Assembly: GCA_012959995.1 (NCBI GenBank)
Contig: DUCC01000014.1
Span: 735 to 64,734 of the forward strand
Source of the DNA: Acidimicrobiia bacterium
Lineage (GTDB): Bacteria; Actinomycetota; Acidimicrobiia; Acidimicrobiales; MedAcidi-G1
Direction: 5' to 3'
Length of the DNA: 64,000 nucleotides
This document shows positions 1 through 64,000 of this stretch, in pieces. Both the position numbers and the translations under genes were made by a program. Positions within the stretch are counted from its first letter, which is position 1, and the number at the start of each line of letters is the position of its first letter. The notes below the pieces were generated by a model. That model made no database searches. It was given only the letters and a program-made list of their open reading frames with translations, and had not been told where the DNA came from.

Positions 1-545
1 AGATCCCGAAGAATGGAACCCGGCAAAACCGCTTCCACAAAAAGATTCTTCTCCATCACCATTTCCTCCCCCGCCTCCGACCGCAGGGCCTTAAAAATAG
101 GAGTGGCCGCATCAGGCCACTCCTCCCAAGTCACCGGACACACAATGGCCTCCATATACACAATGCCCGCTACCCGATCCCGATGCCGGTTCGCCCAATC
201 AAACCCCAACGCCGACCCCCAGTCATGCACCACAAAAGTAACCTGATCACCCAAATCCAAAGCCTCAAGCAACCCATCGAGGTAACGACGGTGCTCAACA
301 AACCGATACGCATCAGGGCCATTAGCCGCCAACTTGTCTGAATCGCCCATACCGATCAAATCAGGAACAATGCAGCGGGCCTTCCCTGCCACATGAGGAA
401 TAATGTTTCTCCACAAATACGACGACGTGGGGTTCCCATGGAGAAAAACAACTGAATCCCCCACCCCCGTCTCATGATAAGCCATCTGCTTACCCTCAAC
501 TTCCACAAACTGCTTCGCCAACGGGGTAGTAGAAAACTCAGTCAT
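1..545 (-). CDS. Haloalkane dehalogenase, partial (C-terminus beyond the window edge)
   Basis: An alpha/beta-hydrolase-fold enzyme that hydrolyses carbon-halogen bonds of haloalkanes to alcohol and halide. The 181 visible residues can be aligned with LinB/DhaA enzymes from memory without gaps. HGNPTSSYLW holds the halide-binding Asn (residue 38), VVHDWGS the nucleophile Asp (108) with the halide-binding Trp (109), and YMEA the acid Glu (132); these are the same numbers as in LinB. The catalytic His lies outside the window. The ATG at 545 follows a good AGGAG site. Codons end in G/T as in other leftward genes, so there is no sign of recent transfer. Family assignment is firm; the natural substrate is unknown. 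Confidence 0.9.
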   Translation of the reverse strand, partial: MTEFSTTPLAKQFVEVEGKQMAYHETGVGDSVVFLHGNPTSSYLWRNIIPHVAGKARCIVPDLIGMGDSDKLAANGPDAYRFVEHRRYLDGLLEALDLGDQVTFVVHDWGSALGFDWANRHRDRVAGIVYMEAIVCPVTWEEWPDAATPIFKALRSEAGEEMVMEKNLFVEAVLPGSILRD

Positions 546-654
546 AGGTGCTCCTTAATAGACAAACAGGCCTCAAGAAACAGTACAGCACAAAAATCTA
601 GCCGCTGAAATAGTCAGCAGTAAAAAACCAAGCCACCACAATTTCGATAACCCG

Positions 655-1398
655 CTAACCCACCAACTGGGTATTAATGCTCAGAGCGGTTTGGCAAACT
701 GCTTGTTCAATGAAAGATTGATCGGCTTGGGCCGGAAAACGAAAAGCTGGGCCATAGACCGCCACCGAAGCCACCACCTGGCCATCTGCGCCCCACACCG
801 GAGCCGCCAGCCCGTTGATTTCTGACGAAAACTCACCCATAGTCCACGCCACCCCGGCCACGGCCACCCCGGCCACCCGACGCTTCAACGCCGTTTTTGA
901 AGTCACCGTGTGTTCCGTAAAAGCCTCTAGGCCCTTGGCGGCATAGGCCTCAACCTCGGCCGGGCCCCAAGCACCCATCAACGCCAACCCGGCAGCAATA
1001 GTGTGCAACGGAAAACGCTGACCCGTCCAATCAGTTACCTGCACCGGGCTCTCCACCGTGACCTGGTCTACATACAAGCCATCACGACCGTCCCGCACCG
1101 CAATTGACGCACACTCGCCCAACAAGTTCGCCAACTCCACTAAATGCGGGCGAGCCACCTCACGCAACGACCGTGGCGACACCGCCGACCCGGCCAGCGC
1201 ACGCAACCCCTCACCAACCACAAAACGCCCCGCCTCATCGACTCGCTCAACTATGCCCAACTCACTCAAACTGGCCAAAATGCGTGAACAAGTGGACTTT
1301 GCCAAACCAGTGGCTCGGGCTACTTCAGAGACGCCAACCGCCGCCGGCCCGTTAGCCACGGCCCTCAACACACTGAAAGTTCGCTCGATGCTCTGAAT
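655..1398 (-). CDS. IclR-family transcriptional regulator, probable ATT start
   Basis: A DNA-binding regulator with an N-terminal winged helix (VGVSEVARATGLAKSTCSRI forms the helix-turn-helix) and a C-terminal IclR effector domain. The first ATG/GTG-type start is GTG at 1371, but that removes the usual SIERTFSVL segment which is encoded in frame just upstream. An ATT at 1398 restores it and sits exactly 6 bases downstream of a TATACT -10 box, so I place the start there (247 residues). It is divergent from the dimethylglycine-dehydrogenase-like operon, with a palindrome between them, so it probably controls that operon and itself. The effector may be a methylated amine or glycine derivative (inference). 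Confidence 0.88.
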   Translation of the reverse strand: MQSIERTFSVLRAVANGPAAVGVSEVARATGLAKSTCSRILASLSELGIVERVDEAGRFVVGEGLRALAGSAVSPRSLREVARPHLVELANLLGECASIAVRDGRDGLYVDQVTVESPVQVTDWTGQRFPLHTIAAGLALMGAWGPAEVEAYAAKGLEAFTEHTVTSKTALKRRVAGVAVAGVAWTMGEFSSEINGLAAPVWGADGQVVASVAVYGPAFRFPAQADQSFIEQAVCQTALSINTQLVG

Positions 1399-1404
1399 AC
1401 CGCT

Positions 1405-1410
1405 AGTATA
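1405..1410 (-). promoter_or_regulatory. -10 box TATACT of the IclR gene, leaderless
   Basis: TATACT ends 6 bases before the in-frame ATT codon at 1398. This is the same geometry as many other genes here, so the mRNA probably starts at the start codon. Confidence 0.55.
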
Positions 1411-1428
1411 ACCAGAAAGAAACGGACC

Positions 1429-1445
1429 GTTCCACTCAATGGAAC
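1429..1445. promoter_or_regulatory. Inverted repeat, probable IclR operator
   Basis: GTTCCA-CTCAA-TGGAAC is a perfect 6-5-6 inverted repeat between the IclR gene and the divergent operon at 1476. It covers the expected -35 region of the IclR promoter. IclR-family sites are typically short palindromes of this kind; assignment to this regulator rests on position. Confidence 0.6.
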
Positions 1446-1475
1446 ACTTGCCTCTTCAAGAGAAACGAGAGCAGC

Positions 1476-3917
1476 ATGCGCGACGAAGCACAATGCGTAA
1501 TCATCGGCGGCGGCGCCATGGGCGTGGGCCTGCTCTACCATCTGGCCCACCAAGGCTGGACCGACACCCTGCTCATCGAAAAAGGCGAACTCACCTCTGG
1601 CTCCACCTGGCACGCCGCCGGTCTGGTGCCCCACTTCATCGGCAGCCTCAACATGGCCAAAGTGCACGCCTACGGAGTTGACCTCTACAACAACCTAGAA
1701 GCCGAAACCGGCATGTCACCCGGCTGGCACGGCTGCGGTGCGATACGCCTCGCCGTCACCGACGAACAAGCCCAGTGGTACCGCCGCGTCAAAGACATGC
1801 TCGAACTCATCGACGTCGAAGCCCACCTCATCGGTCCCAACGAAATACCCGAACACGCACCCCTCATTGATGACGTCTCCGACATAAAACTCGGCTTCTG
1901 GACCCCCAACGACGGATGGGCCGACCCCACTGGCTCTACCAACGCCATGGCCACCGGAGCCCGCCAACTGGGCGCCACCATCGCCCGCCACACCCTGGTC
2001 ACCGGCACCCGCCAACTACCCGACCAGCGCTGGGAAATCACCTGGGAACGCAACGGCGAACAAGGCACCACAGTGGCCGAACACCTCGTCAACGCCGCCG
2101 GCCACTACGGCCCCCAACTGGGCGCCATGGCCGGGCTGGACATACCCATCGTGTCGATGATCCACCAATACCTCATCACCGAACCCCTCGCCGAAATAGC
2201 CGCCCAAACCACCGAAATGCCCGTGGTACGCGACCCCCGCTCCTCGGCCTACTACCGCTACGAAATAGACGGCCTGCTGGTTGGGCCCTACGAACGAGCA
2301 GGCGCCGAAACCTACGGCACCCAAGGCATCGACTGGGACCTCCACTTTCACCTCACCCCACCCAACCTCGAACCCCTCATGCCCTGGCTCGAACACACCG
2401 CCCAACGCATACCCGCCTTCGCCAACGCCGGCATAAAACAAGTCATCAGCGGGCCGATAACCCACACCCCCGACGGCGGCTACCTCATGGGCCCCGCCCC
2501 CGACCTCAAAAACTACTGGCTCTGCGTCGGCGCCTCCATCGGCATCACCCAAGGCCCGGGCGCCGGAAAATACCTGGCCCAATGGATGGTCCACGGCCAA
2601 ACCGAAATCAACATCGCCGAAATGGACCCCCGCCGCTTCGGGCCCTGGGCCACCCAGGACTACACCATTAAAAAATCCATCGACGAATACCACGAGATGT
2701 ACCAAGTACGGCTACCCGGCGAACACCGCCCCGCCGGGCGACCCATGCGCCAAACCCCTATCCACGAAAACCTTGACGCCCTCGGTGCCCAATGGCAAGA
2801 CGTCTACGGATGGGAACGGGTGGCCTACTACGGCGAACCCGAACAACACTCCTGGCAACACTCCAACGCCTTCGACCACGTAGCCCACGAATGCGCCGGG
2901 GTACGCAACCGCGTTGGCCTGGCCGACCTCACCGCCTTCGCCAAATTCGAAGTAACCGGCCCCCACGCCGCCCAACTCTTAGACCGCATCACCGCCAATC
3001 GTCTGCCCGCTACCGGCGGCCTACGGCTCAGCCATCTACTCACTTCCGACGGCGGCATCGAAGCCGAAGTCACCATCACCCGCCTCAGCGACGACCGGTT
3101 CTACCTCAACTCTGGCATCACCAGCCAAGGCCGCGACTTTGACCTGCTCCGCAACCAAATACACCCCGACGAAAACGTCACCGTCACTGACGTCACCGGC
3201 AACCTTGGGCTGCTGGCCATCACCGGCCCCCACGCCCGAGACGTACTCGCCACCCTCACCGAAAGCTCCTTGGCCACCGAGGACTTCCGCTGGCTCACTG
3301 GCCAAGAAATAACCGTAGCCGGCGTCGACTGCTTGGCCCTACGCGTGTCTTACGTTGGCGAACTCGGGTGGGAACTCCACCACCCCATCGACCAAATGCC
3401 GCAGTTATACGCCGCCCTCGTAGCCGCCGGCCAACCCTACGACCTCGTACATTTTGGCTCCTACGCTATGAACGCCCTCCGGCTCGAAAAAGGCTACAAA
3501 GGGTTCGGCAGCGAACTCACCACCGAAATCACCCCCATCGAAGCCGGCCTCCAACGCTTCGTAAACCTCGACGGCGACTTCACCGGCAAAACCGCCGTAC
3601 AAGCCCGCCAACAACAAAACCCCGCCGACCTTGACATGGTTTTGGTCTACGCCAGCGTCGACACCACCGACTACGACTGCCGCGGCAACGAACCCTGCTA
3701 CGCCCCCAACGCCGAGCCCACCGAACCACCCATGGGCATCACCACCAGCGGCGACTACGGCCACCACGTTGGCCAAAGCCTGTGCTTCGCCTACGTAACC
3801 CCCGCCTACGCCACCGCCGGCCAACAATTCTCCATCAGCCTCTACGGGCAACGCCACACCGCCACCGTGCTCGACGCACCCGCCCACGACCCCACCAACG
3901 AAAGACTTCGAACCTAA
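1476..3917 (+). CDS. Dimethylglycine/sarcosine dehydrogenase-like FAD and folate oxidoreductase
   Basis: An 813-residue flavoprotein that oxidatively demethylates an N-methylated glycine. Residues 8-18 carry the dinucleotide fold GGGAMG. His46 in STWHAAGL matches the histidine that carries covalent FAD in mammalian dimethylglycine dehydrogenase. A DAO domain fills about residues 1-380, then a short FAO-type linker, then GcvT domains at about 440-800 that in this family pass the methyl carbon to tetrahydrofolate as methylene-THF. It is first in a two-gene operon with the MttB-like gene 21 bases downstream, behind the IclR operator. Dimethylglycine, sarcosine or another methylamine may be the substrate; sequence alone does not decide. 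Confidence 0.88.
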   Translation: MRDEAQCVIIGGGAMGVGLLYHLAHQGWTDTLLIEKGELTSGSTWHAAGLVPHFIGSLNMAKVHAYGVDLYNNLEAETGMSPGWHGCGAIRLAVTDEQAQWYRRVKDMLELIDVEAHLIGPNEIPEHAPLIDDVSDIKLGFWTPNDGWADPTGSTNAMATGARQLGATIARHTLVTGTRQLPDQRWEITWERNGEQGTTVAEHLVNAAGHYGPQLGAMAGLDIPIVSMIHQYLITEPLAEIAAQTTEMPVVRDPRSSAYYRYEIDGLLVGPYERAGAETYGTQGIDWDLHFHLTPPNLEPLMPWLEHTAQRIPAFANAGIKQVISGPITHTPDGGYLMGPAPDLKNYWLCVGASIGITQGPGAGKYLAQWMVHGQTEINIAEMDPRRFGPWATQDYTIKKSIDEYHEMYQVRLPGEHRPAGRPMRQTPIHENLDALGAQWQDVYGWERVAYYGEPEQHSWQHSNAFDHVAHECAGVRNRVGLADLTAFAKFEVTGPHAAQLLDRITANRLPATGGLRLSHLLTSDGGIEAEVTITRLSDDRFYLNSGITSQGRDFDLLRNQIHPDENVTVTDVTGNLGLLAITGPHARDVLATLTESSLATEDFRWLTGQEITVAGVDCLALRVSYVGELGWELHHPIDQMPQLYAALVAAGQPYDLVHFGSYAMNALRLEKGYKGFGSELTTEITPIEAGLQRFVNLDGDFTGKTAVQARQQQNPADLDMVLVYASVDTTDYDCRGNEPCYAPNAEPTEPPMGITTSGDYGHHVGQSLCFAYVTPAYATAGQQFSISLYGQRHTATVLDAPAHDPTNERLRT

Positions 3918-3938
3918 CCAACACCTTGCGGAGGACGC

Positions 3939-5510
3939 ATGACTGAAACCCAACCCCAACGCAGCGGACGCTCCGGAGGACGAGCCGCCCGAGTAGCCGC
4001 CCGAGCCGCCGGACCCACCGAAGACGAGCGCGCCGTACGCCCCGGCTTCAGCGGCGGCGCTTACAAACCACTCACCGACAACGAATGCAAACAAGTCTAC
4101 GAAACCGCCTTAAACCTTCTCGAAGACCTCGGCATGGGCACCCCAGTACCAGAATTCATCGACGTAGTAACCGCCGCCGGCGGACACGTAGACAGCGACG
4201 GACGTTTACACTTTCCCCGCGCTGCAGTCGAACACGCCATCAGCACGGCCGCCAAAAAATTTACCTGGCACGGACTCGACGACGAAAAATCCATCGAAGT
4301 GGGCGGCGACGCCGTGTACTTCGGCACCGCCGGAGCCGCCGTATCAATCTACGAACACCAAACCCGCACCCACCGACACTCAACCCTGGCCGACGTCTAC
4401 GACATCGCCCGCCTCGTCGACACCTGCGAACACATCCACTTCCACGTACGCACCGTAGTACCACGCGACATGATCGAAGCCCCCGAACTCGACCTCAACA
4501 CCGCCTACGCCCTCGCCATGGGCACCACCAAACCCATCGGCACCTCATTCTTTCAACCAGAACACGTTTACGAAGCCGTAGACATGTGGGACGAAATGCT
4601 GGGCGGCAAACCCGGCTCCTTTGCCGAACGACCCTTCTGTGTAGCCAACAACACCTTCGTGGTGCCACCCCTGCGCTACGCCGAAGACGCCGCCCATTCC
4701 ATGGTGGCCCAAGTACGCGCCGGCGTACCCATCAACCTGCTCTCCGCCGGCCAAGCCGGAGCCACCTCACCAGCCGCCCTCGCCGGATCACTCGCCCAAG
4801 CCCTCGCCGAATGCCTCGCCGCCCTGACCTGCGTCAACCTGCTCAAACCCGGCCACCCCTGCGTCATGGGGCTCTGGCCCTTCGTCTCCGACCTACGCAC
4901 CGGCGCCATGACCGGCGGCTCCGGCGAAGAAGCCGTACTCAGCGCAGCAGCCGCCCAAGTAGCCAACTGGTTAGGCCTTCCCTCAGGAACAGCAGCCGGC
5001 ATGAGCGACTCCAAAATGCCCGACAACCAAGCCGGCCACGAAAAAGGGCTCACCGTAACCCTGGCCGGTCACGCCGGAGCCAACCTGGTTTACGAATCCG
5101 CCGGCATGCTGGCCAGCCTGCTGGCCTGCTCCTACGAAGCCATCATCATCGACAACGACATGCTGGGCGCCATCAACCGCACCCTACGGGGCATCGAAAT
5201 AACCCCCGAAACGCTCTCCGCCGAGGTCATCGCCAACGTCGTACACGGGCCCTCACACTTCTTAGGCCAAGACCAAACCCTGTCCATGATGCAAAGCGAA
5301 TACGTGTACCCCGAAGTAGGCGACCGAGTGAGCTCCAACGACTGGAACGACGCCGGCTCAAAATCCGTCGACGAAACCGCCAGAGAAAAAGTGGCCGAAA
5401 TACTCAGCAGCCACTACCCCAACCACATCAACCCCCAAGTAGACGCCGCCGTACGCGCCCGCTTCGACATCCGCCTCCCCCAAGAAGCCCTTAACCCCCA
5501 AAGCCCGTGA
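3939..5510 (+). CDS. MttB-family trimethylamine/betaine methyltransferase homologue without pyrrolysine
   Basis: A 523-residue member of the COG5598 MttB superfamily. The methanogen MttB proteins use a UAG-encoded pyrrolysine; this frame has no internal UAG, so it belongs to the non-Pyl branch that includes glycine betaine methyltransferases of the MtgB type. No corrinoid protein gene is in the window. The N-terminus is a basic Gly/Ala/Arg-rich tail (about 35 residues) before the barrel. A GGAGG site lies 6 bases before the ATG. It is the second gene of the operon with the dimethylglycine-dehydrogenase-like flavoprotein, which suggests demethylation of quaternary amines such as glycine betaine, but activity of aerobic non-Pyl members is largely unproven. 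Confidence 0.85.
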   Translation: MTETQPQRSGRSGGRAARVAARAAGPTEDERAVRPGFSGGAYKPLTDNECKQVYETALNLLEDLGMGTPVPEFIDVVTAAGGHVDSDGRLHFPRAAVEHAISTAAKKFTWHGLDDEKSIEVGGDAVYFGTAGAAVSIYEHQTRTHRHSTLADVYDIARLVDTCEHIHFHVRTVVPRDMIEAPELDLNTAYALAMGTTKPIGTSFFQPEHVYEAVDMWDEMLGGKPGSFAERPFCVANNTFVVPPLRYAEDAAHSMVAQVRAGVPINLLSAGQAGATSPAALAGSLAQALAECLAALTCVNLLKPGHPCVMGLWPFVSDLRTGAMTGGSGEEAVLSAAAAQVANWLGLPSGTAAGMSDSKMPDNQAGHEKGLTVTLAGHAGANLVYESAGMLASLLACSYEAIIIDNDMLGAINRTLRGIEITPETLSAEVIANVVHGPSHFLGQDQTLSMMQSEYVYPEVGDRVSSNDWNDAGSKSVDETAREKVAEILSSHYPNHINPQVDAAVRARFDIRLPQEALNPQSP

Positions 5511-5540
5511 CCGGGGGACAGGCCCTAGATCACGGACTTT
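5500..5540. terminator. Hairpin between convergent genes (GGGGAC-type palindrome)
   Basis: AAAG-c-CCGTGA pairs with TCACGG-a-CTTT around a G/C-rich centre containing GGGGGACAGGCCC. Both stop codons (5508-5510 plus strand, 5530-5532 minus strand) fall inside it, so it can serve both transcripts. It resembles the hairpin at 7732-7772 (shared CCGT.AC..GGGGAC..CC..ACGGACTTT layout). Confidence 0.5.
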
Positions 5541-5964
5541 GATGGCCTTCAACACCAGGCGGACGACCCAAGGCCACCATCGATGTCCAAAAAGTTCGCG
5601 TAATCGGGTCAAGAAATAGCGGTGCTCCAAACCCAGCAAGCACCGACGGAATCAAAATGGGCTGCCACGACGGGTCCGGCATCGCCAACAAAAATGAGAT
5701 CACAATCGTCACCAGCAACACAAACCCACTCATCATGGAATTCACCCCAACCGCCCCCATCCAATACCCTTGCGACCGGGTAAAAATGAGGCCACAAGTG
5801 GGGCACGTCTCGCGCATCTTCCACCAACTATGAAACAAACCCCGGCCGCCACAGGCCGCACAAGCCATAAATAACCCGCGCAACACCACCCGAACCGGGT
5901 CCGCTCCATCCATACCCGTCTCGGACAAAGTGACCGCCCGCAAAGCCTTGGTTTCTTCGTTCAT
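5530..5964 (-). CDS. DUF983 family membrane protein
   Basis: A 144-residue protein of the DUF983 family. A zinc-ribbon-like module (CAACGG at about 35-40 and CPTCG at about 54-58) is followed by two hydrophobic segments (about 72-95 and 100-120). Family members are small inner-membrane proteins of unknown role, often near cytochrome oxidase genes in other bacteria; no such neighbour is present here. The ATG at 5964 lies 6 bases after TAGCGT, so it is probably leaderless. It is convergent with the MttB-like gene. Confidence 0.8.
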   Translation of the reverse strand: MNEETKALRAVTLSETGMDGADPVRVVLRGLFMACAACGGRGLFHSWWKMRETCPTCGLIFTRSQGYWMGAVGVNSMMSGFVLLVTIVISFLLAMPDPSWQPILIPSVLAGFGAPLFLDPITRTFWTSMVALGRPPGVEGHQSP

Positions 5965-5970
5965 CCCCCA

Positions 5971-5976
5971 ACGCTA
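5971..5976 (-). promoter_or_regulatory. -10 box TAGCGT, leaderless promoter of the DUF983 gene
   Basis: TAGCGT, six bases (TGGGGG), then ATG. There is no separate ribosome-binding site upstream apart from the G-run in the spacer. Confidence 0.5.
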
Positions 5977-6010
5977 ACGCCACCCCACCCCACCCCACTT
6001 CAACCAATAT

Positions 6011-6043
6011 TAAGACACATGGGGTCAGACCCCACGTGTCTTA
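6011..6043. repeat. GGGGTCAGACCCC-type palindromic hairpin, left of the sulfatase
   Basis: A 15-bp stem with one mismatch (6011-6025 with 6029-6043) and a CAG loop, centred on ATGGGGTCAGACCCCAC and followed by GTTTT. Its partner with the same core lies directly after the sulfatase stop codon. An ATG at 6019 inside it is open to the sulfatase frame but is not a credible start. Confidence 0.75.
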
Positions 6044-6078
6044 GTTTTGGTTGCGAACAAGGCGCAAAGAGGCGCGAC

Positions 6079-7665
6079 GTGGCAGTATGGGGCATGACCA
6101 TTGACCCCATGGCCCGACCCAAAGCAGAGCCCTACCAAGACGGCAGCGGACCCCGCAACGCCATCGTCATCCTGCTCGACAGCCTCAACCGGCGCATGCT
6201 GGGCTGCTACGGCGGCGACGAATTCGACACCCCCAACCTTGACCGACTGGCCGCCCGCTCCCTCCGCTTCGACCAGCACCACTCCGCCTCACTGCCCTGC
6301 ATGCCCGCCCGCCACGACATACTCTGCGGCGCCTGGGACTTCCTCTGGAAACCCTGGGGCTCCATCGAACTCTGGGAATCCAACATCGCCCACGCCATGA
6401 AAATGAAAGGCATCGCCACCGGGATTATCTCCGACCACCCTCATCTCTTTGAAACCGGCGGCGAGAACTACCACACCGACTTCGGCATGTGGGACTACGT
6501 ACGCGGCCACGAAGGCGACCCCTGGCGGCTACGCGACGACCCCAGTTGGGCCGGCACCCCCGCCCTGCCCGCCGCCGAAGGATGGTTCCGCCACGCCTAC
6601 GACACCAGCCGCACCTGGTTCCGCGACGAAACCGACTACCCCGGACCCCGCACCATGTCCGCCACCGCCGACTGGCTCGACCGCAACGCCGGACACCACG
6701 ACCGATTCTTCCTCTTCGTCGACGAATTCGACCCCCACGAACCCTTCGACACCCCCGAACCCTGGGCCTACCGCTACCACGACCAACGCGACGAAGACCT
6801 CCTCATATGGCCGCCCTACATGAAAGACGCCATCAAAAAAGGAATCCTCACCGAAAAACAAGCCGCCCAACTACGCGCCAACTACGGGGCCAAACTCTCC
6901 ATGATCGACCACTGGTTCGGCAAAATCCTCGACGCCATGGACCGCAACAACCTTTGGGAAGACACCGCCATCTTCCTAGTCACCGACCACGGCCACTACC
7001 TCGGCGAACGCAACGAAACCTTTGGCAAACCCCTGTCACCCATCTACAACCTGCTGGGGCACATCCCCATGCTCATCCACTGGCCCGGAGTCGAACCCGG
7101 CCACCGCACCGCCCTCACCACCAGCGTCGACGTACACGCCACCCTTGCGGAAATGTTCAACCTCAACATTGAGCACCGCACCCACGGCATCTCACTACGC
7201 CAAGTAATCGAAGGAACCCAAAACCAAGCCCGCGACTGGATGCTCCAAGGATATTTCGGCCTCGAAGTCAACCTCATTGACCACCACGGCAAATACCTAC
7301 GGGGCGCCGAAGGCGACACCGGCGACATCAGCATTTGGTCCAACCGGTGGTCCACCATGCCGGTAGCCATCCTCCCCAACGCCGGCCTCCCCCGGCCTGA
7401 CGATCGAGCCTGGCTCGACAAAATGCCCGGCAGCGACATCCCCGTAATACGCCAACCCCTCACCGGAGCCGAAATAGCCGGAGGAGCCATACTCCTCTCC
7501 GGGCGCGGCGCCGGCACCACCTCAGAGCTCTACGACACCCAAGACGAACAAGAAACCGAAAACCTCATCGACACCCCCCGAGCCGACCACTACCAAGAAC
7601 TCCTCCGCCACGCCCTCACCGAAGTAGAAGCCCCCGCCGAACAACTCGCCCGCCTCGGCCTCTAG
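6079..7665 (+). CDS. Cysteine-type sulfatase (formylglycine enzyme)
   Basis: An arylsulfatase-superfamily hydrolase of sulfate esters. The signature C-x-P-x-R appears as CMPAR, with its Cys codon at 6298-6300; this Cys is converted to formylglycine by a separate maturase. AIVILLDSLN near the N-terminus supplies a metal-binding Asp (a single Asp where many members have two), and VTDHGHYLGERN supplies the later Asp/His pair. No signal peptide is visible, so it should act in the cytoplasm. I chose GTG at 6079 because AAAGAGG lies 6 bases upstream; ATG at 6094 or 6109 is possible. Palindromic hairpins flank the gene on both sides. Substrate unknown. Confidence 0.85.
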   Translation: MAVWGMTIDPMARPKAEPYQDGSGPRNAIVILLDSLNRRMLGCYGGDEFDTPNLDRLAARSLRFDQHHSASLPCMPARHDILCGAWDFLWKPWGSIELWESNIAHAMKMKGIATGIISDHPHLFETGGENYHTDFGMWDYVRGHEGDPWRLRDDPSWAGTPALPAAEGWFRHAYDTSRTWFRDETDYPGPRTMSATADWLDRNAGHHDRFFLFVDEFDPHEPFDTPEPWAYRYHDQRDEDLLIWPPYMKDAIKKGILTEKQAAQLRANYGAKLSMIDHWFGKILDAMDRNNLWEDTAIFLVTDHGHYLGERNETFGKPLSPIYNLLGHIPMLIHWPGVEPGHRTALTTSVDVHATLAEMFNLNIEHRTHGISLRQVIEGTQNQARDWMLQGYFGLEVNLIDHHGKYLRGAEGDTGDISIWSNRWSTMPVAILPNAGLPRPDDRAWLDKMPGSDIPVIRQPLTGAEIAGGAILLSGRGAGTTSELYDTQDEQETENLIDTPRADHYQELLRHALTEVEAPAEQLARLGL

Positions 7666-7704
7666 AACCTAGACCCGTGGGGGTCTGACCCACGTGTCTA
7701 GGTT
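7666..7704. repeat. GGGTCTGACCC-type palindromic hairpin, right of the sulfatase
   Basis: AACCTAGAC-c-CGTGGG pairs with CCCACG-t-GTCTAGGTT (15 pairs) around a GGTCTGA loop. It begins on the base after the sulfatase stop codon and shares its core and the ACGTGTCT flank with the hairpin at 6011-6043. Confidence 0.75.
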
Positions 7705-7731
7705 TCTAAGTATCTGTGTCTAAAAACCAAG

Positions 7732-7772
7732 AGTCCGTTACCTGGGGACTATCCCCAAGTAACGGACTTTTT
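7732..7772. terminator. Intrinsic terminator between convergent genes
   Basis: AGTCCGTTAC-c-TGGGGA pairs with TCCCC-a-AGTAACGGACT around CTA, followed by TTTTT on the plus strand; a TTTTT run also follows on the minus strand after a few bases. It can stop both the sulfatase and the lipoprotein transcripts. Its core is of the GGGGAC...CCCC type, like 5500-5540. Confidence 0.8.
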
Positions 7773-7786
7773 GGGGAAAGCTGGGG

Positions 7787-8716
7787 TTAGCCGGCTACTA
7801 CGAGGCGGCCGATGCTGCTTTGTGGGTTGATAACCGTGACGAGATCGATCCAAGGAACAACCACCGCAGGAGTACCCACCACGCCAGCCGCCACCTGATA
7901 CTGATCAAAAACAACCAACAATCCAGGACGAGTCACCAACAAATTAGCGAAATTCTCCGCCACCGGCATCAAACCCTCATCCCACACCATCTCCACCCCA
8001 AGATCCTCCACCAACAACTCATGCGAACGCTCCGCCACCACCTCCAACCAATTGTCCGCCGGACCCCCGGTAAACAACTCCACAACCGGCAACACCCGGC
8101 CATCAGACAAATCAACCATCACCGACTCCACCCACGCCTGCTGGCTGGCCGCCCCACCCCACAAAATCGTGCCCTTAAACAACACACTCAACAAAAAATC
8201 GTTATCAAACACCACCTCACCATCACCCAACAACCGGCTCGGCTCACTCAACGCATCCTCCCCACCCATCAACTCCGCCAACTCCCCAGCAAAACCCAAA
8301 TACACCCGGTCAGCCACCGCCTGCAACGCCCCATTAATGGCAAAATCAGCCGCCGTTTCTGTCACCTGCGGATACGACAACTCATAAGAACCCGCCGCCG
8401 CCATCTCACCAGACAACACACCCACCTCAACCTTGGTAGAGCCCCCCACCCCCACCGACCAATCCATCTCCGCCTTCAGATCCTCCTCAATAGTGACCTC
8501 CGGAACATTCGGCTTCGTACTCGCCGGAACAACACCAGCCGCCCCAGCCTGCACCCCCGCCTCAACCACCTGATCAACCACCAAAACATCCAACGTGTCC
8601 GACGGAACACCCCCCTGCAAAACTCTCCCGTCATAACCCGCACAAGACGAAACAACCGACAAGGCCAGCAAAGCCACACCAAACGACCGAACCCTCAGAA
8701 AAAATAAGACCTTCAC
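7787..8716 (-). CDS. Secreted lipoprotein with DUF3298 (RsiV-like) domain
   Basis: A 309-residue exported protein. From GTG at 8716 it begins with a basic head, a hydrophobic core and the lipobox SVVSSC near residue 25, so it should be anchored to the outer face of the membrane after lipidation. The C-terminal part (about 190-300, ending in FDQYQVAAGVVG and VVVPW) fits DUF3298, the domain also found in the anti-sigma factor RsiV, where it binds lysozyme; no sigma gene is adjacent here. The start is supported by a TACGCT box 6 bases upstream; a GTG at 8767 would put 17 residues before the signal peptide. Confidence 0.75.
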   Translation of the reverse strand: MKVLFFLRVRSFGVALLALSVVSSCAGYDGRVLQGGVPSDTLDVLVVDQVVEAGVQAGAAGVVPASTKPNVPEVTIEEDLKAEMDWSVGVGGSTKVEVGVLSGEMAAAGSYELSYPQVTETAADFAINGALQAVADRVYLGFAGELAELMGGEDALSEPSRLLGDGEVVFDNDFLLSVLFKGTILWGGAASQQAWVESVMVDLSDGRVLPVVELFTGGPADNWLEVVAERSHELLVEDLGVEMVWDEGLMPVAENFANLLVTRPGLLVVFDQYQVAAGVVGTPAVVVPWIDLVTVINPQSSIGRLVVAG

Positions 8717-8722
8717 CCGGCC

Positions 8723-8728
8723 AGCGTA
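8723..8728 (-). promoter_or_regulatory. -10 box TACGCT, leaderless promoter of the lipoprotein gene
   Basis: TACGCT, six bases, then GTG at 8716. It decides the start codon of the lipoprotein gene. Confidence 0.5.
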
Positions 8729-8783
8729 CCTACCAAGAGCCCGCCACAAAGCGCGGCAACCCAACACAACCCCGAATGAGGAC

Positions 8784-8789
8784 TACCAT
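8784..8789 (+). promoter_or_regulatory. -10 box TACCAT, leaderless promoter
   Basis: TACCAT, six bases (CAAGCC), then the ATG at 8796. It is divergent from the lipoprotein promoter 55 bases away. Confidence 0.5.
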
Positions 8790-8795
8790 CAAGCC

Positions 8796-9230
8796 ATGGC
8801 CAAAATTTCAAGGCGCAACAAACGCAAAAAAGCCACCGCACCCTCCACCGTGCAACCCACCGACAGCGCCCCCATCGCCGACCAAATACTGCTCGACCTC
8901 GCCAACGGGCTCCGCAACCTCGACGAACGCCTCAGCGACCTCGAACACAAATTCAACGCCCTAGGCACCGAAGCCGGCGAAAACGACGAAGAAACCCTCA
9001 TGGACCTCCGCCTCCAAGGCGCACGACTTTCCGCCGAACTCACCCGAGTCACCGTAGAACTCCGCGGACAAATCGCCGAACTCGCTCACCAATTCGAACC
9101 CATCACCCCACCCACACCGCAACTCGAAAACGACGAAAGCTTCGCCGACCTGACCGCCGACTCACCGGTACGCGCCGACGAACCCTCACCTACCGGCCGA
9201 CGGCTCAGCGGCTGGCAACCCGCCGACTAA
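8796..9230 (+). CDS. Small charged coiled-coil protein, unknown function
   Basis: A 144-residue protein that I do not recognise. The N-terminus is very basic (KISRRNKRKK); residues about 27-100 are heptad-like and strongly helical (LANGLRNLDERLSDLEHKFN and RLSAELTRVTVELRGQIAEL), consistent with a coiled coil; the tail is acidic and proline-rich. There is no membrane segment or cysteine. C/A-ending codons match neighbouring rightward genes, and a leaderless -10 box precedes the ATG, so I regard it as a real gene. Its last four bases overlap the stop of the convergent UPF0182 gene. Confidence 0.7.
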   Translation: MAKISRRNKRKKATAPSTVQPTDSAPIADQILLDLANGLRNLDERLSDLEHKFNALGTEAGENDEETLMDLRLQGARLSAELTRVTVELRGQIAELAHQFEPITPPTPQLENDESFADLTADSPVRADEPSPTGRRLSGWQPAD

Positions 9231-12217
9231 CCAGCAGACGCCGCCAACGCCGCCACCAGCGACTGAATACGGTCCTGCAAACGGCCAAACTCCAACCAAT
9301 CCGCAGGATCCTGCGCCAAAGCAGCAGCAGACTCACGCTGCAACTGCTCAATCTCCGCCACCAGCGTCACCACATCCTCAGGAATACCCTCAATCGGGGC
9401 AACCGGTTCGTCCGGATCATCAACCGAAACCACCGGTTCATCAACCGCCGGCACATCAGAAACAATGCCATCGGGGAACAAAGCCGCCAAACTGTGGCCC
9501 GTTAACTCCTCCAAAGCCTCCTGGAGCGAATCGGCCATAACAACTTTTTCGCCAGCCACCACAATGACCCGCTCCAACTCCGGCACCGTGGAGTCTCCAT
9601 CTGCTTGCACATACAACGGACGCACATACAAAATTGAATTCTCAATAGGCACCAACAACAACTCACCAAAGAGGACGTCTGAACCCCGCTGGCTCAACAA
9701 CGTCTGCAAAGTAGCGACCGCTTCATCGTTACGAATGCGCTCCTCAGCCAAAGCCGGGCCATCAAAGTTTGACGTCGGCGGACGGTACACCACCAACTCG
9801 CCGGCGTGCTCCCCATCGCTACGACCCACCACGTAAGCCGCCAATTCCTTACGCGCATCCTCATCATCAAGCGGCACATAAGCCCGCAAAATCACAAACT
9901 CCGCTTCCTCAGCATCAGGCAAACTCACCATGGTGCGATAAGGAGCCATACGCACATCACGCGTCCCCACCCGTGTCCCCTGCGCATCAACCAACACTAA
10001 ATCTGCGGCACCCTCACCACTGCGACCAGGGTCCTGCGACACCGCCCACTCAGCAGCCCGCTGATAAAAGTTCTCCGTGTTATCCACGTGATACGAACCC
10101 CACAACTCCGACTGCACACGAAACAAATCCTCGGCATAACGCATATGCGCCACCAACTCTTCAGGCATCTCCGAAACCGGCGTAAACAAATTACTAAACG
10201 CCGACTGGTAAGCAGCAATAATCGGATCCTCATCATCAACAATGTAAAAAGTCACCGTGCCATCAAAAGCATCCACCACGGCACGCACCGAATTACGCAC
10301 ATAATTGAAATCGCTGCGCAAACCACTCTCCGTACTCAAATCAGACACCGGCGCACGCTGCGAATACGGGTAACGATTCGTCGTCGTATAACCATCGACC
10401 ACGTACACCAAACGGCCATCAACCATCACCGGATAAGGGTCCGCATCAAATTCCAAAAACGGAGCCAACTTCTTGACCCTCTCCTGCACATCACGAACAT
10501 AAATAATCCGAGACTCATCAGTAACAAAGTTAGAAATCAACGGCTCCAACTCAGTAAACCGCAAAGCAAAAGCCGCCTTACGCAACAGCGACCCCATCGG
10601 CACCCCAGCTTGGCCACCGATATCGGCGTAACGCACCGACTGGGTTTCTTGATTCTCGTCAGTGAAATCCACCTCATCACGGCTGGCCCCCACCACGGCA
10701 TAACCACCCAAACCCTCGCCAATATAAATCTGCGGACGATCCAACGTGACCTCCATTGACTCATCAATAGAAACCGGCAAATCACCAATCACAAAATCCG
10801 GGTCACCAGAACCACGCACCCGACTCACCGGCGCCATAGCCACCCCATAACCATGCGTAAAAGCCACATGCTGGCTCTCCCACGAACGAGTCTCATTCAG
10901 ATCCAACTCACGAGCGCCCAACAACACCTGGGTCATCTCGCCATCAATGAGATAACGATCGGTATCCAAAACATCAGCAAAACGGTAAAACTCCCGCTCA
11001 CCCTGCAAACGGTCAAACGTGCCCTGAACCACCACCGGGTCCATCACCCGAATATTGCGCACCGTGGTCGGATTCTGCAACAAATCAACCGCAGTGATCT
11101 CATTATCAAAATCCTCAATCTGCAATTCCACCAAGTCATCCAAACCAAAAGCCGTCCGGGTCGCCGCAATATTACGAGCAATATAAACCGACTCCTTCTC
11201 AGACTCCGCAGGCTCCACCCGCAGGTTCTGAATAACCGCCGGATAAATACTGCCCATCACCAAAGCCACCAAAGCCCACAAACCCACCGCCAAAGTAGGC
11301 AACACCCAACCCCGGCGCCGAACATTAACCGCCAACAACAACACGGCAAACAACGAAATCAAAATCAACAAATTCATGGCCGGCAACTGTGCCTTCACAT
11401 CGGTGTAACTAGCCCCATCAACCGCACCCCGGGTAGAAGTCGTCAACTCAAAACGAGCCAACCAGTAACCCGCCGCCTTCACCAAAGCTAAAAGAGCCAA
11501 TAGTGCCGACAAATGCATCTTCACCTTCGGTTGCACCCGCTCGCCAAACGTCTGAAAACGAATACCCCCATTGAGATAATGGGCCACCGACGTAACCAAC
11601 AAAATCACAAACAAACTAGAAAACAACCAACCCACCACAAAACTCAAAAAAGGCAACTGGAAAATAAAGAACCCAAGATCGCGACCAAACTGCGCATCTA
11701 CCGAACCAAAATCGCCGCCATTAGTAAACAGCAGCCACTCTTGCCACCGGTTACCAACCCCCGCACCAGCCATCAACGCCAACACAAACGAAGCCACCAA
11801 ACGCAGCTTGCCGGCCCGCGAACCAATCAACAAATGCCACTGGCTTACCAAATCTTCTTCTGGCCCAGGAGGGCGCACCGCCGGCGCCATACGGTCAGCG
11901 ACCGTCAGGTTGCCGTACACCAACACAAAAAACAGTGTTGTAAACAATACAACCAACACCACTTGAGCACCTAAAACCGACGTAAACACATCGTCGTGAC
12001 CCAACTGGTCAAACCACAAGAAGTCCGTGTAAAAACCGGCGATCCCCCGCAAGGCCATCAAACCAAAAATACCGACTACCGACACCACTGCCATAACGGT
12101 ACGAAAACGGCGCGGCGACCCGCCACCACGGCCCGGAACCGGACGCGGACCCCGAGGCGGAACACCCCCCGACGAAGAACCAGAAGATTGCGGACGAGGG
12201 CTACTTTCAGGGCGCAT
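9227..12217 (-). CDS. UPF0182 family large membrane protein
   Basis: A 996-residue COG1615/UPF0182 protein, a family common in actinobacteria and cyanobacteria and of unknown function. A Pro/Ser/Gly-rich cytoplasmic head (1-35) is followed by about seven hydrophobic segments within residues 40-335, then a long extracytoplasmic region that bears the family's conserved tracts (for example TEATQ-like and YPYSQRAPVSDLS segments), and an acidic tail. The length is normal for the family. The ATG at 12217 sits 6 bases after TAGGCT. Neighbours give no functional hint. Confidence 0.92.
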   Translation of the reverse strand: MRPESSPRPQSSGSSSGGVPPRGPRPVPGRGGGSPRRFRTVMAVVSVVGIFGLMALRGIAGFYTDFLWFDQLGHDDVFTSVLGAQVVLVVLFTTLFFVLVYGNLTVADRMAPAVRPPGPEEDLVSQWHLLIGSRAGKLRLVASFVLALMAGAGVGNRWQEWLLFTNGGDFGSVDAQFGRDLGFFIFQLPFLSFVVGWLFSSLFVILLVTSVAHYLNGGIRFQTFGERVQPKVKMHLSALLALLALVKAAGYWLARFELTTSTRGAVDGASYTDVKAQLPAMNLLILISLFAVLLLAVNVRRRGWVLPTLAVGLWALVALVMGSIYPAVIQNLRVEPAESEKESVYIARNIAATRTAFGLDDLVELQIEDFDNEITAVDLLQNPTTVRNIRVMDPVVVQGTFDRLQGEREFYRFADVLDTDRYLIDGEMTQVLLGARELDLNETRSWESQHVAFTHGYGVAMAPVSRVRGSGDPDFVIGDLPVSIDESMEVTLDRPQIYIGEGLGGYAVVGASRDEVDFTDENQETQSVRYADIGGQAGVPMGSLLRKAAFALRFTELEPLISNFVTDESRIIYVRDVQERVKKLAPFLEFDADPYPVMVDGRLVYVVDGYTTTNRYPYSQRAPVSDLSTESGLRSDFNYVRNSVRAVVDAFDGTVTFYIVDDEDPIIAAYQSAFSNLFTPVSEMPEELVAHMRYAEDLFRVQSELWGSYHVDNTENFYQRAAEWAVSQDPGRSGEGAADLVLVDAQGTRVGTRDVRMAPYRTMVSLPDAEEAEFVILRAYVPLDDEDARKELAAYVVGRSDGEHAGELVVYRPPTSNFDGPALAEERIRNDEAVATLQTLLSQRGSDVLFGELLLVPIENSILYVRPLYVQADGDSTVPELERVIVVAGEKVVMADSLQEALEELTGHSLAALFPDGIVSDVPAVDEPVVSVDDPDEPVAPIEGIPEDVVTLVAEIEQLQRESAAALAQDPADWLEFGRLQDRIQSLVAALAASAG

Positions 12218-12223
12218 AAAGCG

Positions 12224-12229
12224 AGCCTA
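12224..12229 (-). promoter_or_regulatory. -10 box TAGGCT, leaderless promoter of the UPF0182 gene
   Basis: TAGGCT, six bases (CGCTTT), then ATG at 12217. Confidence 0.5.
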
Positions 12230-12273
12230 CCGCTGCCCCCCACAAGCCCGCCCTTAAAGACAAAACAAGCAAA

Positions 12274-13314
12274 CTAAGGCAGCGACAATTCCAAAGCATT
12301 ACCACCCAACGCAGCCAAAGCAACCAACGCCTCATCCAACGTCGCCACCCCCACCACATTCAAATCGCCCGCCTGACGCTGCGCCGCCGCCAACTCGCTC
12401 ATCGGAACCAAAAACAAATCCACCCCCGCCTTACGAGCAGCCACCGTCTTTTGCTCAATACCCCCAATAGGGCCCACCGCCCCCGACAACGAAATAGTGC
12501 CCGTAGTAGCCACCTGAAAACCACCAGTCAATTCCCCCGGCGTTACTAAATCCAGAACCGACAGCGTCAACGCCAAACCCGCCGAATTACCCCCCACAGA
12601 ACCCGTATCAACATGCGCATTAAACGGCATACCCGGAGCATCCTCCGTACGAGTCTGCGGCTGAATACCCAAAAACGCCACCGACGGGTCATCCTCTCGA
12701 GCCCCCATCACCACCGAAACCTCTCGAGGAAACGAACCATCCACCGCCTCCACCGCAAAAACCAACGTCTCACCAGGCGCATAACGACGAATCTCCACCA
12801 CCAACTCTTCAGTGGTATCCACCACCACCCCATTAATAGACCGAATCACATCATCAGTAGTAAACAAACCCTCCGCCGGACCCTCCACCGAAGCCATCCC
12901 CACCCCAGTCGCCACAAACGGTTCAAAACCCAAATGCAGCAAAGCCACCGCCACCGCAGTGGACTTCGAAACCCTCATCAAAGCCAAATTAAAAGCCCGC
13001 ACCTCACCACGATCACGATCCCCCATCACCAAATCTTCATCCAGTAACAACACCGAATCATCCCACTTAGCCCACAAATACTCCCACCCATTCACCGAAG
13101 AATCTTGACTCACCGTAGTAAACAAAACCTCGCCCACCGGATCAAAAGTATCCACCCCCGTAACCACAATGCGCTCCGCCAACGGGTTCACCGAACCAGG
13201 AGAAAACACATAATAAGGCAACCGCACAAAGGTCATAACCAACACCAAAACAACACCCAGCAAAAACAAAACCGCCAGCCAACGCCGCTCACCAGACAAG
13301 CGACGCAAACTCAT
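12274..13314 (-). CDS. Membrane-anchored PDZ / Lon-like serine protease (YlbL type)
   Basis: A 346-residue protein. One N-terminal membrane anchor (about 10-32) leads to a PDZ domain (about 110-190) and a C-terminal Lon-type S16 protease domain. GNSAGL carries the catalytic Ser and GGIEQKTVAA the catalytic Lys of the Ser-Lys dyad. The related Bacillus YlbL is 341 residues. I chose ATG at 13314, which has AGGGGGG three bases upstream and gives the usual length; in-frame ATGs at 13410 and 13611 would add a non-conserved head and collide with the divergent gene. The active site faces outside the membrane; substrates are unknown. Confidence 0.85.
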   Translation of the reverse strand: MSLRRLSGERRWLAVLFLLGVVLVLVMTFVRLPYYVFSPGSVNPLAERIVVTGVDTFDPVGEVLFTTVSQDSSVNGWEYLWAKWDDSVLLLDEDLVMGDRDRGEVRAFNLALMRVSKSTAVAVALLHLGFEPFVATGVGMASVEGPAEGLFTTDDVIRSINGVVVDTTEELVVEIRRYAPGETLVFAVEAVDGSFPREVSVVMGAREDDPSVAFLGIQPQTRTEDAPGMPFNAHVDTGSVGGNSAGLALTLSVLDLVTPGELTGGFQVATTGTISLSGAVGPIGGIEQKTVAARKAGVDLFLVPMSELAAAQRQAGDLNVVGVATLDEALVALAALGGNALELSLP

Positions 13315-13408
13315 TGACCCCCCTGCGACCGGGGCAGGCTCATCGCCAACTAGCATCTCAGGTGCCGTGACCACTTCACTAATACTTTCCTCTTCCCTCA
13401 CCACGTTC

Positions 13409-13819
13409 ATGCCCTCCGCGGCCCTCTTGGCTGGCGCGCTGCTGCTGTTCTCCGCCCGCATCACACCGGGACCCCCCCAGCCTGCCACGCTGACCAACAA
13501 TACGGCATGCACCCCGCAAAAACTCGCACAAAACCTTTGGAAGGCCGACCACGCCATACGCCGCACCTGGCTACCCCCCAGCGGCGACACCGAACGAGCC
13601 ATCGACCGCAAATGGAACCTGGCCGCCCTCAGCGGAATCTGGTTTCAGCCCCCACGAAAAGTACTCACCGGCCGCCGAGCCCGCATCCGCTGGTGGCACC
13701 GCCTACGTTCCCTCGCCGCCCTCGTGGTACTCATCGCAGTCGGCGGAGCATTCATCGCCACCGCCTTCGGAGCACTCTTTTTTGCCGGCACCTTCCTACT
13801 TGAACAAGCCATCGGCTAA
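13409..13819 (+). CDS. Hypothetical membrane protein
   Basis: A protein of about 136 residues that I do not recognise. The C-terminal half has a basic stretch (RRARIRWWHRLRS) followed by one strong membrane segment (LAALVVLIAVGGAFIATAFG). The part from about 13505 onward has the C/A-ending codons of rightward genes; the first 30 codons do not, so the start is uncertain (GTG at 13367 is the alternative). It ends 3 bases before the HEAT-repeat gene, with which it is probably co-transcribed. Confidence 0.5.
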   Translation: MPSAALLAGALLLFSARITPGPPQPATLTNNTACTPQKLAQNLWKADHAIRRTWLPPSGDTERAIDRKWNLAALSGIWFQPPRKVLTGRRARIRWWHRLRSLAALVVLIAVGGAFIATAFGALFFAGTFLLEQAIG

Positions 13820-13822
13820 CCC

Positions 13823-14527
13823 ATGGTCGGACGCTACGAACACCCCACCGAACCCCCCGACCCAGCCACCGCCCAACGTCGACGTCAAGCCATCCTGGCC
13901 GGACACCAAGCCCCCAACACCAGCGCCGACACCGCCCGCACCCTCCTGGCCGACCCCCAAGCCCCCGTACGAGCCGCCGCCCTCAACGCCCTCCACCGAC
14001 TCAACCAACTCACCGGACCCCAACTCACCACCGGCCTAAACGACCCCACAGCAGCCGTACAACAACAAGCCCTCAACGTGGCCACCCAACAACTCCCCAC
14101 CAAAGAACTCGCCCAAGAAGTCGCCCAACTCCTTGACCACCACGACCCAAACGTAATAGAAACCACCTGCTGGGCCCTAGGAGAAATCCTTCCCGAACTC
14201 AACCAACCAGAACTCAGCGAACAACACGCCACCCAACTCGCCGACCTTGGACAAAACCACGACGACCCCCTCTGTCGAGAAGCAGCCATCGCTGCCCTGG
14301 GCGCCCTCGGTCACCCCAACAGCCTCCAAGTCATCTTGGCGGCCCTCAACGACAAACCCCCCATACGACGCCGCGCCACCCTGGCCTTAGCCCCCTACCA
14401 AGGGCCCCAAGTAGACGCCGCCCTAAAACGCATGCTCACCGACCGCGACCCACAAACCCGACAAGCCGCCGAAGACCTCACCAGCTCGCCGCTTAACGAC
14501 CCACCTGACGAGGACGAGACTCCATAA
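13823..14527 (+). CDS. HEAT-repeat protein
   Basis: A 234-residue helical-repeat protein. Repeats of about 31 residues can be seen (APVRAAALNALHRLNQ, PTAAVQQQALNVATQQL, PNVIETTCWALGEIL, PLCREAAIAALGALG, PPIRRRATLALAP), typical of PBS-lyase-type HEAT repeats used for protein-protein contact. No catalytic motif is visible. It overlaps the 3' end of the convergent mreB gene by 35 bases. Confidence 0.8.
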   Translation: MVGRYEHPTEPPDPATAQRRRQAILAGHQAPNTSADTARTLLADPQAPVRAAALNALHRLNQLTGPQLTTGLNDPTAAVQQQALNVATQQLPTKELAQEVAQLLDHHDPNVIETTCWALGEILPELNQPELSEQHATQLADLGQNHDDPLCREAAIAALGALGHPNSLQVILAALNDKPPIRRRATLALAPYQGPQVDAALKRMLTDRDPQTRQAAEDLTSSPLNDPPDEDETP

Positions 14528-15512
14528 ACATGGCCCGCATCGCCTCAAAACTCTCAATGCACTGACCCGCACCCATCACCACACACTCCAACGGTTCACC
14601 AACAATATTTACCGGCACCCCTGTTTCTTCCGCCAAACGCACATCGAAACCCCGCAACAACCCGCCGCCACCCACCAAATGAATACCCTCATTCATCAAA
14701 TCCTGGCCCAACTCCGGCGGCGCCTGTGTTAAACACGTCACCGCCGACTCAATCATGGCCGCCACCGGTTCATTAATCGCCCGACGAATCTCAGTGGCCG
14801 TCAAAATCACTTTCTTCGGTAACCCCGTCATCATCTCTTGACCAGCCACCTCGGCCCGTAACTCCTCAGCCACCGGAGCCGCCGACCCAATTTGGATCTT
14901 GATTTCCTCCGCCGTGTGCTCCCCAATAGCCATACCGTGTTCGTTTTTTACATACTCCATAATCGCCGCATCAATATCAAACGAACCAATCCGCACCGCC
15001 TCTAAAGCCACCACCCCACCCAAAGACAACATGGCCGACTCCGACGTGCCACCGCCCACATCAACCACCATGTTCCCCATAGCCTCACTAATCGGCAAGT
15101 TGGCGCCAATAGCCGCCGCCAACGGTTGCTCAATCAACTGCGCATCAGTAGCCCCCGCCCGACGCGCCGCCTCAGTAACCGCCCGACGCTCCACCGCAGT
15201 AATCGCCGACGGCACACAAATAAGCACCTTGGGGCGATTGAACCGACTCACCCCCACCCGCTCAAACAACACCCGCACCATGCGCTGAGTAATATCGAAA
15301 TCTTTAATCGCCCCCTTACGCAACGGGCGCTCCGCCACCACATGCGCCGGCGTACGACCAATCATCTGCCACGCCTCGTTACCCATAGCCAACACTTCAC
15401 CCGAACGCTTATTCAAAGCAATAACCGAAGGCTCCGCAAAAACCAGGCCCTCGCCCCGGGCATAAACCAACGTGTTGGCCGTACCTAAATCAATCGCTAA
15501 ATCCCGAGCCAT
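14493..15512 (-). CDS. mreB: Rod-shape-determining protein MreB/Mbl
   Basis: A 339-residue actin-like ATPase that forms membrane-associated filaments guiding lateral wall synthesis. Phosphate-1 motif DLGTANTLVY (8-17), phosphate-2 motif VDVGGGTSE and adenosine motif GGGGLLRG are intact. The length is typical. The usual partners mreC/mreD are not adjacent; instead it is the last gene of a compact operon moaE - small membrane protein - mreB, joined by a TAATG stop/start overlap. Confidence 0.93.
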   Translation of the reverse strand: MARDLAIDLGTANTLVYARGEGLVFAEPSVIALNKRSGEVLAMGNEAWQMIGRTPAHVVAERPLRKGAIKDFDITQRMVRVLFERVGVSRFNRPKVLICVPSAITAVERRAVTEAARRAGATDAQLIEQPLAAAIGANLPISEAMGNMVVDVGGGTSESAMLSLGGVVALEAVRIGSFDIDAAIMEYVKNEHGMAIGEHTAEEIKIQIGSAAPVAEELRAEVAGQEMMTGLPKKVILTATEIRRAINEPVAAMIESAVTCLTQAPPELGQDLMNEGIHLVGGGGLLRGFDVRLAEETGVPVNIVGEPLECVVMGAGQCIESFEAMRAMFMESRPRQVGR

Positions 15513-15742
15513 TAGAACCGTCGCTCCGGATCAACATTTTTATCTGACACCACCCGATTAGGTTGCGTAGCCGGACCCGACCGACTCGTCCCCACCCCCG
15601 GCTGGTGCAAACCACGCAACGTATTGCGAAACTCGTTTGGATCATGCAACACCTTGCGAGGACGGCTAAACAACCACAACAACAACGACCCAGTCACCGC
15701 CAAACCCCCCGCACCCGCCAAAAACATTACCGACGAATTCAT
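15512..15742 (-). CDS. Small single-pass membrane protein
   Basis: A 76-residue protein with one N-terminal membrane helix (about 4-26) ending in RPRK, then a polar cytoplasmic tail with HDPNEFRNTLRGLH. I do not recognise the family. The start overlaps the moaE stop by ATGA and the stop overlaps the mreB start by TAATG, so it is translationally coupled on both sides. A link to MreB at the membrane is conceivable but only from position. Confidence 0.7.
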   Translation of the reverse strand: MNSSVMFLAGAGGLAVTGSLLLWLFSRPRKVLHDPNEFRNTLRGLHQPGVGTSRSGPATQPNRVVSDKNVDPERRF

Positions 15743-16233
15743 GCCCGACTCGACTCAACCACGTGCTGCGCATCGGTACCCCAATGCTGGCCACCGGCCC
15801 ACGTTTCTTGCTTCCAAATAGGCACCGAAGCCTTTAACGCATCAATACAAAAACGACCCGCATCAAAAGCTTCCGGACGATGAGGCGAAGAAACCACCAC
15901 CAACACCGCCGCCTCACCAATAGCCAACGGACCCACCCGATGCAACAAAGCCACCTGGCGCACCGCAGGCCAACGCAAACGAGCATCCTCAGCCACTTGC
16001 AACAAACGAGGAACCGCTTGCTCCTCATAAGCCTCGTATTCCAAAGCAGTCACCGCATCACGACCCGGAGCATGATCACGGGCATTACCGCTAAACAAGA
16101 CCACCGCCCCACAATCCGGCTTATTAGCCCACGCCAACACCTCAACCACCGGCAAATCCGCAGCCGACAAACCACACCAAGTATCCCCCACCGGAGGAGT
16201 CAACAGGGCCAAGCCCGGTGCAATGTCAGACAT
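15739..16233 (-). CDS. moaE: Molybdopterin synthase catalytic subunit MoaE
   Basis: A 164-residue protein that inserts two sulfurs, carried by MoaD, into precursor Z to form molybdopterin. Diagnostic tracts are LEYEAYEEQA, LLHRVGPLAIGEAAVLV, SSPHRPEAF and KASVPIWKQE (with the catalytic Lys pair region). The N-terminus is about 20 residues longer than usual. The start at the second in-frame ATG (16233) fits a TACGAT box 7 bases upstream; the ATG at 16242 would overlap that box. moaD is not in the window. Confidence 0.9.
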   Translation of the reverse strand: MSDIAPGLALLTPPVGDTWCGLSAADLPVVEVLAWANKPDCGAVVLFSGNARDHAPGRDAVTALEYEAYEEQAVPRLLQVAEDARLRWPAVRQVALLHRVGPLAIGEAAVLVVVSSPHRPEAFDAGRFCIDALKASVPIWKQETWAGGQHWGTDAQHVVESSRA

Positions 16234-16240
16234 AACGAAC

Positions 16241-16246
16241 ATCGTA
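16241..16246 (-). promoter_or_regulatory. -10 box TACGAT, leaderless promoter of moaE operon
   Basis: TACGAT, seven bases, then ATG at 16233. Confidence 0.45.
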
Positions 16247-16267
16247 CGACCCGGCCAGCAGCAACGC

Positions 16268-17320
16268 TCAACTTTTTCGCCAACGCCCCACCAAACGACC
16301 CAAAATCACCAACCCCAACAACACCGCACCACCGGCCACCGCCAAAGACAACTGCTGACGACGCTTCGCATCCAAACGATCAGTAGCCCGCGGCTCATAA
16401 CCCACCACATACGCCTCCTCGTTGCTATGCGAAGGCACCCAACCCAACGACCGCAAACGATCATTAGCCACCACCCACGGAAACACCGTGTACGGCACCA
16501 CAGAAGGCGGCGCATCGGTCAAACCCAACTGCCACCGCACCTCCGCCACCCACGAAGCCACCGGCGCCGGCAAACGCAACCGCGGCGCCGGGCCCCCCAA
16601 CTCCGCCATCATCGGCGCAGAAATCCAACCATCGGGCGCCACATTAACCGGGCCATCAAAACGCTCCGCCACCACACACACCACCGCCTCAGCCAAATCA
16701 TCGGCATGCACAAACTGACCCAACGGGTCGCCCTCTTGCGCACGAATAGCCGCCGCCGAAGCCAAAATACGCGCCAAACCCCCCGGCCGTTCCTCAGCCA
16801 CCGTCACCGCAGGACGCAACAAACTCGCCGAACGCCCCGCTGCCTTACCGGCCCAAGCCGTCGCCAAACCCTCCAAAGACGCTCGATGCTCAGCAAAACG
16901 GAACCCCCGACAAGGCTGTACTCCCGCCTCCTCAGTCAACGGCACCGGGTTATCAGCCCACGCCCCATAAACCATGGCCGACGAGCGCACCACCACATGA
17001 GCCACCCCAGCATCAGCCGCCGCCGCCAACAAACGCTCCGCCACCGTCAACATGTCGTGGCCCGGGTCTCCATGCACATCTTGGGCCCGCACCCCCGAAG
17101 CCAAATGCACCACCACATCAGCCCCCATTAACAAAGAACGCAAATCGGCCACCGCCAAATCCACGGTCAACAACGACACCTCGGCATGGGACGAAACCCC
17201 CGAACGGCGATCCAAACCCACCACAGAAAAACCCTCATCAGCCAGACGCGTACAGACCTGACGACCCACCGCACCAGTAGAACCGGTGACCACCACGCGA
17301 GGCTTCTGACTGTTCACCAC
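16268..17320 (-). CDS. NAD-dependent epimerase/dehydratase (extended SDR) with C-terminal membrane anchor
   Basis: A 350-residue Rossmann-fold protein. GSTGAVGRQV near residue 14 is the TGxxGxxG nucleotide site; VVVRSSAMVYG carries the active-site Ser and Tyr region, but the usual YxxxK is not clear. A hydrophobic helix near residues 325-342 followed by RWRKS would tether it to the membrane. Two GTG codons (17320, 17317) are possible starts. Divergent from the DUF2342 gene with only 14 bases between them. The substrate, perhaps a nucleotide sugar or lipid-linked sugar, cannot be told. Confidence 0.78.
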   Translation of the reverse strand: MVNSQKPRVVVTGSTGAVGRQVCTRLADEGFSVVGLDRRSGVSSHAEVSLLTVDLAVADLRSLLMGADVVVHLASGVRAQDVHGDPGHDMLTVAERLLAAAADAGVAHVVVRSSAMVYGAWADNPVPLTEEAGVQPCRGFRFAEHRASLEGLATAWAGKAAGRSASLLRPAVTVAEERPGGLARILASAAAIRAQEGDPLGQFVHADDLAEAVVCVVAERFDGPVNVAPDGWISAPMMAELGGPAPRLRLPAPVASWVAEVRWQLGLTDAPPSVVPYTVFPWVVANDRLRSLGWVPSHSNEEAYVVGYEPRATDRLDAKRRQQLSLAVAGGAVLLGLVILGRLVGRWRKS

Positions 17321-17322
17321 CC

Positions 17323-17328
17323 TACGAT
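17323..17328 (+). promoter_or_regulatory. -10 box TACGAT, leaderless promoter of the metalloprotease gene
   Basis: TACGAT, six bases (GCCCTT), then ATG at 17335. Confidence 0.5.
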
Positions 17329-17334
17329 GCCCTT

Positions 17335-18600
17335 ATGAACAGCAATCAACTACCCGAAGACCCATTTGATGACGAATCAAAAGACCCGTTCGCCCAACTC
17401 AACCACCTTTTCGAAACCCTAAACCAGCAAGGAACAGGCGGGTTTGACCAACTCTCCAACCTTGACCCCACCGCCCGAGCCCGCGAAATAGCTCGCTCCA
17501 TAGCCGCCGAAGGGCAACCCGAAGCCAACGTAGACCCCGTAATGCGCATGGAATACGAACAACTCGCTCGAGTCGCTCAACTCCAAGTAGAAAACCACAC
17601 CGGCCTACTCATCAACCGCGGCCAACCCCTAGTCATCGAACCCCTCACCCGAGGCGCCTGGGCCGAACGCAGCATCACTGCCCTCGAACCACTGCTAGCC
17701 AAAATGACCGGCGCCCTCAACCAAGACCTCCCCGAAAACTTCACCCTGGACCTCCCCGAAGAAATCGCTGCCCAACTTCCCCCCGAACTCCGCCAATCAC
17801 TCGGCCAAATGTTCTCCACCTTTGCCCCCATGATGACCAGCATTACCACCGGCACCATGGTGGGCCGCCTCGCCCAACGCAGCCTGGGCAGCTATGACCT
17901 GCCCATCCCCCGAGCCGACGACCACCTGCTGCTCGTCGCCCCAAATATTGAAGAGTTCGGCAACGACTGGAGCCTGCGCAGCGAAGACCTCCACCTCTGG
18001 GTATGCCTCCACGAAACTCTGCACCACGCATTGTTCGGCATCCCCCACGTACGCAAAGCCATAAGCGACCTCCTCAGCCGCCACGCCGCCGGTTTTCAAA
18101 ACGACCCCGACATCCTGCAACGCTCCCTCGAAGACATCGGCATAGACCTCCAAGGCGGCCCCGAAAACCCCCCCAACTTTTCACAAATGCTCGACCCCGA
18201 AACCATTCTGGGGGCCGTGCAATCCCCTGATCAAAAAGCCCTCCTGCCCTACCTCGAAGCCCAAGTAGCGGCCATCATCGGCTACGTCGACCACCTCATG
18301 GACGAAATAGGCACCGGGCTCATCGCCAACTACCCCATGATCACCGAAGCCTTACGACGCCGCCGAGTAGAAACCCACGAAGCCGATCGATTTGTCGAAA
18401 AAATATTAGGCCTCAACCTGACCCAAGACCAAGTAGACCGCGGCGCCTCCTTTGTCGAAGGGATCATCCAATGGGGAGGCCACAACGAGCTCAACCGTTT
18501 ATGGGAAGAAGCCCGCTTTTTACCCACCCCAAACGAAATAGACAACCCACGCCTCTGGCTAGCTCGCATCTCGCTACCCGAAGACCCCACAGAAAACTAA
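17335..18600 (+). CDS. DUF2342 zinc-dependent metalloprotease-like protein
   Basis: A 421-residue actinobacterial protein of the DUF2342 / putative zinc hydrolase family. The zinc motif HETLH sits in VCLHETLHHALFG (about residues 223-235). The N-terminal third is acidic and polar and the rest is helical; there is no signal peptide. Family members are widespread in actinobacteria, including coenzyme F420 makers, but no activity is established. Stop codons of this gene and the convergent MFS gene lie inside the small palindrome AAAACTA-AC-TAGTTTT (18593-18608), which may act as a weak terminator. Confidence 0.85.
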   Translation: MNSNQLPEDPFDDESKDPFAQLNHLFETLNQQGTGGFDQLSNLDPTARAREIARSIAAEGQPEANVDPVMRMEYEQLARVAQLQVENHTGLLINRGQPLVIEPLTRGAWAERSITALEPLLAKMTGALNQDLPENFTLDLPEEIAAQLPPELRQSLGQMFSTFAPMMTSITTGTMVGRLAQRSLGSYDLPIPRADDHLLLVAPNIEEFGNDWSLRSEDLHLWVCLHETLHHALFGIPHVRKAISDLLSRHAAGFQNDPDILQRSLEDIGIDLQGGPENPPNFSQMLDPETILGAVQSPDQKALLPYLEAQVAAIIGYVDHLMDEIGTGLIANYPMITEALRRRRVETHEADRFVEKILGLNLTQDQVDRGASFVEGIIQWGGHNELNRLWEEARFLPTPNEIDNPRLWLARISLPEDPTEN

Positions 18601-19944
18601 CTAGTTTTTCGGATCATCCTCTTGGCGATCCCACAACGGCAACTGCCCATCAGCACGATCCGACGTCACCGGAGTAGGCCGTACCCGCACCCCGCGAAGA
18701 GAAAGTAAATACCACAACAACGACACCGCAGCCAACGAAGCCACCCCGCCAAAACCCACATAAACCGGGAACGGCAACACCGTCGCCAACAAAGCCCCCA
18801 CCGACCAACTCATTTGAAAACGAGCCTCGTAACGGGCAAAAAATCGCCCATAGTTTGCATCGGGAGCATCACGCTGCACCAACGAATCAAAAGCCAACTT
18901 CGCACTGCTCGCCGAAACCGCAATCACCCCCGACGCCAACACCGCACCCCACACATTGCGCAAAAATGAGGCACCCAACAACCCTAAAAAAGTGAGCAAC
19001 AAGAAACGCAAAATAATGTGCTCCTCCACCACCCTTCTCCGCAACAAGGGCACCGTTTTTGCCCCCAACAACACTCCCAACCCAGCCGCCAACATGACCA
19101 AAGCAAAATGCCACGGCGGCGCCCCAGGCGTACCAAAAACAGTTTGGCCCCGCACAAAACCGGTCGCCGCACCCGCCGCACGACCCAACCCCTCCAACGG
19201 CAAACCCTCTTCGCCGCCTCGCAAAGCAAAAGCCAACAAAAAAGTAACAAAACCCACCGCAGCTCGCAAAAAAGTCATAGAACGCGCCGTCAACACAATA
19301 CTTCTGGCCGCTAACTCAAGGCGCTCCTTAACTGGCTCGTCTTCAACCGCCACCTTAGGAACCTGCAAGAAATAAAGCGCCGCCAAAGCAAAACCCCCCA
19401 CCGCAGCCCAAGCCGGCCAATTCGCTCCCCCCAACAAAGCCAAACCCCCAATACCCGCCCCCACCATGGAACTCAACGCACTAGCCAAACTCATCTTGGC
19501 ATTGGCATGCACCAAAGCAACTTCTGATCGCACCAAATTCGGCACCAACGCACTTTTGGCCACCGAATAACTTTTTTGCAAAATAAGAAAACCAAAAGCC
19601 TCAGGGAACAACAATAACCCCGTCAAATGTCGGGTCATTAACCACGCCAGCACCGCACGACCCACCACAGTAAAAAGAATCATGGCCCGACGGCCACCAC
19701 GAGCCCGATCAATCAACGGGCCAATAAACGGCGTCACCACAGCAAACGGAGCAATGGTCAACACCAGATACAAAGCCACCCGCCAACGCGCCGCACTAGG
19801 GTCAATCGAGAAAAAAACCGACCCGGCTAAAGCCACCGCAATCATGGCATCGGCCATAGCCGCTACCGCATGAGCCCGCGCCATCCGAGTAAACGGCGTC
19901 AACCACGGCTTCGGATTAACTGCAGCAGAAGAAGGACTGGTCAC
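18601..19944 (-). CDS. MFS transporter
   Basis: A 447-residue permease with about twelve hydrophobic segments. GPLIDRARGGRRAMI after the second segment is the MFS loop 2-3 motif (D-R-x-G-R-R). The tail after about residue 425 is polar. The GTG start at 19944 lies 6 bases after TAGCCT. No neighbour indicates the substrate; drug or metabolite efflux is possible. Confidence 0.85.
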   Translation of the reverse strand: MTSPSSAAVNPKPWLTPFTRMARAHAVAAMADAMIAVALAGSVFFSIDPSAARWRVALYLVLTIAPFAVVTPFIGPLIDRARGGRRAMILFTVVGRAVLAWLMTRHLTGLLLFPEAFGFLILQKSYSVAKSALVPNLVRSEVALVHANAKMSLASALSSMVGAGIGGLALLGGANWPAWAAVGGFALAALYFLQVPKVAVEDEPVKERLELAARSIVLTARSMTFLRAAVGFVTFLLAFALRGGEEGLPLEGLGRAAGAATGFVRGQTVFGTPGAPPWHFALVMLAAGLGVLLGAKTVPLLRRRVVEEHIILRFLLLTFLGLLGASFLRNVWGAVLASGVIAVSASSAKLAFDSLVQRDAPDANYGRFFARYEARFQMSWSVGALLATVLPFPVYVGFGGVASLAAVSLLWYLLSLRGVRVRPTPVTSDRADGQLPLWDRQEDDPKN

Positions 19945-19950
19945 AGCAAC

Positions 19951-19956
19951 AGGCTA
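19951..19956 (-). promoter_or_regulatory. -10 box TAGCCT, leaderless promoter of the MFS gene
   Basis: TAGCCT, six bases (GTTGCT), then GTG at 19944. Confidence 0.5.
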
Positions 19957-20016
19957 CGGGGTGGCCACAAAACGCTCACCACCAACGCAACAAAATTACC
20001 GCCACCAACACCTGCG

Positions 20017-20808
20017 CTAAAGCCCCGCCGGCCCATGCCAACCCTCCACCGGCAAATCCGCCACCTGCGCCGAAGGAGGAGCTAACGCCGTAACCGTGGC
20101 ATAGCCCTTACGTAGCCACGCAGAATCCGTACCGTGAGGAATATCGCCGCTAGTCGGCAAAAGATCAATATCTATACCATGCTCGTCCCTACCCACAATG
20201 CTGGTATGCACTCCGCCCACCGGAGCCAAATCGCAATGACGCAACCCCAAAACCTGGTGATGCTCAATATTAGGAACATTAAGATTCAACACCGTTTTCG
20301 CCGGAGCTTCGGGCAGCCACTGCAACAACGGAGCAGCCATTTGGGTCGCCGTTTCCCACCGCCACAAACCATGATGATCATCAGCGCCATCGCCCAAACT
20401 CACCGCCAACGCTGAGCGCTCAAACTTCGCCGCCACCAAAGCCGCCGCCACCGTGGCCGAATGCAAAGTAGATCGACCCGTATTAGGACCCTGATTAACC
20501 CCCGACACCACCAAATCAGGCGGATCGCCAAAACCACCCAACATCGCCAACATGACAATTAACGCCGGAGGCGCCTCCACCGCGGAAACTTCCCAATCTT
20601 CTAAACCCGGCAACTCAACCCGCCGCACCGGCACCCGCGAAGGATCATCCAAAGGCCCCAAAGCAGCAGCCGCCCCACTCCAATTAATAGCCGGCGCCGC
20701 CACCACCGGCACAAAACCAGCCTCCGCCACCATGGCCGCTAAAGCCGCCACCCCCGGGGAATCAATCCCATCATCGTTGGTAACTAGTATTCGTTTCGGG
20801 CTATTCAC
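20017..20808 (-). CDS. surE: 5'/3'-nucleotidase SurE
   Basis: A 263-residue survival protein that dephosphorylates nucleoside monophosphates in the cytoplasm. LVTNDDGIDSPG (8-19) holds the metal-binding Asp pair, NWSG the Ser/Asn ligand region, and SGVNQGPNTG the later metal Asn. The start follows an AAAGGA site. It lies 11 bases after the PhoU-like gene on the same strand, so the two are probably co-transcribed. Confidence 0.9.
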   Translation of the reverse strand: MNSPKRILVTNDDGIDSPGVAALAAMVAEAGFVPVVAAPAINWSGAAAALGPLDDPSRVPVRRVELPGLEDWEVSAVEAPPALIVMLAMLGGFGDPPDLVVSGVNQGPNTGRSTLHSATVAAALVAAKFERSALAVSLGDGADDHHGLWRWETATQMAAPLLQWLPEAPAKTVLNLNVPNIEHHQVLGLRHCDLAPVGGVHTSIVGRDEHGIDIDLLPTSGDIPHGTDSAWLRKGYATVTALAPPSAQVADLPVEGWHGPAGL

Positions 20809-20819
20809 CAGGAATCCTT

Positions 20820-21488
20820 TTAAAGTCGCGTGTCCTCTGACTCATCAAAATAGTCAAGTTGATCAACTGGCATAACCACCGCCGAAACCACATTCAACGA
20901 ATGGGCCGAAATCCGCTTCAAAAACCGAAATAACAATGCCCGCGGCACCGCCAAAACCCCCGGCTCGGTGAAATGAATAAGCGCCTTAACCTTCTCATCA
21001 AAACCCCGACGCAGCTCGTCACCTCGACTTATGTAATCCCGAGCCCGCTCTTCATCTCGCGTAGCCAAAATTTCGCCCATTAAAGCGATACGAGAAGAAA
21101 CCTCGTCACGCAGGGCCAAAATCTCCTCAAAATCAGGAGAATCAACAAGCGACACTCCTTCCTCCGCTAAATCAAAAATGTTTTTGTTGTAATCCCCGAT
21201 GCGCTCCAGGTCTTTAACCATGTTCATAAAAACCAGCACCTCCGGAGTATCCGTGGCGCCATGCACCGAAGCATGCACCAACAAAGCTCGGCGAATCTCC
21301 ATTTCTGTCAAGTTGATTTGCCGATCAGTGCGCCGCACCTCCTCAGCCACCGTTTCTACCGCACCACCCGTAACGGCGTTCATGGCCAAATCAAAAGTAT
21401 GGCGGGCATCATTAACCATGCGCTGAACCTGCGCATCTATCTGCTCAAGCCCGCCCTCATCAGGACGTCGAAAAAAACTCATTACCAT
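20820..21488 (-). CDS. PhoU-domain protein
   Basis: A 222-residue helical protein with PhoU-type three-helix repeats (EVRRTDRQINLTEMEIRRAL and VFMNMVKDLERIGDYNKNI match the E/D-rich helices of PhoU). PhoU proteins restrain phosphate uptake. The next gene upstream on the same strand is a Na/Pi symporter, so this protein probably governs that transporter. ATG at 21488 has GGAG 8 bases upstream. Confidence 0.85.
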   Translation of the reverse strand: MVMSFFRRPDEGGLEQIDAQVQRMVNDARHTFDLAMNAVTGGAVETVAEEVRRTDRQINLTEMEIRRALLVHASVHGATDTPEVLVFMNMVKDLERIGDYNKNIFDLAEEGVSLVDSPDFEEILALRDEVSSRIALMGEILATRDEERARDYISRGDELRRGFDEKVKALIHFTEPGVLAVPRALLFRFLKRISAHSLNVVSAVVMPVDQLDYFDESEDTRL

Positions 21489-21558
21489 GTCATCAACTCC
21501 AATAGTTGGTTACTTGTTATTTTGACGGAAAAAAACTGAAATACCTCATTAGGAAACC

Positions 21559-22704
21559 TCATCGCAAAATCATTACTCCCGCCAACGGGATCACCACAAA
21601 CATGATCACCGTGTAAGCCACAGCCACCGACCGCCGCTCTGTCGCCACCTCAGCCAGACGCTCCGACAAATCAAGCGGAATACGCCGCAACACCCGCCAA
21701 GGATAAAACACGGCAATACCACTGATATTAAACAACGTGTGCACAATGGCCACACTGACCGCCGCCGGACTACCGGTAGCCAACGCCGCCAAAAGCGCCG
21801 TCACCGTAGTACCCACATTGGCGCCCAAAGTCACCGGATAAATATTTTCTAACGTCAAAACCCCGGAAGCCGCCAACGGCACCAACACCGAAGTGGTGAT
21901 AGACGAAGATTGCACCGCCACCGTAATAACCAACCCCAAGACCATCGCCACAAAGCCCGAACCAGCACCCAACGCTTTATTAATGGCGGCCTCAACCCGG
22001 TCAGCCACCAGCAATCGCATATTTTTTGTAATAAAGGCCAGCGCCACAAAAATAAACGCCAAACCCACAGCAATCATCAACCCACCTTTGAGGTCTCCAT
22101 GAGCCCCCAAACTGGACAACAAATCCTTCACCAAATTGGCCGGCAACTTCACCGCAGCCTTCAAAGGACTCTTAAAATCGCTACCCCCAGAGCCCACTAC
22201 CCGCTCAGTAATCCACAGCGAAGAAGAAGAAAGAAAACCGGTAGCTAATTCCAGCGGCAAAAAAACCGCCACCGTCAAAATATTGAAAAAATCGTGCACG
22301 GTGGCCGCCGCAAAAGCCCGGCGGAACTCGGCGTCTCGACGCACATGGCCCAACGAAGCCAACGTATTGGTCACCGTGGTACCCAAATTGGCGCCCATAA
22401 TCATAGGCACCGCATCACTCGTGCTGACCACACCAGAAGCCACCAAACCCACAATCACCGCCGTCGACACCGACGAAGACTGCACCAACACTGTGGCCAA
22501 CAAACCCACAAACAAACCAGCCAACGGGTTCGATATCCCCTGGAAAAGACCATCTACAAGATCGCTGCCCAGGCTCTTAAACCCGCCCCCCAACAAGTTG
22601 ACCCCGGTCAAAAACAAGTAAAGCAACGCCAAGACCAGCAGGCCACGAGCCGACGTCGGGATGATGCGAGGTTTTGAACCGTCCAATACTGTTTCATTCG
22701 CCAT
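21559..22704 (-). CDS. Sodium/phosphate symporter (Na/Pi cotransporter family)
   Basis: A 381-residue membrane protein of the PF02690 family (NptA/PhoU-associated type). It has the two inverted QSSS repeats: VLVQSSSVSTAVIVG in the first half and AVQSSSITTSVLVPL in the second, each followed by an NLGTT/NVGTT loop (MGANLGTTVTN, LGANVGTTVTA). These motifs form the sodium and phosphate site. I place the start at ATG 22704, 7 bases after TAGATT; the upstream in-frame stretch to 22782 is not conserved. A PhoU-like gene follows. Confidence 0.9.
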   Translation of the reverse strand: MANETVLDGSKPRIIPTSARGLLVLALLYLFLTGVNLLGGGFKSLGSDLVDGLFQGISNPLAGLFVGLLATVLVQSSSVSTAVIVGLVASGVVSTSDAVPMIMGANLGTTVTNTLASLGHVRRDAEFRRAFAAATVHDFFNILTVAVFLPLELATGFLSSSSLWITERVVGSGGSDFKSPLKAAVKLPANLVKDLLSSLGAHGDLKGGLMIAVGLAFIFVALAFITKNMRLLVADRVEAAINKALGAGSGFVAMVLGLVITVAVQSSSITTSVLVPLAASGVLTLENIYPVTLGANVGTTVTALLAALATGSPAAVSVAIVHTLFNISGIAVFYPWRVLRRIPLDLSERLAEVATERRSVAVAYTVIMFVVIPLAGVMILR

Positions 22705-22711
22705 TAAAAAC

Positions 22712-22717
22712 AATCTA
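22712..22717 (-). promoter_or_regulatory. -10 box TAGATT, leaderless promoter of the Na/Pi symporter
   Basis: TAGATT, seven bases, then ATG at 22704. Confidence 0.45.
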
Positions 22718-22878
22718 CCGACCAACCAAACCAACCTGTCTGCAACAAAGAAAAAGGTGAACAAAAAGTAAACACTTCTCATGTTTTAACCGTTTCTTTA
22801 CCGTGGCTTTATATGCCGTTCTGTACAAATAAGGCAGAAAAAGTAACCCAAACCCTAAAAATGAACGGCGGCAACAAC

Positions 22879-23133
22879 ATGAACACCACTTGGATGAAAC
22901 AAAGTACCTGCGCAAACTCCCCAGCAGACGTCTTTTTCCCCAGCGACGGCATGGGGGTTATTGTCGCCAAAGCCATTTGTGCCAACTGCCCAGTCACCGA
23001 ACCATGTCTGGAATACGCCCTCCGCAACCGGGTCGAACACGGGGTCTGGGGAGGCTGCTCAGAACGACAACGACGCAGGATATTAAAAGAACGCCGTCAA
23101 GCAAAGCAGCCACTTTCGGCCACCGCTGCTTAA
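22879..23133 (+). CDS. WhiB-family iron-sulfur transcriptional regulator
   Basis: A protein of about 84 residues that binds a [4Fe-4S] cluster and usually acts through the main sigma factor. The four cysteines follow the WhiB plan: STC, then AICANC and EPC (C-x2-C-x5-C), then the turn GVWGGCSERQRRR and a basic tail. An additional Cys replaces the usual hydrophobic residue after GVWGG. ATG at 22879 has GGCGG 8 bases upstream; ATGs at 22813 and 22861 are alternatives. Two hairpins follow the stop codon. Confidence 0.88.
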   Translation: MNTTWMKQSTCANSPADVFFPSDGMGVIVAKAICANCPVTEPCLEYALRNRVEHGVWGGCSERQRRRILKERRQAKQPLSATAA

Positions 23134-23142
23134 CAATCTCCG

Positions 23143-23169
23143 CCCAGAGCTACCCCCTCCAACTCTGGG
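23143..23169. terminator. Hairpin downstream of whiB
   Basis: CCCAGAG pairs with CTCTGGG across a 13-base loop; it is the first of two hairpins in the 100-base gap between convergent genes. Confidence 0.4.
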
Positions 23170-23180
23170 CCGAAAACCAC

Positions 23181-23210
23181 AATGGCCCTGGTTATTACAC
23201 CAGGGCCATT
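23181..23210. terminator. Strong hairpin, probable bidirectional terminator
   Basis: AATGGCCCTGG pairs perfectly with CCAGGGCCATT (11 bp) across an 8-base loop, followed by GATGATTTTA on the plus strand. It separates whiB from the convergent small gene. Confidence 0.65.
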
Positions 23211-23233
23211 GATGATTTTATAAACAAAAAGAA

Positions 23234-23509
23234 CTAAGCAGTCTCTTCTTCGTAGCCCAAGTCCCATGTGACCAACACGTTTTCACGCTCGCCATCACGG
23301 TTAATGCGCTCACGGTTACGACGAAACTGCGGATCGTGAGGCGGAAGCAACATCAAGCGAGCGCCAATACGGTCACGAAACGTCTCGATGAGTGCTCGAT
23401 CACCAAAAGTAGATTGCACCTCCCAATGAGGAGCAATCGGCCCAAGATAAACAATACGCACATCGCCCGCCGGGGGCTGTGGTTCAAGATTTTCAGAAAT
23501 ATCAGTCAT
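23234..23509 (-). CDS. Small hypothetical protein
   Basis: A 91-residue soluble protein that I do not recognise. It contains a conserved-looking core (VRIVYLGPIAPHWEVQS, FRDRIGARLMLLPPHDPQFR) and an acidic end. A TTAGGAG site lies 8 bases before the ATG. Located between whiB and tatA; no function is proposed. Confidence 0.65.
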   Translation of the reverse strand: MTDISENLEPQPPAGDVRIVYLGPIAPHWEVQSTFGDRALIETFRDRIGARLMLLPPHDPQFRRNRERINRDGERENVLVTWDLGYEEETA

Positions 23510-23561
23510 ACAAACGCTCCTAAAAACAACACTCTTAGAAAACCAAGAGCGCTAAATGCGG

Positions 23562-23747
23562 TCAATCAGTCTTTGTTGAATCATCAGCAGCTTCAGCGAC
23601 ACCCTCAGCGAGCCCCTTTTGAAGTTCCTTCTGCGCTCGACCCAAGTTGCGGGCCAACTTCGGAAGTTGACTCCCGCCAAAAAGCACTACCGCCAAAATA
23701 GCGACAATAATTAATTCGTTGCTGGAAAGCAATCCGATAATGTTCAT
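23562..23747 (-). CDS. tatA: Twin-arginine translocase subunit TatA/E
   Basis: A 61-residue protein. An N-terminal membrane helix (about 11-23) ends in the FGGSQLPKLARNLG hinge and amphipathic helix typical of TatA, followed by a short polar tail. It forms the pore part of the pathway that exports folded proteins. tatB/tatC are not in the window. ATG at 23747 lies 6 bases after TAGTCT. Confidence 0.9.
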   Translation of the reverse strand: MNIIGLLSSNELIIVAILAVVLFGGSQLPKLARNLGRAQKELQKGLAEGVAEAADDSTKTD

Positions 23748-23753
23748 ACCATC

Positions 23754-23759
23754 AGACTA
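23754..23759 (-). promoter_or_regulatory. -10 box TAGTCT, leaderless promoter of tatA
   Basis: TAGTCT, six bases (GATGGT), then ATG at 23747. Confidence 0.5.
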
Positions 23760-23813
23760 GCGGGATGCGCCGCCCAACCGGTACCGCCCCGGCAGAACCT
23801 CTAAGTAAAAACC

Positions 23814-24107
23814 TTAAGCAGATTCCGCTTGCTCAGCCGCAGCCGCAGCCGCAGCCCGCTCTAAAGCCCGTTGACGACGGATACGGCGACGTTCGCGTTC
23901 GCTCATTCCACCCCAAATACCGAACTTTTCACCATTTTGCAGAGCGAACTCCAAACAGTCAGGGCGCACCATGCAACTCTTGCAAACAGCCTTCGCCTCA
24001 CGGGTGCTGGCCCCACGCTCTGGAAAGAAAAGATCAGGATCAACCCCGAGACAGTTCGAAGAACCCTGCCATGAAGTATCCAAGTCAGGTTTAGCAAAAA
24101 TGCCCAT
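23814..24107 (-). CDS. WhiB-family iron-sulfur transcriptional regulator (second copy)
   Basis: A 97-residue WhiB protein. Cysteines are at NC, then AVCKSC and DC in the C-x2-C-x5-C arrangement; the turn FGIWGGMSERERRRIRRQR resembles WhiB1/WhiB2-type members, and an alanine-rich tail follows. ATG at 24107 has GGGGGAG about 10 bases upstream. Unlike many genes here it has a leader of some 70 bases, with a promoter at 24184-24212 and an inverted repeat in the leader (GGCATCC at 24128 with GGATGCC at 24167). Confidence 0.9.
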   Translation of the reverse strand: MGIFAKPDLDTSWQGSSNCLGVDPDLFFPERGASTREAKAVCKSCMVRPDCLEFALQNGEKFGIWGGMSERERRRIRRQRALERAAAAAAAEQAESA

Positions 24108-24183
24108 GATGTGCGATCTCCCCCGTAGGCATCCGCCAACCCACGTAACTTGTAGGCACCCCTCGTTGGATGCCAGTAATGTA

Positions 24184-24212
24184 ATTACACCACTGTTGTT
24201 CGCCAATTACAA
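24184..24212 (-). promoter_or_regulatory. Promoter of the second whiB gene, with inverted repeat
   Basis: -35 TTGTAA, 17 bases, -10 TGTAAT. The two hexamers lie in a larger inverted repeat (TGTAATT at 24180-24186 and AATTACA at 24205-24211), so a regulator could bind across the promoter; WhiB genes are often autoregulated. Confidence 0.5.
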
Positions 24213-24331
24213 GGGGAAATACGAGAAAACAAAGGATTTTTAGCCAAAACAGTCGATAAACCGGCTAATCAACCCCACAAACGACCGAGATAACAGCCGC
24301 GCCAAGCCCCCACAACGAAAAGTAACCCGGC

Positions 24332-24337
24332 TAGCGT
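24332..24337 (+). promoter_or_regulatory. -10 box TAGCGT, leaderless promoter of the GH2-like gene
   Basis: TAGCGT, six bases (AAACCC), then ATG at 24344. Confidence 0.5.
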
Positions 24338-24343
24338 AAACCC

Positions 24344-26413
24344 ATGGAACTCACCGGCCCCTGGCTCGCCCAAACCGCCAGCGACGCCCGCCGCCGAAGT
24401 TTCCCCCTTAACGACCTCGACGAAAGCGACTGGACCAAACTCCCCGTACCCGGACAATGGCGCTTCACCAAAGAATTCGCTGACCAAAACGGGCCCCTGC
24501 TCTACCGCACCCGTTTCAACGCCCCCGCCCCCACCAGCCAACAACGCAGCTGGCTAGAAATAGGCGGCATCTTCTCCCAAGGCGACATCTGGCTCGACGG
24601 CTCTTACCTGCAAGCCACCGAAGGCTATTTTTTTGGCCACACCATCGAAATAACCACCGCCCTAAAAACCCAAAACGAACACCTCCTGGCCATAGAAGTC
24701 ACCTCACCACCCCAAGCCCCCGCCGGCCAACAACGCACCCTCACCGGAACCACCCAACAAAACGGCAACCCCGGAGGTATCTGGCAACCCATCAGTATCC
24801 GCCAAACCGGCCCCATCTCCTTACTTCAACAACGCATCATCTGCACCGACGCCAACCCCACCGTGGCCAGCCTGGCCATCCGCGTCGTCGTAGACGCCGA
24901 CCAACCCCAACTAGCGGTATTCCACACCACCATCCTCGGCATAGACCACCGACACCAACAACCCCTCGCCGCCGGCCAAAACACCGTCGAATGGCCCATA
25001 CGCGTACCCCACCCACCGCTCTGGTGGCCCCACGAACTGGGCGACCAGCCCCTCCACCAAATAACCCTCGCCGTCACCGACCAACACGGAACCCCCAGCG
25101 ACCAAACCACCCAGCACATCGGGTTTCGCTCCATACGCATGCACCACCACCAATGGCGCATCAACGAACAAAGGCTCTTTTTGCGCGGCGCCAACCTTGG
25201 GCCCCTCAACAACAACCTCACCTCAATTAACGAAAAACAAGCCCAACAAGTAGTAACCCAAGCCCTTGAAGCCAACCTCAACCTGCTTCGCCTCGCCGGC
25301 CACATTGCCCACCCTGCCCTCTACACCGCATGCGACCAAGCCGGGCTACTCCTCTGGCAAGACATGCCACTACGCGGCGAATACCATCGATCAATACGCA
25401 GCCAAGCCACCCACCAAGCACGAGAAATGGTCAATCTGCTTGGCCATCACCCCTCCATCATCGTGTGGTGCGCCCACGACACCCCCGATGCCCCCGACAC
25501 CACCAAAGCCGCACCCCGGTCACTTGACCACCAAAAACCAACCTGGTCGCGAGCCGTTCTGGATCGATCAATACGCCGAGAAATTCAACGCAAAGACCCC
25601 TCACGGCCCGCACTTTCGCAATCCGGAATGCTGCCCAACCTGGCCAACTACCAAGAAGCCAACAGCCACCTTTGGTTCGGCTGGCACGACGGCCAAGTCA
25701 CCGACCTTGACCCCTACCTCAGCCACCGCCCCGGTGCCGGACGGTTCGTCTCTGCTTTTGGCAGCCACAGTGTGCCCAACCAACTCACCCCCGACCAAGC
25801 CAATTGGCCCACCCTTGACCCCGCACAACTCAACACCAGCAACGACCAACAACTCGACGTGCTACTTCGTCGGTTTCCCCCCGAAAATTTTACCGACCCC
25901 GCCGCTTGGGTAACCGCCACCCAACAACACCAAGCCCACTTACTCAAAACGCAAATAGAAATACTCCGTCGCAGAAAATACCGTCCGGTCGGCGGGTTTA
26001 CTTTTGACCAACTCTTAGCCACCGAACCAGCCACCAGCAGTAGCATCCTCAACCACCAAGGCCACCCCAAACCGGCCTACGCCGCAGTAACCGCGGCCTG
26101 CCAACCCACCCTCGTAATGGCCAACCCACTCGAAGCCACCTACACCAGCGACCAAACACTGACCACCAACATCACCGTGGTACACGACGGGCCTCAACCC
26201 CTCGGGTTGACCCGCATAACCGCCCAACTCACCTTTGGCGGCCAAACCCATACTTCAGTTTGGGAAGGCAACATCGACGCCGACCTAGTAATGCACATTG
26301 GCCAAATAACCCAAAATCTCACCGGACCCCCCGGACCCATCGAGCTCAAACTCCAACTCACCACTGACCAACTCACCACCACCAACCACTACCAAAGCAA
26401 CATTGCCACGTAA
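24344..26413 (+). CDS. GH2-fold protein lacking both catalytic glutamates (pseudo-glycosidase)
   Basis: A 689-residue protein with the order of a GH2 beta-mannosidase-like enzyme: jelly-roll (about 1-155), Ig-like domain (about 165-262), TIM barrel (about 263-560) and C-terminal beta domain. Barrel landmarks are present (LFLRGANLGP, NLLRLAGH, CDQAGLLLWQDM, HHPSIIVWC). However, the acid/base Asn-Glu that normally follows WxxxN is His378-Asp379 (WCAHDTP), and the nucleophile Glu of the SEFG motif is Ala471 (FVSAFGS). It should therefore be unable to cleave by the GH2 mechanism and may bind carbohydrate instead. No signal peptide. It precedes sdhC by 85 bases. Confidence 0.8.
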   Translation: MELTGPWLAQTASDARRRSFPLNDLDESDWTKLPVPGQWRFTKEFADQNGPLLYRTRFNAPAPTSQQRSWLEIGGIFSQGDIWLDGSYLQATEGYFFGHTIEITTALKTQNEHLLAIEVTSPPQAPAGQQRTLTGTTQQNGNPGGIWQPISIRQTGPISLLQQRIICTDANPTVASLAIRVVVDADQPQLAVFHTTILGIDHRHQQPLAAGQNTVEWPIRVPHPPLWWPHELGDQPLHQITLAVTDQHGTPSDQTTQHIGFRSIRMHHHQWRINEQRLFLRGANLGPLNNNLTSINEKQAQQVVTQALEANLNLLRLAGHIAHPALYTACDQAGLLLWQDMPLRGEYHRSIRSQATHQAREMVNLLGHHPSIIVWCAHDTPDAPDTTKAAPRSLDHQKPTWSRAVLDRSIRREIQRKDPSRPALSQSGMLPNLANYQEANSHLWFGWHDGQVTDLDPYLSHRPGAGRFVSAFGSHSVPNQLTPDQANWPTLDPAQLNTSNDQQLDVLLRRFPPENFTDPAAWVTATQQHQAHLLKTQIEILRRRKYRPVGGFTFDQLLATEPATSSSILNHQGHPKPAYAAVTAACQPTLVMANPLEATYTSDQTLTTNITVVHDGPQPLGLTRITAQLTFGGQTHTSVWEGNIDADLVMHIGQITQNLTGPPGPIELKLQLTTDQLTTTNHYQSNIAT

Positions 26414-26498
26414 CTCCAGCGCCGAGGTGGCCACCATGCGACAAAGCCCGGTACCGTAAGCGCCAAACTGCTGTACACCCCCAACCCAAGGTAAACCC

Positions 26499-27338
26499 AT
26501 GGCGCAAACCCCCAACCAGCGTTACCGCGTAGCCCCACTACGGTCCCGCAAAAAAAGCTGGCCCTTCCCTCTCAACATTTACCAAACAGCAGTCGGCCGG
26601 AAATGGGTAATGGCCCTCACCGGCATGGGGCTCATTGGCTTCGTGCTCATTCACATGATCGGCAACCTTCACGTCTACGAAGGCCCCGCCCGCATGCACG
26701 AATACGCCGAAACGCTCCGCACCCTTGGCGGTGGCCTCATGCCCCGCGGCCTCGTGCTTTGGCTCATGCGTCTTGGACTCCTGGCAATGTTTGGCCTCCA
26801 CTTGCACTCCGCCATCACCCTCAAAAACATGTCCGAAAACTCCAGCGAACAATCCACCCTGGTGGGCGGAGCCAAAAAATACGCCGGAGGCCGCGACCAC
26901 TTGGCCGCCAACTACGCCAGCCGCACCATGCGCTGGACCGGGCCCATCATCGCCCTTTACCTTTTTTACCATTTAGCCGACCTGACCTGGGGTTGGTGGC
27001 TAGGCGACAAGTTCGTGTCTGGCGACCCCTACCACAACGTCACCCAATCCCTCTCCAACCTGCCCGTAGCCATCCTCTACATCGTGGCCAACATCGCCCT
27101 AGCCCTACACATCTTTCACGGGGCATGGTCCATGTTTCAAAGCCTCGGCATCAATAGCCCCCGCTACAACCACCTGCGCCGCGGCCTGGCCGCCACGTTG
27201 GCTGGCTTGATTTTGATCGGAAACCTCTCGTTTCCTCTCCTCACTCAAACCGGGCTCATCTCTGAAGAAAATAGAGAATGCCCCATCAACGAAACCACGG
27301 GCTTGGCCTGTTTAGTCCAACAAGCGCAAGGACACTGA
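26499..27338 (+). CDS. sdhC: Succinate dehydrogenase cytochrome b subunit
   Basis: A 279-residue integral membrane protein of the b558 type (one subunit carrying both hemes, as in Bacillus SdhC and Wolinella FrdC). Five hydrophobic segments (about 36-56, 82-103, 150-168, 190-212, 233-253) carry His residues expected to ligate heme ([31 protein letters not shown]). It anchors SdhA/B and passes electrons to quinone. It is the first gene of sdhCAB, one base before sdhA. Confidence 0.9.
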
Positions 27339-27339
27339 A

Positions 27340-29262
27340 ATGAACCCCCTAATTAACGCCAAAGTCCCCGCCGGCGACATCGCCGAAAAATGGGAAAACC
27401 ACAAGTTCTCCATGAACCTGGTTAACCCCAGCAACAAACGGAAATTCGAAATCATCGTGGTAGGCACCGGCCTGGCCGGAGCCGCCGCCGCCGCCACCCT
27501 CGGCGAGCTGGGCTACAAAGTCAAAGCCTTCACCTTCCACGACAGCCCCCGGCGCGCCCACAGCATCGCCGCCCAAGGAGGTATCAACGCCGCCAAAAAT
27601 TACACCAACGACGGCGACTCCGTACACCGACTGTTCTACGACACCGTCAAAGGCGGCGACTACCGCTCACGCGAAGCCAACGTACATCGCCTGGCCGAAG
27701 TATCAGTAAACATCATCGACCAAGCCACCGCCCAAGGCGTACCCTTTGCCCGCGACTACGGGGGTCTCCTAGACAACCGCTCCTTCGGCGGCGCCCAAGT
27801 ATCGCGAACCTTTTACGCCCGCGGACAAACCGGCCAACAACTACTCATCGGCGCCTACTCCGCCCTCATGCGCCAAGTAGCCGCCGGCACCGTAGAACTC
27901 CACAGTCGCGCCGAACTCCTCGACGTCGTCACCAAAGACGGCCAAACCTGCGGCATCGTCACCCGAGACCTCATCAGCGGCGAAGTAACCCCCCACTCCG
28001 CCCACGCCGTAGTCCTCGCCACCGGCGGATACGGCAACGTGTACTTTTTGTCCACCAACGCCATGATGTGCAACGTCACCGCCGCCTGGCGAGCCCACCG
28101 CAAAGGCGCCCTCTTCGCCAACCCCTGCTACACCCAAATCCACCCCACCTGCATTCCAGCCAGCGACGACTTCCAATCCAAACTGACCCTCATGTCAGAA
28201 TCGTTACGCAACGACGGACGCATTTGGGTACCCAACGGCAAAGCCGACAGCCGAAGCGCCGCCGACATTCCCGAAACCGAACGCGACTATTACCTAGAAC
28301 GCAAATACCCGGCCTTCGGCAACCTGGTGCCCCGCGACGTCGCCTCCCGAAACGCCAAAACCGTAGTCGACGAAGGCCACGGCGTAGGCCCCCTCGCCAA
28401 CGGCGTCTACCTTGATTTCTCCGCCGCCATCGCCCGCGACGGCCTCGACGCCATCTCAGAAAAATACGGCAACCTCTTCGACATGTACCAACGCATCACC
28501 GGAGAAAACCCCTACCAAACCCCCATGCGCATCTACCCCGCCACCCACTACACCATGGGCGGCCTCTGGGTGGACTACAACTTGATGACCAACGTTGAAG
28601 GCCTCTACGCCATTGGCGAAGCCAACTTCTCGGACCACGGAGCCAACCGCCTCGGAGCCAGCGCCCTCATGCAAGGCCTGGCCGACGGCTACTTCGTACT
28701 GCCCTACACCATCGGCGACGGCCTTGCCGGCCAACTCGGCAACGACCCGGTACCCACCAGCGACCCCGTATTCACCCAAGCAGTAGCCGGCATCAACGAC
28801 ACCAACCGTCGCTGGCTAGCCACCAACGGCACCAAATCGGTTGACCACTACCACCGAGAACTCGGCCGCATCGTCTGGGATAACATCGGCATGGCCCGCA
28901 ACAAAGCCGGCCTCCAACAAGCGGTCACCGACATCCCTGCCCTCAAAGAGGAATACCATAAAAACGTGCGGGTGCTCGGCAGTGCCGACACCCTTAACCA
29001 GTCCCTTGAAAAAGCAGGGCGAGTAGCAGACTTCTTTGAACTCGCTGAACTTATGGCCCGAGACGCCCTACAACGAGAAGAATCCTGCGGCGGACACTTC
29101 CGCGACGAATACCAAACCGCAGAAGGCGAAGCACAACGCGACGACGAAAACTTCGCTCACGTAGCAGCCTGGGAATGGAACGGCGAAGGAACCGACCCCA
29201 CCCGGCACCAAGAAGAACTTACCTTTGACAACGTGGCGCTCTCGCAGCGTTCATACAAATAA
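27340..29262 (+). CDS. sdhA: Succinate dehydrogenase flavoprotein subunit
   Basis: A 640-residue FAD enzyme that oxidises succinate to fumarate. [12 protein letters not shown] (40-51) is the dinucleotide fold; His74 in [11 protein letters not shown] is the covalent FAD attachment site; HPTCIP, GGLWVD and [11 protein letters not shown] mark the active-site and FAD regions. The 30-residue N-terminal extension is usual in the b558-linked actinobacterial type. Sits between sdhC and sdhB. Confidence 0.95.
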
Positions 29263-29276
29263 GCGAGGAGAACAAC

Positions 29277-30059
29277 ATGTCAGGAACCACCGGAGAAATC
29301 ATCAACGTCACCATCAAAGTGTGGCGCCAAGACGGCCCCAACAGCGAAGGCCGCTTCGAAACCCACCCACAAGCCATCACCACCGATGCTTCATTCCTAG
29401 AAATGCTGGACCTTCTCAACGAACACCTCAACGACCAAGGCCACGAACCCATCGCTTTTGAATCCGACTGCCGAGAAGGCATCTGCGGAACCTGCGGCGT
29501 CATGATCAACGGGCGAGCCCACGGACCACAAAAAGCCACCGCCACCTGTCAACTCCATATGCGAGAGTTTGCCGACGGCGACGAAATTGTAATCGAACCC
29601 TTCCGAGCAGCTGGCTTTCCGATAATTCGCGACCTCGCCGTAGACCGCTCACCACTGGACCGCATTATTGAATCCGGCGGCTACATCACCGTCAACACCG
29701 GCGCCGCTTCCGACGCCAACCTGACCCCAGTACCCAAAGAAGCCTCCGACCAAGCCTTCGATGCCGCCGCCTGCATCGGCTGCGGGGCATGCATCGCCGC
29801 CTGCCCCAACTCAGCCGGCCAACTCTTTACCTCAGCCAAAATCGGCCACCTGAACCTCTTGCCTCAGGGCCAAGCCGAGCGCTGGAAGCGCACCGAATCC
29901 ATGGTGGAAACCATGGAAGAATTCTTCGGATCGTGCACCAACCACGGCGAATGCTCCGAAGCCTGCCCCAAAGAAATCAGCTTGGACTTCATTGCTTTCA
30001 TGAACCGTGACTACCTCAAAGCCAAGGTAAAAAACCGGGCGCTCACCGGACAAAAATAA
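29277..30059 (+). CDS. sdhB: Succinate dehydrogenase iron-sulfur subunit
   Basis: A 260-residue electron carrier. The N-terminal ferredoxin domain has CREGICGTCG with a later ATC for the [2Fe-2S] cluster; the C-terminal domain has CIGCGACIAACPN and CTNHGECSEACPKE for the [4Fe-4S] and [3Fe-4S] clusters. A GAGGAG site precedes the ATG, 14 bases after sdhA. It completes sdhCAB (complex II). Confidence 0.95.
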   Translation: MSGTTGEIINVTIKVWRQDGPNSEGRFETHPQAITTDASFLEMLDLLNEHLNDQGHEPIAFESDCREGICGTCGVMINGRAHGPQKATATCQLHMREFADGDEIVIEPFRAAGFPIIRDLAVDRSPLDRIIESGGYITVNTGAASDANLTPVPKEASDQAFDAAACIGCGACIAACPNSAGQLFTSAKIGHLNLLPQGQAERWKRTESMVETMEEFFGSCTNHGECSEACPKEISLDFIAFMNRDYLKAKVKNRALTGQK

Positions 30060-30752
30060 ACGCCGTCCCAGCGAAGTTTGCCAAAAGCCGCAGGCAAATC
30101 GGGATGTTTGTCCCTAACAGAAACCCGCCGTGCGTCGCAGCCTTACAAGAACTAAACCCTTGGAGGAACTATGCGTAAACAAACCCGAACCCCTTTGCTG
30201 TCTTTTTAGCTTTAGTGCTTGCCGTAACGGCATACACAAGTTTCCCCAGTTGATGTTGCTAAGCGGTTCCCCCCCCTCGACCAGCCGTACTTTGTTGACA
30301 CCATCAACATCGCTCCTGGTGGGCGGCACTCCGTGCTGGTGCAACCCGATACCCCCGGAGGAGGGTTTTTGTGTTTAAAAACATTTGACCCCTTGACAGA
30401 TCGTTCAAGTGGCGCGAAGGTAATGGCATCACCTTGCAGTCAGGTGGGGTGGTGAACAACACGACCGTAGCGACGAGCGATAGGAGGAGCGCATATGCAA
30501 TCCACCAAGAACCGCCGTCGACGTCGTGCCCCACCAAGCAGGTGAGTAGGGTTTTGACCGAACCGGTCCCCTCACGTTCTCGCAAACCAAACCCCACCAT
30601 GGGTTACGGAGAACGCTGACGAGAGACGATCCAGTCAACAACTCGCAGAAACGGCGCTTCACACCGTCGCCCACCTTCGGGAACCCGGACCGTGTGAGGC
30701 GTCGTTTCGCGTCTCACTAATTGTGCTTCGGTGTCGAACACCGAGTCACAAG
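30060..30752. other. Gene-poor interval with broken mini-ORFs and odd base composition
   Basis: About 690 bases with no intact gene. Unlike its surroundings the top strand is not C-rich: 30421-30480 holds 20 G and 14 C, whereas 31021-31080 holds 14 G and 25 C. Three good SD-ATG pairs lead only to very short frames: GGAGG before ATG 30171 (12 codons), AGGAGG before ATG 30495 (16 codons) and GGAGG before ATG 30771 (7 codons). A perfect 7-bp hairpin, TCGGTGT-CGA-ACACCGA, lies at 30728-30744. No match to tmRNA, RNase P RNA or SRP RNA landmarks was seen. It reads as remnants of an imported or decayed gene group. Confidence 0.5.
30171..30455 (+). pseudogene. Decayed exported-protein gene, possibly multicopper-oxidase-related
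   Basis: ATG at 30171 behind GGAGGAACT opens a signal-peptide-like start (MRKQTRTPLLSF) that hits TAG after 12 codons. Adding one T in the T5 run would continue it as a hydrophobic core (LALVLAVTAYT). The original frame is open again from about 30228 to the TGA at 30453 and contains VDTINIAPGGRHSVLVQ followed by PDTPG, which recalls the domain-2 segment of multicopper oxidases (VDT..IAPG.R..VLV..). The histidine copper motif that should follow is absent. The family suggestion is weak. Confidence 0.35.
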
Positions 30753-31586
30753 TTAATCGGTGGAGGAAAAATGAGCCAGAAGACGAGGGAGTAAATCCGG
30801 CAAGGCGGCATCGGGCAGTTCGTGGCCGAGGTCTTCGACCAGCCACAATTCAGCCCCTAGGATGCCTTCCAGAAAAGCAGTGGCATGCCCCACCGGAAAC
30901 ACCGGGTCCGCCGTGCCATGCACCACCAAAGTCCGCACCGATATTTCACCCAGACGATCCAAACGCGAAGGCGACGAATTAACCGCCGGTCCATGACCAG
31001 ACTCCGGATACCAACAACTCCGCACCTCGGCATCAGCGCGCAGCACCGCAGCCTCCTCCTCAAAGGGATAACGAGAACCCGCCAACAAACGATCAAGCTC
31101 CACCACCCAAGACACCTTGTCAACATGACTCACCGGAGGCGGAGAAAAAAGCCGCTCCGCCATGCAATCCACCAAAGTATCCTCCGCCGGCGGCAAACGC
31201 TCATCACCCAAACCCGGCGACGACCCCACCAACGTCAACGACCGCACCCGCTCCGGGTAGTCCAACGCCAAAACCTGGCCCACCATGCCGCCCATAGACC
31301 GACCCACCACATGAGCGGACACTAAACCCTCACCATCGAGCACCCCCACCGCATCGGCCGCTAAATCTTCCAAGGTGTAACCCACCGACGACGGCACCTT
31401 GGTCGACAAGCCACTATCTCGCGTATCAAAACGCACCACCCGATACCCAGCCGCCACCAAAGGATCAATCAAACCCGGTGACCAACGGGTACACGGAGAA
31501 TCCGCCCCCGCCAACAACAGCACCGACTGGCCATCCACCGGGCCAAAAGACTCCACATGCAGTTCAATATTTAGGTCATCGCTCAC
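30753..31586 (-). CDS. Alpha/beta-fold hydrolase
   Basis: A 277-residue hydrolase. Nucleophile elbow GRSMGGM, acid VHGTADPVFP and base DLGHELP form the expected Ser-Asp-His triad; the oxyanion region and FDTRDSGLS resemble the TAP/epoxide-esterase group. There is no signal peptide. The GTG at 31586, eight bases after TAACCT, gives a normal N-terminus; the open frame to 31784 runs into the divergent thioesterase gene and is not conserved. Substrate unknown. Confidence 0.82.
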   Translation of the reverse strand: MSDDLNIELHVESFGPVDGQSVLLLAGADSPCTRWSPGLIDPLVAAGYRVVRFDTRDSGLSTKVPSSVGYTLEDLAADAVGVLDGEGLVSAHVVGRSMGGMVGQVLALDYPERVRSLTLVGSSPGLGDERLPPAEDTLVDCMAERLFSPPPVSHVDKVSWVVELDRLLAGSRYPFEEEAAVLRADAEVRSCWYPESGHGPAVNSSPSRLDRLGEISVRTLVVHGTADPVFPVGHATAFLEGILGAELWLVEDLGHELPDAALPDLLPRLLAHFSSTD

Positions 31587-31596
31587 GGCGCCGAAG

Positions 31597-31609
31597 GTTA
31601 CCCGGTAAC
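31597..31609. promoter_or_regulatory. Perfect palindrome in a divergent promoter
   Basis: GTTACC-C-GGTAAC lies midway between the hydrolase and thioesterase genes and overlaps the likely -10 box of the hydrolase gene (31595-31600). Confidence 0.3.
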
Positions 31610-31612
31610 GGC

Positions 31613-31618
31613 TAGCGT
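31613..31618 (+). promoter_or_regulatory. -10 box TAGCGT, possible leaderless promoter of the thioesterase
   Basis: TAGCGT is 7 bases before an in-frame GTG at 31626 but only one base before the ATG at 31620. If transcription starts in the usual place, the protein begins at GTG 31626, two residues shorter. Confidence 0.4.
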
Positions 31619-31619
31619 C

Positions 31620-32033
31620 ATGGACGTGCACCACCAACACCCCATAAAAGTCCGCTTCTACGAACTCGACCCCTACGGGCACCTCAACCACTCGGTCTAC
31701 GTGCAACTCTTCGAAACCGGCCGGGTTGAACTCCTCGACCAAATAGGCCTCGGGCTTCACGCCTTGCAAGACCAGGGCTACCAATTTGTGGTCTCAAAAA
31801 TAGAAACAAAGTTTTTAGCACCCGGCGTCGGCGGCGATGAACTCATCATCGAAACCAGCCTGGCCGAAATGCGACGAGCGTCATCTCGTTGGCATCAACG
31901 CATCCTGCGCGGCGACGACGTGCTGGCCACCCAAGAAGTATTAGCCGCCGTCACCAACGACCAAGGCCGCCCCGTACGCTGCCCCGATTTCATCACCAAC
32001 GCATTGCTCCCCTACTTAGCCGACCCCAAATGA
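31620..32033 (+). CDS. Acyl-CoA thioesterase, hotdog fold (YbgC/FadM type)
   Basis: A 137-residue (135 from GTG 31626) single-hotdog thioesterase that hydrolyses acyl-CoA. RFYELDPYGHLNHSVYVQLF carries the catalytic Asp and the G-H-x-N motif of the 4-hydroxybenzoyl-CoA thioesterase family, and FETGRVELL begins the central helix. The stop overlaps the DUF368 start by ATGA, so the two are co-translated. Chain-length preference is unknown. Confidence 0.85.
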   Translation: MDVHHQHPIKVRFYELDPYGHLNHSVYVQLFETGRVELLDQIGLGLHALQDQGYQFVVSKIETKFLAPGVGGDELIIETSLAEMRRASSRWHQRILRGDDVLATQEVLAAVTNDQGRPVRCPDFITNALLPYLADPK

Positions 32034-32950
32034 GCAACAAACGCAACACCCTCCTCACCCGAATAGCCCAAGGCGGGCTCATGGGTGCCGCCAACACCGT
32101 GCCCGGGGTTTCCGGCGGCACGCTGGCCCTAATGTTCGGGTTCTACGAACGACTCATCAATGCCCTTCGCGACGGAGCCCACGCCGCCACCCAAGTGCTC
32201 CGAGGGGACCTAAAAGGCGCCCTAGCTAGCCTCAAAGCCGTGGAATGGAGCCTGCTCCTTCCCCTACTCGTCGGCGCCGGTGCCGTAGTAATCGCAGTAG
32301 CCGGGCCCCTCGAAAGAAGCCTCGAAACCCACCCCGAAAACATGGCCGGCCTCTTTCTGGGCTTAGTCATCGGTTCACTCATCATCTCTTGGCGGCTCAT
32401 GCCCACCTGGAACCCTCGCCTACTCGCCGTAGTAACCCTTGTCGGAGCCGCCGTATTTGCCGGTTTAGGGTGGCAAAGCGGGCCACTCAACGACCCCTCG
32501 CCCCTGCTGCTTTTCGCCGCCGGAGCCATCGCCATCTGCGCCATGATCCTGCCCGGCCTCTCCGGATCATTTTTACTCCTCATGTTCGGCCTCTACGAAG
32601 CCGTACTAACCATGGTTGACCAACGCCTCATCGGCGACCTGGTCATCTTCGGCCTTGGAGCTGCCCTCGGCCTCGCCGCCTTCGCCACCCTGCTCAGCCG
32701 CCTCTTAAAACGCCACCACGACCCCATGTTGGCCGTCCTACTCGGCCTCATGGTGGGTTCGCTACGCGTGCTTTGGCCCTGGCCCCACGGGGTGGGTTAC
32801 ACCAGCCCCACCGGCGCCCAAACCTTCGACGGCACCGGGTTACAGTGGCCCACCCAAGGCATCACCCTGTGGCCACTCCTATTGGCCGGAGGGGCGCTCA
32901 TGGTGGTACTCGGCGTAGATGCCCTAGCCAGTCGCCAAAACAAGGCTTAA
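32030..32950 (+). CDS. DUF368 membrane protein
   Basis: A 306-residue protein of the DUF368 family, about eight hydrophobic segments. The family signature GAANTVPGVSGGTLALMFGFYE lies at the N-terminus and is echoed in the second half by ILPGLSGSFLLLMFGLYE, showing an internal duplication. DUF368/PopT-type proteins have been linked to flipping of undecaprenyl phosphate in other bacteria; here the role is inferred from family only. The start is fixed by the ATGA overlap with the thioesterase gene. Confidence 0.88.
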   Translation: MSNKRNTLLTRIAQGGLMGAANTVPGVSGGTLALMFGFYERLINALRDGAHAATQVLRGDLKGALASLKAVEWSLLLPLLVGAGAVVIAVAGPLERSLETHPENMAGLFLGLVIGSLIISWRLMPTWNPRLLAVVTLVGAAVFAGLGWQSGPLNDPSPLLLFAAGAIAICAMILPGLSGSFLLLMFGLYEAVLTMVDQRLIGDLVIFGLGAALGLAAFATLLSRLLKRHHDPMLAVLLGLMVGSLRVLWPWPHGVGYTSPTGAQTFDGTGLQWPTQGITLWPLLLAGGALMVVLGVDALASRQNKA

Positions 32951-32953
32951 GCC

Positions 32954-33316
32954 ATGCCCCAGTTTCTTAGCCCCCAATGGCTTACTGCCCTTAACCAAGC
33001 AGCAACCCAACACCCCGGCCTCGACGACCACCAAAAGCCCCTCACCGTGGGCTACCGAATCACCGATGGGCCCCACTGGTGCATCGCCTTTACCCCCGGA
33101 GCGGTACAAGTTCTGACCGACCCAACCCCCGACCAAGACGTTTGGTTCATCACCGATCGCCACACGGCAAGCCAAATGGCCGCCGGGACACTCGACCCCC
33201 TAGCCGCCATCATCGACGGCTCCATGACCCTGGGCGGCGACCCACGACGGCTCACCGAAAACCAAGCGGTAGCCGACCAACTCAGTAGCCTGCTGGCCGA
33301 CGTACCCCAGGACTAG
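32954..33316 (+). CDS. SCP2 sterol-carrier-type lipid-binding protein
   Basis: A 120-residue soluble protein with the SCP2 fold pattern: WCIAFTPGAVQV, then DVWFITDRHTASQMAAGTLDPLAAIIDGSMTLGGD, then a C-terminal helix. Such domains bind lipids or acyl-CoA. Three bases separate it from the DUF368 gene, and thioesterase-DUF368-SCP2 looks like one lipid-related operon. Confidence 0.75.
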   Translation: MPQFLSPQWLTALNQAATQHPGLDDHQKPLTVGYRITDGPHWCIAFTPGAVQVLTDPTPDQDVWFITDRHTASQMAAGTLDPLAAIIDGSMTLGGDPRRLTENQAVADQLSSLLADVPQD

Positions 33317-33337
33317 ACAGCCCTAAAACTTGTTGCC

Positions 33338-34327
33338 TTAAATAAGGCCCAAGCCCCGCACCATGTCACGCTCTTCAGCTAACTCGCCCACCGAAGCATC
33401 AATACGGGCCTGAGAAAACTCGTCAATTTCTAAACCCTGCACAATGGACCATTGGCCATCAGCACACGTGGTGGGGAAACCCACAATCAAACCCTCCGGC
33501 ACGCCATAACTGCCGTCAGACGGCACACCCATAGAAACCCAATCGTTTTCCGGCGTACCCAACACCCAATCATGTACGTGGTCAATTGCTGCGTTAGCTG
33601 CCGAAGCGGCACTCGAAGCCCCACGTGCTTCAATAATGGCCGCTCCCCGTTGCTGCACCGTAGGGATGAACTGACTCTCCAACCACGCTTGATCATCAAT
33701 GGTGCCAGCCACCGAAACACCGTTTACCTCAGCATGCACCAAATCTGGATACTGAGTAGCAGAATGGTTACCCCAAATAGTCATACGATTTACCTCAGTG
33801 GAAGCCACCCCCAACTTGGCCGACGCTTGAGACAACGCCCGGTTGTGATCCAAACGCATCATGGCCGTAAAACGCTCATCAGGAACATCCGGCGCATTGT
33901 TCATAGCGATCAAACAGTTGGTGTTCGCCGGGTTACCCACCACCAGCACCCGCAAATCATCGTCGGCATGGTCGTTCAAAGCCTTGCCCTGTGTGGTGAA
34001 AATAGCACCGTTCGCTTCTAACAAATCCTGGCGCTCCATGCCCTTCGTCCGGGGACGAGAACCCACCAACATGGCCACCCCAGCGCCCGCAAAAGCAACG
34101 TTGGGGTCATCACTAAGCACCATGGAATCCAACAACGGGAAAGCACAATCGTCGAGCTCCATAGCCACACCCTCTAAGGCCCCCATGGCAGGCGGGATCT
34201 CTAACATTTGCAAAATCACCGGTTGATCAGAACCCAAAAGCTGCCCACTGGCAATACGAAAAATCAAGTTGTAGCCAATGTTTCCAGCGGCTCCGGTAAC
34301 AGCGACACGAATAGGGTTCTTACTCAC
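33338..34327 (-). CDS. mdh: Malate dehydrogenase
   Basis: A 329-residue NAD enzyme interconverting malate and oxaloacetate. [12 protein letters not shown] (9-20) is the nucleotide site; [15 protein letters not shown] is the substrate loop with Arg residues; RLDHNRA and [13 protein letters not shown] hold the catalytic Asp and His. The substrate loop PRTKGMERQ is typical of the class that resembles cytosolic Mdh. GTG start with CAGGAG 7 bases upstream. Works with icd, sucCD and sdhCAB in this window. Confidence 0.95.
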
Positions 34328-34403
34328 AAAAAGCTCCTGATTTTGAAGGCCAGCACCAGCCGGCAGGTATCTCTTGAGGGTACCGTCAGACCCCGGTCGT
34401 TGG

Positions 34404-35135
34404 TCAACTCAGCGGCAAGAACACTTCAGCCGGTCGAGCAAAATGATCTAAAAAAGATTTCGGCAAAACCGGACGCTGACCATCTTCGGGCAGAACCTGA
34501 CTGACGTAACAAGCCAAAGCCGCCTGTTTGCGCTCCCTTAACTCGTCACCAAAACGAAAAGCAAAAGCCTGCGAAAAATCAAAAGCCGGTTTCTGCGGGT
34601 CATCCCAATTCCACGACCAAATCGGCACCCCAAACAACGGCACCCCCAACGCCTCACAAACCTGCAACGCCGCTTGAGCACAAGCCTCATGATCAGGATG
34701 GCCGTCACCCGGCCACGGAGCCACACAAGCCCCCGCCCCAACCAACAACGGAGACAACTGATCTAACAGTGCCCCAAAATGCTCATCCACCGAACCATCA
34801 GGCAACGACAAACGCATCCGATTAGCCCGAACCCCCAACACCCGGTAAGCCTCCGCACTCTCCGCGGTACGCCGCAGCGCCAAAGCCCCTCGACCCTCCT
34901 CATCTAAATGCGGATGCGACCACTCCCCATCAGTGACCGCCACCACGGTCACCGGAACCCCAAGGTCAACAGCAGCCAAAGTGGCCCCCGAAGCCAACAG
35001 TTCATCATCGGGGTGGGGCGACACCACCACCAACGGGCCCGGCGGCGGCCAAGGCACGGGGCAATCCGCCAAACCATCTACTACGGCATCCCACTGCGCC
35101 GCCAAACGGCCAGCCAGCGGGTCAATAGGGTCCAC
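34404..35135 (-). CDS. PIG-L family deacetylase
   Basis: A 243-residue zinc-dependent LmbE-like deacetylase. [15 protein letters not shown] holds the H-P-D-D zinc/catalytic motif and [13 protein letters not shown] the later His-x2-His motif. Members deacetylate GlcNAc-linked metabolites (mycothiol MshB, Mca, PIG-L). The GTG start overlaps the ABC transporter stop (TAGTG), so it is coupled to the exporter pair. Substrate unknown. Confidence 0.85.
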
Positions 35136-36964
35136 TAGTCATCCTCACGAGTGTTCCCCAGCCACGAGGCATACAAGCCCTCATAAATGCCGCCAGCATC
35201 TTTAAGCACCTCGTGAGGCCCTTGCTCCACCAAATTGCCTCGATCAAAAACCAGCACCAAATCTGCTCGCTCCGCCGTAGACAAACGATGCGCCACACTC
35301 AAAGTGGTGCGCCCCGCCGCCAAACGTTCCAATGCTCGCTCCAACGTAGTTTCTGTTTCCGGATCCACCGCTGACGTCGCTTCATCTAAAATCAACAACC
35401 CAGGGTTCGCCAACTGGGCTCGAGCCAAAGCCACCAACTGGCGTTCCCCCACCGACAACGACTCCCCCCGTTCCCCCACCGGCGTCGCCAAACCCTCAAC
35501 CAAACCATCCACCCAAGGACGTAAACCCAACGCATCGATCGCCGCTTCCACCTCAGCAAAAGAAGCCTCCGACCGACCAAAACGAATGTTCTCCCCCACC
35601 GAAGAATCAAACAAAAACCCATCTTGAGGCACCATGCGCACCGCAGATTGACGATCCGCAGTAGCCATCTGGCGCAAATCCACCCCGCCCACCAGCAAGC
35701 AGCCCGCCGTGGGGTCAGCCAACCGAGCCACCAGTTTCACAAAAGTAGTTTTTCCCGAACCAGTTTCGCCCACCACAGCCACCGACGCACCGGCCGGCAA
35801 ATCCACATCAATCCCATGCAAGACCCGGCCTCCCTCTCGGTAAGCAAACTCCACCCCCCGGGCCTCTACCGACAACGGGCCCACCGGCAAAGCAGGCCCA
35901 GTCAAATTCTCGGGAATCTCCACCGGCGTATCCAGCACGTCTAAAATCTTCCACCAGCCCGCTAAAGCCGTTTGCGTTTGATCCAGCACCTCGCCCAACT
36001 CGGTAATGGGATTCAACAATAAGTTCACCAAAAAGATAAAAGCAATGAGTTCGCCCGAAGAAAGCCCCCACGAACCACCCCACCACACACCGGCTCCCAC
36101 CACCGAAGCAATAGCCATCACCCCAAAAACATCCGTCGTGGGCATAACCAACGAAAAATACCGAGCAGCCCGCATCTGTTGGTGATACTGCTCATCAACC
36201 GCTTCATGAATAGCTTCCTTGGTGGCCTTACGGTAGCCATAACCCCGCACCGTGGTCATCCCCATAACCACTTCAGAAATAATCCCCATAGTGTCCGACA
36301 CCCGCGTACGCAAACGATCATAAGCCTTCAACTGGCTGCGCTGCATACGCCGCAACATCGGGATAAGCGGCAAATGCACAGCCAAAGTCAACAAGGTCAA
36401 TTGCCACGAATAAAAAGCCATAACCAGCAACACGCCAGCGATTTGGAACAAATCAATGACCCAAGCAATAGCCCCCCACTGAGCAAATTTGGTCAACGTT
36501 TCAACATCGCTAGTAACCCGCGCCGTCAACACCCCTTTACGAGCCGCCGTGTGGTCCGCCAAACTCAAACGATGCAAATGCGCGAAGGTGCGGACCCGCA
36601 AACCCATCAACACATTCTCGGCCATACAAACCAAACGAAAATAAGTAGCCCGCCCCAAAAACACACTGCCCAACACCAAAACCGCCGACACCAACGACAC
36701 CACCAGTACCCACGAAAAACGTACCCCATCTGGCCCTAAGCCAAGGTCCAAAATCAACTGAATACTCAACGGCAACAACAATTTTGAACCCGCCACAGCA
36801 AGCGCCATAGCGGCCGTCCCCCACAACCCTTTTTGCAACTCAGGCGAAGCGGCTACCCCACGCCGCAGCACCGCCAAAGCACCCACCTCGTCGATGCTGG
36901 CCAAAGTACGAGCCTCTGGTTCTTCTTCGGGGCCAGCAACATCGCGCCCATCCAGCGCCGTCAT
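35135..36964 (-). CDS. ABC exporter half-transporter, subunit 1 of a heterodimer
   Basis: A 609-residue protein: six-helix membrane domain (about 40-335) and nucleotide-binding domain (about 360-600). Walker A is GETGSGKTT, Walker B with catalytic Glu is LLILDEATSAVD and the switch His is in SVAHRLS; its signature is LSVGERQ instead of LSGGQ. The partner gene overlaps by ATGA. Together they look like a heterodimeric multidrug/lipid exporter with one intact and one degenerate ATP site. Confidence 0.9.
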   Translation of the reverse strand: MTALDGRDVAGPEEEPEARTLASIDEVGALAVLRRGVAASPELQKGLWGTAAMALAVAGSKLLLPLSIQLILDLGLGPDGVRFSWVLVVSLVSAVLVLGSVFLGRATYFRLVCMAENVLMGLRVRTFAHLHRLSLADHTAARKGVLTARVTSDVETLTKFAQWGAIAWVIDLFQIAGVLLVMAFYSWQLTLLTLAVHLPLIPMLRRMQRSQLKAYDRLRTRVSDTMGIISEVVMGMTTVRGYGYRKATKEAIHEAVDEQYHQQMRAARYFSLVMPTTDVFGVMAIASVVGAGVWWGGSWGLSSGELIAFIFLVNLLLNPITELGEVLDQTQTALAGWWKILDVLDTPVEIPENLTGPALPVGPLSVEARGVEFAYREGGRVLHGIDVDLPAGASVAVVGETGSGKTTFVKLVARLADPTAGCLLVGGVDLRQMATADRQSAVRMVPQDGFLFDSSVGENIRFGRSEASFAEVEAAIDALGLRPWVDGLVEGLATPVGERGESLSVGERQLVALARAQLANPGLLILDEATSAVDPETETTLERALERLAAGRTTLSVAHRLSTAERADLVLVFDRGNLVEQGPHEVLKDAGGIYEGLYASWLGNTREDD

Positions 36965-38643
36965 GACCCCGCCTTTTCGTAAGCCTGCGCCAAAGCAGCG
37001 TAAGCGGAGACCGCCAACAACTCTTCGTGCGTGCCCTGGGCGGCTATGCGCCCGCTTTCCAAAAACAGCACCCGATCAGCCAAACGAATAGTGGCCAAAC
37101 GGTGCGCCACCACCAACAAAGTTCGGTCACCATGAGCGCGAAGATTAGCTAAAATAGCGGCCTCAATCGTGGGGTCCACCGCCGACGTAGCATCATCGAG
37201 CACCAACACCTTGGGGCGACGCAACAACCCTCGAGCAATAGCCAAACGTTGCCGCTGACCGCCCGACAAAGTCACCCCTCGCTCACCAACCACCGTATCT
37301 ATGCCCTGAGGCATCTCCGACACAAAACCCTCCGCCTCCACCAAAGTCAACACTCGCTGCAGCTCCCCCTCGGGAATATCGCGGCCCAGTGTCAAATTCT
37401 GTCGCACCGAATCTGCAAACAAAAACGTTTCCTGAAACACCGGAGCCACCACCGCCGCCGTGCCCTCCGAACCTAAATCCTGAACATCTACTCCACCCAA
37501 CAACACCCGACCCTCGGTGGGCGGCATCAAAGCCGCCAACAAAGCCACCAAAGTACTTTTACCGGCTCCCGTTGAACCCACCAAAGCCACCGTTTCCCCG
37601 GGATCGATATGCAACGAAAGACCCTCCAACACCAACGGGGCTTGCGAACCCTCCGTGGGGTAAGCAAACGACAAATCAACAAAATCAACGGTGGCCGACC
37701 CCACCACTCCCCCTACGACTGTCGATTCAGGAGCCACCGCCAACACCTCATTTATGCGATCCTGCGCCACCACCGACTGCGGGATCATCTGAAAAAGAAA
37801 CCCCAAAATTTCCATGGGCAACGACAAAATAGAAAACAAGGCCATAGCCCGCACCATCTCACCCAAAGTCACCGTCCCCTGGCTAAACAACCACGTACCC
37901 ACCAACAACAAAACTAAAATCCCCAAGTTGGGCAGCGAATAAATAATCGGGGAATAATTAGCCCGCAAGCGCCCCACCGCAATACGTTCCTCACGCAAAG
38001 CAGCCGCCGCCTCAGCGAACCTTGCCACCTCTTGATCTTGACGGCCCAACGTTTTTACCACCAACACCCCATCAAGGCTTTCGTGGGCGATAGACGACAC
38101 CCTCCCCACCTCCGCTTGGGCCCGAGCCGCCGGGGCCTCAATGGACTTCGTAAAACGCCGATTCAACACCGCCAAAGTCGGAAACAGAACCAACGCCACC
38201 AAAGCAAACAACGGGTGCACCACCAGCAGGCTGATCAACGACACCACAATCAAAGCCACCACCGAAACCGAAAAAGCCAACGGCATCAACATAGAAGTAG
38301 CCACCTCAACATCTGCATCGGCGTGGGCTAACAGTTGCCCCGCTGGCCGAGCCCAATGAAAAGACATCGGCGCATCTAAATAACGGTCAGTCAAACTCTG
38401 GCGCCATGTTCGTTGCGTCCGCGCCACCGCCATCATGTTGAACCAACGCCGCACCATGATGGATAAGCCGCGCACCAAGCCCACTATTCCCAAAGCCGCC
38501 ATACCAGAAAGCACCGCCCGGCCCGACACCGCAGGCCCCTCCCCAGACAGGCCAGGCAAAATCACCTCATCGGTTACCCGACCAATAACAACGGTGAACC
38601 CCACCACGGCCACCGCAAACACGTTGGCGCCCATTGCCGCCAA
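36961..38643 (-). CDS. ABC exporter half-transporter, subunit 2 of a heterodimer
   Basis: A half-transporter of at least 560 residues. Walker A GSTGAGKST, canonical signature LSGGQRQ, Walker B LVLDDATSAVD with Asp in place of the catalytic Glu, switch His in VVAHRLA. Its own ATP site is therefore degenerate and it supplies the good signature to subunit 1. The TTG start at 38643 removes part of the first helix: the frame stays open and exporter-like (FRRAGRLVARSFRAHP) back to a CTG at 38733 that overlaps the icd stop as CTGA, with no ATG, GTG or other TTG between. The true start may be that CTG. Confidence 0.88.
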   Translation of the reverse strand: MAAMGANVFAVAVVGFTVVIGRVTDEVILPGLSGEGPAVSGRAVLSGMAALGIVGLVRGLSIMVRRWFNMMAVARTQRTWRQSLTDRYLDAPMSFHWARPAGQLLAHADADVEVATSMLMPLAFSVSVVALIVVSLISLLVVHPLFALVALVLFPTLAVLNRRFTKSIEAPAARAQAEVGRVSSIAHESLDGVLVVKTLGRQDQEVARFAEAAAALREERIAVGRLRANYSPIIYSLPNLGILVLLLVGTWLFSQGTVTLGEMVRAMALFSILSLPMEILGFLFQMIPQSVVAQDRINEVLAVAPESTVVGGVVGSATVDFVDLSFAYPTEGSQAPLVLEGLSLHIDPGETVALVGSTGAGKSTLVALLAALMPPTEGRVLLGGVDVQDLGSEGTAAVVAPVFQETFLFADSVRQNLTLGRDIPEGELQRVLTLVEAEGFVSEMPQGIDTVVGERGVTLSGGQRQRLAIARGLLRRPKVLVLDDATSAVDPTIEAAILANLRAHGDRTLLVVAHRLATIRLADRVLFLESGRIAAQGTHEELLAVSAYAALAQAYEKAGS

Positions 38644-38729
38644 AATATGCGCAATCGGGTGAGCACGAAACGAGCGAGCAACCAGGCGCCCCGCTCGACG
38701 GAAAACCCCGTCAGGAGATGTGGTGGGAG

Positions 38730-39926
38730 TCAGAGGCGATCAACGATGGCCGAAGCAAACTCCGAGCACTTCACCTCGGTGGCTCCCTCCATCAAACGAG
38801 CAAAATCGTAGGTCACCACTTTGTCCACAATGGCGGCCTCCATGGCAGTCACGATGTCATCGGCGGCATCTTTCCAACCGATGTGTTCAAACATCAACGC
38901 CCCAGACAGCAAAACAGAAGACGGGTTGACCTTGTCTTGACCGGCGTACTTCGGGGCCGTCCCGTGGGTCGCTTCAAAAATGCCGTGCCCGGTGACGTAG
39001 TTAGCGTTACCACCCGGAGCAATACCAATGCCGCCTACTTGTGCCGCCAAAGCATCCGACAAATAGTCCCCATTAAGGTTCATGGTGCCAATCACATCAA
39101 ACTCAGCCGGACGAGTCAACACCTGCTGCAAAGCAATGTCGGCAATAGTGTCTTGCACCAAAATTTTGTCCCCCGGGTCGCCACCGCAATCTTCCCAAGC
39201 CACGGCCACGTCAGAAAACTCTTCTTTCACCAACTCGTAACCCCAGCGTTGAAACGCCCCTTCGGTGTATTTCATAATGTTGCCCTTGTGTACCCAATGC
39301 ACCCGCGGCAATCCACGGTCAACGGCGTACTGCAATGCAGCCCGTTGCAACCGCTGCGAACCCGTTTTAGAAATCGGCTTAATGCCAATGCCGGAATCTT
39401 CACGAATTTTCCATCCAAAAGCGTCTTCTAGAAGTTCCCGCAGTTTCAAAGCATCGGGGGTCATGGCCTCTACCTCAAGACCAGCGTAAATATCTTCAGT
39501 GTTCTCGCGAAAGATCACCATGTCCACCAACTCGGGGTGTTTCACCGGGGAAGGGACGCCCTTGAAATAACGCACCGGGCGCAAGCAAACATAGAGGTCC
39601 AAAATTTGGCGAATAGCCACATTCAGGCTACGGAACCCTCCACCAATGGGGGTAGTCAACGGGCCCTTAATGCCAATCAGGTGGCTGTCGAAAGTTTCAA
39701 TAGTTTCTTGAGGAAGCCAATCGCCGGTTTCGTTAAAAGCTTTTTCACCAGCCAGTACTTCTTTCCACTCCACCTTGCGGCCGTGTTTAGCCGCCGCCGC
39801 ATCAAGCACCAAGCGAGCCGCTGGCCAGATATCGACCCCCGTACCGTCGCCTTCGATAAACGGAATAATGGGTTCAGTGGGAACATTTAATACGCCATCG
39901 GCGCTCATAGAAATTTTTTCAGCCAT
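38730..39926 (-). CDS. icd: Isocitrate dehydrogenase (NADP type)
   Basis: A 398-residue TCA enzyme converting isocitrate to 2-oxoglutarate. [13 protein letters not shown] contains Ser100, the equivalent of the E. coli phosphorylation site; [10 protein letters not shown] carries the catalytic Lys/Tyr region; [15 protein letters not shown] has the Lys-Tyr pair linked to NADP specificity in the homodimeric E. coli-like class. A TAGGGT box is 6 bases before the ATG. Confidence 0.95.
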
Positions 39927-39932
39927 GCCTTG

Positions 39933-39938
39933 ACCCTA
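39933..39938 (-). promoter_or_regulatory. -10 box TAGGGT, leaderless promoter of icd
   Basis: TAGGGT, six bases (CAAGGC), then ATG at 39926. Confidence 0.5.
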
Positions 39939-39982
39939 TCGGCACCGTTACCGGACCAGAGAGGCCACCAGAAGAGAACGCC

Positions 39983-40858
39983 TTACTCGGAACTACTTAA
40001 ATCATCTCCATGGAGGTCAAGAACGCCCTCTACCGCCTCGGCGCTGTTCAAAGAATACAAATGCACCCCGGGTGCCCCCAGATCTACCAAATTGGCGACC
40101 ATGGCCGCCGCTTCATCAACGGCTATCCGCAAACGCTCCTTCGGTTCGGCAGCCTCCAAGCGGTTCCACAAATCAACGGGAATAGCAGAATTATTCATCT
40201 CGGCGAAGCGTTTCACCGACGAGGGATTAGTAACCGGAATCACCCCAGGGATGACCGGAGTGGTGCAACCCAACGCAGCAAGTTCATCTATTAGTTGGGC
40301 ATAAACCTTTTCATCAAAAAAGAACTGTGTAATGGCGAAATCTGCCAACGAGAGTTTGTGCGCCAAATGTCGACGATCAGTTGCTCGATCTGGTGAGCGA
40401 GGGTGTACTTCGGGAAAAGCCGCTACCCCAACGGCCACATCTGTCTCCTCTTGAATAAATGTCACTAGATCTGTGGCATAACGAAAGCCACCGGCCACGG
40501 TTTCTTCGGGGCGTGGATCCCCCGCCAAAGCCAAAACGTTAGCTACCCCCACCGCCTGATGGTCGGCCAACAAGGCCCGCACCTCAGCTTTAGTGTGCCC
40601 AATACCCGTGAGGTGCGGCATGACCGGGCAACGGTGGCGGGCCGACACATGGCTGGCCGCCACATCAGCCACCATTTGGCGAGTACGAGCTCGGTCGCTG
40701 CCCCCCGCACCGTAAGTAACCGAAACAAAATCCGGGCGTCGATGGGCCAACCGAGCGGCCGACCTTAAAGCCGCCTCCCGAGCCGGGCCCGGCGGCGGCG
40801 GAAAATATTCAAAAGATAACGTTCGACGTTTGGCTAAAACATCTGGGATACGTTGCAC
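39983..40858 (-). CDS. metF: 5,10-methylenetetrahydrofolate reductase
   Basis: A 291-residue flavin enzyme reducing methylene-THF to methyl-THF for methionine synthesis. SFEYFPPP (near 14-21) bears the catalytic Glu; VTYGAGGS, GDPRPEE and ITQFFFD are FAD and substrate motifs of MetF. GTG at 40858 is placed 6 bases after TAGGGT. It follows folD on the same strand, but a terminator lies between, so it has its own promoter. Confidence 0.93.
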   Translation of the reverse strand: MQRIPDVLAKRRTLSFEYFPPPPGPAREAALRSAARLAHRRPDFVSVTYGAGGSDRARTRQMVADVAASHVSARHRCPVMPHLTGIGHTKAEVRALLADHQAVGVANVLALAGDPRPEETVAGGFRYATDLVTFIQEETDVAVGVAAFPEVHPRSPDRATDRRHLAHKLSLADFAITQFFFDEKVYAQLIDELAALGCTTPVIPGVIPVTNPSSVKRFAEMNNSAIPVDLWNRLEAAEPKERLRIAVDEAAAMVANLVDLGAPGVHLYSLNSAEAVEGVLDLHGDDLSSSE

Positions 40859-40864
40859 CAGCGC

Positions 40865-40870
40865 ACCCTA
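40865..40870 (-). promoter_or_regulatory. -10 box TAGGGT, leaderless promoter of metF
   Basis: TAGGGT, six bases (GCGCTG), then GTG at 40858. Confidence 0.5.
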
Positions 40871-40945
40871 AAGAACCTTTCGGAAACAAACCCACCTCGC
40901 TAAAGGCATCGTCACACAAGGTTCATGTGGCAACCAAAAGGCGGG

Positions 40946-40975
40946 AAAAACCACCGCCAGCATCCCACGAGGTGG
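40946..40975 (-). terminator. Intrinsic terminator after folD
   Basis: On the minus strand CCACC and GGTGG form a stem directly followed by TTTTT, 7 bases past the folD stop codon. Confidence 0.65.
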
Positions 40976-40981
40976 CAGAAA

Positions 40982-41839
40982 CTACGACCCAGAGCGCTCG
41001 GCAGCCTCCACCGTGTTACGCAACAACATGGCCACCGTGGTGGGGCCCACCCCGCCCAAACGAGGGGTTATCCACGAAGCAACCTCTTCGACCGACTCAT
41101 CAACATCAGCCAACAACTTTTTACCCTCCCAAGAAATACCCCCGCTCACCACCACCGCGCCAGGGCGCACCATGTCCGGAGTAACAAAACCCGGGATACC
41201 CACCGCAGCCACCACAATGTCGGCCTCTCGAGTTAAGTCGGCCAAGTTTGGTACCGCCGAATGCACCACAGTGACCGCCGCATTAGCCCCCGGGGCTTTA
41301 GTAGTCAACAACAACGACAACGGGCGACCCAGAGTGGGCCCTCGACCAATAACCACCACATGGCGACCCGATACCTCAATGTCGTAATGCACAAACATGG
41401 CCACAATGCCCGCCGGGGTACACGGCACCGGGCCTTCTTCTTGCAAAACCAGTTTGCCCAAGTTGGTGGGGTGCAAACCATCAGCATCCTTGCCGGGGTC
41501 CATCGCTGACAAAGCAGCGTTGAAATCAAAACCATCAGCCACCGGGTGCTGAATGATGTAACCATGCACCTCGGGGTTGGCGTTAAAATTCTCCACCGCC
41601 TCCAACAGAGCCTCTGGCGGATCACCAGCGTTTACTTGCAAATGATGCGACGCAATACCCACCGCTTCACACGTTTCATGCTTCTTACGCACATACCCCG
41701 CACTGGCCCCATCGTCACCCACCAAAATGGTGCCTAAGCCCGGCGTAACCCCCCGGGCTTGCAACGCTTGTACCCGGATACGAACATCATCGAGGACAGC
41801 CTCCGCAACGGGGCCGCCTGCTAAAAGTTGTGCAGTCAT
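40982..41839 (-). CDS. folD: Methylene-THF dehydrogenase / methenyl-THF cyclohydrolase
   Basis: A 285-residue bifunctional enzyme linking methylene-, methenyl- and formyl-THF. GYVRKKHETCEAVG carries the catalytic Tyr and Lys, and IGRGPTLGRPLSLLL the NADP site; the family motif PGGVGPMT appears as LGGVGPTTVAMLL. ATG at 41839; a TAGAGT box lies 8 bases upstream (41848-41853). It supplies formyl-THF to PurH and PurN encoded just upstream. Confidence 0.94.
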   Translation of the reverse strand: MTAQLLAGGPVAEAVLDDVRIRVQALQARGVTPGLGTILVGDDGASAGYVRKKHETCEAVGIASHHLQVNAGDPPEALLEAVENFNANPEVHGYIIQHPVADGFDFNAALSAMDPGKDADGLHPTNLGKLVLQEEGPVPCTPAGIVAMFVHYDIEVSGRHVVVIGRGPTLGRPLSLLLTTKAPGANAAVTVVHSAVPNLADLTREADIVVAAVGIPGFVTPDMVRPGAVVVSGGISWEGKKLLADVDESVEEVASWITPRLGGVGPTTVAMLLRNTVEAAERSGS

Positions 41840-41884
41840 AGAGCGGAACTCTAGTGCTAAATGTTTCGCAGCGGAAGCACTTAC

Positions 41885-43393
41885 CTAATGGCGGAAATGC
41901 CGCTGGCCGGTAAACACCATGGCCATACCGGCTTGGTTAGCGGCCGCAATAACCTCATCATCTCGCACGGAGCCACCAGGCTGGATAACTGCCGTCGCAC
42001 CCGCCTCAATTGCTGCATCCAAGCCGTCACGAAAAGGGAAAAAAGCATCACTGGCACACGCCCCACCCAAGGCACGGCCGGCTGCTTTGTCGGTAGCAAT
42101 CCGGCCCGCATCTCGACGGTTTTGTTGACCCGCCCCAATGCCCACCGCTTGACCGTCTTTAACCAACACAATGGTGTTCGATGACACTCGGGCTGCCACC
42201 CGCCACGCAAACACCAAATCTTCCCATTCGGCCTCCGTGGGTTCCCGTTCGGTAGCCACCGACCATCCGTCCCGATCCACGGTCACTGCGTCGGCAGTTT
42301 GCACCAACAGGCCTCCGTCTATATTGCGCACCTCTCGGTCAGGCCACTGCGGAGCCGGCGCTTCCAAAATGCGGAGATTCTTTTTTTCTTTCAGCAACAA
42401 CAAGGCCTCTGGTTCAAAGCCCGGGGCCACCACTACCTCAGTAAATACTTCGCTCACCGCTTGAGCCATAGCCAGCGTCACCGGACGATTCACGGCCACA
42501 ATGCCCCCAAAAGCCGACACTGGGTCACCCGCATGGGCCGCCAAGTAAGCCGCTGTGATGTTGTCTGCTACCGCCGCCCCGCAAGGGTTGGCGTGCTTGA
42601 TAACCACCGCCGCTGGGCCATCACCCAAGCAATGCACCAACCGCCAAGCTGCCTCCGTGTCAAAAAGATTCAAATACGACATGGCCTTACCGCCGTGGGT
42701 AATTGCTTCATCCCACCAACCCGACTGGCCAGCCAACCGATAGCGAGCACCCACCTGATGGGGGTTCTCGCCGTACCGCAAATCTTGCACCCGATCTAAA
42801 GCCAAATGCAAGGAAGGCGGCAAAGGGTCAGCGTCTTCATCAAACCAACCCACAATGGCGGCGTCGTAAGCCGCCGTATGGGCAAAAGCATCCCGCGCCA
42901 ACCGGCGGCGGGTAGCGGTCGACAACTCCCCCTCCGCTTGCAACTCGTTGAGCACCACCGGGTAGTCCTCCGGGTTGACCACAATGCCCACATGGGCATG
43001 ATTTTTAGCGGCCGCCCGCACCATGGTGGGCCCACCAATATCGATCAACTCAATGCTGGGATCCGAAGAAAATGGGTACAAGTTACCCACCACTAAATCA
43101 ATGGGCGCAATCCCACGTTTTTCTAAATCAGCGAGATGCTCTGGTTTAGACCGGTCGGCCAAAATGCCGCCATGGATAACCGGGTGCAATGTTTTAACCC
43201 GCCCCCCCAGCATTTCTGGTGCCCCAGTGATCTCCGCTACCTCAATTGCTGCAACCCCGGCTTGGGCCAATACTTGCGCCGTGCCCCCGCTAGACACCAC
43301 CTCCCACCCCAAAGCCACCAGGCCTTTGGCGAACTCAACAATGCCCGCTTTGTCATACACCGACAGCAACGCTCGACGAGTGGTCATACGCAA
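41885..43393 (-). CDS. purH: Bifunctional AICAR transformylase / IMP cyclohydrolase
   Basis: A 502-residue enzyme of the last two purine steps. The N-terminal cyclohydrolase domain has [21 protein letters not shown] and [14 protein letters not shown]; the C-terminal transformylase has [18 protein letters not shown] and the end motif FTGQRHFRH. It overlaps purN by 10 bases. Confidence 0.96.
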
Positions 43394-43947
43394 ACTCCTT
43401 GGTTAAGCACCCGAGCAATAGTGGCCGGGTACAGGCGACGCTCTACATCTTTTATACGTTCATGCAAAGTGGCCGCCGTATCGTCAGCCTCTACCGGCAC
43501 CGCTTCTTGGGCCAAAATTGGGCCAGAATCCACGGCCAAAGTAGCCACATGCACCGTGCAACCAGAAACCTTCACCCCATGAGCCAAAGCGGCCTCCACA
43601 GCATGCCACCCCGGAAAAGCCGGCAACAACGATGGGTGCGTGTTCAAAATACGACCAGCGAAACCCTCATAAATAGGAGCAGCCAAAATAGTACCGAACC
43701 CCGCCATAGCGATTAAATCCACCTGATGGCTTTGAAGAAATTCAGTGATTTGCTGGGTATAACCCTCTCGGTCAAAAGCCGCCCCGAAAGTTGACCGCTC
43801 TACCACCTCAGCGGTTATGCCATGGCCCAATGCTCGCTCAATCGCCAAACAAGGGCGATCAGCAACCACCAAAGCCACCGGCAAACCAGCAGCCACCATG
43901 GCATCTAAAATAGTCCCGGTTCCCGAAACCAATACGGCAAGTTTCAT
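43384..43947 (-). CDS. purN: Phosphoribosylglycinamide formyltransferase
   Basis: A 187-residue formyl-THF-dependent enzyme of purine synthesis. VLVSGTGT at the N-terminus (usual GSGTN is GTGTI here), LIAMAGFGTIL, LNTHPSLLPAFPG with the catalytic Asn/His, and DSGPILAQEAVPV with the catalytic Asp. First gene of purN-purH; a TACCGT box lies 7 bases before the ATG. Confidence 0.93.
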   Translation of the reverse strand: MKLAVLVSGTGTILDAMVAAGLPVALVVADRPCLAIERALGHGITAEVVERSTFGAAFDREGYTQQITEFLQSHQVDLIAMAGFGTILAAPIYEGFAGRILNTHPSLLPAFPGWHAVEAALAHGVKVSGCTVHVATLAVDSGPILAQEAVPVEADDTAATLHERIKDVERRLYPATIARVLNQGVCV

Positions 43948-43954
43948 GCCTGCG

Positions 43955-43960
43955 ACGGTA
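43955..43960 (-). promoter_or_regulatory. -10 box TACCGT, leaderless promoter of purNH
   Basis: TACCGT, seven bases, then ATG at 43947. Confidence 0.45.
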
Positions 43961-43984
43961 GCAGAAGCACCCCGGCGCCCTTGT

Positions 43985-44878
43985 TTAGTTCGCGTCTAAA
44001 TCGGCCACAATGTCAGCCATATGCTCACCGGCTTCGGTGGGGTTCAAACCAACCCGCACCCCAGCGGCCCGCAACGCATCCATCTTGGCTTGCGCCGTGC
44101 CTTTGCCGCCCGACACAATGGCCCCGGCGTGACCCATTTTCTTACCCGGAGGGGCTGTCACCCCAGCCACATAAGCCGACACCGGTTTAGACATGTGGTT
44201 CGCGATGTATTCGGCCGCTTCTTCTTCAGCCGAACCACCAATTTCACCAATCATCATGACCGCTTTGGTTTCTGGATCATTTTCGAAAGCCTCTAAACAG
44301 TCGATGAAAGACGTACCAGGCACCGGGTCGCCACCAATGCCCACACAAGTGGTGCAACCAATGCCTTTTTCTTTCAACTCGTACAACGCTTGATAAGTCA
44401 AGGTGCCAGAACGACTGACAATGCCCACCGGGCCGCCCGGCTCAGCAATATGTCCGGCGGTGATACCGATGTTGCATTTCCCCGGAGAAATAATGCCCGG
44501 GCAGTTCGGGCCCAACAATTGCACCTGAGGGAAGTCTCGACGCAAACGGTTATAGAACTCCGCTTCATCGTGAGCGGGCACCCCTTCGGTGATAGCCACA
44601 ATGAACTCCACCCCACCCTCAGCTGCTTCGAGCACCGCACCACGTACCCCGGCGGCCGGAATAAAAATACAAGAAGCGGTAGCGCCCGTGGCATCTACTG
44701 CTTCGGCCACGTTGGCGTAAATAGGAATGCCTTCTACCTCTTCGCCTGCTTTACGCGGGTTGGTGCCGGCCACAACTTGGGTGCCGTACTCCCGGTTCAA
44801 CAAACCGTAGTAACGGCCTTGGCTGCCGGTTAACCCCTGATAAATAACTTTGGTGTTTTCGTCAACAAAAATACTCAT
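43985..44878 (-). CDS. sucD: Succinyl-CoA synthetase alpha subunit
   Basis: A 297-residue subunit that carries the phosphohistidine. QGLTGSQGRYYG binds CoA, PNCPGIISP and SRSGTLTYQ are conserved, and GHAGAIVSGGKGTAQ contains the active-site His. Two bases after sucC. Confidence 0.95.
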   Translation of the reverse strand: MSIFVDENTKVIYQGLTGSQGRYYGLLNREYGTQVVAGTNPRKAGEEVEGIPIYANVAEAVDATGATASCIFIPAAGVRGAVLEAAEGGVEFIVAITEGVPAHDEAEFYNRLRRDFPQVQLLGPNCPGIISPGKCNIGITAGHIAEPGGPVGIVSRSGTLTYQALYELKEKGIGCTTCVGIGGDPVPGTSFIDCLEAFENDPETKAVMMIGEIGGSAEEEAAEYIANHMSKPVSAYVAGVTAPPGKKMGHAGAIVSGGKGTAQAKMDALRAAGVRVGLNPTEAGEHMADIVADLDAN

Positions 44879-44880
44879 GA

Positions 44881-46029
44881 CTAGGCTTCCTTTCCGGCTA
44901 AAGCCACTGCTTTACGGGCTGCTTCTAACATGGTGGACGCCATCTGCAGCGACTCCGACAAGTGAGGAGCCAAAATGGCTCGCCCCTCATCGGCATTGGT
45001 GCCATCAAGGCGAATAACAATAGGAGCCTCAATATCGACCCTCTCTAAAGCACCGATGATGCCGTTAGCCACCTCTTCGCCTCGGGTGATGCCACCAAAA
45101 ATGTTGATGAAAATTGATTCCACCGCCGGATCATTATTAATGACCTCTAATGCTCCGGCCATGACCTCTGCGTTGGCACCACCGCCAATATCTAAAAAGT
45201 TGGCGGCCCCGCCGCCCACCTGATTCACTACATCCACGGTCGACATGGCTAAACCAGCACCGTTAGCAATAACCCCCACCGTGCCGTCCAAGCCCACGTA
45301 CTGCAAGCCTTTTTCGTGGGCGGCGGCTTCACGCTCGTCACGGGTCTGTGTTTCTTCAAAGGCGGCGTACTCCGGGTGGCGAAACACCGAGTTGCCGTCC
45401 AAAGTGACCTTGGCGTCCAGCACATGCACTTTGCCTTCGGGAGTCAAAATCAACGGGTTGATCTCCACCAAATCAGCGTCACCCTCTACGTAGGCTCGGT
45501 AAAGGCCCAGCAAAATTTCTACCGTCCCCTCCACCGCCGCTTCAGGCAGGTTGGCCGCCGCCACCCAGGCACGAGTTGTCTCTTCATCAAGACCATCTAC
45601 CGGATCAACCCAAATCTTGGCAATAGCTTCCGGGTTTTCTTCAGCCACCGTTTCGATTTCCACTCCACCTTCGGCAGAAAGCATGCCCAAATGTTTTTTA
45701 GCCGAACGATCCAAAGTAAAACTGGCGTAATACTCCTCAGCAATATCGGATGCTTTTTCAATCCAAACCCGGCCCACCACATGGCCCTTGATATCCAAAC
45801 CCAAAATATTGGTGGCGTGTTCACGCACCTCATCAACCGTGGCCGCAAACTTGACGCCCCCGGCTTTTCCTCGGCCACCGGTATGCACCTGAGCCTTAAC
45901 CATGACCGGGGTGCCCAAGGCCTCCGCAGCCGCTACTGCTTGATCAACGGTAAACGCAATTTCACCAGGTGAAATAGGCAAGCCGTACTCAGCAAAAAAC
46001 TGCTTTCCTTGATATTCAAAAAGATCCAC
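44881..46029 (-). CDS. sucC: Succinyl-CoA synthetase beta subunit
   Basis: A 382-residue ATP-grasp subunit. DLFEYQGKQFFAEYGLP opens the family; KAQVHTGGRGKAGGVK is the nucleotide site; GLDGTVGVIANGAGLAM and NIFGGITRGEEVANGI lie at the interface with SucD. I take GTG at 46029, which has AGAGGAGA 8 bases upstream; the open frame to 46170 is not conserved. Confidence 0.95.
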   Translation of the reverse strand: MDLFEYQGKQFFAEYGLPISPGEIAFTVDQAVAAAEALGTPVMVKAQVHTGGRGKAGGVKFAATVDEVREHATNILGLDIKGHVVGRVWIEKASDIAEEYYASFTLDRSAKKHLGMLSAEGGVEIETVAEENPEAIAKIWVDPVDGLDEETTRAWVAAANLPEAAVEGTVEILLGLYRAYVEGDADLVEINPLILTPEGKVHVLDAKVTLDGNSVFRHPEYAAFEETQTRDEREAAAHEKGLQYVGLDGTVGVIANGAGLAMSTVDVVNQVGGGAANFLDIGGGANAEVMAGALEVINNDPAVESIFINIFGGITRGEEVANGIIGALERVDIEAPIVIRLDGTNADEGRAILAPHLSESLQMASTMLEAARKAVALAGKEA

Positions 46030-46101
46030 CGGAAGGTCTCCTCTAAAGTAAATGTAGGGCTCGAGACGAGCCTCAGCGATACTAGACACAAAGTACCGCC
46101 G

Positions 46102-46119
46102 GTTCCTCCTTAGAGGAAC
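46102..46119. promoter_or_regulatory. Perfect inverted repeat in the divergent sucC promoter region
   Basis: GTTCCTC-CTTA-GAGGAAC, 7-bp arms with a 4-base spacer, between sucCD and the divergent gene at 46141. The GTTCC...GGAAC ends are shared with the IclR-linked palindrome at 1429-1445. Confidence 0.5.
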
Positions 46120-46140
46120 ACAACTAAAGGACAAAACAAT

Positions 46141-46623
46141 ATGCCGATCGCCCGAAAAGCCAGCCCCCAAGCTCGCCGCGCCGTAGTCATCGGCCTTTTC
46201 GGTCTGGCCATCACCCTCGGATTAATGATCCTGATGCTGCGCTTAGCCGGCACCTCCACCGAACTTGACGTACGGCTCGGCGACGATGACTTCCGCGGCA
46301 TCGACGCCTTAAACCTCGCCACAGAAATTAGCGACAACGGCCCGGTGGCTTTCCCCGACCTAGTGGGAGGCGGCCGACCAATCTGGATCACTCACCTCGG
46401 CGACGACCCCGCCACCGGATGGGCCTCATTCTTTGCTCGCGTGCCCGAAAAAAACATTGACTGCCTCGCCCAGTGGGAAACCAGTAGCCAAGAATTTGTG
46501 GACTCCTGTGACAACAGCAACCGGTTCGGCTCACAAGGCGCTGGCCTTGAACAACTCACCTGGCGTGTTTTAGGCAACGAGTTACGCATAGAAATAAACG
46601 ACCTCAGCGGAAACGAAGAATGA
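46141..46623 (+). CDS. Membrane-anchored protein with a Rieske-like but ligand-poor domain
   Basis: A 160-residue protein. A basic head and one membrane helix (about 15-36) precede an outside domain. The pattern RVPEKNIDCLAQW, FVDSC, NRFGSQGAG resembles the C.v.w...f.DpChGs.Fd..G pattern of Rieske proteins, but the two His ligands are missing (C-A-Q and C-D-N in place of C-x-H and C-x-x-H). A redox cluster is therefore unlikely. AAAGGA lies 7 bases before the ATG. It is directly upstream of, and probably co-transcribed with, the alanyl-tRNA editing gene. Family assignment is tentative. Confidence 0.6.
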   Translation: MPIARKASPQARRAVVIGLFGLAITLGLMILMLRLAGTSTELDVRLGDDDFRGIDALNLATEISDNGPVAFPDLVGGGRPIWITHLGDDPATGWASFFARVPEKNIDCLAQWETSSQEFVDSCDNSNRFGSQGAGLEQLTWRVLGNELRIEINDLSGNEE

Positions 46624-46624
46624 C

Positions 46625-47338
46625 ATGACCGAACGCCTCTACCTTCGTGACGCAGACCTACGAAACTTCACCGCGGCAGTAGTTAGTCACGACGGCGACC
46701 GCATCGAACTTGACCGCACCGCCTTCTACGCCACCAGCGGCGGACAACCCCACGACACCGGCCACCTCACCTGGAACCAAGGAGCAGCCGCCGTACTTGA
46801 CGTACGTACCGTAGAAGGACGCGTGCTCCACAAACTGGCAGGCCCCCTACCAGAAATTGGCAGCACGGTGACCGGAGAAGTCGACGACCAACGCCGCCGC
46901 CACATGATGCGCACCCACACCGCCATGCACATTTTATGCGGCATCATGTGGCGCGACGAAAAACGAGTAGTAACCGGTGGAAACATGGACGCCCTCTCCG
47001 GACGCATGGACTTCGAAGTTGACCAACTCCCCGAAGGTTTCGCTCAACACATCGAAACCCTCTGTAACCAAGAAATCGCCGCTGACCGGTCCATCGAAGT
47101 TTCATTTCTTGCCCGCGACAACGCCGTGCTCGATCGAGACCTCATCAGAACCAAAGTCAGTTTGGTCCCCGAATCAATCACCGAAATACGGGTAGTAGAC
47201 ATCGTGGGTTTAGACCGGCAAGCCGACGGCGGCACCCACGTGTCATCAACCGGCCAAGTAGGCCGCATAGAAATCACCAAAACCGAATCAAAAGGCAAAG
47301 GCTTCAAACGGGTACGCTTCGTCCTCCACGACCACTAA
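46625..47338 (+). CDS. Alanyl-tRNA editing protein, AlaX type
   Basis: A 237-residue free-standing editing domain that removes Ser or Gly from mischarged tRNA-Ala. An N-terminal AlaRS-type beta-barrel (TAFYATSGGQPHDTG) is followed by the zinc-binding editing core: HTAMH (near residue 98) and GGTHVSST. The position that is Cys in CGGTHV of AlaRS is Asp here (ADGGTHV). The start lies 1 base after the upstream stop. Confidence 0.87.
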   Translation: MTERLYLRDADLRNFTAAVVSHDGDRIELDRTAFYATSGGQPHDTGHLTWNQGAAAVLDVRTVEGRVLHKLAGPLPEIGSTVTGEVDDQRRRHMMRTHTAMHILCGIMWRDEKRVVTGGNMDALSGRMDFEVDQLPEGFAQHIETLCNQEIAADRSIEVSFLARDNAVLDRDLIRTKVSLVPESITEIRVVDIVGLDRQADGGTHVSSTGQVGRIEITKTESKGKGFKRVRFVLHDH

Positions 47339-47356
47339 GACCGATAACCCCAACAA

Positions 47357-48412
47357 CTAGGGCAGCGAAGGAAGATCCAAAAACAAAGCCTGCAACATCA
47401 ACGCCTCATTGGGGTTACGCACCAACTCGCCAGTGGCCTCAGTAATGAGCGCAGTAGCCGCCAACGCTCCCTCAGCCAGCGCATCATCCTCTTGGGCGTG
47501 GGCCAAATAACCACGAGCCAAAGTCGCTAAACCAAAACGCAACTCATCGTCACGCAAACGCCGAAGCTCACGCTTTTGACGACCCACCAAATCTCGTCGC
47601 CCCGCACCCCGCAAACCCAATGACTCTTCTCGCTCCACCAAATCATCTAACTCTTGTTTGTGCTGAACCGCCAACGGCCCTTCGGCATCGCTAATCAAAT
47701 CACGGACCTCCGCCACCAACACCGCTACCGCCGCTCCGGTACCATCCAAACGACGCGGCACCGAGCGCCAAGCCTCCTGACGATTACTAATAGCCGGGTC
47801 AGAAACCAGCATCCGAGCCCGAGTCAAACTGCCCGCCGAGGCCTCCCCCACCAAAAGAGCGCGCTCCCCATCTACCCCCTCAGCCACCAGTGTTTCAGCA
47901 ATAACCTCCGCATCAAGTGCCGGCAAATCAACCCGCACACAACGAGAAGAAATAGTTATCTGATGATCAGGAACCTCATCAGCCAACAAAACAAAAACCA
48001 CGGTAGGCGGCGGCTCTTCAATGGTCTTCAACAAACTGGCTGCCGCTTCAGGCTCCGCAGTATGAAAACGATCCACCATCACGATCTTGCGCTGAGCCTC
48101 AACCGGCGAACGCGAACCCTCCACGATGATGCTCTCTGCTTCAGCGACCAACAAGGCCCGGCCCTGCGGAGAAATCTCTACCAAATCGGCGTGCTTACCA
48201 GCCGCCGCTAAACGACGATGCCGCAAACCCTCCGGGCTTTCATCTTGGCCCGCCAACAAACTGCCCGCAAAAGCCCGAGCCGCCGCTAACCGCCCCGCAC
48301 CTTCTGGGCCCACCAACAAATACGCATGCACCGGGGCTTGGGCCGCCGCCTGCAACACCCGTACCGCCTCGGCTTGGCCCACCACCGTGGCCCACAATTC
48401 CTCAGCCTTCAT
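47357..48412 (-). CDS. holB: DNA polymerase III delta' subunit
   Basis: A 351-residue clamp-loader subunit. The P-loop GPEGAGRLAAARA has Arg for the usual Lys, and no four-Cys zinc module is present, both consistent with a non-hydrolysing delta' subunit. VMVDRFHTAEPEAAASLLKTIEEPP and SSRCVRVDLP are typical sensor-1/SRC-like tracts. The start overlaps the tmk stop by ATGA. Confidence 0.88.
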   Translation of the reverse strand: MKAEELWATVVGQAEAVRVLQAAAQAPVHAYLLVGPEGAGRLAAARAFAGSLLAGQDESPEGLRHRRLAAAGKHADLVEISPQGRALLVAEAESIIVEGSRSPVEAQRKIVMVDRFHTAEPEAAASLLKTIEEPPPTVVFVLLADEVPDHQITISSRCVRVDLPALDAEVIAETLVAEGVDGERALLVGEASAGSLTRARMLVSDPAISNRQEAWRSVPRRLDGTGAAVAVLVAEVRDLISDAEGPLAVQHKQELDDLVEREESLGLRGAGRRDLVGRQKRELRRLRDDELRFGLATLARGYLAHAQEDDALAEGALAATALITEATGELVRNPNEALMLQALFLDLPSLP

Positions 48413-49008
48413 GACAACCGGTCAGCCACTGCGGCCATAACCCGAGCCGTCACCTCATCAACGGTTCCCACCCCATCAATAACCACCCAACGGTCAGGAT
48501 CGGCAGCAGCCAACGTCTGATAAGCCTCAGCAACCCGCCGATGAAAACCCTCACCCGCCTGTTCAATCCGGTCCAACGAGCGGTTCATGCGCTCCGCCGC
48601 CGTGGCTTCATCTACTTCAATAAACAGTGTCAAGTCTGCTTCTAGGCCGTTAGTGGCAAAAGCCGACACCGCCGCTACCTCAGCCACCCCAAGGTCCCGG
48701 CCAATCCCCTGATACGCCAGCGAAGAACCAATAAACCGATCGGTTACTACGTCAGTGCCAGCGGCCAACGCCGGGCCCACCACTTCCGCAACATGTTGTG
48801 CTCGAGCCGCAGCAATAATAAGCGCCTCCGCACGATCTGACGGGGCCTCCCGCTCAGGGTCTAAAACCAATGCACGCAATTGTTCACCCAACAAAGTGCC
48901 GCCCGGTTCACGAGTCAACAACGCCCCCAAATAATCAGCCAACCGTTGAGCCTGCGTGCTCTTTCCAGAACCTTCACCACCTTCAAAAGCCACCAAACGA
49001 CCGGTCAT
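48409..49008 (-). CDS. tmk: Thymidylate kinase
   Basis: A 199-residue kinase phosphorylating dTMP. FEGGEGSGKSTQAQRL is the P-loop, TREPGGT binds substrate, VTDRFIGSSLAYQG is the DRY-like motif, and the LID region is RMNRSLDRIEQAG. Overlaps the MFS gene stop by 4 bases; tmk-holB is a common pairing. Confidence 0.94.
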   Translation of the reverse strand: MTGRLVAFEGGEGSGKSTQAQRLADYLGALLTREPGGTLLGEQLRALVLDPEREAPSDRAEALIIAAARAQHVAEVVGPALAAGTDVVTDRFIGSSLAYQGIGRDLGVAEVAAVSAFATNGLEADLTLFIEVDEATAAERMNRSLDRIEQAGEGFHRRVAEAYQTLAAADPDRWVVIDGVGTVDEVTARVMAAVADRLS

Positions 49009-50447
49009 ACTTTTTCTCCTTCAGCACCGGCTCGTAACGACACAATGGCTACCAGCCCCGACCCCAACATAATCAATGCAGCCAACCAAAGGGTGAGACG
49101 CACCCCGGGAACAAAAACTTCCCACCCGAAAAGATTAATATGGCGATCCCAAAAATGTTTCGACAAACGATCAAACAACTCTTCAAGCAGCGGACCAACC
49201 ACCAAAGCAATCAGTACGCACATCCGCACCAACAAATACAGTGTCGAAAAAATACGTCCCCGAAGCTCATCGGTGACATTTTCGTGCAACAAAGTAAAGC
49301 CCAACACATAGACCGCCCCGGCACACATGCCGATACCAAAGGTCATGGCCGCCGACAAATGGATTTGGCTAATGGAAGAAGAGGCCAACAAAAATACGCC
49401 GGCCATAACCAGCGACCAAGTAAACATGCGGGTTTTATGCAGGTGCCGCTGCGCCCAAGAAACCAAAGCCACCCCGGCCGCTACCCCCAACCCCAAAGCA
49501 GTAATCAAAAACCCATAGCCCGACTCGCCGGCCCCCAAAACTTCGGTGGCATACACCGCCCCCAACGGCACCAACATGCCGCCGCCGATCAAACCCGTTG
49601 CTAAACCCATGTTCACCGTGCGAGCCACCGGGTTAACAAAAGCAAACTTCCAACCCTCACGCAAATCAGCAATAGGGTCAGCCAAGCGCGCCCGCAAAGG
49701 TTCCCCAGCCAACGATTTACGCTTAGGACGGGGCGGCAAATGCAGCGTAAAAATTAACCCCGCGGCCACCAAAAACGTTACCGCATTGGCATAAAAAGCC
49801 AGCCCCTCTTCATGCAATTGCAGATTGTCGGCCCAAGAAGAACTAAACAAAGCGGTTGACAAGCGACCAAACAACACCATCAAACCGGCCCCCACCGGGA
49901 AGGTCCCATAAGCCGCCAAAATAGAAAGAGAGTTGGCGGTAGTCAGGTACTCTTCGGGAACCAAATTTGGGACCGATGCTTCTTTAGCCGGCGACCACAA
50001 CATGGTAAACGCTTCCAAAATAAGCGAAGCAATCACCAAACCCCAAATGGTGTCCACGAACGGCAACGAAACCATTACCAAAGCCCGCCCCACATCGGAC
50101 ACAATCATCACCCGTTTGCGATCCCACCGATCAACTAAAACCCCAGCAATAGGCCCAAAGAAAAACCCGGGGGCGATACGGGCCGCCAAAACCATCGAAA
50201 GGGCCGCCCCCTCAGAACCTGAACCCACCCGAATAGCCAACAAGCTGATAGCCAACAGGCCCAACCAGTCGCCGGTAGCCGACACCACCTGCGCCAGCCA
50301 CAAACGAAAAAACTCCGGGGTAGAAAACATGCGCACATGAAAACCTGGACGATCGCCACCCTCAGGGATAAGCAAACTCGGTTCGTCACCGAGTACAAAC
50401 TCATCACGCAGTTCAGGCGGTTTATCCCCGACGGGAGAATCAGACAT
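49005..50447 (-). CDS. MFS transporter (MFS_3 type)
   Basis: A 480-residue permease with about twelve hydrophobic segments. GVLVDRWDRKRVMIVSD is the loop 2-3 motif. After a 45-residue polar head it resembles the enterobactin/macrolide-exporter-like MFS_3 group. ATG at 50447 lies 7 bases after TAGGAT. Overlaps tmk, so it is likely the first gene of an MFS-tmk-holB unit. Substrate unknown. Confidence 0.87.
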   Translation of the reverse strand: MSDSPVGDKPPELRDEFVLGDEPSLLIPEGGDRPGFHVRMFSTPEFFRLWLAQVVSATGDWLGLLAISLLAIRVGSGSEGAALSMVLAARIAPGFFFGPIAGVLVDRWDRKRVMIVSDVGRALVMVSLPFVDTIWGLVIASLILEAFTMLWSPAKEASVPNLVPEEYLTTANSLSILAAYGTFPVGAGLMVLFGRLSTALFSSSWADNLQLHEEGLAFYANAVTFLVAAGLIFTLHLPPRPKRKSLAGEPLRARLADPIADLREGWKFAFVNPVARTVNMGLATGLIGGGMLVPLGAVYATEVLGAGESGYGFLITALGLGVAAGVALVSWAQRHLHKTRMFTWSLVMAGVFLLASSSISQIHLSAAMTFGIGMCAGAVYVLGFTLLHENVTDELRGRIFSTLYLLVRMCVLIALVVGPLLEELFDRLSKHFWDRHINLFGWEVFVPGVRLTLWLAALIMLGSGLVAIVSLRAGAEGEKV

Positions 50448-50454
50448 CACGTTA

Positions 50455-50460
50455 ATCCTA
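50455..50460 (-). promoter_or_regulatory. -10 box TAGGAT, leaderless promoter of the MFS-tmk-holB unit
   Basis: TAGGAT, seven bases, then ATG at 50447. Confidence 0.45.
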
Positions 50461-50495
50461 GAAGAAATTAGCCAGTCCGCCGGTTCAACCAGCAG

Positions 50496-53400
50496 CTACT
50501 TCCTATTTCGTCGCGGTTTTTTCTTTTTAGCTGGGCCCTTAGCCCGCCGTTCTGCCAACAACTCGGCGGCCCGCTCATCGGTTAAAGACTCTACCGAATC
50601 ACCACGGCCCAACGAAGCGTTGTACTCCCCGTCTGATACGTACGGACCGTAGTTTCCGTCTTTCAAAGTAATAATATTTCCGCTCTCTGGGTCCTTACCC
50701 AACTCACGCAACGGTGGCTTCGCCGCCCGACGGCCAAAAGCCTTGGGTTGAGCCAACAAAACCAAACACTCCTCAAGGGTGATGGTCAACAACCGCTCTT
50801 CATTATCAATATTGCGTGTTTCGTTACTTTTCTCCGCATGCTCTTTTTTGAGATACGGGCCAAACGGACCGTTCTGCACCGTAATGGGCACCTGGTCGTC
50901 TGGGTCCACCCCCACCGTGCGAGGCAAACTCAACAACTCCAAAGCATCCTCAAGGGTAATTCGTTCCAACGACATAGTCGAAAACAACGAAGCCATCTTG
51001 GGTTTAGGACCCTCCTCAACGGTGGCCAAACTGTTTAATTGTTCGAGTACATCGCCCACCCCGGTGAACGCCCCCAATGCTTCAACCAGACCATCCAAGT
51101 TTTCTTGACGATCTAACTCTTTGGCCCCTAACTCACGTCGATAGCCACCCACCGCTTCAGAAACCACCGCTCCGGGGCCTTGTTCGACCAAGCCCATCAA
51201 CTTTTTACGAAGCCGCAAAAAGGAGCGGACCCCCTTCAGCCCAGCCCCAGTAATCCCAGCTTTTTCGGCTTTTCCCATAGCGGTTAAAAAATCTACGTCA
51301 TGCCCGACCGCGAAATCAGAAATCTTATCCAAAGTCCCTTTGCCGATACCTCGCTTAGGAATATTGGCAATATGGCGCACCACCTTTTCATCTACCGGGT
51401 CAACAGCCAACCGCAGGTAAGACAACGCCGCCTTGATCTCTTTGCTTCGTAAGCCCACCCCCGTTAAAGCAATCAACTCTGGTGAACGCTTAATGGGGGC
51501 CGGCAAACGCCCCAAAGACACATAAGGACCAAACTTGCCTGACTTAGCAATAACCGGCAAACCAGACACCGGGTCATCACCCAGATGCTGTTCGGTGGGG
51601 GCATCCAAAAACTCCATAGCCGCCGCCACCGTAAGTTCATCAGGCGGAACGTCATCAGGAATCGAACGGCTTTCCTCACCTTTTTGCACATAAGTGCCAA
51701 ACCGGCCAAAACAAGCCACTACTTCTTGGCCACCATGAGCGCCCAAAACAACCGTGGACACCCCCTTGGCATCAATATCGCCCAAACGATGGGTGACCTT
51801 GTCGTGTAACCCTTCTTCACCATCCGTGCCGAAATAAAAATCACGCAACCAAGGCACCCGTTGCGCCTCACCTCGAGAAATTTCATCAAGGTCGTCTTCC
51901 ATAAGCGCCGTGAAGTTGTAATCAACCAACTTCGGAAAATGCGTCTCCAACAAAGTGGTCACCGCAAAAGCGCTAAAGGTCGGCACCAAAGCCGAGCCCT
52001 TCTTCCACACATAATCCTTATTTTGAATGGTCTCCATGATGGAGGCATAAGTAGAAGGACGGCCCACCCCGAGCTCTTCTAACTTTTTGATCAAAGACGC
52101 TTCAGTAAACCGTGAAGGTGGCTGCGTGGTATGACCCTCTGGAACAAGGTCAGCAATCTGAACGCGGTCCCCTTCACTGACCTGCGGCAAAACAACTTGC
52201 TCATTCTCGTCACTGCTACCGGCATAAACCTTGCGAAAACCAAGATGGCTAATAATGGTGCCGCTGGTAGCAAACAAGACCGGCACTTTGCTCACCATTT
52301 CAAGAGGATCTTCACCGGCTTGACCGGTAAGGCGAATCTGCACCGTCTCACCAACAACATCGGTCATCTGAGAAGCCACCGTTCGCTGCCAAATCATTTC
52401 GTAAATCATGGCTTCATCACGACTTACCTCAGCGGCCACCTCTTGAGGATCCCGAAACTGGTCGCCGGCCGGGCGAATAGCCTCATGAGCCTCTTGCGCA
52501 TTACGCACCTTATTTTTATAAGTCCGAGGGGCAGGAGGCAAATAGTCACTACCAAACTGATCAGCGATCACCGCCCGAGCAGCCCGCAAAGCCGTATCCG
52601 ACAAAGTGGTCGAATCGGTACGCATATAAGTGACGTAACCATTTTGATAAAGATTCTGAGCCGCCCGCATGGCCCGGCCCGACGACATTTTGAGTCGTCC
52701 GCCAGCAGCCTGCTGAAACGTCGAAGTAATAAAAGGGGCAGCCGGTCGGCGACTATAAGGCTTTGGCTTGACCGACTCCACGGTGAGCGACTCATTGGCC
52801 AAAGCGCTCGACAAGGCCACCGCCGCCGCTTCATCAAGCACCATTACCTCCGGCGAAGTAACCGCACCAGTGTCATCAAAATGTTGGCTACCGGCCACCC
52901 GGCGGCCCTTGACCTCAAGCAAAGCGGCCGAAAAAGTTTCTGGTGTTGGGGTCGTCAACTCGGCATTCAAACTCCAATACCCGGCCGACGAAAACGCCAT
53001 ACGTTCCCGTTCACGCTCCACCACAATGCGCGTAGCCACGCTTTGTACCCGGCCCGCCGACAAACGCGGAGCAATCTTACGCCACAGCACCGGCGACAAT
53101 TCAAAACCGTAGAGACGATCCAACAAGCGACGGGTCTCCTGCGCATCAACCAGACCCTGGTCGATTTCACGCGTATTATCTAACGCTTCAGTGATGGCCT
53201 TTTTAGTAATTTCATGAAAAACCATGCGATGCACCGGCACCTTGGGTTTCAACAAACTCAACAAATGCCAAGCGATAGCTTCTCCCTCGCGATCCTCATC
53301 AGTAGCCAGAAAGAGTTGATCAGCGCCTTTCAACAACTTGCGCAACTTGGCGATCTGTTGCTTCTTGTCGGGGCTCACCACATACAAAGGCTCAAAATCG

Positions 53401-53585
53401 TTTTCAACATCAATGCCGAGTTTGGCCCACTTAAAATGTTTATGTGATTCCGGCACATCGGCCGCCCGCATAGGGAGATCACGCACATGGCCAATCGAAG
53501 ACTCCACCTGGAAGCCTTTACCTAAATACCCGGCAATAGTTTTTGCCTTAGCCGGGGACTCAACAATTACGAGAGCGTAAGACAT
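50496..53585 (-). CDS. topA: DNA topoisomerase I with an inserted UvrD 2B-like domain
   Basis: A 1029-residue type IA topoisomerase that relaxes negative supercoils. TOPRIM domain: VESPAKAKTI (8-17) and the acidic triad in TDEDREGEA (Asp96, Asp98, Glu100). The catalytic Tyr is Tyr320 in YVTYMRTDST. From about 603 the actinobacterial C-terminal repeats (GRFGTYV, GKFGPYVS, GPFGPYL, GNYGPYVS) begin, ending in a Lys/Arg-rich tail. Between the second and third repeats, at about 697-858, lies a foreign block: EIKAALSYLRL, IPKRGIGKGTLDKI and RQENLDGLVEALGAF match the 2B region of UvrD/PcrA, with no helicase ATPase motifs. The start ATG follows the nhaA stop directly (TAAATG). Confidence 0.95.
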   Translation of the reverse strand: MSYALVIVESPAKAKTIAGYLGKGFQVESSIGHVRDLPMRAADVPESHKHFKWAKLGIDVENDFEPLYVVSPDKKQQIAKLRKLLKGADQLFLATDEDREGEAIAWHLLSLLKPKVPVHRMVFHEITKKAITEALDNTREIDQGLVDAQETRRLLDRLYGFELSPVLWRKIAPRLSAGRVQSVATRIVVERERERMAFSSAGYWSLNAELTTPTPETFSAALLEVKGRRVAGSQHFDDTGAVTSPEVMVLDEAAAVALSSALANESLTVESVKPKPYSRRPAAPFITSTFQQAAGGRLKMSSGRAMRAAQNLYQNGYVTYMRTDSTTLSDTALRAARAVIADQFGSDYLPPAPRTYKNKVRNAQEAHEAIRPAGDQFRDPQEVAAEVSRDEAMIYEMIWQRTVASQMTDVVGETVQIRLTGQAGEDPLEMVSKVPVLFATSGTIISHLGFRKVYAGSSDENEQVVLPQVSEGDRVQIADLVPEGHTTQPPSRFTEASLIKKLEELGVGRPSTYASIMETIQNKDYVWKKGSALVPTFSAFAVTTLLETHFPKLVDYNFTALMEDDLDEISRGEAQRVPWLRDFYFGTDGEEGLHDKVTHRLGDIDAKGVSTVVLGAHGGQEVVACFGRFGTYVQKGEESRSIPDDVPPDELTVAAAMEFLDAPTEQHLGDDPVSGLPVIAKSGKFGPYVSLGRLPAPIKRSPELIALTGVGLRSKEIKAALSYLRLAVDPVDEKVVRHIANIPKRGIGKGTLDKISDFAVGHDVDFLTAMGKAEKAGITGAGLKGVRSFLRLRKKLMGLVEQGPGAVVSEAVGGYRRELGAKELDRQENLDGLVEALGAFTGVGDVLEQLNSLATVEEGPKPKMASLFSTMSLERITLEDALELLSLPRTVGVDPDDQVPITVQNGPFGPYLKKEHAEKSNETRNIDNEERLLTITLEECLVLLAQPKAFGRRAAKPPLRELGKDPESGNIITLKDGNYGPYVSDGEYNASLGRGDSVESLTDERAAELLAERRAKGPAKKKKPRRNRK

Positions 53586-54953
53586 TTAAATACCTGCATT
53601 TTCTGATACTGACACATGCTCACTTATTGGTTTAGCGCCACGCAAAATAAATGCTCCCAACAAAGCCGCCAACAACGAAGCCACCAAAATGCCGATCTTC
53701 GCCTCGTCTTGCAATACCGGGTCAGAAAAAGCCAGCCCAGTAATAAACAACGACACCGTGAAACCAATCCCCGCCATGGCCGCTACCCCCACCACGTGGC
53801 GAGAAGAAGCCCCGCTAGGAAGACTGCATAAACCAAAGCGAACGGCCAACAAGGTAAACACCGACACGCCAATAATTTTTCCGGCCACCAAACCCAACGA
53901 AACACCCAAAGTTATTCCTGACGATGCGGCAGTCGTAATGGAGTCCACGCTCAAAACAATGCCCGCATTAGCTAAAGCAAAAAGCGGCAAAATAACGAAC
54001 CCCGTTAACGGGTGCAGCAAATTTTCTAAACGTTCGGCGACTGGCACCGTTTCGCTTATTTCAAAAGCCATGCGGCGCAACGATTGGGCATCCACATCGG
54101 CTACTTCTGAGAGTTGAAAAGTTTCCGATTGTTGATCTTCTTTAATTAACGGTTTAGCAGGAGCCAAAAGCCCCATAACCACCCCAGCAATGGTGGCATG
54201 AACACCGGATTCAAAAACGGCGTACCACATCACCGTGCCCAACACGGCATAAATGGGGGTGTACCAAACCCGGGCCTTGGTTAACAAACGCACCACCACC
54301 GCCACCGCAAAAGCGAGCAATAGCCAATCGGCGGCCAACTTTTCGGTATAAAAGATAGCAATGACCAAAATGGCCCCAATGTCATCAACAATGGCCAGCG
54401 TCAACAAAAAGATTTTTAACGATGTTGGGATACGCGGACCCAATAAGGAGAGCACCCCCACGGCGAAAGCAATATCAGTAGCCATCGGAATACCCCACCC
54501 AGCCGAAGCATCACCAGAACTGTTCAAAGCAAAGTAAATAAGCGCCGGTACCACCATCCCGCCCAAAGCAGCGGCGGCAGGTAACAAGGCGGCACGGAAC
54601 TCTCTGAGTTCTCCCATCACCAACTCGCGTTTAATTTCCAAACCCACCACAAAGAAAAAAATCACCATCAAGACATCGTTTACAAACTGGCCGAGAGTTA
54701 GTGGATGCCCCAGATGCTCCAAGGTTAAAAGATCACCCAAAGCCAAATGGATCTCGGTGTTCCACAAATCCGTGTAACTACTCGACCAAGGAGAATTAGC
54801 CCACACCATGGCTATCACGGTGGCCACAATAAGCAGCACGCCACCAGCGGCCTCAATGCCTAAGAACCGCTGCATAGGACGGCCCACTCTTCGAGCCAGC
54901 CGATTATCGCTCCCTAACCAGGTCAGGGATGAAGGTGTAGTTTTTCCAGCCAT
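53586..54953 (-). CDS. nhaA: Na+/H+ antiporter NhaA
   Basis: A 455-residue antiporter with about twelve membrane segments. The ion site Asp-Asp is in LAIVDDIGAILVIA, the unwound-helix Asp in MATDIAFAVGVLSLLG, and FFFVVGLEIKRE is the N-terminal signature. A 50-residue polar loop (about 265-315) in the middle is longer than in E. coli. It is directly upstream of topA with no gap, an unusual pairing. The leader to the next gene upstream holds a small stem (GACC-GTAGT-GGTC), not a recognisable riboswitch. Confidence 0.95.
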   Translation of the reverse strand: MAGKTTPSSLTWLGSDNRLARRVGRPMQRFLGIEAAGGVLLIVATVIAMVWANSPWSSSYTDLWNTEIHLALGDLLTLEHLGHPLTLGQFVNDVLMVIFFFVVGLEIKRELVMGELREFRAALLPAAAALGGMVVPALIYFALNSSGDASAGWGIPMATDIAFAVGVLSLLGPRIPTSLKIFLLTLAIVDDIGAILVIAIFYTEKLAADWLLLAFAVAVVVRLLTKARVWYTPIYAVLGTVMWYAVFESGVHATIAGVVMGLLAPAKPLIKEDQQSETFQLSEVADVDAQSLRRMAFEISETVPVAERLENLLHPLTGFVILPLFALANAGIVLSVDSITTAASSGITLGVSLGLVAGKIIGVSVFTLLAVRFGLCSLPSGASSRHVVGVAAMAGIGFTVSLFITGLAFSDPVLQDEAKIGILVASLLAALLGAFILRGAKPISEHVSVSENAGI

Positions 54954-55046
54954 TTTGTCTTTTTCGTAGAGTGGAGAGCGCAGGAGACCGTAGTGGTCAT
55001 CGAGCCCAGTCCCACCTTTTAATCCAATTAAGCGCTCATTGTTAAG

Positions 55047-55484
55047 TCACTCAAAGTTAATTTTCAATCGAATAACCGTGCCGGATTCCCCCACTTGGAC
55101 CGTTGTTTCATCAGTTAAATGACGCATGAGCGAGAGGCCCATGCCCGACTCGTGTTGAAGCCGTTTAACGTCCTCAACCTCGGGGAGGTCAGGCACACTC
55201 TGCGGGTCGAAGCCCCCACCTTGGTCGGTTATTTCTAAAATGACTTGGCTACCGGTGAGATGACAACGCATGGTCACTCGATCGTTTACTAAAGATTCAC
55301 CGTGGGCTTCAATAGCGTTGGTGGCGGCTTCCGAAACAGCCAAACGAAGGTCAGTTACCCGGTCGGGAGGCACGCTCGGTTGGCAAGACACAGCCGCCCC
55401 CACCACCGAACGCACCAATTGCAGGTACTCCGCTTGGGCAGGGATTCTTAGCTCCACGACGCCAATGGGCTGGTCAGAAGCCAT
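55047..55484 (-). CDS. Anti-sigma-factor-type serine kinase (RsbW-like ATPase)
   Basis: A GHKL ATPase domain of about 145 residues. N box LAVSEAATNAIEAH, G1 box EITDQGGGFDP and G2 box SGMGLSLMRHL are all present. Such proteins bind and inhibit sigma factors and phosphorylate anti-sigma antagonists. I use ATG 55484 because homology begins there; ATG 55595 overlaps the tadE stop (ATGA) and would add 37 unconserved residues. No partner sigma or antagonist is adjacent. Confidence 0.8.
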   Translation of the reverse strand: MASDQPIGVVELRIPAQAEYLQLVRSVVGAAVSCQPSVPPDRVTDLRLAVSEAATNAIEAHGESLVNDRVTMRCHLTGSQVILEITDQGGGFDPQSVPDLPEVEDVKRLQHESGMGLSLMRHLTDETTVQVGESGTVIRLKINFE

Positions 55485-55576
55485 CGCCACTACGTAGGAA
55501 AACCCAGCGGACCATTTGCTGCACTTCCCTCTCCTTGGTTGTCGCTTCGTCTTACCTCGCAAATCTAGACCTCCCG

Positions 55577-55594
55577 TGACCCCGACCGGGGTCA
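55577..55594. terminator. Hairpin at the tadE stop codon
   Basis: TGACCCC-GACC-GGGGTCA, a perfect 7-bp stem covering the tadE stop codon, without a T-run. It may mark the 3' end of the Tad transcript or limit reading into the ATPase gene. Confidence 0.4.
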
Positions 55595-55972
55595 TGTCTC
55601 TCTTCGCATGGTGGCTGAGCCACTCACCACAATGTCGGGAAACAAGTTTCCGATCATCGGGACATCCGTGGGATCGGTGTAAAACACCTCCACGGTGACC
55701 CGGTCACCACGAAAATTTCGTTGCACCCGCACCGCAGCAGGCGAAAAACCCGTGGAGCCGATCACCGCATTTTCAATCTTTCTTGATGAATCGCCAACTG
55801 CCGCGGCGCGTGCTCCTTCCCGCGCCGCATGCTCTACCAAAATGGCGCTGCGCACCACCAAACCCACTTGCACTAACGACAAGGCCAAGAACACCACCAC
55901 CGGGAGCACTAACACCAACTCCACGGTGGCTTGGCCGCTGTCGTTTTTTACGACACGCCGGTGGTTAAACAA
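55592..55972 (-). CDS. TadE-like pilus assembly protein
   Basis: A 126-residue pseudopilin-like protein. GQATVELVLVLPVVVFLALS is the TadE N-terminus: a Gly-x-x-x-x-Glu processing-site pattern followed by a membrane helix; the rest is an outside domain. It directly follows the pilin gene in the Tad locus. Confidence 0.87.
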   Translation of the reverse strand: MFNHRRVVKNDSGQATVELVLVLPVVVFLALSLVQVGLVVRSAILVEHAAREGARAAAVGDSSRKIENAVIGSTGFSPAAVRVQRNFRGDRVTVEVFYTDPTDVPMIGNLFPDIVVSGSATMRRET

Positions 55973-56170
55973 CTACGCCACCTTACGAATCAGCGAGTTA
56001 AGTACCTTGTCAAAAAGTTGCGTCACCTTGCCGGTACCGGTGGCCCAACTGGTAACCAAAATAGCGATAGTGGCTGCGCCTAAAATTAGCAGCACATACT
56101 CTGCGGTTGTTTGCCCCCGATCATCAAGGGTGTAAAGGGTTGAATGCCAGCGAACAATACGTGCACGCAT
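55973..56170 (-). CDS. Flp-type pilin (DUF4244-like)
   Basis: A 65-residue prepilin. A basic leader ends at DDRGQTTAEYVLL, the Gly/Glu-containing cleavage pattern of Flp pilins, followed by the hydrophobic assembly helix (LILGAATIAILVTSWAT) and a short basic tail. ATG 56170 has AGGA 6 bases upstream and is preferred over ATG 56188. It is the major structural subunit of a Tad pilus by position and size. Confidence 0.85.
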   Translation of the reverse strand: MRARIVRWHSTLYTLDDRGQTTAEYVLLILGAATIAILVTSWATGTGKVTQLFDKVLNSLIRKVA

Positions 56171-56203
56171 AGTGTTTCCTACTTTCATAAAATTGCATCC
56201 TCG

Positions 56204-56228
56204 TCATGTGGGGTTAGAGCCCCCATGA
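56204..56228. promoter_or_regulatory. Stem-loop between tadC and the pilin gene
   Basis: TCATG-t-GGGG pairs with CCCC-CATGA around TTAGAG (nine pairs with one bulge). It sits in the 86-base gap before the pilin gene and could be a processing or stability element allowing more pilin than machinery to be made. Confidence 0.35.
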
Positions 56229-56256
56229 GGAGAATTTTTGAGAAGGGGAAGAAAAA

Positions 56257-57021
56257 TCACAGGCCAACCTCCAGATTGCCCAAAGCGTCGAGCACCATAG
56301 GCACCACCGACAGCAGCACGAAAGCCGGCAAAATACAAAGAGCCAACGGGAACAACATTTGCACCGGCACCTTCCGCGCTCGCACCTCTGCCTGGCGCCG
56401 AGACCGGGCCCGTAAATTCACCGCCGCCGCATCCAACGCCGGACCCACCGGAGCCCCCAAACGAACCGCCGCCACCAAGGCCGCCACCAAGGGGCGGCCC
56501 GGCTCACCCAGTGAACTCCGCAGACCTTCTAAAGCCAAAGCCAAAGGCTCCCCACGGGCCGTGCGATCCATGGCCTCCGACGCCGCTTGAAAAGCCGGAC
56601 CTTTGCCCCGCTGCGCAGCCTCGGTCAACGCCTGACCAATCGGCAAACCTGCCCCCACCCCTAAACGAATCAAACCCGCCAACCAAGGCAGATCAGCGGC
56701 TACAGCAGCTTCCCGCTGGCGGCGAGCCCGACGCTTCACCCAAAGTGGAGCCAACCACACCAACCCCCCGACCGCTAAAGCGGCCACCAGGTGCACCAGC
56801 AACAAAAACCCACCCGCCGCCACCGCTCGACCTAACCGCAAATCGGCTTGGACCGAAGCTGGCCGCTGCGCCTTTTTTCGCAACCAACCACCCAATAGTG
56901 CCAACCGGTTAGTTCGCAAAGGTTTATCGCTTCCCTTCTTTTTGAGAAGCGGCGCCGGCCGAAAAAACCGACCGCACAAAATCAGTACCCCACACACCCA
57001 AAAAATAAATACCAGGCTCAC
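56257..57021 (-). CDS. tadC: TadC-like inner-membrane pilus assembly protein (T2SSF domain)
   Basis: A 254-residue protein with a T2SSF domain at about 115-240 (LPWLAGLIRLGVGAGLPIGQAL) between membrane segments. The GTG at 57021 overlaps the tadB stop as GTGA and gives a normal N-terminal helix. Works with TadB as the platform for pilin assembly. Confidence 0.85.
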   Translation of the reverse strand: MSLVFIFWVCGVLILCGRFFRPAPLLKKKGSDKPLRTNRLALLGGWLRKKAQRPASVQADLRLGRAVAAGGFLLLVHLVAALAVGGLVWLAPLWVKRRARRQREAAVAADLPWLAGLIRLGVGAGLPIGQALTEAAQRGKGPAFQAASEAMDRTARGEPLALALEGLRSSLGEPGRPLVAALVAAVRLGAPVGPALDAAAVNLRARSRRQAEVRARKVPVQMLFPLALCILPAFVLLSVVPMVLDALGNLEVGL

Positions 57022-57725
57022 CGAACCACCCCAGAAAAAGACGTAATGCGCCACATCCACCACAAACCCAGCCCATCTAAGGCCAGCCCTATTAAAAGAA
57101 TCCACCCCGCTGTTCCGCCCCCAACAAGACCACCCGACCGAAACGGAGCCGTCAACACCGCAAAAGCCAGCGGAGCTAACGCCACCACCCCAGCCGAAGC
57201 CCGAGCCTGAGTAGCCAACGCCCGAGCCTCGGCGGCAACCGCTTCTTCGTCACGCAAAGCCTCCGCTACCCCAGCCAATAAATCAGCAGGTTCACCGCCC
57301 GAAACCAAAGCCAAATCAACCGCCGCCACCACCAAATCAACATGAGTTTCAGGGCGTCGAACACTCCACCGTTCCAACGCCTCACCCAAAGGAGCACCCG
57401 CATTAGTATCCGCCGCCACCAACGCTAAATCTTCAGCCACCGGCCCCCCAGTAGTTTGTGCCTCGTTCAACGCATCGGGCAAAGTAGCCCCCGAAGACAA
57501 CGAACGCACAATCTCATCGAGCACCCCCGGTAACGCCATATTGAACCTTCGGGACGACAAACGAAAACGTTGAACCAACCATCCCCCCAATAAAATGTTT
57601 TCCCGCTCCGCCGCCACCCGGCTCATCGGGTTGCTTTGACCAGGTAAACGCCGGCGCCCCATCCTCGGCAACTTTGCCCCCGCAAAAGCCACCACCGTTA
57701 TCGCGGCCAGAAACCCCGCAGTCAT
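57018..57725 (-). CDS. tadB: TadB-like inner-membrane pilus assembly protein (T2SSF domain)
   Basis: A 235-residue protein. A short N-terminal membrane segment is followed by a T2SSF domain (LDEIVRSLSSGATLPDALNE) and two C-terminal hydrophobic segments. ATG 57725 overlaps the tadA stop as ATGA. It lacks the longer N-terminal region of proteobacterial TadB, as is usual for actinobacteria. Confidence 0.85.
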   Translation of the reverse strand: MTAGFLAAITVVAFAGAKLPRMGRRRLPGQSNPMSRVAAERENILLGGWLVQRFRLSSRRFNMALPGVLDEIVRSLSSGATLPDALNEAQTTGGPVAEDLALVAADTNAGAPLGEALERWSVRRPETHVDLVVAAVDLALVSGGEPADLLAGVAEALRDEEAVAAEARALATQARASAGVVALAPLAFAVLTAPFRSGGLVGGGTAGWILLIGLALDGLGLWWMWRITSFSGVVR

Positions 57726-58843
57726 CGGCCCCACCGGTGACCCGATTGATCAACCCCAACAGCCACTACCCCGCCGGTCACCACCATTTTTGTTGCCTCA
57801 ACTTCACCCGGAGGCCGGACCTCTAAAACATCGGTCACCAAACGGCGTGCCCCCTGACGACCCATTTGCACAATGACATCTACGCTGCCCGCCACCAAAG
57901 CATCGGCCACCATGGGCGACAACCCCGGAGCGGCCAGCAACACCATGGTCGACAACCGGCGCAGGGCATCGGCGGCGCTGTTGGCATGGCAAGTAGACAA
58001 CGAACCATCGTGGCCCGTATTTAAGGCCTGCAACATGTCGAAAGCCTCCGGGCCGCGCACCTCACCCACCACAATGCGATCTGGGCGCATACGCAACGAG
58101 TTCCTGACCAAATCACGGATCGTGACCTCGCCGACCCCCTCACAATTGGGGGGGCGAGCCTCGAGACGCACCACATGCGGGGCATCCAACGAAAGCTCTG
58201 CCGCATCCTCAATGGTCACCAACCGTTCGCTCTTATCTATAACCCCCGCTAACGCTCCCAACAAAGTCGTTTTTCCCGACCCCGTGGCGCCACTCACCAC
58301 AATGTTGGCCCGTTGTTGCACCATGGATTGCAGCAGCGAAGCCACCTCAGGTGAAGCAAGTTCAGCCAAAGAAAACCGTCGATTTCCAAAACGGCGAATG
58401 GTTACACAAGCCCCATCAACCGCAATCGGCGGGACCACCACATTGATGCGAGACCCATCTAACAACCGGCCATCAACCCAGGGGCTTGCCCGATCCACCC
58501 GCCGGCCCGTGGGCGCTACCACCCGCTCCACCAACCGAGCCAACTCCGCTTCATCAAGACGCACCTCGGTGCGTTCTAATTGGCCTTCTCTTTCGACAAA
58601 AACCTGGCCGGGGCCATTGACCATGACCTCCGAAACGAGCGGATCCACAAACAACGGTTCCAAAGCCCCCAGCCCAGTGATGCGAGCCAACACGGCATCC
58701 ACCACTTTTTGGCGAGCCACGTGACCTAACAAAGGGTTATGGCGCAGCACGAGCGCCTCCACCAATGCCTCGGCCTCCGGACCTGTCTCGCCGGTTAGTT
58801 GATCTAAAACCTCGGCATGGACAGCGGCGATCAAAGAATTCAC
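57722..58843 (-). CDS. tadA: TadA/CpaF-type pilus assembly ATPase
   Basis: A 373-residue secretion ATPase. Walker A is GATGSGKTTLLGAL, followed by an Asp box (VTIEDAAEL), Walker B region (RMRPDRIVVGEVRGPEA) and His box (TGHDGSLSTCHANSA). It powers pilus assembly in the cytoplasm. GTG 58843 overlaps the upstream stop as GTGA. Confidence 0.93.
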   Translation of the reverse strand: MNSLIAAVHAEVLDQLTGETGPEAEALVEALVLRHNPLLGHVARQKVVDAVLARITGLGALEPLFVDPLVSEVMVNGPGQVFVEREGQLERTEVRLDEAELARLVERVVAPTGRRVDRASPWVDGRLLDGSRINVVVPPIAVDGACVTIRRFGNRRFSLAELASPEVASLLQSMVQQRANIVVSGATGSGKTTLLGALAGVIDKSERLVTIEDAAELSLDAPHVVRLEARPPNCEGVGEVTIRDLVRNSLRMRPDRIVVGEVRGPEAFDMLQALNTGHDGSLSTCHANSAADALRRLSTMVLLAAPGLSPMVADALVAGSVDVIVQMGRQGARRLVTDVLEVRPPGEVEATKMVVTGGVVAVGVDQSGHRWGR

Positions 58844-59505
58844 GATGCCGCCCCTACCCCACGCAACAACACCCGGGGTGTTCGGCGAGCCAGTAAACCA
58901 GAATCCACCGCGCGGGCAATAGCCGGATCTGTCAGCACCCGCATGGTGACCGGAGCACCCACTACCTGTTCTACATCGGCCCGCCCCAAGGCTCGGCCCG
59001 GTTCTACGGTGAGCGCCACCTCCGTAGGACGGTGGGTTTGTATCGGGACCCTTCGCAACGCTAAATAACACGCTCGGGTAACCAAAATTGAGCGGTCTGC
59101 TGCCGCCAACAAAGGGTCAATGAGTACCTGCGGTGGGCCCGAATGAAACAGATTGCCCGCATCCACCACCACCGTTTGATCAAGACCAACCAAATATTCG
59201 GCCATCTCTTTCATCCGCTCAGAAATTACATCATCCCAAGAAGACATGCCTCGACCTACCAGGCGTATCTCTGAGACCTCAGTCGCTAACTGCTCAATTG
59301 CTTCGCATTCCGGACCATCAAGGGCCGAACACCAATCGGTCATACCCGGACCTGCACCATCAACACCCAATACCGACGGGAGATCCCCATCGAGGTCCAA
59401 TAACCATGGACGTTTTCCTGCACGAGCCGAAGACAAAGCCAGCCCCGCTGCTACCACCGTTGTTCCCATGCCGCCTTTAAGCGACCAGCACACCATCAAC
59501 ATCAT
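58840..59505 (-). CDS. TadZ/CpaE-type MinD/ParA-like ATPase
   Basis: A 221-residue MinD-family protein that localises Tad machinery. The deviant Walker A is SLKGGMGTTVVAAGLA, and LLDLDGDLPSVLG follows. There is no response-regulator domain before it. ATG 59505 (or 59502) follows GGAAGG. First gene of tadZABC-pilin-tadE. In actinobacteria this position is often called Ssd, a septum-site regulator. Confidence 0.82.
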   Translation of the reverse strand: MMLMVCWSLKGGMGTTVVAAGLALSSARAGKRPWLLDLDGDLPSVLGVDGAGPGMTDWCSALDGPECEAIEQLATEVSEIRLVGRGMSSWDDVISERMKEMAEYLVGLDQTVVVDAGNLFHSGPPQVLIDPLLAAADRSILVTRACYLALRRVPIQTHRPTEVALTVEPGRALGRADVEQVVGAPVTMRVLTDPAIARAVDSGLLARRTPRVLLRGVGAAS

Positions 59506-59661
59506 CAAGCCTTCCAAAAAGAATTGTCAAAGGGAAGTTGACAAAAAGGGGAAAGCAAAAGGGCTCAAAGCCGAGAACCGAACAAGGTCACCCTCAACCG
59601 GTGTGGGCACACTACCGCAAAGACCCGCTTAGACCAACCGGTAAAAAGAAGCGCCACGGCG

Positions 59662-59667
59662 TAAGAT
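59662..59667 (+). promoter_or_regulatory. -10 box TAAGAT, leaderless promoter of the HAD gene
   Basis: TAAGAT, six bases (TTTACT), then ATG at 59674. Confidence 0.5.
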
Positions 59668-59673
59668 TTTACT

Positions 59674-60459
59674 ATGGAAGCGGCTTTTTTTGATCTCGAC
59701 AAAACAGTGATCGCCCGTGCTTCACTTGCCGCCTACGGCCCGGCCCTCCACAAAGCTGGCTACCTGAGCGCTCCTATGGCTTTGCGCGCCGCTTGGGGAC
59801 AGTTGCTTTTTCGCTTCTTTGGCGCCGACGAAAACTCTATGGAACGGGCCCGCCGCACCGCCCTCAAACTGGCCGCCGGGTGGGAACAAGAAGGCCTGCG
59901 CCGTTTGGTAAACGAACACCTCACCTACGTTATTGAACCCATCGTCTACGACGAAGCGTTAGACCTCCTCAACCATCATCGTGAACAAGGAAGGCTTCTG
60001 GTTTTAGTTTCCGCCTCACCAGCAGAAATCGTGCAACCCCTCGCCACCCACTTAGGCGTCGACGAATTTATTGCCACCACTGCCACCATTGACGCCAACG
60101 GGCGTTACACCGGAGAAGTGGAGTTCTACGCTCAAGGACCCGGCAAAGCAGAAGCCATCGAAAAACTGGCCATCGAAAAAAACATTGACCTCACCAACTC
60201 GTGGGCCTACTCCGACTCGGTTACCGACCTGCCGTTGCTGGAAACCGTGGGTAACCCCGTGGCGGTTAACCCCGACCGGGCACTCCGCAAAGAAGCCACC
60301 CAACGCCAATGGGAAATACAGGAATTTGCTCGCCCGGTAGCCCTCGGGCAACGCATACCCATTGAACGCAGCAAATTGCTGGCCGTCGTCGGTACCGTCG
60401 GTTGTCTCTTCGGTATCGGATTATTCATCCGTAAGATGACCCGCCGCCAAAAGCGGTGA
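59674..60459 (+). CDS. HAD-IB phosphatase (SerB/CicA-like) with C-terminal membrane helix
   Basis: A 261-residue HAD hydrolase. Motif I FFDLDKTVI (catalytic Asp pair), motif II LVLVSASP, motif III with Lys near GKAEAIEKL, and motif IV YSDSVTDLPLL. A single hydrophobic helix (about 235-252) and basic end anchor it. Related HAD-IB genes occur divergent from tadZ/ssd in many actinobacteria, as here. A phospholipid or phosphoserine-type substrate is possible. Confidence 0.88.
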   Translation: MEAAFFDLDKTVIARASLAAYGPALHKAGYLSAPMALRAAWGQLLFRFFGADENSMERARRTALKLAAGWEQEGLRRLVNEHLTYVIEPIVYDEALDLLNHHREQGRLLVLVSASPAEIVQPLATHLGVDEFIATTATIDANGRYTGEVEFYAQGPGKAEAIEKLAIEKNIDLTNSWAYSDSVTDLPLLETVGNPVAVNPDRALRKEATQRQWEIQEFARPVALGQRIPIERSKLLAVVGTVGCLFGIGLFIRKMTRRQKR

Positions 60460-60470
60460 CCATCTTCACC

Positions 60471-60499
60471 GGTGCGACTAAATAGACCGCACCTTTTTT
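60471..60499 (+). terminator. Intrinsic terminator of the HAD gene
   Basis: GGTGCG and CGCACC form a stem around an 11-base loop, followed by TTTTTT, 12 bases past the stop codon. Confidence 0.75.
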
Positions 60500-60552
60500 A
60501 CTGCTACCGATATCAGTGCGGCTAATGCAGCCAGCATGGCAAACTTTTTCAT
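60478..60552 (-). CDS. Predicted 24-residue membrane peptide
   Basis: A short frame starting MKKFAMLAALAALISV and ending KKVRSI: a basic N-terminus, one hydrophobic stretch of about 13 residues and a basic end. TATATT lies 6 bases before the ATG, the same leaderless geometry as larger genes. It recalls the start of the small actinobacterial DLW-39 proteins but lacks the DLW tail. Its 3' end overlaps the convergent terminator. Expression is unproven. Confidence 0.45.
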   Translation of the reverse strand: MKKFAMLAALAALISVAVKKVRSI

Positions 60553-60558
60553 ACGATC

Positions 60559-60564
60559 AATATA
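60559..60564 (-). promoter_or_regulatory. -10 box TATATT before the 24-residue frame
   Basis: TATATT, six bases (GATCGT), then ATG at 60552. It is among the closest matches to TATAAT in the window. Confidence 0.5.
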
Positions 60565-60631
60565 GACCGGGCATGCCACGGCCGCTCCTTCAAGATGGCC
60601 TTTCCTGTTTTTAGGCCGTAACGTTCTGCGT

Positions 60632-60727
60632 GGAGGTGTCTGAGTACCTGGTGGGCTCCCCCGTCTTCAAAGCGGGCGGGACGGGCGACCCCCGTCCGGC
60701 GGGTTCGATTCCCGTCCACCTCCGCCA
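60632..60727 (+). tRNA. selC: tRNA-Sec (anticodon UCA)
   Basis: A 96-base tRNA including an encoded CCA, close to the 95 bases of E. coli selC. Anticodon loop CTTCAAA gives UCA (60667-60669) on a CCCGT/GCGGG stem. A long variable arm (GGACGGG with CCCGTCC) and the T arm GCGGG-TTCGATT-CCCGT follow. Acceptor GGAGGTG pairs with CACCTCC; the eighth pair expected in tRNA-Sec would be T with C. It reads UGA as selenocysteine with SelA/SelB, which are outside the window. Confidence 0.93.
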
Positions 60728-60749
60728 AACAATTTTTACTTTGTTTGGC
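60724..60749. terminator. Hairpin at the 3' end of tRNA-Sec
   Basis: GCCAAACAA-TTTTTACT-TTGTTTGGC: a perfect 9-bp stem that starts at the discriminator base and ends on the sigma gene stop codon. It may end both convergent transcripts, though no T-run follows it. Confidence 0.45.
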
Positions 60750-61684
60750 TAAATGGCCAACAGGTCGCGGGCCCCGGTGTCACTTGAAGGGTGGCGTAAC
60801 TTTGACATGGCCCGAGCTTCAATTTGGCGAATGCGTTCTCGCGTCAGTTCAAAATAGTCGCCCACTTCTTCGAGGGTGCGGGGTTCCCCTCGATCTAAAC
60901 CAAAACGGAGTTTTAAGATCTCCCGCTCTCGTTCATCAAGAGGAGCCAACAAGCGGCTGATCTCTTCGGGCAACAACGAGGTGGCCGCCGATTCAAAAGG
61001 AGACTCGGCCGCTCGATCTTCAACCACATCACCTAACTCAGCGTCACCGTCTTCGCGCAATGGTTCGCTCAAAGACAACGGTTCGGCAGCAAAGCGCAAA
61101 GCTTCGGTGACCTTGTCTTCGGGCATCTCAACCTCTGCCGCCAACTCAGACAAGGTAGCAGTACGACCAAACTTGATTTCTAGGCGCGAACGGGCTTTTT
61201 GAAGACGAGCCAGCGTGTCGCCAGCATGCACAGGGAGCCGAATAGTGCGTCCGGTGTTGGCGATACCACGGGTGATGGCTTGGCGAATCCACCACGTGGC
61301 GTAAGTGGAGAACTTAAAACCTTTTCGCCAATCAAACTTTTCTACGGCGTGCATGAGTCCTAAGTTGCCTTCTTGGATGAGGTCCAATAAAGGCAAACCG
61401 GAAGCCTGATATTTTTTGGCGATAGAAACCACCAGCCGCAAGTTGGATTGGGTAAACGTGCGCTCTGCTTTTTCGCCTCGCTGCAAGTTGCGCCGCAGCT
61501 CACGGCGGCGAGCGGGAGTGACGCCGGTTGCCTCATCAAGTTCGGTGCGGGCCTCAACGCCTTTTTCTATCTGCTGGGCCAAACGCACTTCACCCTCTTT
61601 GGTCAACAGAGGGTATTGACCAATATCGGTGAGGTACAGCCGTACAAGGTCTTCTTCATCTCGTTCAACCCGATTCTTCGCCAC
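60749..61684 (-). CDS. RNA polymerase sigma factor, sigma-70 family (group 2-like)
   Basis: A 311-residue sigma factor. Region 1.2 (VRLYLTDIGQYPLLTKEGEV), region 2 (LRLVVSIAKKYQ, LLDLIQEGNLGLMHAVEKFD, FSTYATWWIRQAITR), region 3 (about 175-235) and region 4 (EREREILKLRFGL, TLEEVGDYFELTRERIRQIE) are present. It lacks the long region 1.1 of the primary factor, so a group 2 (HrdB/SigB-related) role is likely. GTG at 61684 with GGAGGAG 6 bases upstream. Confidence 0.92.
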   Translation of the reverse strand: MAKNRVERDEEDLVRLYLTDIGQYPLLTKEGEVRLAQQIEKGVEARTELDEATGVTPARRRELRRNLQRGEKAERTFTQSNLRLVVSIAKKYQASGLPLLDLIQEGNLGLMHAVEKFDWRKGFKFSTYATWWIRQAITRGIANTGRTIRLPVHAGDTLARLQKARSRLEIKFGRTATLSELAAEVEMPEDKVTEALRFAAEPLSLSEPLREDGDAELGDVVEDRAAESPFESAATSLLPEEISRLLAPLDEREREILKLRFGLDRGEPRTLEEVGDYFELTRERIRQIEARAMSKLRHPSSDTGARDLLAI

Positions 61685-61744
61685 CTAAATCTCCTCCTGG
61701 TGAAGTTACCGCCGACACCAGACTTGATCGACGAAAGTGCCCTC

Positions 61745-61804
61745 ATGGCTACTTTGCTGTGGCGTCACTTTACCGACCGACCCGGCGACCACAACGCCAA
61801 ATAG
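61745..61804 (+). CDS. Predicted very small gene (19 residues, or 34 from GTG 61700)
   Basis: MATLLWRHFTDRPGDHNAK. The codons are C-ending as in other rightward genes, and the stop codon runs straight into a perfect terminator with eight T. No rightward gene upstream would otherwise need that terminator. A clear SD is missing; GTG at 61700 in frame is an alternative start. It is divergent from the sigma gene. Could also be a terminator for a non-coding leader transcript. Confidence 0.35.
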   Translation: MATLLWRHFTDRPGDHNAK

Positions 61805-61825
61805 TGACCTTGGTCACTTTTTTTT
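61803..61825 (+). terminator. Intrinsic terminator, plus-strand orientation
   Basis: AGTGACC-TT-GGTCACT followed by a T-run. The oriented T-run indicates a rightward transcript although both neighbouring large genes run leftward. Confidence 0.7.
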
Positions 61826-61832
61826 AAATTAT

Positions 61833-62321
61833 TTATCCCGTCAGTGGGCGAGCCGCTTGAAGAGTTGAAACAAAAACCTCTTCCAAGGCGCCAGAAACTA
61901 CAGGAAAATCTTCAAAATCTGCACCAACAAGACCGGCCACGCGAAGAACAGGCGCATCCCCCACCGTGGTCATTGCCGTAGTCAACCCCGCCACATCTTC
62001 CTGCCAAGCATTAATTACCAACCCTCCGGCCGCCAAACGTTGGCCCGGCGGCAACGCTTTTAACGCCGTTAAGAACGCTGCTACCTCTGCTGACACCGGC
62101 CCATCCAAAACTTGATCTTGCAACAACACCGATTCAGGAACCAGCGCCTTCCACCAAGCCGCCTGCTGTTCGAACCGTCGACCCAACGAACGCATCTCCG
62201 GAGCCGCAGATGCATCCAGCCCATCAGAAGCCCACTTCAAACAGTGCTCAGCAAGTTGACTACTCAACCAAGCCATTCCGCCAAAAATACGCGCCCCATC
62301 AGCGGTCGAAAAAAAGATCAC
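61833..62321 (-). CDS. Hypothetical helical protein
   Basis: A 162-residue protein that I do not recognise. WLSSQLAEHCLKWASDGLDA and SLGRRFEQQAAWWKALVPES suggest an antiparallel helical bundle. GTG 62321 overlaps the nadE stop as GTGA, so it is coupled to nadE. No metal or nucleotide motif stands out. Confidence 0.65.
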   Translation of the reverse strand: MIFFSTADGARIFGGMAWLSSQLAEHCLKWASDGLDASAAPEMRSLGRRFEQQAAWWKALVPESVLLQDQVLDGPVSAEVAAFLTALKALPPGQRLAAGGLVINAWQEDVAGLTTAMTTVGDAPVLRVAGLVGADFEDFPVVSGALEEVFVSTLQAARPLTG

Positions 62322-63997
62322 CCCAAATACCTGTTAACGACCGGCAGACGCCGATCTCGCCCGAAACCTTTAATGGTAACCCGAGGACCCAACGGGGTTT
62401 GGCGGCGCTTGTACTCTGCCAAATCAACCAGGCGCACCACCCGATCCACTAAATCTTTCTCAAAACCGTCGGCCACCAAATCAGCTCGAGTGCGATCGCC
62501 TTCAATGTAAGCCTCTAAAAGTGGGTCCAAAATTTCGTACGGAGGCAACCGTTGATCGTCGCGTTGATCAGGCCGCAGCTCAGCCGACGGCGTCTTGGTT
62601 AAAATATTTTCAGGAATAACCGGGGTGTCCTCTTGTTCATTACGCCAGCGACACAGGTCATACACCCGGGTTTTGTACACGTCACGAATCACCGCATAAG
62701 CCCCAGCGGTATCGCCGTAAAGCGTTGAAAAACCCACCGCAGACTCACTCTTGTTGCCAGTAGTTAAAACCAGCCAACCAAAAGCATTCGAGAAAGCCAT
62801 CAGCAAAACCCCGCGAATACGGGCCTGAAGGTTTTCATCAGTAAAGCCCGGAAGGTCTTCGCCCAAAGCGGGCGCCAACAAATGGTGAAAAGCTTGGTGG
62901 GCCTCTTCAATAGCCACCACTTGGCTTCCCAACCCTTGGCGGTCCACCAATTGTTGCGCATCGGTTATTGAATGATCACTGGAATACCGTGAAGGCATCA
63001 ACACGGCATGCACATGATCGGCCCCTAAAGCATCCGCAGCGATAGTGGCCACCAGAGCGGAATCCACGCCACCAGACAAACCCAAACACACATCACTAAA
63101 ACCACTTTTCTGCACGTAATCTCGGGTAGCGATTACCAAAGCGGTATACAACTCGGCCTCGGGACTTAGCGGGGTAACAATTGGTGGAGTCAACCGTTCA
63201 TGACGAGGCACCGAAAGCGAAACGGGCACCACCTCAAGATCGGTTTCCGCAATCGGTTGATCAGGAACCTCAACATCAACCACCATGACCTCTTCAAAAA
63301 AACGTGAAGCCCGAGCAACAAAACTGCCCTTCGGGTCAGCCACCATGGAACCCCCGTCGAAAACCAGTTCGTCTTGCGCCCCCACCAAATTGAGATAAAC
63401 AACCGGCCGACCCGACGACGAAGCAGTAGCAGCCACCACCGCTTGGCGAGCCGAAAATTTTACGTCGTCATAAGGCGAACCATTAACGGTCACCAACAAC
63501 TCGGCCCCACCAGCGACGAAATCTTCAATCGGGCCATCGGGTATCCACAAATCTTCACAAATGGCCAAACCCACCCGCACCCCGGCGACTTCGAACAACT
63601 GCAGCGGCTTGGTGCCTGGAGAGAAGTGGCGGGCTTCGTCAAACACCGCATAGTTCGGGAGTTCTCGCTTGTGGTAAACCCCCACGATTTTTCCCTCATG
63701 GCAAACCGCTATGGCGTTATAAACCTGCCCTTGAGGGCCCGTATCGGCAAAACCCACCACCAAAGCACACGACCCGCTGGCCACAGCAATTTCTTCAACC
63801 GCTTTTTTACTGTCGGCCACAAAACTAGCTTTCAACACTAAATCTTCGAGCGGATAACCAGTCACCGTCATCTCAGGAAACAAAGCAAGGTCTGCGTCAG
63901 CCACCTGAGGCAAGACATCAAGCACCCGCTCAACATTGCCGGCCAAGTCGCCGACCACCATGTTCAACTGGGCCAAAGCCACACGAATGCTTGCCAT
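62318..63997 (-). CDS. nadE: Glutamine-dependent NAD+ synthetase
   Basis: A 559-residue two-domain enzyme making NAD+ from deamido-NAD+, ATP and glutamine. N-terminal nitrilase-type glutaminase: Glu in FPEMTVTGYPLEDL, Lys in YHKRELPNY, Cys in LAICEDLW. C-terminal synthetase: P-loop GLSGGVDSALVA, GFSTLYGD and NKSES. Start and stop are both inside the window. Confidence 0.95.
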   Translation of the reverse strand: MASIRVALAQLNMVVGDLAGNVERVLDVLPQVADADLALFPEMTVTGYPLEDLVLKASFVADSKKAVEEIAVASGSCALVVGFADTGPQGQVYNAIAVCHEGKIVGVYHKRELPNYAVFDEARHFSPGTKPLQLFEVAGVRVGLAICEDLWIPDGPIEDFVAGGAELLVTVNGSPYDDVKFSARQAVVAATASSSGRPVVYLNLVGAQDELVFDGGSMVADPKGSFVARASRFFEEVMVVDVEVPDQPIAETDLEVVPVSLSVPRHERLTPPIVTPLSPEAELYTALVIATRDYVQKSGFSDVCLGLSGGVDSALVATIAADALGADHVHAVLMPSRYSSDHSITDAQQLVDRQGLGSQVVAIEEAHQAFHHLLAPALGEDLPGFTDENLQARIRGVLLMAFSNAFGWLVLTTGNKSESAVGFSTLYGDTAGAYAVIRDVYKTRVYDLCRWRNEQEDTPVIPENILTKTPSAELRPDQRDDQRLPPYEILDPLLEAYIEGDRTRADLVADGFEKDLVDRVVRLVDLAEYKRRQTPLGPRVTIKGFGRDRRLPVVNRYLG

Positions 63998-64000
63998 AGG

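Follow-up and report, generated by a model that had tools for sequence, protein, structure and literature searches.

What is a block of about 165 residues resembling part of a DNA helicase doing inside the C-terminal tail of a topoisomerase I, where did it come from, and what might it do for the enzyme that carries it? The question was raised by topA, a gene on the minus strand of the 64,000-nucleotide stretch of acidimicrobial DNA analysed here (hereafter, the window). A first reading of this stretch, to which we refer as the original prediction, had proposed that residues 697-858 of the product, encoded at 51012-51497, correspond to the 2B subdomain of UvrD/PcrA helicases. Papers are cited by PMC number, in each case for the part of their text that was accessible.

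The topoisomerase and its inserted domain

By its family profiles, the product of topA is a bacterial DNA topoisomerase I of type IA with a predicted relaxation activity. It matched TIGR01051 (topA_bact) with 767.9 bits, above the equivalog cut-off of 456.4, and its whole-protein model superposed on Mycobacterium smegmatis TopI (6pcm) with Z 37.6 and 53% identity. PF01131 has a single place in the source assembly (2.03 Mb, 96.7% complete), and no second type IA topoisomerase was found there. The catalytic part is normal and includes, from residue 320 within the Topoisom_bac core, the sequence YMRTDS, which we take to be the catalytic tyrosine motif of type IA topoisomerases. Genes for an MFS transporter, thymidylate kinase and a DNA polymerase III delta-type subunit lie 3' of topA on the same strand, in what looks like an ordinary housekeeping setting. 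The features of the gene, in the order in which they are translated, are as follows.

50496..53585, minus strand: topA, DNA topoisomerase I, 1029 aa (TIGR01051 1.2e-230; PF01131 2.6e-108)
53208..53573, minus strand: Toprim domain, residues 5-126 (PF01751 6.8e-22)
51852..53165, minus strand: Topoisom_bac catalytic core, residues 141-578 (PF01131)
51606..51758, minus strand: first C-terminal repeat (D5-like), about residues 610-660 (modelled as four strands plus a helix)
51510..51599, minus strand: N-terminal half of the second repeat (D6-like), comprising strands 1-3, residues 663-692, and GKFGPYVSLG (model)
51009..51503, minus strand: inserted block, about residues 695-859, 165 aa, PcrA/UvrD 2B subdomain (empty site elsewhere, sequence, fold)
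51015..51464, minus strand: residues 708-857, superposing on the 2B of PcrA (PcrA 385-543; VIA-align)
51339..51359, minus strand: GIG loop, residues 743-749, PKRGIGK (alignment of insert and PcrA)
50925..51008, minus strand: C-terminal half of the second repeat (D6-like), comprising strand 4 and the helix, residues 860-887 (model)
50751..50924, minus strand: third repeat (D7-like), about residues 888-945 (Pfam, model)
50535..50717, minus strand: fourth repeat (D8-like), about residues 957-1017, then a short basic tail (Pfam, model)

Pfam Toprim_C_rpt matched the tail of TopA in five stretches; the labels D5 to D8 follow the mycobacterial numbering and were assigned by the order of the repeats. 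The insert had been expected to sit between two C-terminal repeats. In the whole-protein model it was found instead inside the second of them, between strand 3 (residues 686-691) and strand 4 (residues 864-866), so that this repeat is interrupted and the insert is no linker between repeats. The residues directly preceding it, G[KR]FGPYVSLG, are near-invariant in alignments of the family. The predicted extent of the block stood, and comparison with the empty site of other families (see below) widens it slightly, to about residues 695-859. As the whole-protein model has a pTM of 0.51 (mean pLDDT 78.2), it does not fix the placement of the insert against the rest of TopA.

Sequence comparisons identified the insert in several ways. 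When it was searched against its own genome, the only other match found was PcrA, at 40% identity and E 6.9e-27 (query positions 2-141 of 145). Within the whole of TopA, the NCBIfam profiles uvrD (1.6e-13) and pcrA (8.5e-13) matched only over their 2B part, i.e. model positions 381-516 and 383-516, respectively. Searches of the PDB, which the original prediction had singled out as informative, were significant, PcrA being retrieved at E 4.8e-13 by the insert alone and at 1.9e-27 by a profile of 11 inserts (profile positions 21-157 of 180), which also retrieved E. coli UvrD (2.9e-22) and Rep (4.3e-13). The strong match to Pfam UvrD_C that had been looked for besides did not materialize, scores of 20.2 bits with the whole protein and 22.4 bits with the insert alone falling below the gathering score of 25.6. 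This Pfam model also takes in motor parts of the helicase, and a lone 2B therefore covers little of it (110-151 of 350 model positions matched with the insert alone).

The predicted structure was in line with these matches. The insert, modelled as 185 residues with 33 sequences (mean pLDDT 78.7), superposed on residues 384-543 of PcrA (2pjr) with Z 15.7 and an rmsd of 2.8 over 147 residues. Its 22 best entries, at Z 10.2-15.8, were all UvrD, PcrA, Rep, UvrD1, AddAB or AdnAB, the next entry dropping to Z 3.6. In the whole-protein model, residues 708-855 gave Z 16.3 and an rmsd of 2.5 over 146 residues against the 2B of PcrA (VIA-align). The superposition that had been proposed as a check thus returned the 2B fold at Z 15.7-16.3, as against at most 3.6 for unrelated folds. 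Foldseek values were weaker and pointed to the same protein family, the 17 best rows (E 2.6e-4 to 9.7e-3, query TM 0.54-0.66) being all UvrD, PcrA or Rep. Compared with the 2B of PcrA (2pjr, 3pjr), the insert has the whole fold in common, at 30-31% identity to 2pjr, and keeps the GIG loop; it differs in lacking the motor domains, in the decay of the residues that face the motor hinges and in being borne by a topoisomerase. No Walker A (P-loop) or DExxD pattern was found in a pattern search of the insert, which bears out the predicted absence of a motor motif; by its motor motifs, the block does not belong with the SF1A helicases, and its interpretation as the remnant of a motor was rejected. 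Sequence, profiles, predicted fold and phylogeny all agree with the 2B identity first proposed, and we regard it as virtually certain that the insert is a complete PcrA/UvrD 2B subdomain. TopA is, in other words, a topoisomerase I with a captured helicase subdomain.

Two further observations were made elsewhere in the window. A selenocysteine tRNA lies at 60632-60723 on the plus strand (Rfam RF01852, 63.4 bits, gathering score 47), and the source organism may accordingly make selenoproteins. A match to Rfam PYLIS_3, the mttB pyrrolysine insertion sequence, was found at 5001-5100 on the plus strand inside an open reading frame (3939-5510) that encodes an MTTB-family protein of 523 aa without an in-frame stop, probably a methyltransferase of the non-pyrrolysine kind.

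Distribution, origin and selection

Among 37 genomes of the family to which the window belongs (f1, its own genome included), TopA was found in 33, some of them ending at contig ends, and all 33 carried the insert; the assemblies of the carriers range from about 1.3 to 2.9 Mb. No TopA match was found in G004, G006, G011 and G029, which are 69-85% complete. When residues 648-935 of TopA were searched against 24 genomes representing 24 other families of the order, the site was empty in 23, the two flanks adjoining on one contig and either overlapping or lying at most 33 bases apart; the remaining genome (G057) yielded only a weak piece of TopA. The collection of TopA homologues suggested at the outset thus set the family apart from 23 of the 24 other families sampled. 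Samples of the class (296 genomes, four of f1) and of the phylum (296 genomes, one of f1) yielded no insert outside f1 among the matches listed, the criterion being that both flanks and the insert be spanned; as the listings cover the stronger matches, a much-changed or differently sited insert could escape them.

A scan of 84,980 species, each represented by a single genome, with two short peptide patterns returned 75 loci: 33 TopA with the insert (L034-L066), 36 helicases and six TopA matched at the right flank only. The record titles of L034-L066 name Acidimicrobiales, Acidimicrobiaceae, Acidimicrobiia, Candidatus Microthrix, Actinobacteria or Actinomycetota, and the marine actinobacterium MedAcidi-G1 (L063) is among the carriers; 32 of these 33 named carriers bear titles that mark them as metagenome-assembled genomes. 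The 33 named records and the 33 TopA of the family are sets that probably overlap. The family f1 is mostly uncultured, is probably that of MedAcidi-G1 and would be mainly marine. The scan revealed no second origin of a 2B in TopA, although two short patterns could miss one. An apparent wider spread of the insert (L067-L108, from cyanobacteria and others) was discarded on the basis of sequence marks in the open frames, 36 of these 42 loci being helicases and six right-flank matches to TopA.

The original prediction had cautioned that topA and uvrD fragments might have been joined by mis-assembly; this is excluded by junctions that recur in all 33 TopA found in the family and in the 33 named records. 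More generally, an artefact (chimeric assembly or chance similarity), for which the metagenomic provenance of nearly all named carriers might speak, is refuted by these shared junctions, the frame that is open throughout, the E-values and the fold match, and can be put aside with next to no reservation.

When 33 inserts were placed in a tree with 72 2B domains of helicases, they formed one clade with support of 100/100. They stood beside the PcrA of the same family, on a branch supported at 97/72. For this reason, a pcrA of the lineage itself is the most likely donor, at a time before the family diversified, even if the support of that branch, together with the finding that the family's PcrA constrained as a clade of their own were not rejected (p 0.217), counts against the explanation that we consider best. 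According to this explanation, a segment encoding a complete PcrA 2B would have been copied once into topA in an ancestor of the family, would have landed in the second C-terminal repeat, in the loop that links its strands 3 and 4, and would since then have been inherited largely vertically under purifying selection. Largely vertical inheritance after the insertion is well supported: 21 of 28 splits were common to the tree of the inserts and that of the rest of TopA, and a single conflict between well-supported splits of the insert and TopA core trees concerned L061. L066, which contains X letters, was used neither in the alignment nor in the tree of the inserts; the whole-protein alignment omits it as well as L064 and the incomplete L050, L051, L052 and L058, and the tree comparison omits L052, L058 and L066. 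Before the helicase tree was built, L165, L091, L097, L098 and L099 were skipped as short matches and 18 mostly cyanobacterial helicases were thinned.

Two observations concern individual records in these comparisons. The insert region of G005 (L028) was 44% identical to the window's, as against 61-64% for G001, G003 and G007 of the same genus g1, and its GIG loop resembles that of genus g2; either genus g1 is mixed or a transfer may have taken place. Two cyanobacterial PcrA reading frames (L071 and L080) measure 1146 and 1163 aa, compared to 792-851 aa in four other cyanobacterial frames, and harbor a block of about 300 residues after GDADQ with a Cys start and a His-Asn end. Both of these ends are features of inteins, and the block looks like one from its sequence.

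The insert is constrained, and it evolves faster than its surroundings. Omega of residues 693-868 ranged from 0.07 to 0.26 in 14 close pairs (Nei-Gojobori) and exceeded that of residues 869-1000 in 13 of them. In 32 named loci (the near-identical L034 aside), identity to the window's sequence was 28-58% in the insert, compared to 67-78% at residues 869-1000 and 46-73% at residues 590-692. A single origin of the insert followed by purifying selection has, in our judgment, very high probability. Among the named loci, L035 is peculiar in that its residues 141-580 are only 46% identical to the window's, compared to 57% in its sister L036, both being 58% identical in the insert, as if this record contained a local frameshift or assembly error.

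To follow which residues were kept, we used 49 positions at which 90% or more of 47 Acidimicrobiales PcrA have the same residue. Over these positions, the PcrA residue is retained in 52% of the cells of the inserts, and retention is uneven: 83% in the GIG loop (six positions) versus 30% and 21% in the two hinges to the motor (five and six positions). Out of 44 like-sized runs of such positions, only the GIG loop and one other reached 83%. The predicted conservation of the GIG motif was confirmed for the window's insert and, with both glycines, for 26 of the 33 inserts, the first glycine being present in all 33 and the second lost in seven. A lysine immediately follows the motif (K749) in 28 of 33 inserts, against none of 21 PcrA of the family and none of 47 Acidimicrobiales PcrA (inserts versus family PcrA, Fisher 1.3e-10 for rows that are not independent). 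The position equal to UvrD T422 is an alanine in 19 of 33 inserts. The loop varies most in genus g4, in part of which it is degenerate, and it is one residue longer in L035, L036, L037 and G023, which read KREGLG or KRDGLG in place of KRGIG. Net charge averages -8.0 in the inserts and -13.6 in the PcrA of the family, and is +1 in the window's insert.

Candidate roles of the captured 2B

In actinobacterial TopA, the C-terminal repeats capture one single strand where DNA is underwound. The C-terminal region of M. smegmatis TopI has a higher affinity for single-stranded DNA than the active site has, and is proposed to capture one strand at the outset. A 2B borne by the second repeat of TopA would grip the duplex at the edge of a bubble, the single strand being held by the repeats, which would favour junctions and keep TopA on DNA between relaxation cycles. 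Such a grip would be analogous to the role proposed for basic insertions and lysine tails in other actinobacterial TopA, such as the positively charged insertion in D6 of M. smegmatis TopI (PMC7192597) and the lysine repeats to which the processivity of Streptomyces TopA is attributed (PMC7398561). In monomeric UvrD and PcrA structures, as described in the accessible text of PMC13238157, 2B holds the duplex where single-stranded and double-stranded DNA meet, and the GIG motif touches it. In Deinococcus radiodurans UvrD, a 3-4 fold loss of DNA binding is reported for G424T and no significant loss for G426T (PMC3797037); retention of the glycines in the inserts (the first more than the second) follows the same order of importance and counts in favour of a duplex anchor, as do the better preservation of the GIG loop than of the hinges to the motor and the lysine that follows the motif in most inserts. 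Several observations weigh on the other side. UvrD T422 contacts a backbone phosphate (PMC5973834), and the frequent alanine at this position, the average acidity of the inserts, the loss of the second glycine in seven of them and the loose loop of genus g4 count against a role in DNA binding, while the faster change of the insert than of the rest of TopA counts against an anchor. The contact of GIG with the duplex has also been described as autoinhibitory in the helicases, where GIG residues lie near a 2B-2B interface (PMC13238157), such that conservation of the motif does not single out DNA, and its proline and glycine may be kept for folding. On balance, and by analogy, anchoring to duplex DNA is the main role that we tentatively favour for the insert, at somewhat less than even confidence.

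The original prediction had put forward DNA binding or contact with RNA polymerase; pairing with PcrA is a third possibility that it did not name. The 2B-2B interface makes this contact a real alternative, as the surface with GIG lies at it: M. tuberculosis UvrD1 becomes active when two 2B subdomains dimerise, the GIG region lying close to where they meet, and E. coli UvrD when it is covalently dimerised by design through that position (PMC13238157). The 2B of TopA could pair with that of the cell's own PcrA, recruit the helicase and perhaps relieve its autoinhibition by 2B, so that strand separation or R-loop removal would act together with supercoil relaxation. The insert being closest to the PcrA of its own lineage is compatible with such pairing, as is a loop position, aligned by eye as the one before the equivalent of R421, which lies at the interface in E. 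coli UvrD, at which 20 of 30 genomes (L027 and L031 included in these loop counts) have a lysine in the insert and an aspartate or glutamate in PcrA, which would be complementary. This pairing was not significantly associated across genomes, however (Fisher p 0.10, with related rows), and coevolution of the loop with PcrA was rejected on that account; the lysine would suit DNA binding equally, and no contact between TopA and PcrA is described in the titles and abstract openings of the literature searched. A redox-controlled dimer through a cysteine, as in UvrD1, is unlikely with 23 of 33 inserts devoid of Cys. We hold recruitment of PcrA to be improbable as the role of the insert. A bolder version, in which the PcrA-derived 2B would be a captured regulator that recruits PcrA, frees it from autoinhibition and makes with it one unit clearing R-loops and negative supercoils, appears less probable still; were it true, bacteria would have an equivalent of helicase-topoisomerase pairs, operating through a copied helicase dimer interface.

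The insert might also be a foldable block that chance fixed in a surface loop able to tolerate it, where clean loss is rare and folding is maintained. Its faster evolution than the neighbouring repeats, the degenerate GIG loop in part of g4 and the decay of the hinge residues that faced the helicase motor would all be expected of such a passenger. Its presence in all 33 TopA of the family, across assemblies of about 1.3 to 2.9 Mb, and its low omega speak against it, as does the GIG loop having outlasted nearly all other runs of PcrA-fixed residues, even though glycine and proline may serve folding there. A kept GIG surface fits the pattern of conservation, as read from the aligned sequences, better than does a passive role, which we consider unlikely.

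A last possibility is that the insert binds the beta flap tip or a beta prime region of RNA polymerase, tying TopA to the elongating enzyme. To our knowledge, the C-terminal domains of E. coli topoisomerase I are without any 2B. They already interact with RNA polymerase nonetheless (PMC4678816), which counts against this reading. E. coli TopA has been observed together with polymerase engaged in transcription (PMC9352719), and the 1B and 2B of UvrD crosslink to the beta flap tip and to the N-terminal part of beta prime, as cited in PMC8318588, both of which would favour such a contact; according to the latter paper, binding of PcrA to the elongation complex needs its C-terminal Tudor domain, which the insert lacks. 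Attachment to polymerase through the insert is in our opinion quite doubtful. Anchoring to duplex DNA stays the reading to which we lean.

Relation to known systems and implications

Reverse gyrase, whose topoisomerase half was among the matches of the whole-protein model, also combines a helicase and a type IA topoisomerase in one chain. There, a whole helicase motor is fused N-terminally, whereas TopA carries only a non-motor SF1 subdomain, and carries it inside a C-terminal repeat. Among topoisomerases, Mycobacterium TopI (6pcm, M. smegmatis) is alike in its core and Topo_C_Rpt repeats D5-D8 and also has an insertion in D6; the insertion of M. smegmatis is described as positively charged (PMC7192597), while the one in the window's TopA is a folded 2B of about 165 residues. 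The 2B-2B dimer of M. tuberculosis UvrD1 (9dci, 9des) has the same 2B fold (Z 12.1 and 10.2) and offers a model of a possible 2B-2B contact, except that both of its 2B belong to helicases and are joined by Cys451 (PMC13238157), and that most TopA inserts have no Cys. Other modules in the tails of type IA enzymes, including Topo_C_ZnRpt, basic stretches and the SWIB domain of Chlamydia TopA, also tune binding to DNA or partners (PMC9369019, PMC12445093). The words 'UvrD' and 'helicase' were absent, by word search, from the main text, as accessible, of a survey of type IA C-terminal modules (PMC9369019). No description of a 2B insertion in a topoisomerase I was found in the literature searched (titles and abstract openings, with few subscription papers and no bioRxiv), which agrees with the initial impression that such a fusion is previously undescribed.

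The finding indicates that the tails of topoisomerase I can accept a folded domain within a repeat. The 2B subdomain has so far been studied as part of helicase motors, and the role of its GIG motif, whether in gripping the duplex or in an autoinhibitory contact that is replaced by dimerisation, has been newly re-opened (PMC13238157). Here, 2B has left its motor for an essential enzyme, and the residues that faced the motor have decayed while the GIG loop was kept. With two copies of 2B in one cell, one in TopA and the other in PcrA, an autonomous function of the subdomain becomes directly testable by comparison. Present in every TopA found in the family and under selection, the insert suggests that these bacteria have gained a new way of anchoring or partnering an essential enzyme.
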